From a virus: a stretch of DNA of 20,354 bases. A program made the translations under genes and the position numbers. Position 1 is the stretch's first letter; the number at the start of each line of letters is the position of its first letter. Location: the IMG/VR virus record IMGVR_UViG_3300022198_001429, positions 1 to 20,354 of that record. One strand, written 5' to 3'. Below the pieces are notes generated by a model. That model was not told the DNA's origin, ran no database searches, and saw only the letters and a list, made by a program, of their open reading frames with translations. Positions 1 through 20,354 of the stretch are shown one piece after another.

Positions 1-1
1 G

Positions 2-67
2 CGAGTTCTGCACGGCATCCACGCGCCTCAGTGGGCGCGCGACCTGATCTTTGCGGTCGCAACATAA
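2..67 (+). CDS. C-terminal end of an upstream gene (partial)
   Basis: An open frame runs in from the window edge and stops at TAA 65-67; the last residues read HAPQWARDLIFAVAT. Support is limited to the open frame, the alphaproteobacterial-type codon use, and the fact that hairpins and a strong terminator follow its stop, as expected at the end of a transcription unit. I do not recognise the family. Only 21 residues are visible, so a chance frame cannot be excluded. Confidence 0.4.
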   Translation, partial: RVLHGIHAPQWARDLIFAVAT

Positions 68-75
68 CCCCACAG

Positions 76-94
76 CCGGGGCCACGCGCCCCGG
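76..94 (+). other. GC-rich hairpin without T-run
   Basis: A perfect 7-bp inverted repeat (CCGGGGC at 76-82, GCCCCGG at 88-94) has a 5-base loop. No T tract follows, so it is not a classical terminator. Its right arm could also pair with CCGGGG at 155-160, which is the left arm of the terminator downstream, so the two hairpins could be mutually exclusive in RNA. Confidence 0.5.
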
Positions 95-153
95 CAACCA
101 ACCCTTCCCGGACGCGGCCTTTCCTCCTCCCTTTCCGCCGCCGCGTCCCACCT

Positions 154-191
154 GCCGGGGAGATGTCCTCCCGCGTCTCCCCGGCTTTTTT
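154..191 (+). terminator. Rho-independent terminator just upstream of the methyltransferase
   Basis: GCCGGGGAGA (154-163) and TCTCCCCGGC (176-185) form a perfect 10-bp GC-rich stem around a 12-base loop, directly followed by six T residues (186-191). This is a textbook intrinsic terminator on the + strand. The ribosome binding site GGAG of the methyltransferase starts only five bases after the T-run (196-199). No room is left for a promoter between terminator and gene, which makes an attenuator or read-through role possible. Confidence 0.85.
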
Positions 192-205
192 ATTTGGAGA
201 TGACT

Positions 206-1066
206 ATGCTCAAGGTGCTTGATCTGTTCAGCGGCATTGGTGGCTTCAGCCTTGGGCTTGAGCGCACTGGCGGCTTTGAGACGGTCGCATTCTGCGAATA
301 TGAACCATTCCCCCGCGCGGTGCTGGCCAAGCATTGGCCGAATGTGCCGTGCTTTCCAGATGTAAGGACACTGAAAGGATCGGACATTGACGGACCAGTT
401 GACGTTATTTGCGGCGGATACCCATGCCAGCCTTTCTCCACTGCCGGGAAGCGCAGAGGCAAGGAAGATGACCGCCATCTCTGGCCAGAATTTAGTCGGC
501 TCGTGGCTGAACTCCGGCCCTCTTGGGTCATTGGAGAAAATGTTGCTGGGCACATCAGCATGGGCCTCGACGACGTGCTATCTGACTTGGAGGGACAAGG
601 TTACGCCTGCCGGACGTTTGTTATTCCAGCTTGCGCCGTCGGGGCGTTCCATCGTCGAGACCGATGCTGGACTGTGGCCCACGCCGCGCAGTTGCAGCGC
701 AATGGCGGCGAACATTACGACAGCGGCCATTCAGAAGGCACCAGAACGGTTCAAGACGTTTCCAAACTTAGAAACCGCAATGGCGATCAAGATGTGGCCG
801 ACGCCGACGGCGCGCGATTTTCGGACAGGCAGCGCGCCAGACAGCCCGCGAATGAAGCGCAAGGCGAGGCAGGGACGGTCGCCCGACCTGAACGACGCTG
901 TGACTTGCGAGGGGCAGCATGGCTCCCTGAACCCGACGTGGGTCGAGTGGCTAATGGGGTTCCCAGAAGGGTGGACCGACTTAAAGCCCTCGGAAATGCC
1001 GTCGTCCCGCAAGTCCCCGAAATGATCGGATACGCAATTCTTGAAGCAGAGAAGGAAAAACCATGA
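206..1066 (+). CDS. dcm-like: C5 cytosine-specific DNA methyltransferase
   Basis: The 286-residue product should transfer a methyl group from S-adenosylmethionine to carbon 5 of cytosine in DNA. Family motifs occur in order: motif I DLFSGIGGFS (6-15), motif IV GYPCQPFS with catalytic Cys74, motif VI ENV (111-113), motif VIII-like HRRDRCW (149-155), and the C-terminal RLKALGNAVVPQ (258-269). The short stretch between motifs VIII and IX (about 160-240) is the target-recognition region and is small for the family. I chose ATG 206 because GGAG (196-199) lies six bases before it; in-frame TTG 194 and ATG 200 are poorer. The last four bases overlap the next start. In phages such enzymes usually protect DNA from host restriction. 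Unusually, a second gene is nested in the +1 frame over most of its length. Confidence 0.95.
   Translation: MLKVLDLFSGIGGFSLGLERTGGFETVAFCEYEPFPRAVLAKHWPNVPCFPDVRTLKGSDIDGPVDVICGGYPCQPFSTAGKRRGKEDDRHLWPEFSRLVAELRPSWVIGENVAGHISMGLDDVLSDLEGQGYACRTFVIPACAVGAFHRRDRCWTVAHAAQLQRNGGEHYDSGHSEGTRTVQDVSKLRNRNGDQDVADADGARFSDRQRARQPANEAQGEAGTVARPERRCDLRGAAWLPEPDVGRVANGVPRRVDRLKALGNAVVPQVPEMIGYAILEAEKEKP
387..1025 (+). CDS. Nested +1-frame gene inside the methyltransferase; methylase-associated protein of unknown function
   Basis: This 212-residue frame lies entirely within the methyltransferase gene, shifted by +1. It starts at TTG 387, with AAAGGA (374-379) seven bases upstream. It reads as a genuine protein: LTLFAADTHASLSPLPGS near the start, a SWLNSGPLGSLEKMLL segment (39-54), CYLTWRDKVTPAGRLLFQLAPS (64-85), two WPTP motifs (97-100 and 137-140), and LNPTWVEWLMGFPEGW (181-196) near the end. 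From memory, phage proteins with the same run of motifs occur next to or overlapping Dcm-type methylases; no function is known to me. Its WPTPTARDF is read from the same bases as the methylase VADADGARF, and its WVEWLMGFPEGW from the bases of VGRVANGVPRRV. It may be a partner of the methylase or simply co-inherited with it. Confidence 0.72.
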   Translation: MTDQLTLFAADTHASLSPLPGSAEARKMTAISGQNLVGSWLNSGPLGSLEKMLLGTSAWASTTCYLTWRDKVTPAGRLLFQLAPSGRSIVETDAGLWPTPRSCSAMAANITTAAIQKAPERFKTFPNLETAMAIKMWPTPTARDFRTGSAPDSPRMKRKARQGRSPDLNDAVTCEGQHGSLNPTWVEWLMGFPEGWTDLKPSEMPSSRKSPK

Positions 1067-1161
1067 CAATCAGAACATTCATCCGCGAACTGATCGCCGC
1101 GCTGGCGCTGTTCACGGTCCTTGGCGGCCTGCCGCTGATCCTGTGGGGGCTGGCGCAGTGA
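1063..1161 (+). CDS. Tiny single-pass membrane protein
   Basis: A 32-residue frame begins at the ATGA that overlaps the methyltransferase stop and ends two bases before the next ATG. It has a short basic N-terminus with Arg4 and Arg8, then a hydrophobic stretch (about residues 10-30, LIAALALFTVLGGLPLILWG) long enough to cross the membrane once. Reasons to call it are its tight coupling to both neighbours and the transmembrane profile. I do not recognise a family; its role could be membrane-related, but nothing in the context shows which. Confidence 0.55.
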   Translation: MTIRTFIRELIAALALFTVLGGLPLILWGLAQ

Positions 1162-1163
1162 CC

Positions 1164-1328
1164 ATGACCAAAGAACAGACACAGCAGTTGATCGACCAGA
1201 AGCTGGCCGCTGTGAACAGCCTGAACCGGCAGTATCCCGGCGTTCGGCCCTCTTGGGTCAGCGGCGAACTGTCGATTTTGTGGGTGCAAATTGACAACCT
1301 GAGAAAGCAACTGGAGGCAACGGAATGA
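1164..1328 (+). CDS. Small hypothetical protein, helical
   Basis: A 54-residue protein starts at ATG 1164, two bases after the previous stop. A longer in-frame extension back to 1041 would run through the membrane-peptide gene and reads as non-protein, so I rejected it. It is rich in Gln, Leu and Lys and ends in an amphipathic helix (VQIDNLRKQLEA) that could form a coiled coil. Its stop overlaps the next start by four bases. No family is recognised. The segment RPSWVSGE resembles RPSWVIGE of the upstream methyltransferase, and 16 bases are identical there. Confidence 0.6.
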   Translation: MTKEQTQQLIDQKLAAVNSLNRQYPGVRPSWVSGELSILWVQIDNLRKQLEATE

Positions 1329-1708
1329 AAATCGACTTTGACAAGATCACCAACGACCGATGGATCAAGGTCGCTCGGGCGTTGGAGGCCAATGGCTACT
1401 GCGCGACCGCAGCGGCCAGCGCCCTTGGGTGGCACAGGCAGCAGATTTACGATGTCGTGCATCGCCTGAAGCGGCACGGCCTGATCCAGAAGGATGTCAT
1501 CGTCAGCGGCTACCTCGGCACGCAGGCCCGCACTGGTGGGCTGCGCCTTGGTAAAATCACAGAGGTGTCGCGCGAATACGATTTGGCCTTCCAGCGGTGG
1601 CTGGTCAAGCAAGTGCCAGAAGAGGCGTCCTTGGCCGACCTGCTGCTGTCCATGGCATACGACGTGTACATGGATGAGGTCGAAGAAAAGGGCCGCAAGG
1701 CCGCATAA
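1325..1708 (+). CDS. Winged-helix/HTH DNA-binding-type protein
   Basis: This 127-residue protein has a helix-turn-helix-like segment near residues 22-52: a helix with CATAAASALGW, a turn, then RQQIYDVVHRLKRHGLI as the recognition helix and wing entry. Such folds normally bind DNA, so an early regulator is plausible. The C-terminal half is acidic and helical (SLADLLLSMAYDVYMDEVEE). GGAGG at 1313-1317 lies seven bases before ATG 1325, and the start overlaps the previous stop as ATGA. The exact family is not recognised. Confidence 0.7.
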   Translation: MKIDFDKITNDRWIKVARALEANGYCATAAASALGWHRQQIYDVVHRLKRHGLIQKDVIVSGYLGTQARTGGLRLGKITEVSREYDLAFQRWLVKQVPEEASLADLLLSMAYDVYMDEVEEKGRKAA

Positions 1709-1719
1709 GGAGAGAGAGC

Positions 1720-2394
1720 ATGAAGACGTTTCAGGACTTGGCGAAGAGGCTGAACGGCGGGACCGACCAGCAGACGCGAATGGCAAAGATGGCCACGACG
1801 CTGGCAGAGCCAAAGAAATGCCGTGGCATCATTACCAACCGCAACAACGACTTGGCGTGGGCGATGGTCGTCGGAGAGGGTCGTCAGGCATTTATTCCGA
1901 CCGGGCTGACGCGAAAGCACAGCCTTCGCGCTGGCGACATTGTGGACATGACGATTGTTGAAAATGACTATGGGCATCGCGACAAGACGCCATACCGCGC
2001 GATCATGCTGGATAAGGTGAAGCCAGAAGTGCAGCCCGCGCCTGCCACAGCGCCAGAGCCTGCACCCGAGCCTATTGCCCCGCGCCTTCCGAGACTAAAG
2101 GGGCTACAGCCGGGTTCCTTCCCGGACCAGATCGGCCCGGAGATGCTGGCGATGATGAAGCCGGAATTCCTGTATCGGGCGCGCGACTTTGCGCATCTTG
2201 TTCCGGAGAACCATTCGAAGAAGCTGACGAATGTGTTGGAGGCGCTGCTGGCCATAGGTCGCGTGCATCGGATTTCGCTGCACTCCTCTCCGGAAAAGAA
2301 GGCGGGTCGTTTGTACTGGTGTTTGGCGGGTCAGGGTTCGCAAATCTTGGCGAAGGTGGTCGAACATAGGACCGGTGGAGGGGGCGATGAGTAA
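1720..2394 (+). CDS. Two-domain hypothetical protein: OB-like N-terminus, winged-helix-like C-terminus
   Basis: The product is 224 residues. Residues about 33-100 (CRGIITNRNNDLAWAM, AFIPTGLTRKHSL, AGDIVDMTIVEND) have the beta-strand pattern of a small OB or cold-shock-like nucleic-acid-binding barrel. A Pro/Ala/Glu linker follows (about 102-125). The C-terminal part (about 150-215, FLYRARDFAHLVPENHSKKL through GRVHRISLHS) resembles a winged helix with a beta hairpin. Both domain calls are by eye. AGGAGA sits just before ATG 1720. It ends GGGGDE-stop, which overlaps the next Met-Ser start, a junction seen again downstream. A role in early gene control or DNA metabolism is a guess. Confidence 0.75.
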   Translation: MKTFQDLAKRLNGGTDQQTRMAKMATTLAEPKKCRGIITNRNNDLAWAMVVGEGRQAFIPTGLTRKHSLRAGDIVDMTIVENDYGHRDKTPYRAIMLDKVKPEVQPAPATAPEPAPEPIAPRLPRLKGLQPGSFPDQIGPEMLAMMKPEFLYRARDFAHLVPENHSKKLTNVLEALLAIGRVHRISLHSSPEKKAGRLYWCLAGQGSQILAKVVEHRTGGGGDE

Positions 2395-2545
2395 GAAGCA
2401 TGCACTGGCCCGGCTGATGAAGCTGGAGGCGTGGCTGGATACCGACGAAGAGGTGCTGGCGAAGATGGACAAAGAGGCGCGGCTGGATCACGAATTCATC
2501 ATCGTGCAAGTGCGGATGGCTATTCAGGAGTTGAGCAATGGCTAA
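2387..2545 (+). CDS. Small hypothetical protein
   Basis: A 52-residue protein starts at ATG 2387, eight bases inside the end of the previous gene, and ends eight bases past the next ATG (2538). It is charged and helical throughout (MKLEAWLDTDEEVLAKMDKE, then LDHEFIIVQVRMAIQELSNG). GGAGGGGG lies immediately before the start. The double overlap, the purine-rich leader and the neighbours' spacing support it despite its size. No family is recognised. Confidence 0.6.
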   Translation: MSKKHALARLMKLEAWLDTDEEVLAKMDKEARLDHEFIIVQVRMAIQELSNG

Positions 2546-2738
2546 GTGGAACCTGACCCTGTGCGACATGCACCGTGTCGAGGCCAAGCATCTGCGGGAC
2601 AGGCTGCGAATTGCGATGGCGGCGCTGGATGTCGTCATCAAGTTTGGCCATGCGGCTGGCGATGATTTCGAACAGACTGTCACCGACATGACGGTGGCGG
2701 CAGAGCGGGCATTACAGAGGATTGAAGGCGATGAGTGA
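2538..2738 (+). CDS. Small hypothetical protein
   Basis: A 66-residue protein starts at ATG 2538; CAGGAG lies upstream, inside the preceding gene. It is mostly alpha-helical with no clear motif (RVEAKHLRDRLRIAMAALDV, then TVAAERALQRIEGDE). The C-terminal Glu-Gly-Asp-Glu-stop is encoded by a sequence that also supplies the ribosome binding site and start of the next gene, and that is repeated 175 bases downstream. Function unknown. Confidence 0.65.
   Translation: MAKWNLTLCDMHRVEAKHLRDRLRIAMAALDVVIKFGHAAGDDFEQTVTDMTVAAERALQRIEGDE
2714..2738 (+). repeat. Gene-junction repeat, copy 1
   Basis: This 25-base stretch differs from 2888-2913 by one inserted base and one substitution; the last 15 bases (GAAGGCGATGAGTGA) are identical. 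It encodes the end of one gene (IEGDE-stop) and the ribosome binding site plus Met-Ser start of the next. Confidence 0.8.
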
Positions 2739-2913
2739 TTACGATCTTGACCCAGACCTGCCCGCGCAGCTTGAAGCGGTGGCCCACATGGCCGCCGTTT
2801 CTGGCCTGCACATTGATGACCTGCGCGTGATGCCCGCAGCGGGTGTCGCCGACATCATCTATGAGGCGCTGTTCGAAATCAAACGACACAGAGGGATCGA
2901 AGGCGATGAGTGA
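2731..2913 (+). CDS. Small acidic hypothetical protein
   Basis: A 60-residue acidic protein begins at ATG 2731, with GAAGG (2724-2728) as the likely ribosome binding site. An upstream TTG at 2722 is a poorer start. Residues 1-20 are acidic (SDYDLDPDLPAQ); the rest is helical (MAAVSGLHIDDLRVMPAAGV, IIYEALFEIKR). It overlaps the previous stop by eight bases and shares the IEGDE C-terminus with the preceding gene. No family is recognised. Confidence 0.65.
   Translation: MSDYDLDPDLPAQLEAVAHMAAVSGLHIDDLRVMPAAGVADIIYEALFEIKRHRGIEGDE
2888..2913 (+). repeat. Gene-junction repeat, copy 2
   Basis: This is the second copy of the junction sequence at 2714-2738, again encoding RGIEGDE-stop in one frame and Met-Ser of the next gene in another. 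Related but shorter junctions with GATGAGT occur at 2386-2392, 3152-3158 and 3919-3925. Confidence 0.8.
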
Positions 2914-3160
2914 GATTGCAAGGATCGGCCCCGCTGATGACGGGGTTCAGCGGTTTTACCGCCTGCATGCGCGGCGGTCATCTGACTTTGCCGTTGCCGA
3001 GCATGACTTTTGCTGCCGCACATTGGGCGGCGCGGTTGCAGAGAACCAAGCCAGAAAGCATGCAGAGTGGTTGATGAAAACCAAGCCTGCATACGATCAG
3101 GTCCGTATCACCCTGCACGTTGTCCATCCAATCATGGAGAGGGGGTTTGAAGATGAGTGA
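2906..3160 (+). CDS. Hypothetical protein
   Basis: An 84-residue protein starts at ATG 2906, inside the junction repeat. It has mixed alpha/beta character, with Cys-Cys at 36-37 (HDFCCRTLGG) and a terminal beta-like stretch YDQVRITLHVVHP before MERGFEDE. It ends FEDE-stop, overlapping the next start by eight bases. It looks like a small phage-type early protein; function unknown. Confidence 0.65.
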   Translation: MSEIARIGPADDGVQRFYRLHARRSSDFAVAEHDFCCRTLGGAVAENQARKHAEWLMKTKPAYDQVRITLHVVHPIMERGFEDE

Positions 3161-3479
3161 CGATCTGGTGAAGCGGGCAAGGCACAACGCTCTGGCTGAC
3201 ATGCCGCACTTTGCAAGCGTCGAACTGATTGAAGCGCTAGCCGACCGCATCGAGGAACTTGAGGCCAAGCTGGATTGGGTTATCACGGAACGGGACGAGA
3301 CATTTGCTTTGATGCTGGACCGTGCACAAACAGCGGAGGCCAAGCTATCTAAGAGCGAAGCTCTCTTGGCGAAGGCGGTGGAGTTTGCAGAAATCGTTGA
3401 ACGGTGTGGACATGGGGCGTTGTGGGATTTAGCCCGCACCACCCTCGCAGAACTGAAAGGAGAGGCCGATGCAACCTGA
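3153..3479 (+). CDS. Coiled-coil hypothetical phage protein
   Basis: A 108-residue protein starts at ATG 3153, with a purine-rich GGAGAGGGGG upstream. Heptad-type sequence (ELIEALADRIEELEAKLDWV, then AEAKLSKSEALLAKAVEFAE) predicts a long coiled coil. The C-terminus TTLAELKGE is encoded by a 30-base sequence repeated exactly at the end of the next gene. Proteins of this helical, Glu/Lys/Ala type are common in accessory blocks of alphaproteobacterial phages, with no known function (from memory). Confidence 0.7.
   Translation: MSDDLVKRARHNALADMPHFASVELIEALADRIEELEAKLDWVITERDETFALMLDRAQTAEAKLSKSEALLAKAVEFAEIVERCGHGALWDLARTTLAELKGEADAT
3435..3464 (+). repeat. 30-base direct repeat at gene end, copy 1
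   Basis: These 30 bases, ending AACTGAAAGGAGAG, are identical to 3886-3915. In both places they encode RTTLAELKGE at the C-terminus of a gene and include the AAGGAG ribosome binding site of the following gene. Confidence 0.9.
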
Positions 3480-3927
3480 CTGGGAAAACTTCGCTAAGGC
3501 TGTGCTGACAGACTGGCCGACTGGTGATCTGGACGGCTCTGTTCTGTTCGACTTGTCGCTGCAATACGGCATGATCCAAGAGGTGCCGGGTGGATATAAC
3601 TCTGACCACCACATTGACGCCGATTGCATCTGCCCCGAAGAAGGCGACCCTTGGTATGAATACACCTTCCGAGGCAAAGCTGGGCCTGGGCTGTATTCCA
3701 TTTCTGACATGACCAAGCGCATCCAAGAATTGCATGACGAGAACGCACGGCTTCGTGATGCCGTTTACATTGATGACTTGACTGTAACCTTGCAGGGGAA
3801 AGACAGAGCCGTTGCGATTGCAGGAATGGAGCGGGCTTTAGACTTAATCAATGCAGACCTAACGCAAGAAGCAAAAGTGGCTCTGCGCACCACCCTCGCA
3901 GAACTGAAAGGAGAGAAGGATGAGTAA
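3469..3927 (+). CDS. Hypothetical phage protein with acidic globular N-terminus and coiled-coil tail
   Basis: The product is 152 residues. AAGGAG within the 30-base repeat precedes ATG 3469, and the start overlaps the previous stop by 11 bases. Residues 1-75 look globular (LTDWPTGDLDGSVLFDLSLQ, YGMIQEVPGGY, CICPEEGDPWYEYTF). Residues 80-105 are coiled coil (MTKRIQELHDENARLRDAV), and the end is TTLAELKGEKDE. I recall similar N-terminal domains in phages of alphaproteobacteria, with no function assigned. The layout suggests that a globular head has been joined to a C-terminal end shared with the previous gene. Confidence 0.75.
   Translation: MQPDWENFAKAVLTDWPTGDLDGSVLFDLSLQYGMIQEVPGGYNSDHHIDADCICPEEGDPWYEYTFRGKAGPGLYSISDMTKRIQELHDENARLRDAVYIDDLTVTLQGKDRAVAIAGMERALDLINADLTQEAKVALRTTLAELKGEKDE
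3886..3915 (+). repeat. 30-base direct repeat at gene end, copy 2
   Basis: Exact second copy of 3435-3464, 451 bases downstream, in the same reading phase (RTTLAELKGE) and again carrying AAGGAG for the following gene. Confidence 0.9.
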
Positions 3928-4198
3928 CTGTCCCTCCTGTCGTGAACCACTGGACTACCCCTCTGGGGACGGATGCGCTGCTATGACGAAACACAAACCC
4001 AATCGCGGCGTCAACGAAGCGCTGCGCCGGGCGGGATACAAATGTCTGCCCGACTGGTGGGTCACGGAAGCAGAGTTTGACGTGATCTATCGGATCGCGC
4101 ACAATCATGAGGAACATATTAATGAGATCAGAGCATTTTATCGCAACCGGGACCGCGACGATGCCACATCATCAGTACCTGACGGGAAGCCAGATTGA
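3920..4198 (+). CDS. Hypothetical protein with N-terminal CxxC
   Basis: A 92-residue protein starts at ATG 3920, just after AAGGAGAG. It begins MSNCPSCREPLDYPSGDGC, with a CPSC pair and another Cys at 19 that could be half of a small zinc site; no matching second pair is obvious. Later residues (NEALRRAGYKCLPDWWVTEA, FDVIYRIAHNHEEHINEIRA) are helical. No family is recognised. It overlaps the following gene by 38 bases. Confidence 0.6.
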   Translation: MSNCPSCREPLDYPSGDGCAAMTKHKPNRGVNEALRRAGYKCLPDWWVTEAEFDVIYRIAHNHEEHINEIRAFYRNRDRDDATSSVPDGKPD

Positions 4199-4367
4199 TG
4201 TCATTGCGAAGCTGATGCCGCGCATCCAATACTTACAAGATCGCGGCCTGACCACACGTCAGATTATCGACACTTTGGTGATTGGAGAGGGCTGGTCTCA
4301 CGGGGCTGTGATCGACACGCTGGATCGGATCAAGCGGATGCGCCCCAATCGAAACAGCGCCACTTGA
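4161..4367 (+). CDS. Small HTH-like hypothetical protein, last + strand gene of the early block
   Basis: A 68-residue protein from ATG 4161; an in-frame extension back to 4107 is less likely because it reads poorly. Residues 9-60 (SQIDVIAKLMPRIQYLQDRG, LTTRQIIDTLVIGEGW, GAVIDTLDRIKRM) fit three to four helices in a helix-turn-helix-like order, with a basic end. DNA binding is possible but not shown. Its 3' end overlaps the 3' end of the convergent - strand gene by 38 bases. Confidence 0.55.
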   Translation: MPHHQYLTGSQIDVIAKLMPRIQYLQDRGLTTRQIIDTLVIGEGWSHGAVIDTLDRIKRMRPNRNSAT

Positions 4368-4521
4368 CCACGAATGTGCCGCGTGGCAGCGCCGGGGCCA
4401 GCCTGTTATTAACATAGTCTTCAGTAGCTGTTTCGCATTGTTCAAGCGTTTTGAACACCGGAGCCGGTGGGGTCTGACATTCGCCACTCATGGCGCATAT
4501 GAGGATCAGAGGCGAGAACAT
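4330..4521 (-). CDS. Small secreted-type protein
   Basis: A 63-residue protein. The N-terminus MFSPLILICAMSGEC is a short hydrophobic segment without a clear positive charge, then a region with several Cys residues (LEQCETATEDYVNN, VVKWRCFDWGASA). It resembles the small exported peptides found in many phages of Gram-negative bacteria, function unknown. ATG 4521 is preceded by GGGGGT with very short spacing; TTG 4557 or GTG 4554 are alternatives. It is the last gene of the leftward series and meets the early block tail to tail. Confidence 0.55.
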   Translation of the reverse strand: MFSPLILICAMSGECQTPPAPVFKTLEQCETATEDYVNNRLAPALPRGTFVVKWRCFDWGASA

Positions 4522-4534
4522 ACCCCCAATGGTA

Positions 4535-4921
4535 TCACGGTTTTGGCGTTCCACCAAATGTTTCGACCAGCCGGGCTATGTCGGCGGCTTGGTTGTCAGG
4601 TGTAAACCGCGCCGGTCCGTAGCCGATTTCACCCGACGCATTGAGTTCGCCGGTCATGCGCAGCCGCATAAGACCAAGGTCCAGCGCAACGAAGGCGTAA
4701 ATATCAGCGTTTCGATTATCTACATAAAATCGATACAGGTTTCGCCCTTTTGTCTTTTGGGACGACGCCTTAACCTCCATTCGGACCAGCGCGCCGTCGA
4801 TGTTCAGGATGAGGTCAAAATCGCCATCGACCCTGTAGGCTTCAATCCCCGCCGTTTCGAGAATGTGGGCTGCAAGGTATTCCCCGGCGCGCCCGATGCT
4901 TGTCTGTTCAGATCGGCCCAT
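4535..4921 (-). CDS. PD-(D/E)XK-type nuclease, resolvase-like
   Basis: A 128-residue protein from ATG 4921. It shows the layout of small PD-(D/E)XK nucleases: an N-terminal helix with GRAGEYLAAHIL (Glu14), FDLIL with Asp36, RMEVKAS with Glu49 and Lys51, and a following beta strand and helix (YRFYVDN, ADIYAFVAL). The residues sit where Holliday-junction resolvases and related phage endonucleases place their metal-binding site. It probably cuts branched or damaged DNA, or assists recombination or packaging; sequence alone cannot choose. TTG 4960 would extend it, but the extension looks non-protein. It overlaps the upstream gene by 14 bases. Confidence 0.7.
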   Translation of the reverse strand: MGRSEQTSIGRAGEYLAAHILETAGIEAYRVDGDFDLILNIDGALVRMEVKASSQKTKGRNLYRFYVDNRNADIYAFVALDLGLMRLRMTGELNASGEIGYGPARFTPDNQAADIARLVETFGGTPKP

Positions 4922-5084
4922 TGTATCGCTGCCAGCTATTTCGGCAGTGCTGCTTGCCAAAGATGTAGACCAGCGGGGCGGCCCGGCCTTCCAGATGCTT
5001 TTCCCACGCGGCGGCGCACCAACTGCAATCGCGGCCTGTGACGGCCCGGTGCGTCAGACGGGAAAGGTCCAATATCCAGCGCAC
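4908..5084 (-). CDS. 58-residue Cys/Trp-containing hypothetical protein with GTG start
   Basis: Reading the - strand from GTG 5084 gives 58 residues: RWILDLSRLTHRAVTGRDCS, then WCAAAWEKHLEGRAAPLVYI, ending CRNSWQRYNGPI. It has four Trp and three Cys, a compact protein-like composition, and its end overlaps the nuclease start by 14 bases. AAGG lies nine bases before the GTG. A competing frame over the same bases (4936-5181) is Arg/Pro-rich and looks like an antisense shadow. Family unknown; the call rests on composition and overlap. Confidence 0.5.
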   Translation of the reverse strand: MRWILDLSRLTHRAVTGRDCSWCAAAWEKHLEGRAAPLVYIFGKQHCRNSWQRYNGPI

Positions 5085-5099
5085 ACCCCTGCACCTTCA

Positions 5100-5141
5100 G
5101 TTGCCTAGTAATGTTTCTGGAAATAACATAGCACAGGCAAC
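5100..5141. promoter_or_regulatory. 42-base imperfect dyad between divergent genes
   Basis: Outer arms GTTGCCT (5100-5106) and AGGCAAC (5135-5141) are perfect complements. Inner arms ATGTTTC (5111-5117) and GAAATAACAT (5120-5129) match except for a two-base TA insertion. The element lies in the 72-base gap between the leftward gene starting at 5084 and the rightward gene starting at 5157. Position and symmetry suggest an operator or divergent promoter region; no clean -35/-10 pair is evident. Confidence 0.5.
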
Positions 5142-5156
5142 AGTTTGGAGACAGCC

Positions 5157-5348
5157 ATGACTGAAGAACAGCTAGACACACTGGTCTATGAACTGACCAC
5201 CTTGCACCGCATCAACAACCCACGCGCCGTGCATCGCATCTGCGACAACGCGCGGGACGCCATCATCGAACTGCGGGCGAGGCTTGATGACAAGCCCCGC
5301 CGTGGCAGGCCGCCGAAAGTGGTTACTGAGCCAGCAGACCCGGCGTAA
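5157..5348 (+). CDS. Small protein with AT-hook-like C-terminus
   Basis: A 63-residue protein from ATG 5157, with GGAG (5146-5149) seven bases upstream. The N-terminal two thirds are helical (EEQLDTLVYELTTLHRINNP, then RDAIIELRARLDD). The C-terminal KPRRGRPPK contains the Arg-Gly-Arg-Pro core of AT-hook DNA-binding motifs, which insert into the minor groove of AT-rich DNA. It stands alone on the + strand between two - strand units, and its last 26 bases overlap the end of the convergent ejection-type gene. A regulatory role at the neighbouring dyad is an inference. Confidence 0.65.
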   Translation: MTEEQLDTLVYELTTLHRINNPRAVHRICDNARDAIIELRARLDDKPRRGRPPKVVTEPADPA

Positions 5349-7032
5349 GGCGGGCCACAGAAGGCACCGCCTGACGCGACAGCATGGACGTAAAGGACGG
5401 GTCTTGCAGCATCAGCCGCTGGGCGTAAGGCGTTCTAGACGCCGCGCCCATAACGTATGGTATTGCGAGGCCACCAAGGGCTGCCGCGCCAATTTGCTCA
5501 ACTGGAAGCCTAGACGCAGCCGCCGCTGCGCCGGATGCCAGAAACGCCTTGATGGCTGGAATGTCAGTCATAGACCTTAGCCCCCCAGACCGCACGGTCG
5601 GCAGCGATCCGATGACTTCCTCGCCAGCCAGACCCAATTCCGACATTGGCCGCAACTGGCGTCCGGGTCGCAGCACAGTCGCGCGTTCGCCTTCAATCTG
5701 ACGTGTCCGCGTGCCAAGCGCCCCCGGCGACACCAGTCCAGCGCGGTTGTCAGACCCGGTCTTGTTCAGCGAACTGGAAACCGTGCGCAGGTCGCGGTAG
5801 CGGTTGCGCGCATCCAGAAGGCGGGAATATACTGCTGGATCGGCCTGCGTGCGTGCGGCCTGCACAATGATGTCATCCAGCGTGTTGCTGACCTCCAGTG
5901 CAAAGTCCGCCGCGTCGTATTTTTCCGCGTTGGTATATCGGCTGATGTCGTTGCGCAAATTACTGCGCCACTGCTGGACCTGCTTGCCAGTAATCGGACG
6001 CCCAGACTGCGCGGCGTTGATGATGGCATCCACATACTGCGCAGCGTTCGTTGGCGGCTTTACGTTATCTGGCTGCAGTTCCATGTAGTTTTTCAGCGAC
6101 TGCTTGGCCTTCTCAGCCAAGTCAAGCCTTGGCACGGCAGACAGCGCGGCGGCTTCGTCAAAGACCTGCCCAAGCTGGTTTTCAAGCGCGCCAAGTGCCT
6201 CGCGGGTCGGGCGGGGCGCGCTGGACCCAAGACGCTGCATCACGGCCTTGTTGAATGACAGGACAGCTTCGCGACCGGGGTCTTCCACGCCCTCCAGACG
6301 CATCAGGCGTTCAGCACCAAGGCGCTGCCCGGCAGTGATGCCTGTCGTGCCTTCCCGTTCCAGAATATCCACCGCTGCCTGCCGTGCGCTGCCCGGCTCA
6401 TAGGCGCGTGCGCCAGATGTCAGGAAATTGCGAAGACCGTATTCGGTGAGGTCCATCGCCATGGGTGTTCCAAGTGCAGCGGCAATGCGTGCCATATTCT
6501 GCGCACTCTCGCCACCGCCAAGCGCTTCAACGGATTGGCCAGCAGTCTCGCTGGCTACTGCCGGGATGACAGTGCCACGCACAACTCGATCCATGACCTT
6601 GGCAGGGCCGATGGGCAGCGCAGCGCCGGGCAGGAATTCACCGACAGTGCCAGCATAACCACCAGCGCGGGTCATCGGCTGGTATTCCATTGGTCGCTGC
6701 GCAGCTTCAGGCAGCATCGCTTTCAGCGTTTCGGCACCAGACTGCCGAGGCTCCACGTCAGCCCCGACGATGCGGCGGCCAACCCGCGATGGCAGGTCAA
6801 GGATGTCCTGCCCCATGCCCATCAGGCTGGCTGTGCCGCGCATCACGCCACCAGTGCCTGATCGCGCGACATCCTCTGCCGCACCAGCGGGCGTGGCCGT
6901 CATGCGGTTGATTTCCGCCGCGAACATGGATGCGTCAGCCCGCGCTTGGGCGCGCCCTTCAGCCGAGATGTTTTCATTGCGGGCCGCCGCGTCTGCCTTC
7001 AGCAGCGCTTCCTGTAGTTCCTGCAGCGTCAT
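5323..7032 (-). CDS. Large internal virion / DNA ejection-type protein
   Basis: A 569-residue protein. It opens with an acidic helical region ([20 protein letters not shown]), continues through Ala/Gly-rich, membrane-compatible stretches (about 130-200, for example [20 protein letters not shown]) and long helices, and ends with further hydrophobic Ala/Gly segments (about 490-535). This composition and its position after a transglycosylase and an S74-tailed protein match the ejection proteins of podoviruses, which are packed in the head and form a conduit across the envelope. Family assignment is by context; no catalytic motif is seen. ATG 7032 overlaps the upstream stop by four bases. It contains MEYQPMTR, sharing 15 bases with the transglycosylase gene. 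Confidence 0.7.
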
Positions 7033-8675
7033 TTGTAGCCCCCTTGCGCCCGCCTCAATGCGTCCTGAACCCCAGTGCCTGCGGCGGCTGGTGCTTGCCT
7101 CTCGGAGATCATCAGCCCAAGTGCCTTTTGCCCTTCAGGCGACAACTGATCGCGCAATGCGCGAAGCGTGCGCAGCGTGGCGTATGGGTCGCCCTCCATG
7201 TCGTAGGTGCCGCCCTGCCGCTGGATCAGTTCAATGTCTTTGTCCGTCAGGCTGCCTGTGAAACCGCTTCGCTTTGCCTCTGCCACGCTGCCCATGGCCG
7301 CGATTGACCCCAGCTGCTTTACGGCAGAGGATGCGCGGTTGTAGCTTTCTATTGGCACCCCAAGTGCGTTTGCAAATGCACCGGCCCTTGCGCCCAGTAC
7401 GTTTGCACTTTCTCCCTGTTCAAGGAATGACAGCGCATCAGCCAGAAGCGGTAGCGTCTTGCTTTCTGTTTCAGCCTCTTTTTCCACAGCGGCCACTTCC
7501 GCAGCTTGCACTTCGCGCTCCTTTCCAGCCCGTTTCAAGAGGTCTTCCACGAAGGGCGACAAGTCGCGCAATTCTTCTGGCGCAAGAGACTGGAATTCGG
7601 AAATCATTCTGGCGCGATCTGCAGCCGGAATGTCTTCGTTGTAAAACAATTCAACCGCCTCTTGACGGTTCTGTGGTCGCCGCATTGCAGGAGCCGCAGG
7701 CGGCGCGGCGGGCGTCACGGCTGGTGCGCCAGCCGCAGGCAGCGTGGACACCTCAACGGATGGCGTCACGACCGGCGAGACGCCGGGTGCAGTGACTGCC
7801 GGGGCTGCCGGGGCTGCTGTGACGACTGGTGCAGCAACCGTCGGCTGCCCACCCATTGCCTCTGCCACTTTCTCTGACAGCATCTGTTCCAGCCTGATTG
7901 ACGCTTCATTGGGGCCGGAACCAATGCCGACGCGGGCAAGACGCGTGGCTTCAGCATTCGCCTGCTGAATTTGCGTCAGGGCTGTCACAGTGTTTACAAG
8001 GTTCGTCTGTATCCCCTGCCGCCGCAGCCGTTCCCGCTCCTTGGCCGCTTCAAACCCGCCCAGCGCCCGCTGGAAATACCCACCTTCTTGGCCCTGCAGG
8101 GAAGCCGCAGCATCGCGCAGCGCGGCAAACCCCAGCATGGTGCGCTGGGATCGGGACAGGTTGGCGAAGGGGTCTGTTTCCACGCTGGCTGCCGTGTCTT
8201 CCTGCATGCCCGGAAAGAGGCGGCTGAAGAGGCCGCCACGCGGCTGCGGATCAGGTGTCATCGTCATTGTGGTCGATCCTTGTGTGCTGACACGCGGCTG
8301 GTATTCCATGCTGGTGCGCCCCATGACCTTGGGGACATAAGCCTGCGTTTCCTTGTATGGTGGGATGCCGCCGTATTTCTGAACAGCGCCCGGCCCAGCG
8401 TTGTAAGCGGCCAGCGCCAGTGGCCACTGCCCAAACGTATCATACTGCTGGCGCAGGTATTTAGCGCCACCCATGATATTCTGCGCTGGGTCATAGGGGT
8501 CAACGCCAAGTTCTTTTGCCGTTCCCGGCATAAGCTGCGCAGGTCCAATGGCACCCGCGTCGGACACAACATCTGGCCTCCAGCTACTCTCCTGCTGGAT
8601 CAGGCTGAAGAACAGGTCTTGCGGGATGCCGTATTGCGCCGCCGCTGCCGTTGCTATGTCCTGCAGGCTACTCAT
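7029..8675 (-). CDS. Virion-associated lytic transglycosylase (SLT domain) with ejection-type tail
   Basis: A 548-residue protein. Residues 1-120 form a clear Slt/MltE-type lysozyme-like domain: SLIQQESSW with catalytic Glu29, [13 protein letters not shown] (41-53), [12 protein letters not shown] (87-98) and QAYVPKV (111-117). Such domains cleave the glycan strands of peptidoglycan, here most likely to open a local hole for genome entry. A helical middle follows, then a Pro/Ala/Val linker (about 275-340) and a helical C-terminal region. Only the first fifth is enzymatic; the rest is probably structural. The start overlaps the upstream stop, and the stop overlaps the next start, by four bases each, consistent with coordinated translation of the ejection proteins. 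Confidence 0.88.
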
Positions 8676-9658
8676 GCCGCCGCACCAGCCTCCGCATTCA
8701 GACCTGCGTAATCGACCCGCAGGTAGCCGTCGGCGCCGCGCCGCACCAAGTGCGGGTGCGTTTGCATCAGTTCGTCAGCCATGACGCCATAGGTTGGGTG
8801 GCCTTCCACGCCGATTGCGCGCGCGGTGTTATTCCAGTCCCATGTGTAATAGCTGATGCCGTTGCGTCTGCCTGCCGGGCGGATATTTACCTTCAGGCGG
8901 CGGTCGGACGGTATCATCGACAGGGCCTGACCAGCAGACGCGACCGCACCCAAGATTTGCCCAAAGCCGGGTCTGCTGCTGGTCGTCTGCGACTGGCCAA
9001 TGGCACCGGCTGTACCGGCGGCCCCGCCCGTCAGGGCCGAGAGGATGCCAAGGTCGTAGCCTTGCTCTCGCAGGAACTCATTAAATCGAGCCTCTAGTTC
9101 AGCCTGATTTGTGGTCTGCTGCAATGCGCCAATCTGCTGCAATCCACTTGCGGCAGCGCCAGCAGCGCCCATGCCCATTTCCATCTGCGCCATAGTCTGC
9201 GCAGCGGCCTGATCGTACCCCTGCCGCATCAGATCGGCGGTCAGCTGGTTCAGGCCGATGTCATAGGCCGCTTGGCTTTCCGCCTCGACCACGCCGCGCC
9301 GGATGTTGCCAAATGCACCAGCCTTGGCAATGTCAGACTGTTCCTGCACGCGAGATATGTCGCGCTGTCGCTGCGCCGCAGCAAGGGCTGGGTCAAGCAC
9401 GTTGGTGGTGAAACCAGAAAGGTTCTGCTGAATGCGCTCTTGGTACTGTTCCGGCGTCATGCTGGATAGCGCGCCGATTTGTTCGTAGTACGGCTTGGCC
9501 GCCAGACTGGTCTCGGTCACGCCAGCAATGAAGTCGCCAGTGTATGGCGTGAATGGCTGTTCGGCAACGCGCGTGCCGACCGAGCCGATGGCACTATACA
9601 ACGGCTTGAGTTCGGACGGGATTTCAGCCTTGCTGGTCGTCTTTGATGATCCGCCCAT
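8672..9658 (-). CDS. Internal virion protein with C-terminal S74 autochaperone-like domain
   Basis: A 328-residue protein from ATG 9658; GGAG lies seven bases upstream, and the longer frame to 9739 is rejected. Residues 1-225 are Ala/Gln-rich and helical (for example [20 protein letters not shown]), typical of podovirus ejection proteins. The C-terminus begins SDRRLK (251-256) and continues [14 protein letters not shown] and YLRVDYAGL, the signature of Peptidase_S74 intramolecular chaperones. The Ser251/Lys256 spacing matches the autocleavage dyad known from endosialidase tailspikes. That domain normally ends trimeric tail fibres; here it is on an internal-type protein, leaving about 78 residues after the presumed cleavage point. 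The stop overlaps the transglycosylase start by four bases. Confidence 0.8.
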
Positions 9659-9659
9659 G

Positions 9660-10076
9660 CTACAACTCCATTTCGTACAGGCGCGCAGCTTCTTTCCAGC
9701 CATTGCGCTTTGCGTATTTAGACCATCCCAGCCGACCATCGGCAGAAATAGTGCTGCATTTCATGTCGCGGCCAAACCGCTCCATCATCTTCAGCGCAGC
9801 CTCGCCCCATTCAGGAACGTCGTACCCGGCGACGTGCAGAATTTTGAGAACTAAACTGCGAGGGTGCTTCTGGACTTCAGTCATAATGACCGCCTTCAGC
9901 TTGTCCCCGACGACCACTGACCAGAGTTGTGCTGACTCGGTCCGCAGTTCGTCCTTCATATCTTCTAGGCCGACAATCCGGCTGATCCGGCGTTGCGACC
10001 TTTGCAGCAAGGGGGCCACGGCATCCCAGACATCTTCGATGTTTTCAGCCGGTATCATCCCTATGCGCGGTATCAT
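9660..10076 (-). CDS. GNAT-like virion-module protein
   Basis: A 138-residue protein. The central pattern QLWSVVVGDKLKAVIMTEV, followed by RSLVLKILHVAGYD, a long helix EWGEAALKMMERFGRDM, and WSKYAKRNGWKEAARLYEMEL resembles the strand-helix order of the GNAT acetyltransferase fold. A conserved acetyl-CoA loop is not obvious, so activity is doubtful. T7 gp13, in the same genomic position, is reported to be GNAT-like, which supports an assembly or ejection role. GAGG lies four bases before ATG 10076; a second ATG at 10058 is possible. Confidence 0.6.
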   Translation of the reverse strand: MIPRIGMIPAENIEDVWDAVAPLLQRSQRRISRIVGLEDMKDELRTESAQLWSVVVGDKLKAVIMTEVQKHPRSLVLKILHVAGYDVPEWGEAALKMMERFGRDMKCSTISADGRLGWSKYAKRNGWKEAARLYEMEL

Positions 10077-10099
10077 AATACCTCATCCTTCAGTTGGTG

Positions 10100-10756
10100 T
10101 CACCCGTGCAACCTTGTGATGGCAATCGTGGACGCAGGGGCCGCTGGAGCGAAGGCTGTAGCGGCAGAGGCGTCTAGGTAGCCAGACGTGCTATCCACCG
10201 CCCACATGGCCTCCAGATAGTCCCCAGCGCTGAAATTAAAGATCGCCGACCGGCTGACCACCAGCACAGACCCATTCTGATGCAGGGCGTTCTTCATGGT
10301 CGAGCCTGCCACGTTGGAGCCGTTGACGCGAGGCCAGAACCAAAAATTCACGGTGCTGGCCGATGTGGACGCAATTTGTGCGGAGAATGACACCATGTAC
10401 TCTCCGCCCTCCGCAAAGACCAGCCGCGAGGCTGGCGTGCCATTTGTGATCCCGTTGGACACACTGGCCGTATATGTCAGGGCGTAGGCCGTGTTGGCCG
10501 CTGCAGCCGTCTGGTTTGACGTGATGCCGCCGCTGTAGTTGCCATCTTCCAGAACGACCTGAACCCATTCGCCACCCTTGGACACGACCGGGTAGCCGTT
10601 GACCTCATCCCACAGAATGATCCCATTTTCTGACGGGTTGCTGTCTGTCGCCTTGAACTGCAGCCGGGGCCGCTCGCGCAGCATGTAACGCACAAGGCGA
10701 CCACCCCATGCCTTCCAGTCGTCACCGATTGGCTGCGGTATGACGGGTGCGCTCAT
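10100..10756 (-). CDS. Virion protein with C1q/TNF-like beta domain
   Basis: A 218-residue protein. The N-terminal 35 residues (MSAPVIPQPIGDDWKAWGGR) are like an attachment peptide. The rest is beta-rich with a jelly-roll-like pattern (ALTYTASVSNG, MVSFSAQIAST, VNFWFWPRVNG, SAIFNFSAGDYLEAMW, ASTIAITRL), as in the heads of some tail fibres and decoration proteins. ATG 10756 overlaps the preceding stop by four bases. It is probably a tail or fibre accessory protein; the fold call is by eye. Confidence 0.6.
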   Translation of the reverse strand: MSAPVIPQPIGDDWKAWGGRLVRYMLRERPRLQFKATDSNPSENGIILWDEVNGYPVVSKGGEWVQVVLEDGNYSGGITSNQTAAAANTAYALTYTASVSNGITNGTPASRLVFAEGGEYMVSFSAQIASTSASTVNFWFWPRVNGSNVAGSTMKNALHQNGSVLVVSRSAIFNFSAGDYLEAMWAVDSTSGYLDASAATAFAPAAPASTIAITRLHG

Positions 10757-12264
10757 CTCTTGCCTGCCGCCACAAGTTCAATTCTCGGAATGCCCCAGCG
10801 CCACGCACCACCACCCGTGGATGTCACGCGCATTCTAGCTTGGCGACCAGAAAAACGAATGTCAGTCGGGTTGGCCATCGAATACGGCCCATAGGTCCGT
10901 TCAATTGAATCCGGATTGAGGTTTGTGTTCGGGTAGTTGCGCGTCTTGAACGTCACCTCAACGCTGCCCTGCGTGCGTTCGTCTGGTATAAGCTGCAGGG
11001 CGTGGAACAGCGTCTCCCCGCCGCCAAGCGATGCCGGGCCGCTTTCCGCGTAAACCTCTTGGCTGTCGTAATTGTAGCCAGTTTCGTGGTCATACACATT
11101 GCCTGCGCCATTGGCGTACAGAGGCTGCTTGAACACACCACGGTCAACGCCAGCCGTCCGGGACATCTTGCCAATCAGCCAGTGGTTCTCCTTGTAGTCG
11201 TAGGCGACATAGCTGTCGATTTCGCCGTCCGATGACGATCCGCTGACATAGAACCACCAGACCTCGCCGTTCTGGCCGTTGGACACCGCCCACGCCTTAC
11301 TGATCTGGTCGGTGTTTATATCCAAAAACACATAGTCAGACACCGCGCAGGGCAGTTCTTGGACGCTGGAACCGTCAAAGCGGAAGAACCCCTTCTGGCC
11401 CATCCAGAAGACCCCAGCGTCGGTTGATGCGACAGCCTTTCGGGCGATCAGGCCGCACGCCTGCCCGACCCGTTCGAAATTGTAGACAAACGGCGGGCCT
11501 GTGTAGACAGCCCGGTGGGCGTCAATGTCAGTCAGGATCAGCGCCTGTCCGGTCGTGCGGACCGCTGCCATGATCTGCCCATTTGTTTGCAATTCTTGGC
11601 TGCCAGCTTGGTTGGTCGCGGCGGCAGTCCACAGGGTGTTGTCTTCTTGGTCGCACCAGTCGATCCGACGTGGATCGCCGCCAGCGCCAAGCGCAAAGAT
11701 GATGCGTTCTTCTGTGACCAGCAGGCCGGTGCAGCCGGTCGGCGCGTTGGTGATGGCTGCAGCAAGTGTCACACTTGGCGATACGCCAAGCTGCCATTCA
11801 TACAGCTTTCCATCCGCGCTGCTGCACGCAACCAAATACTCGCCCCAGTTGTCCAAATCCCAAGTGGTCGCCTCGGAATATGTGCCGGTGCTGCTGCGCG
11901 CCACGCCGTACAGGCCGGTGCCGTAGAAACCGCTCCCGTAACCTGTAGCCAGCGCGGCGTCTTCCAACCCCGCCGTCAGACCAGTCGGTGTGATGTCGTA
12001 GACGGTTCCGCCGGATGTGGCCACCTTTAGCGCGTTGTAGGTGCCGCCAGCGATCCAGCGGCTGCCACTAAGGGCTTGCCACGCATGCATGCCACGCGGC
12101 GGCGCCGAAAACATGCTGGCGATCCGCTCGCGCCAGCCGCCAACCGGGCGCAGGCTGCCCTCGCGCCAGCGCACCAAGCTGCCATCCCGCCAACGGCCAG
12201 ATGACTGCAGGTCGGTGCCGTTTCGGACGAAGCCGGGAGGGATGTCGAGAGGGAGCAGCGGCAT
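10753..12264 (-). CDS. Tail hub/nozzle protein, P22 gp10-like
   Basis: A 503-residue, beta-rich protein. It opens MPLLPLDIPPGFVRNGTDLQ and continues SSGRWRDGSLVRWREG, an N-terminus I associate with phage packaged-DNA stabilisation or tail-nozzle proteins. Repeated four-stranded blade-like units follow (GLYGVARSSTGT, WGEYLVACSSADGKLYEW, ERIIFALGAGGDPRRIDWCD, AGVFWMGQKGFFRFDG, GEVWWFYVSG, YVAYDYKENHWLIGK), suggesting a beta-propeller. Such proteins plug the portal-adaptor channel after DNA packaging. It follows two adaptor-like genes in the operon. The assignment is from pattern and context. Confidence 0.68.
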   Translation of the reverse strand: MPLLPLDIPPGFVRNGTDLQSSGRWRDGSLVRWREGSLRPVGGWRERIASMFSAPPRGMHAWQALSGSRWIAGGTYNALKVATSGGTVYDITPTGLTAGLEDAALATGYGSGFYGTGLYGVARSSTGTYSEATTWDLDNWGEYLVACSSADGKLYEWQLGVSPSVTLAAAITNAPTGCTGLLVTEERIIFALGAGGDPRRIDWCDQEDNTLWTAAATNQAGSQELQTNGQIMAAVRTTGQALILTDIDAHRAVYTGPPFVYNFERVGQACGLIARKAVASTDAGVFWMGQKGFFRFDGSSVQELPCAVSDYVFLDINTDQISKAWAVSNGQNGEVWWFYVSGSSSDGEIDSYVAYDYKENHWLIGKMSRTAGVDRGVFKQPLYANGAGNVYDHETGYNYDSQEVYAESGPASLGGGETLFHALQLIPDERTQGSVEVTFKTRNYPNTNLNPDSIERTYGPYSMANPTDIRFSGRQARMRVTSTGGGAWRWGIPRIELVAAGKR

Positions 12265-12266
12265 CT

Positions 12267-13013
12267 TCAGCGCAACTCCGCCCAGCCAGCGATGTTTGTC
12301 CCCGTTACGCGATAATAAATTTGATCTGGGACGATTACATTGTGCGGGGCTTTGTCACCGCCGCTGATACCACTTGAAACCGTTTTCCACGTCGAGCCAT
12401 CGCTGCTGACTTGTACATCGATGCTGGCTTCCGTTGCCACGTTGACCTGAATGGGTCGTCCAGTGGTGTTCTGGTAAGTCGTGTTGCCTGATCGCGTGAT
12501 GTCGCCGTCTGCAGTAGTTTGCCACGTCTGGTTGACGCCGATGCAAAGCGCATTAATTTGGCTGGCAATGTACGCCTTGACGCTCTGCTGCGTCGGCAGC
12601 TTGGATGCGCTGTCCGACACCATATCGTCTTCATCAATGGACAGGGCGGTGAACGCATAGGTGCTGATGTCGGTCATCGCGACCTGCACCATAGTTCCGT
12701 CGTCATTCGCAACCAGACGATCCGCGTCCACAAGCGTGGTGGCTGTGGCTGCGGTTCCGCCGTCTAGAATGTTGATCTCGGCGGTCGTGGCCGTCACGCC
12801 GTCCAGAATGTTGATCTCGGCGGTCGTGACTGTTGCCCCGTCCAGCAGGTTCAATTCAGCGGTGGTCGCCGTGATGCCATCCAGAACGGCCAGTTCCGCG
12901 CTGTCCAGCGATCCAAGGAACGTGGACAGGTTCGACCAGTTTGTGTTTAGGGTGTTGCCCCAAGTGTCCTCAGACCCGCCAACGGTCGGGGCAGTGTACG
13001 AAAAAGTAGCCAT
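12267..13013 (-). CDS. Tail fibre protein with LDG-TATTAE repeats
   Basis: A 248-residue protein. The N-terminus (SYTAPTVGGSEDTWGNTLNT) is typical of phage fibres that begin with a short base-attachment segment. Four 13-residue units follow (44-95), of the form LDGVTATTAEINI, a repeat found widely in phage tail fibres, where it forms a trimeric shaft. The C-terminal part (LPTQQSVKAYIASQIN, then the beta-rich VQVSSDGSTWKTVSSG) is probably a receptor-facing or knob domain. It likely contributes to host adsorption. Confidence 0.75.
   Translation of the reverse strand: MATFSYTAPTVGGSEDTWGNTLNTNWSNLSTFLGSLDSAELAVLDGITATTAELNLLDGATVTTAEINILDGVTATTAEINILDGGTAATATTLVDADRLVANDDGTMVQVAMTDISTYAFTALSIDEDDMVSDSASKLPTQQSVKAYIASQINALCIGVNQTWQTTADGDITRSGNTTYQNTTGRPIQVNVATEASIDVQVSSDGSTWKTVSSGISGGDKAPHNVIVPDQIYYRVTGTNIAGWAELR
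12729..12884 (-). repeat. 39-base tandem repeats in tail fibre gene
   Basis: Four consecutive 39-base units encode LDGx-T-x-TTAExN-type 13-residue repeats. Two of them share a long identical stretch around TTGATCTCGGCGGTCGTG (top-strand orientation). The fourth unit (LDGGTAATATTLV) is degenerate. Confidence 0.85.
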
Positions 13014-13048
13014 GTCTCATCCTCGAATGCTTGGCCTACAATGCCATT

Positions 13049-13696
13049 TTACGCCGCTTCTGTCCATGTTTCAGAGTTTTCCGCAGCAGGCGTCCAGATT
13101 TCTCCTGTGGCTGCCTGTTCGGTCCACGTCTCGGCGGTGAAAGGCGCGTCGTTCCAAACCGACCCTGTGGTCCCGACATCAGGCGCGCCCGTGGTGATGC
13201 CATCGCCAAGAAGGTTGTGGACCTGCTGCGCCTGCGCCGCACCCAGCGTCGGGCGGCCTGCGGTGATCGCGCTGGGTGCAAAAACGTGAATGACGACCAT
13301 CGTCGAGGCCGCCACAGTAGGCTCGGCTGTGGTGATGCCAGTCAGGGTCAAGACCTGCGGCCCAGAGGCCGTAGAAGCGCCCACAGACGGTGCCGCTGCC
13401 GTGATCGCCGTGGCGGTCAGGTCGTGGTCCTGCACGATGCTTGGGCTGCCGACGGTCGGGCTGCCAGCGGCAATCGGATCGGCGTTGAACGTCCCCTCTT
13501 CCGACATCGTAATGCCGGGGACTGTCGGGCTGCCAGCGGTGACCCCAGTCAGAGATAGGTCGTGATCCTGCGCCAGCGACGACGCCCCGACTGCTGGGGC
13601 AGCGGTGGTGATACCGCCGGCTGTCAGCGCGTCTACGCCCGCGATCAAGCCATCATCGGCAAGCGGCGCGGCTGATAGTGGGGCGAAGCCAAGCAT
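13049..13696 (-). CDS. Repeat-built virion protein
   Basis: A 215-residue protein made mainly of six consecutive 23-residue units (27-164) plus part of a seventh, with the pattern xxITAGxPTVG followed by about 13 variable residues often containing QDHDL. Alternating hydrophobic and Gly/Pro/Ser spacing suggests a beta-solenoid or fibrous structure. The C-terminus has three Trp-Thr units (ETWTEQ, EIWTPA, ETWTEA). It lies between a tail fibre and a tail assembly chaperone gene, so a fibre or decoration role is likely. I recall similar repeat proteins in marine phage genomes, without a function. Confidence 0.65.
   Translation of the reverse strand: MLGFAPLSAAPLADDGLIAGVDALTAGGITTAAPAVGASSLAQDHDLSLTGVTAGSPTVPGITMSEEGTFNADPIAAGSPTVGSPSIVQDHDLTATAITAAAPSVGASTASGPQVLTLTGITTAEPTVAASTMVVIHVFAPSAITAGRPTLGAAQAQQVHNLLGDGITTGAPDVGTTGSVWNDAPFTAETWTEQAATGEIWTPAAENSETWTEAA
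13205..13618 (-). repeat. Six 69-base coding repeats
   Basis: Six in-frame 69-base units encode 23-residue repeats. The protein pattern is better kept than the DNA, but segments such as GGGCTGCCGACGGTCGGGCT and similar GGCTGCCAGCGG stretches recur. Confidence 0.8.
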
Positions 13697-13700
13697 CTAT

Positions 13701-14141
13701 TTACTCCGGGGGCGTGGGCCAAGTAACTGAATACGGGAAGCCTGCTTGACCTGTTATATCACGAAGTTGCTGCCGGTAGGTAGACCAAGCGGTCTTGCTG
13801 TCAGCAGACAGCGGGCTGTCAGGTAGCTGGGTCCAATCGCTTTCTTGCAGCAAGTCATCCCGGCGCGACCGCACGTTGCGCTCAGCATCCGCTTGCGGAC
13901 GTTGCTGAACAACATATGGCAAAGACCAGTTGCCGACAGCATCCTGTTCAAAACTGCCATCAACCAGCGTTGTCGTTAACGGATCGTAGTCAGGGCGATC
14001 AGGCCGTGTGTACGGATACACGTCCCACTCAGCCAGCAGAGCGTCAGTTGGTTCTGCCGGAAAGGATGTGTTGGGGTTGTCAGACCGCAACTGACGCAGA
14101 GAGTATTTCTCAGGAGATCCGTTGGTTATTTTGATATACAT
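13701..14141 (-). CDS. Phage tail assembly chaperone-like protein
   Basis: A 146-residue protein. The C-terminal part (RNVRSRRDDLLQESDWTQLP, DSPLSADSKTAWSTYRQQLRD, FPYSVTWPTPPE) matches the recognisable pattern of the phage tail assembly chaperone family often found beside fibre genes (RxxLLxxSDWTQLPD, then WxxYRQxLRDIT, then WPxxP). It should help fold or attach tail fibres and may not stay in the virion. AGGAGA lies seven bases before ATG 14141. The neighbours on both sides are fibre-type genes, which agrees. Confidence 0.8.
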   Translation of the reverse strand: MYIKITNGSPEKYSLRQLRSDNPNTSFPAEPTDALLAEWDVYPYTRPDRPDYDPLTTTLVDGSFEQDAVGNWSLPYVVQQRPQADAERNVRSRRDDLLQESDWTQLPDSPLSADSKTAWSTYRQQLRDITGQAGFPYSVTWPTPPE

Positions 14142-14152
14142 TGGTCAGTCTC

Positions 14153-14746
14153 CTATGCGGCAGGGATGCGAACAGTGAAAGCGCCCCAAGTGTTGTCAGA
14201 ACCGCTAAAATTACCGGGGTCCTCCGTCGAACTTGGTGAGAGGTAATAACTACCAGCAATACGACCGCTTGTTGTAAAACCAGAATATCCAGCAGGTCCA
14301 GCCGAAAAACTAGACCCCCCATCAAGCGCCGCGCCTGCGAAAGCCCCATCTCCTGAATTAAAACCAGTTAGAGGGGGTGGATCAGGAGTTGTACTACTAC
14401 CAGATGCAAAAGCGAACGTCGGGGCAACGGACGTGCTATTCCCCGAAAATGCAAAAAGCATACCCCTGTTAATGGGAACTGTTATGCTGCTTTCGCCATA
14501 CGCATAAGCGAGTGCGACATAAAAACTATCGGGTTTATATTCGTATAGGACCGTCCAACCGGAAGGTACATCGTCGCCGGGACCATAATTGCCCCCCTGT
14601 GCTTGCATGTAAATAACAAGGTCGTTTGCGCCTACACCGGTCAGAGAGATGGTCCCAGCACCAGCAACACTATCGACGAATGTAACTGCACCACCGCCAC
14701 CTGCACCAACAAGTCCACCAGCGCCTTGAATTTTATGCCATAGCAT
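14153..14746 (-). CDS. Gly/Ser-rich tail fibre-type protein
   Basis: A 197-residue protein from ATG 14746, which overlaps the upstream stop by one base (TAATG). The N-terminus [20 protein letters not shown] leads into a beta-rich domain (TFVDSVAGAGTISLTGVGAN, SFYVALAYAYGESSITVPIN) and a Ser/Gly-rich end (DGGSSFSAGPAGYSGFTTSG). It resembles minor fibre or receptor-binding proteins. The gene looks less GC-rich than flanking genes such as the hub gene, as is usual for exchangeable host-range genes. Confidence 0.6.
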   Translation of the reverse strand: MLWHKIQGAGGLVGAGGGGAVTFVDSVAGAGTISLTGVGANDLVIYMQAQGGNYGPGDDVPSGWTVLYEYKPDSFYVALAYAYGESSITVPINRGMLFAFSGNSTSVAPTFAFASGSSTTPDPPPLTGFNSGDGAFAGAALDGGSSFSAGPAGYSGFTTSGRIAGSYYLSPSSTEDPGNFSGSDNTWGAFTVRIPAA

Positions 14747-15939
14747 TACGAACCATCCCCAACCAGAGCGCCGTAAAGCGTGGTGGACACTTTCCAAAGC
14801 GCGACGACAGTGTACCCAGTGGTCGCCAGCGTAGGTGCAGACCCGGCGTTGTTGACCCATGTGATGGTCGGCCAAGTAATTGTATATGCCGTGCCATCGT
14901 CAATCATCAACGTGATCGCCTCGCCAGCGGACAGGCTGTCAGTTGGCGTAGAGTTGCCACTAAGGGTCCACGTTTGGACTGTACCGTTGGCGGGGTCCAG
15001 TGCAGGAGTGGTGCCTGATAGAGCATAGACAGTTTCTACGACTGCATTACCAAAGGAGACGGGTCCAGTTACGTCCAGCCCGCCACTTCTAGCCATAGTC
15101 CATTTAGAGTTGGCTTCAGAAAAGCTTATAGCGGCAGTACCGTTAGATTTATTAATTACAAAGTCACCTTTGTCGTTAATAACGCTATAGTATTCTGTAG
15201 AGGCAGCGTCATTAACAGCGTCAGTGTAAATACGGAGTTCACCACCAGTACCGTCAGCAGAGCCGCCGTAGATTTCTAAAAGACCCTTTGTAGTGTCATT
15301 TGTACCAACAGTGATATTCCCAGTTACATCCAGCCCACCACTCTGCGGCATAAGCCACTGAGAGGCGCTGTAGTCGTAAAGGATAATGTCTATGCCACTC
15401 GAACCCTCAATATAAAAGTCCTCCGCGACGGCTTGAATTTTATAATAATCGGTGTTGGTGTCATGGTCAGCAGCGGTGTATAATCGCAGCGCGCCCCCGT
15501 TACTACTCCCCGTGCCCTGGCCGTATATAAACATCTGACCGAATGCGAAATCGTTTAGGCCGATTTTAATGTTGTCACCCGCAGTAACGGTCACGAATGA
15601 CGGACTGTCGGTCGTCGCCACGCCCTGATCCATGTCAGCGGCGTTCTGCAAGTCTCCCGCTGCTGCCGTGACAAAGACCACCGCGCTGCCAGACAGGTTC
15701 AGCAACGATCCGGTGCTGCTTTCGTCCAGCGTACGCGACAGAGTGGTGCCGGTCGCCGTGTAGGTTCCAGTGCCGATTTCCCACGCCGTTCCATCCTCGA
15801 TGGTGTAGCGGACGGTCTGGCCGTCAGTCACGCCTGCGTCAGCGAAGCTTTGATACCCACTTTCCGGGGTGCCCAAGGTTATAGTGCCCGTACCTGTAGT
15901 GGTCGTGGCGACTTTCGCACGATTGACAAGCGTGACCAT
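14746..15939 (-). CDS. Main tail fibre protein with duplicated shaft domain
   Basis: A 397-residue protein. Residues 1-100 ([40 protein letters not shown]) match the N-terminal domain found on many phage fibres. Residues 123-207 and 208-292 are two 85-residue copies of one domain, each ending SGGLDVTG. The C-terminal region ([48 protein letters not shown]) is a beta-rich tip of a kind recurrent in phages. Hand counts give about 33% GC at 15121-15180, against about 62% at 15721-15780 and 58% at 14941-15000. It probably mediates receptor binding. Confidence 0.78.
15064..15573 (-). repeat. Two 255-base coding repeats in tail fibre gene
   Basis: Two consecutive in-frame segments encode 85-residue copies (residues 123-207 and 208-292). 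DNA similarity is strongest at the ends, for example CAGTTACxTCCAGCCCxCCACT near 15069 and 15325. The middles have diverged but keep the pattern IYG, GG-L-IYT, EYYS/DYYK and SGGLDVTG. Confidence 0.75.
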
Positions 15940-15950
15940 GTTTTAGCCTC

Positions 15951-16400
15951 TTACGCGATGCGGATGATAGCGTTCGAAGCATCCGCTGTTGGAAACAGAA
16001 TCTGGAAGTCACCAGCCGTAGAGGTCTTATCGGACCCAAAATCAAGCACAGCAACAGTATCTGTTGTGCCTGTACCGCCGCCAGTGGTGGTGTTGTAGAT
16101 TAACGCGCCACGGGCCGTGATGGTTGCTGACGTAAACGTAATGTCCGCGAAGTCCGTGAACGCTGTGGTGCCGCTGGTAGTGGGCGTGATGTTTGTCAGG
16201 GTTCCACCGCCCGCAGAATACGAACCGGAGTTGGCAACCTCGTTGGTTGCCGTGTAGTCGGTAGTCGCTGCGGTAAAAGACGCACTGTTGGTATACAGAG
16301 CGATCTTGAACGTGTGGCCGGTGGAAGCCGTGAAGTCGTGCTTGGCCTGAAGCAATTCCTGCTTGAAGCTGGTGCACATGAAGTTGCCGGTGAACGCCAT
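15951..16400 (-). CDS. Conserved phage structural protein
   Basis: A 149-residue protein. MAFTGNFMCTSFKQELLQAK, then HTFKIALYTNSASFTAAT, ITFTSATITARGALIYNTTT, AVLDFGSDKTSTAGDFQI and a terminal ASNAIIRIA form a pattern I recognise from many environmental phage genomes, usually beside fibre genes. It is beta-rich and of virion type; the exact role (fibre adaptor, decoration or baseplate-like) is not known to me. Confidence 0.7.
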   Translation of the reverse strand: MAFTGNFMCTSFKQELLQAKHDFTASTGHTFKIALYTNSASFTAATTDYTATNEVANSGSYSAGGGTLTNITPTTSGTTAFTDFADITFTSATITARGALIYNTTTGGGTGTTDTVAVLDFGSDKTSTAGDFQILFPTADASNAIIRIA

Positions 16401-16685
16401 TTAAAGTCTCCTGATAAGTTCGGCCAACTCCGGCTGGCCTGCATCCATAAGCGCATTATACACAGTTGTGCGATCACTGTTAATCGCCTGCTTCAAGTAC
16501 AGCATTATGAGGTGCTGCACCGTACCACGAAACGCTTCCGCCTGCTCTCGGATTGGCGCAGGAGCGGAGGCGGATACATGCACGATCTTTTCAACGCACT
16601 GCGCAGCCAACTCTTCCGGCGTGAACCCACGGCGATCAGTGGTTCTGACGCCAACAGGACCTATCTCCATCATGCCAAGACTCAT
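16401..16685 (-). CDS. Small conserved phage protein, helical
   Basis: A 94-residue protein. After MEIGPVGVRTTDRRGFTPEE it is mainly helical (LAAQCVEKIVHVSAS, IREQAEAFRGTVQHLIMLYL, TTVYNALMDAGQPELAELIR). It overlaps the upstream adaptor-like gene by four bases. The neighbours are structural genes, so an assembly or minor virion role is likely; no function is recognised. Confidence 0.65.
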   Translation of the reverse strand: MSLGMMEIGPVGVRTTDRRGFTPEELAAQCVEKIVHVSASAPAPIREQAEAFRGTVQHLIMLYLKQAINSDRTTVYNALMDAGQPELAELIRRL

Positions 16686-17332
16686 TGCTTAGGCCTTATA
16701 AGTTGACCGAAGTCATATTCGTCCGTCGTTTCCTTTGCCTCTCCAAGCTGCTTCAGGCCCATAAGGCTTTCGTTAAACCGCTTGTCGTAATACGACAGCA
16801 GGTCCTGTTCTCCTTTTAAGAAAATATACGCCTCTATCAAACAAGCATACAGTAGAGACAGGTCTGCATTAGTGCTCAACCACGTTGTGCCATCCTCTGC
16901 ACCCGCCGTGATGCTTGCCGGGCGATACAGGTAGTGCAGTTCCGCCGTATAAGAAGCATCTGTCGTAGGAGACAAAATAAAGTTGTCTACATCAAACTGC
17001 GCGTAGTACCGCGGAGATCCCGTGTCCGAAGGACCCGGGTTATAGGACTGCACAAAGCTCACCGACTTAAATCGTAAGAATGTCTTGTCCCCAGAAGCCG
17101 GGGTGAAACTAAGAGACCATGGGGACAAAAAGTCCGAGGGGCAGGGCAGATACTGAGATCCGCTGGATAATGTGGTCGTCGCGTTTTTACGGAACAAACT
17201 AAGTTGCACGCTCTTGAGAATACGTTCTTCTGCAGATCGAATAAACAGCGGGACGTTTGCAACAAAGGTCGTCTCCGTTGTTTCAACGTAATCCTGAATG
17301 GCCTGCTTTAACTGCGCGTATGTGTAGCTCAT
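16682..17332 (-). CDS. Adaptor-like head-tail connector protein (SU10-adaptor type)
   Basis: A 216-residue protein. The order is an N-terminal helix (TYAQLKQAIQDYVETTETTF), a second helix with FIRSAEERILKSVQLSLFRK, a beta section with YLPCPSDFLSPWSLSFT and RYYAQFDVDNFILSPT, and a C-terminal helical part with LSLLYACLIEAYIFLKGEQD and YDKRFNESLMGLKQL. This is the layout of adaptor proteins that ring the portal and attach the tail. Its start overlaps the previous stop by four bases. A second protein of nearly the same length and similar layout lies just upstream. Confidence 0.7.
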   Translation of the reverse strand: MSYTYAQLKQAIQDYVETTETTFVANVPLFIRSAEERILKSVQLSLFRKNATTTLSSGSQYLPCPSDFLSPWSLSFTPASGDKTFLRFKSVSFVQSYNPGPSDTGSPRYYAQFDVDNFILSPTTDASYTAELHYLYRPASITAGAEDGTTWLSTNADLSLLYACLIEAYIFLKGEQDLLSYYDKRFNESLMGLKQLGEAKETTDEYDFGQLIRPKQ

Positions 17333-17631
17333 GTGTTTACCACCACCTGTCCTACCTGACCGACCGCTCGCGGACGATCAAGGCGAGGTGCCTCTACTGT
17401 GGGGACGCCCACATAAACCCCAAGAGATTCCGGGGTGTCGGGGCGCGGATTGTACAAGGCTTGCGGATCAGCCTTTACGTGCTTCGGTTCCAGTTGCGGA
17501 TGCTTCGGCTCAAACTCGTCTGGGCCAACAAGCAGCCCGTTCCACTCCCTGCGCATGTCTCGCAAGCGGTAGCGGAAGCCTGATCTGTCTGAGATGCCGT
17601 AGGCACTATCCCCGCGCGCATATCGGGCCAT
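17329..17631 (-). CDS. Conserved small phage protein
   Basis: A 100-residue basic protein. SGFRYRLRDMRREWNGLLVG, then PDEFEPKHPQLEPKHV and DPQALYNPRPDTPE, form a pattern I recall from other environmental phages in the same neck-gene neighbourhood. It lies between the two adaptor-like genes. A minor virion or connector role fits, but nothing proves it. Confidence 0.68.
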   Translation of the reverse strand: MARYARGDSAYGISDRSGFRYRLRDMRREWNGLLVGPDEFEPKHPQLEPKHVKADPQALYNPRPDTPESLGVYVGVPTVEAPRLDRPRAVGQVGQVVVNT

Positions 17632-17634
17632 GTA

Positions 17635-18288
17635 TCACCTCCGTCCCGGAACAAGCCGGAGAGGAACCCGCTCTTCGTCCTCGTCAGCAGCCCTCTGAAA
17701 GTCTTGTTCATAGATCGCTTGCAGCGTTGGAAGCATTTGAGGAGCCCGTTTCATGCCCAGATGGTAAGCCAATCCCGACACAAGACAGGGCAAAAAACGC
17801 CACGGAACTGCGGCGGTGTTCTGCATCGCACCCGCATCTTCGATACGACGAACATACCAGTAGAGCAGCTGATCCGTCGAGTTTTCCGGAACAGGCCACA
17901 GGTTTATGACAGGGGTAGTCTGCCGGTCGTACCAGAACTGCGACGGACGGCCCTGCGTGCTCTTGGTGGGAATGTTCGCCCACTCCGAACGGCCAAGGCG
18001 TTCAATGATGTAGTCCGTGTTGTCGCGCCGAATGACCACGTCCAAAAGATCAGAGGTGCTGGCATCCAGCGTCTCCTGACCCTGACCGGTGGTCAGGGTG
18101 ATCGTACCGCGCTCCACGGTCCACAGGTTCACGCCACGATTCGCCCAGTCCGTGAACATCAGGTTCAGAGACCTGCGGGCCGTTTCAAGGTCATAACCGG
18201 AACGTGCGGGTTGACCAATGCGCTCGTACGCCTCTTCAATCGCTTCCGCGATGTCGAGATTAAATGTCCGTGTTCCTGACGTGGCCAT
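17635..18288 (-). CDS. Adaptor-like protein (P22 gp4 / T7 tail tubular A type)
   Basis: A 217-residue protein. Helices at 11-48 (IAEAIEEAYERIGQPARSGY, then ETARRSLNLMFTDWANRGVN) lead into a beta section (WTVERGTITLTTGQGQETLD, DVVIRRDNTDYIIERLGRSE, PVINLWPVPEN, LLYWYVRRIED) and then helices with FLPCLVSGLAYHLGMKRAPQ. This follows the layout of head-to-tail adaptor proteins. It should seal the portal-tail junction. It precedes the second adaptor-like gene in the operon. Confidence 0.72.
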   Translation of the reverse strand: MATSGTRTFNLDIAEAIEEAYERIGQPARSGYDLETARRSLNLMFTDWANRGVNLWTVERGTITLTTGQGQETLDASTSDLLDVVIRRDNTDYIIERLGRSEWANIPTKSTQGRPSQFWYDRQTTPVINLWPVPENSTDQLLYWYVRRIEDAGAMQNTAAVPWRFLPCLVSGLAYHLGMKRAPQMLPTLQAIYEQDFQRAADEDEERVPLRLVPGRR

Positions 18289-18297
18289 GTCTTAGGT

Positions 18298-18447
18298 TCA
18301 CTTCTTTGCTGTTTTCGCGGAACGCTTAAACGCCTTGGCTGTGGGTGCACCCTTGGTCCCGGGCTTGCGCATCTTCTCGCCCGATCCGGCTTTGATACGT
18401 TCCCGCTTCGCGTGGATGTTGGCATATAGCCCCGGTGTCTTGGTCAT
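18298..18447 (-). CDS. Small very basic phage protein
   Basis: A 49-residue protein from ATG 18447, which overlaps the upstream stop by one base (TGATG). The sequence (MTKTPGLYANIHAKRERIKA, then GEKMRKPGTKGAPTAKAFKR, ending SAKTAKK) is strongly Lys/Arg-rich and familiar to me as a recurrent small protein of environmental phages. No function is established that I know of; binding of packaged DNA or a virion role is plausible from charge and operon position. Confidence 0.72.
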   Translation of the reverse strand: MTKTPGLYANIHAKRERIKAGSGEKMRKPGTKGAPTAKAFKRSAKTAKK

Positions 18448-18647
18448 CAGCCTTGACCCATCGCCATCTGCTTGCGGGGGCTGCACATGATCTGGCCGCC
18501 CTTGGCCATCTTGACCTTGCCGCCACACTTGTATCCGGCTTTGACCTTGCCGCCACCCATGTAACCCTTGCGCATTGCGGAAAGTTTTTTCGAACCCTTT
18601 TTCATCGGTCCCTCCATGATCTGTTTGGCCATATTACCACGGTTCAT
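18447..18647 (-). CDS. Small basic Gly/Lys-rich protein
   Basis: A 66-residue protein from ATG 18647, with GGAGG five bases upstream. It is rich in Lys, Gly and Met, with two GGKVK motifs ten residues apart (GGGKVKAGYK, CGGKVKMAKG) encoded by a 16-base direct repeat. It belongs with the flanking basic proteins. DNA or RNA binding is suggested by charge only. Confidence 0.65.
   Translation of the reverse strand: MNRGNMAKQIMEGPMKKGSKKLSAMRKGYMGGGKVKAGYKCGGKVKMAKGGQIMCSPRKQMAMGQG
18511..18556 (-). repeat. 16-base direct repeat, 30-base period
   Basis: TTGACCTTGCCGCCAC occurs exactly at 18511-18526 and 18541-18556, encoding GGKVK twice on the - strand. Confidence 0.85.
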
Positions 18648-18656
18648 CGGAGCCTC

Positions 18657-18932
18657 CTACTGGCGTTCCATCGCCATAAGAATGCGGTCCGTCTTGTCCA
18701 TCAAGGCGTCAATCTGAGCCTCGATTCTACCTAGCTGCACAGCCTGCGCGGAGGCGGTGTCCCGGATCTCCTCGACCTGTATATCCAGCCGTTCGATATG
18801 TTTTTTGTTCGTCGCAATGTCCGAGGACATTTGACTGAACATCCACACTGCGGCGGCTGCTTGCACACCAAGTCCGATGAAGATGCTGATGGGAACGGAT
18901 CGGCTGAGATGCCACTGCTCTGTATGTGCCAT
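18657..18932 (-). CDS. One-pass membrane protein with coiled coil, holin-like candidate
   Basis: A 91-residue protein from ATG 18932; the in-frame extension to 18995 is rejected because it overlaps the neighbour in an unnatural-looking frame. A hydrophobic segment (14-34, VPISIFIGLGVQAAAAVWMF) follows a short polar start, then an acidic/basic coiled coil (IATNKKHIERLDIQVEEIRD, GRIEAQIDALMDKTDRILMA). This layout is common among phage holin-like or lysis-accessory proteins, but no dedicated endolysin gene lies in the window, so the role stays open. Confidence 0.68.
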   Translation of the reverse strand: MAHTEQWHLSRSVPISIFIGLGVQAAAAVWMFSQMSSDIATNKKHIERLDIQVEEIRDTASAQAVQLGRIEAQIDALMDKTDRILMAMERQ

Positions 18933-18933
18933 T

Positions 18934-19200
18934 TTAACACTTCCACCTTCTGCGGGCAGCGCAAATCCGCTTCTTCGGAGTCTTGCTGCAGTCAATGCTG
19001 TGGTCCTTCATCTGCCCCGCAGAACGAGCACAGTAGGACTTCTTGCGCTTGCCACCCTGCGGTTGCGGGGCCTTCAAGTTTGATCCGGTCGCCTTATTGT
19101 ATTTTGCACGACCCTTGGCCGTCAGACCAGCGCCCTTCGATGCAGGAAGCTTCTCACCGCGGCCCACGGACAGACTGGGGGTTTTCTTTTTTACGGCCAT
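18934..19200 (-). CDS. Basic conserved phage protein (DUF6321-like)
   Basis: An 88-residue protein. Its start MAVKKKTPSLSVGRGEKLPA and the following KGRAKYNKATGSNLKAPQPQ and GGKRKKSYCARSAGQM, ending RRRWKC, match what I remember of the DUF6321 family from marine and cyanobacterial-environment phages. It is strongly basic with four Cys. ATG 19200 overlaps the upstream stop by one base. Function unknown; its place among virion genes suggests a structural or DNA-associated role. Confidence 0.75.
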   Translation of the reverse strand: MAVKKKTPSLSVGRGEKLPASKGAGLTAKGRAKYNKATGSNLKAPQPQGGKRKKSYCARSAGQMKDHSIDCSKTPKKRICAARRRWKC

Positions 19201-19943
19201 CAGAGCGGTCCTCCATTTTTTATGAGGATCATGTCATACGCTGCAGTCACCAACGCATTATTTGTCCGCACAGAAACTTGGACGTCAATGTCCGTCTTTT
19301 CCGGAACACCGAACGGGCAGGTGAACGCATAGTGGTATTCGGAACTGGCCACCTCAAATGTGTGGCCGACAAAAAATCGGTCGCCCGGAAGCCGGTAATA
19401 GAAAGTCCCAGTGGCGTCGGCCCCGTTCTGGATGGTCATAACGCCCTGTGTCAGATAAGCCGTGTACCCGGCGGGGACTGTGTAAGTTCCCTTGAGAGAC
19501 TGGCCAACACCAGACACAATCCGAGCCACCGTCGTGGCACCTTTTAGAACATTGATTTGCCCGACGTTTGAAGACGTCCCGTTCATCCGAACCAAGTCGA
19601 TGCGCTTGAACACGGTCGAGGATGTATTTCCCGTGGGGTTTGTCAGTGTGACGGTGGTCGAAACGGGATTATAATCCGCATCCAACCCGGAGATTATAAC
19701 GTTTTTCCCCGCGTCTCCTGCGTCTGCACGGCTCACCGTTACAGTGCCCGCTGTATCCCACGCACTCCAAGGGTAAAACGTGTCGGTTACGTCCCAGACA
19801 GTTCCAGACTGGTTGTTCGACATGGACGGGACGCGCCCCTGTCGATGCACGAAAGAGTGGCCCGGGATTTGACCCCGGGCCACCTGAAGCTCAAAAGGCT
19901 CCGATGTTCCGACCTGTGAGATGGACCGGATGTCGTAAGCCAT
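19200..19943 (-). CDS. Virion structural protein
   Basis: A 247-residue, beta-rich protein. PFELQVARGQIPGHSFVHRQ near the N-terminus, then TVWDVTDTFYPW, KNVIISGLDADYNPVSTTVT, VFKRIDLVRMNGTSSNVGQI and YTAYLTQGVMTIQNGADATG form a pattern known to me from marine phage structural genes. It probably belongs to the neck, a decoration layer or the tail; the exact role is not recognised. Confidence 0.7.
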   Translation of the reverse strand: MAYDIRSISQVGTSEPFELQVARGQIPGHSFVHRQGRVPSMSNNQSGTVWDVTDTFYPWSAWDTAGTVTVSRADAGDAGKNVIISGLDADYNPVSTTVTLTNPTGNTSSTVFKRIDLVRMNGTSSNVGQINVLKGATTVARIVSGVGQSLKGTYTVPAGYTAYLTQGVMTIQNGADATGTFYYRLPGDRFFVGHTFEVASSEYHYAFTCPFGVPEKTDIDVQVSVRTNNALVTAAYDMILIKNGGPL

Positions 19944-19952
19944 GTGCCCACC

Positions 19953-20231
19953 TCACGAATAAAAGATGGTCATCGCGTTCAGGTTCGTGGCAACCGAAAC
20001 GTACGGGTCTTCAGTGAAAAGAACCCCGTCAGACGGGATGTTCACCGAGTGCGTGTCACTGGGCGAAAAATCCAGATCCAGCACAGTCGCTCCACCATCG
20101 CCGTTGGTGATGGTGATGCGGCCCGCCGTCGTGGCACCAATCTTCACCTGAAGCTGGCGGATGCGAGCGCGGCCGATGCCTACTGCACCGGTGCCCTCCA
20201 CCCGCTTTGCTTTGATGTCAGATCCGGCCAT
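19953..20231 (-). CDS. Small conserved phage structural protein
   Basis: A 92-residue protein. DIKAKRVEGTGAVGIGRARI, RQLQVKIGATTAGRITITNG, LDLDFSPSDTHSVNIPSDGV and VSVATNLNAMTIFYS form an all-beta pattern seen in small phage virion proteins, plausibly a decoration or spike-like protein. It lies two genes upstream of the basic protein cluster. No exact function. Confidence 0.65.
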   Translation of the reverse strand: MAGSDIKAKRVEGTGAVGIGRARIRQLQVKIGATTAGRITITNGDGGATVLDLDFSPSDTHSVNIPSDGVLFTEDPYVSVATNLNAMTIFYS

Positions 20232-20234
20232 GGA

Positions 20235-20354
20235 TTAGCCCGCCGATACAGACAGGGTTCCAGCGTTGTTCCAGATTGCACCGGCTACGCCGGGATCGGA
20301 CGTCGGAATCACGATGACATTGGCCGTGCCCTGTGCGTCAAGGTTGCCACCAAC
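20235..20354 (-). CDS. C-terminal end of a structural protein (partial)
   Basis: Thirty-nine residues are visible, ending at TAA (20235-20237): GGNLDAQGTANVIVIPTSDP, then GVAGAIWNNAGTLSVSAG. The VPTSDPGVAGAxW-type ending is recurrent in small phage virion proteins, where such domains close the chain. The gene continues beyond the window, so its full size and role are unknown. Confidence 0.65.
   Translation of the reverse strand, partial: VGGNLDAQGTANVIVIPTSDPGVAGAIWNNAGTLSVSAG

Follow-up and report, generated by a model that had tools for sequence, protein, structure and literature searches.

A conserved gene nested in the +1 frame of a phage C5-cytosine DNA methyltransferase, and its probable role as the second part of the enzyme

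INTRODUCTION

According to PMC3404938, the motifs of the two-polypeptide C5-cytosine DNA methyltransferase (C5-MTase) M.EcoHK31I (YGGCCR) are divided such that motifs I–VIII and X lie in the larger polypeptide and motif IX in the smaller. M.AquI is likewise a natural two-chain split C5-MTase. Among phages, pairs with the same nesting as the one analyzed here have been annotated as overlapping genes, namely gp55/gp56 of Paenibacillus phage Shelly, in which the inner gene is called "g55 internal gene", and the methylase and overlapping Mte8-like gene of E. coli phage K1ind3, in records that state neither function nor relation to motif IX. Both phrog_363 and phrog_1008, which are separate families in their library, are labelled DNA methyltransferase, and the labels are silent on nesting. 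Reports of this overlap in phages were not found in the literature that could be searched, within which its regular occurrence across a large clade of phages, its single visible origin, and the constraint on two frames appear to be new.

Here, we describe such a locus in a virus record of 20,354 bases (the window), comprising a C5-MTase (frame A) and a gene (frame B) in the +1 frame relative to it (Table 1).

RESULTS AND DISCUSSION

Two reading frames on the same bases

Frame A has motifs I–VIII, including the PCQ catalytic site and ENV, that identify a C5-cytosine methyltransferase, and matched PF00145 (7.1e-40; residues 2–215 on profile positions 1–214 of 324) and phrog_363 (8.9e-87). Its length is counted from ATG 206, while the open reading frame (ORF) as listed starts at TTG 194. 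Frame B is wholly nested in frame A, and the coordinates given for it in the initial annotation (212 codons from TTG 387, behind AAAGGA, to a stop codon ending at 1025) were all reproduced from the sequence, as was every motif quoted there. The AAAGGA lies 7 nt upstream of the TTG. Frame B matched phrog_1008 (2.7e-34), with no match in Pfam and none to the PDB by sequence search. Within the methyltransferase, a 16-base stretch (CGGCCCTCTTGGGTCA, 515–530) recurs at 1245–1260 in a small ORF (1041–1328), encoding RPSWV both times. The remainder of the record carries phage structural genes on the minus strand (5323–19943), including, besides those in Table 1, genes for virion structural proteins.

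Table 1. Positions of features at the nested locus and in the surrounding record
Feature	Position	Strand	Basis or remark
Frame A: C5-cytosine DNA methyltransferase, catalytic subunit (motifs I–VIII and X), 286 aa	206-1066	+	PF00145, phrog_363, M.HhaI model match
Shine-Dalgarno-like AAAGGA before TTG 387	374-379	+	Read from sequence; SD-like 4-mer statistics over loci
Frame B: gene nested in the +1 frame (212 aa), proposed as recognition/motif IX subunit	387-1025	+	phrog_1008, open +1 frame in all loci, third-base constraint
Core 1 of frame B (conserved; SAWASTTCYLTWRDKVTPAGRLLFQL), predicted to form a beta-hairpin and overlying frame A motifs VII–VIII	567-641	+	Highest pLDDT block of frame B model
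Frame A linker in place of target recognition domain	686-955	+	pLDDT about 41-57, residues 165-250
Frame B WPTPTARDF on bases of frame A VADADGARF	795-821	+	Majority-residue frequency 0.72 (B) vs 0.42 (A)
Frame B motif-IX-like segment (LNPTWVEWLMGFPEGWTDL)	927-983	+	Profile aligned to motif IX of single-frame C5-MTases
Frame A motif X (DRLKALGNAVVPQ)	977-1015	+	Aligns to M.HhaI 297-318 (weak by itself); helices pLDDT 77-97
Lytic transglycosylase domain	7029-8675	-	Structural block
DNA ejection protein-like	8672-9739	-	Structural block
Tail assembly chaperone	13701-14141	-	PF16778
DUF6321	18934-19200	-	Structural block

Frame B is maintained with its methyltransferase across the sampled loci

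Relatives of frame B were widespread, with tblastn matches in 137 annotated phage records and at least 598 IMG/VR stretches encoding one. In all 83 viral and phage loci retrieved via frame B, it was uninterrupted in the +1 frame of a C5-MTase, and frame A itself was damaged in a few of these (L057, L059, and L060). The same register was found at 80 of 80 bacterial loci, and distant cases in Klebsiella, Salmonella, Vibrio, Pseudomonas, and Leptospira records shared it. Among sampled Pseudomonadota genomes, 22 of 398 carried frame B, at 30 loci that all had it in the +1 register of a C5-MTase; a stand-alone frame B was detected neither in these 398 genomes nor among the phage records inspected. 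Because these loci had been found through frame B, a control set of 80 contigs was fetched using only the frame A profile, with frame B absent from the query. Frame B was open across the overlap in 79 of the 80, with a WLMG-like motif in 78 of those 79.

Several loci departed from the common layout. In Mycobacterium phage Ochi17 (L169; NC_055787.1, 1028–1787), a frame change divides frame A between two annotated genes, of which gp73 has the N-terminal motifs through ENV and gp74 the later motifs and motif X. Frame B stays open there in the third frame, so that the enzyme may be in three pieces. A Roseovarius metagenome-assembled genome (OX638333.1; L085–L089) carries the nested pair five times on a single 4.5 Mb chromosome, at loci with identical match scores; these loci are either repeated prophage copies or an assembly artefact. 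In several genomes of Rhodobacteraceae and other Pseudomonadota (L230–L232 and L352–L361), the frame B ORF extends past one or both ends of frame A, with a maximum length of 475 codons, which sets it apart from most versions in phages.

To gauge chance, synonymous codons were re-drawn under a fixed frame A protein and the share of draws leaving frame B open was counted. At this GC-rich locus alone the share was 3.5%, whereas over the 83 loci, all of which are open in fact, the median was 0.15% of draws per locus. The test is conservative, since the codon pool itself avoids frame B stops. Constraint on the shared bases was measured as third-base entropy at fourfold sites of conserved frame A codons, which fell from 1.86 bits outside the overlap to 0.82 inside (P = 2.8e-8) and, at 64 independent loci of the control set, from 1.86 to 1.13 bits (P = 6e-5), with these P values being indicative, as columns were treated as independent. 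The third bases that are most strongly fixed are those under conserved residues of frame B, entropy across the motif-IX-like segment being 0–0.7 bits, while the first quarter of frame B was under weak constraint in the control set. Among relatives, third-position differences amounted to 0.54 per site where frame A is the sole frame and dropped to 0.24 and 0.19 within the overlap, with differences at codon positions 1 and 2 almost unchanged between the two parts. An SD-like 4-mer preceded the first frame B start codon at 46 of 68 loci, whereas start codons further along the +1 frame had one in 12% of cases (P = 4e-24).

The GC richness of this locus, where an open frame has P = 0.035 by itself, might suggest that frame B is an accidental ORF whose apparent conservation is borrowed from the methyltransferase on the same bases. 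We consider this extremely improbable, given that AT-richer loci are open as well, that synonymous third bases of frame A are fixed exactly at conserved sites of frame B, that frame B starts are marked by SD-like sites, and that ordinary C5-MTases have many +1 stops; it was rejected on the third-base constraint and the control retrieved with frame A only. The initial annotation had held that the two products are co-maintained, and that frequent +1 stops or normal synonymous variation among homologous methylases of the same clade would mark the nested frame as accidental. Neither was observed: apart from rare partial exceptions, same-clade homologues lacked +1 stops over the overlap, where synonymous variation was also strongly depressed. 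This comparison of homologous sequences shows that both frames are conserved coding sequences, and frame B is almost certainly a real gene. The arrangement has been retained throughout a large and old family of phage enzymes.

Frame A lacks what frame B appears to supply

The frame A profile aligned to M.HhaI residues 11–179 (motifs I–VIII) and, beyond that, to motif X alone, weakly. An AlphaFold2 model of frame A matched M.HhaI with a Z score of 22.7 (rmsd 3.1, 213 residues aligned) and was confident over about residues 1–160 and 255–283, with residues 165–250 disordered. In other C5-MTases, the region matching residues 165–250 is the recognition domain. An in-frame target recognition domain and motif IX are absent from frame A, and because its profile ends after motif VIII and the linker there is disordered, frame A alone is an incomplete C5-MTase.

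Conserved parts of frame B comprise the predicted hairpin of core 1 (LTWRDKVTPAGRLLFQL; S61, W68, and L82 invariant), WPTP repeats, and the motif-IX-like segment (N182, W185, V186, E187, L189, and G191 invariant), with variable stretches between. The WPTP repeats overlie VADADG-like repeats of frame A, which are the less conserved of the two. The motif-IX-like segment scored 26.0 against motif IX of single-frame C5-MTases, compared with 20.7 for the best of 60 column shuffles; the match spans 19–21 columns with an hhalign probability of 5%–7%, yet lies above all shuffles. Modelled alone, frame B gave a poor AlphaFold2 structure (pLDDT 60, pTM 0.24), too poor for a fold search. At 115 of 125 loci, the MGFP of frame B ends upstream of the GNA of frame A by about 26 nt, and thus motif IX (frame B) directly precedes motif X (frame A). 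The order on the DNA, motif VIII of frame A, motif IX of frame B, and motif X of frame A, is the canonical collinear order.

This collinearity would also be expected if the frame B segment were mainly expressed as a fusion, with a +1 shift after motif VIII of frame A leading into the WPTP and motif IX region as one trans-frame protein. Such an arrangement is very unlikely, as a second shift back would be needed to reach motif X, frame B has its own SD-marked start, and frame B is also conserved in parts that lie ahead of the presumed shift point, over motifs VI–VIII of frame A. We also weighed whether frame B is a regulator, inhibitor, or stability partner of frame A, or acts on host defence, and does not complete the enzyme, a reading for which the presumed interaction between the two products and the poor model of frame B leave some room. 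It is nonetheless unlikely in view of the recognition domain and motif IX missing from frame A, the motif-IX-like segment of frame B at the right place, and the precedent of M.EcoHK31I. The best explanation, and in our view a probable one, is that frame B completes the methyltransferase as its motif IX/recognition subunit. The suggestion in the initial annotation of a methylase with a specificity partner fits this anatomy, in which one chain is without a recognition domain and motif IX and the other carries a motif-IX-like segment.

We propose a single C5-cytosine methyltransferase that this stretch encodes as two polypeptides, one in each of two frames. Frame A would provide the catalytic large domain with cofactor binding (motifs I–VIII), the disordered linker, and the motif X helix. 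Frame B would have a separate internal start, TTG 387 with AAAGGA in front of it, and would yield a small subunit; motif IX would be its C-terminal LNPTWVEWLMGFPEGW segment, and its variable middle, which contains WPTP, probably recognizes the target. The two products would bind each other to form a single active enzyme, the assembly that has been reported for M.EcoHK31I. Protection of DNA from restriction is the general role of phage orphan methyltransferases, and on that basis the assembled enzyme may act as an orphan methylase guarding phage DNA against host restriction. The inferred elements of this proposal are internal initiation, dimer formation, the DNA-reading part of frame B, the site targeted, and the protection of phage DNA.

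Origin and implications of the nested arrangement

Single-frame C5-MTases with clear in-frame motifs IX and X had +1 stops over a comparable span, mostly 4–27, compared with zero over that span in enzymes of the nested clade. In a tree of 69 proteins built on motifs IV–VIII, which is unrooted, uses few columns, and draws its single-frame enzymes from a limited genome sample, nested and single-frame enzymes were split by one branch (100/97; 100% of bootstraps), although rare exceptions may exist. One protein from Companilactobacillus nodensis (L184), considered as a single-frame enzyme, proved to be nested and was counted accordingly. Its frame A runs on beyond the end of the methyltransferase, and this extension contains a DPPH motif resembling that of another class of methyltransferase.

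We infer that the single-frame state is ancestral, since canonical C5-MTases are widespread in cells, giving a direction from single-frame to nested. There is perhaps an even chance that the arrangement has a single origin, in which an ordinary one-frame C5-MTase shifted the reading of its recognition and motif IX segment to the +1 frame, with the linker of frame A and the N-terminal half of frame B then overprinted and the whole phage clade becoming an obligate two-frame enzyme. If true, the catalytic and DNA-reading subunits would be inseparable by recombination, and hundreds of database entries annotated as complete enzymes would each describe half of one. 

The locus is a well-supported example of full nesting, in which one gene of roughly 200 codons lies inside another and is kept over a very wide phage and host range, with both frames probably being parts of one enzyme. 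If phage C5-MTases of this clade are codon-optimised after cloning from the annotated frame, frame B would be lost and the enzymes may look inactive. The clade also offers a large data set on the mutual constraint of two frames.

Comparison with known split C5-MTases

The division of motifs seen here departs from that of M.AquI, which is split within the variable region and has motifs IX and X together in its second chain, whereas motif X lies here in the first chain, frame A. By description of motif layout, the pair is instead likened to M.EcoHK31I, with the same division between chains: motifs I–VIII and X are in the large chain, and motif IX is assigned to the small chain on a short match that lies above 60 shuffles and has a low hhalign probability. 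The small gene here overlaps the large one in another frame, and the small gene of M.EcoHK31I reportedly also lies inside the large gene in a different frame. The two differ in that M.EcoHK31I belongs to a restriction-modification system, while a phage orphan methylase is proposed here, and in that its recognition domain is predicted in the large subunit, at a place where the large subunit of the phage enzyme has a disordered linker. With motifs divided as in M.EcoHK31I, the locus thus belongs to a kind of arrangement that was already known.
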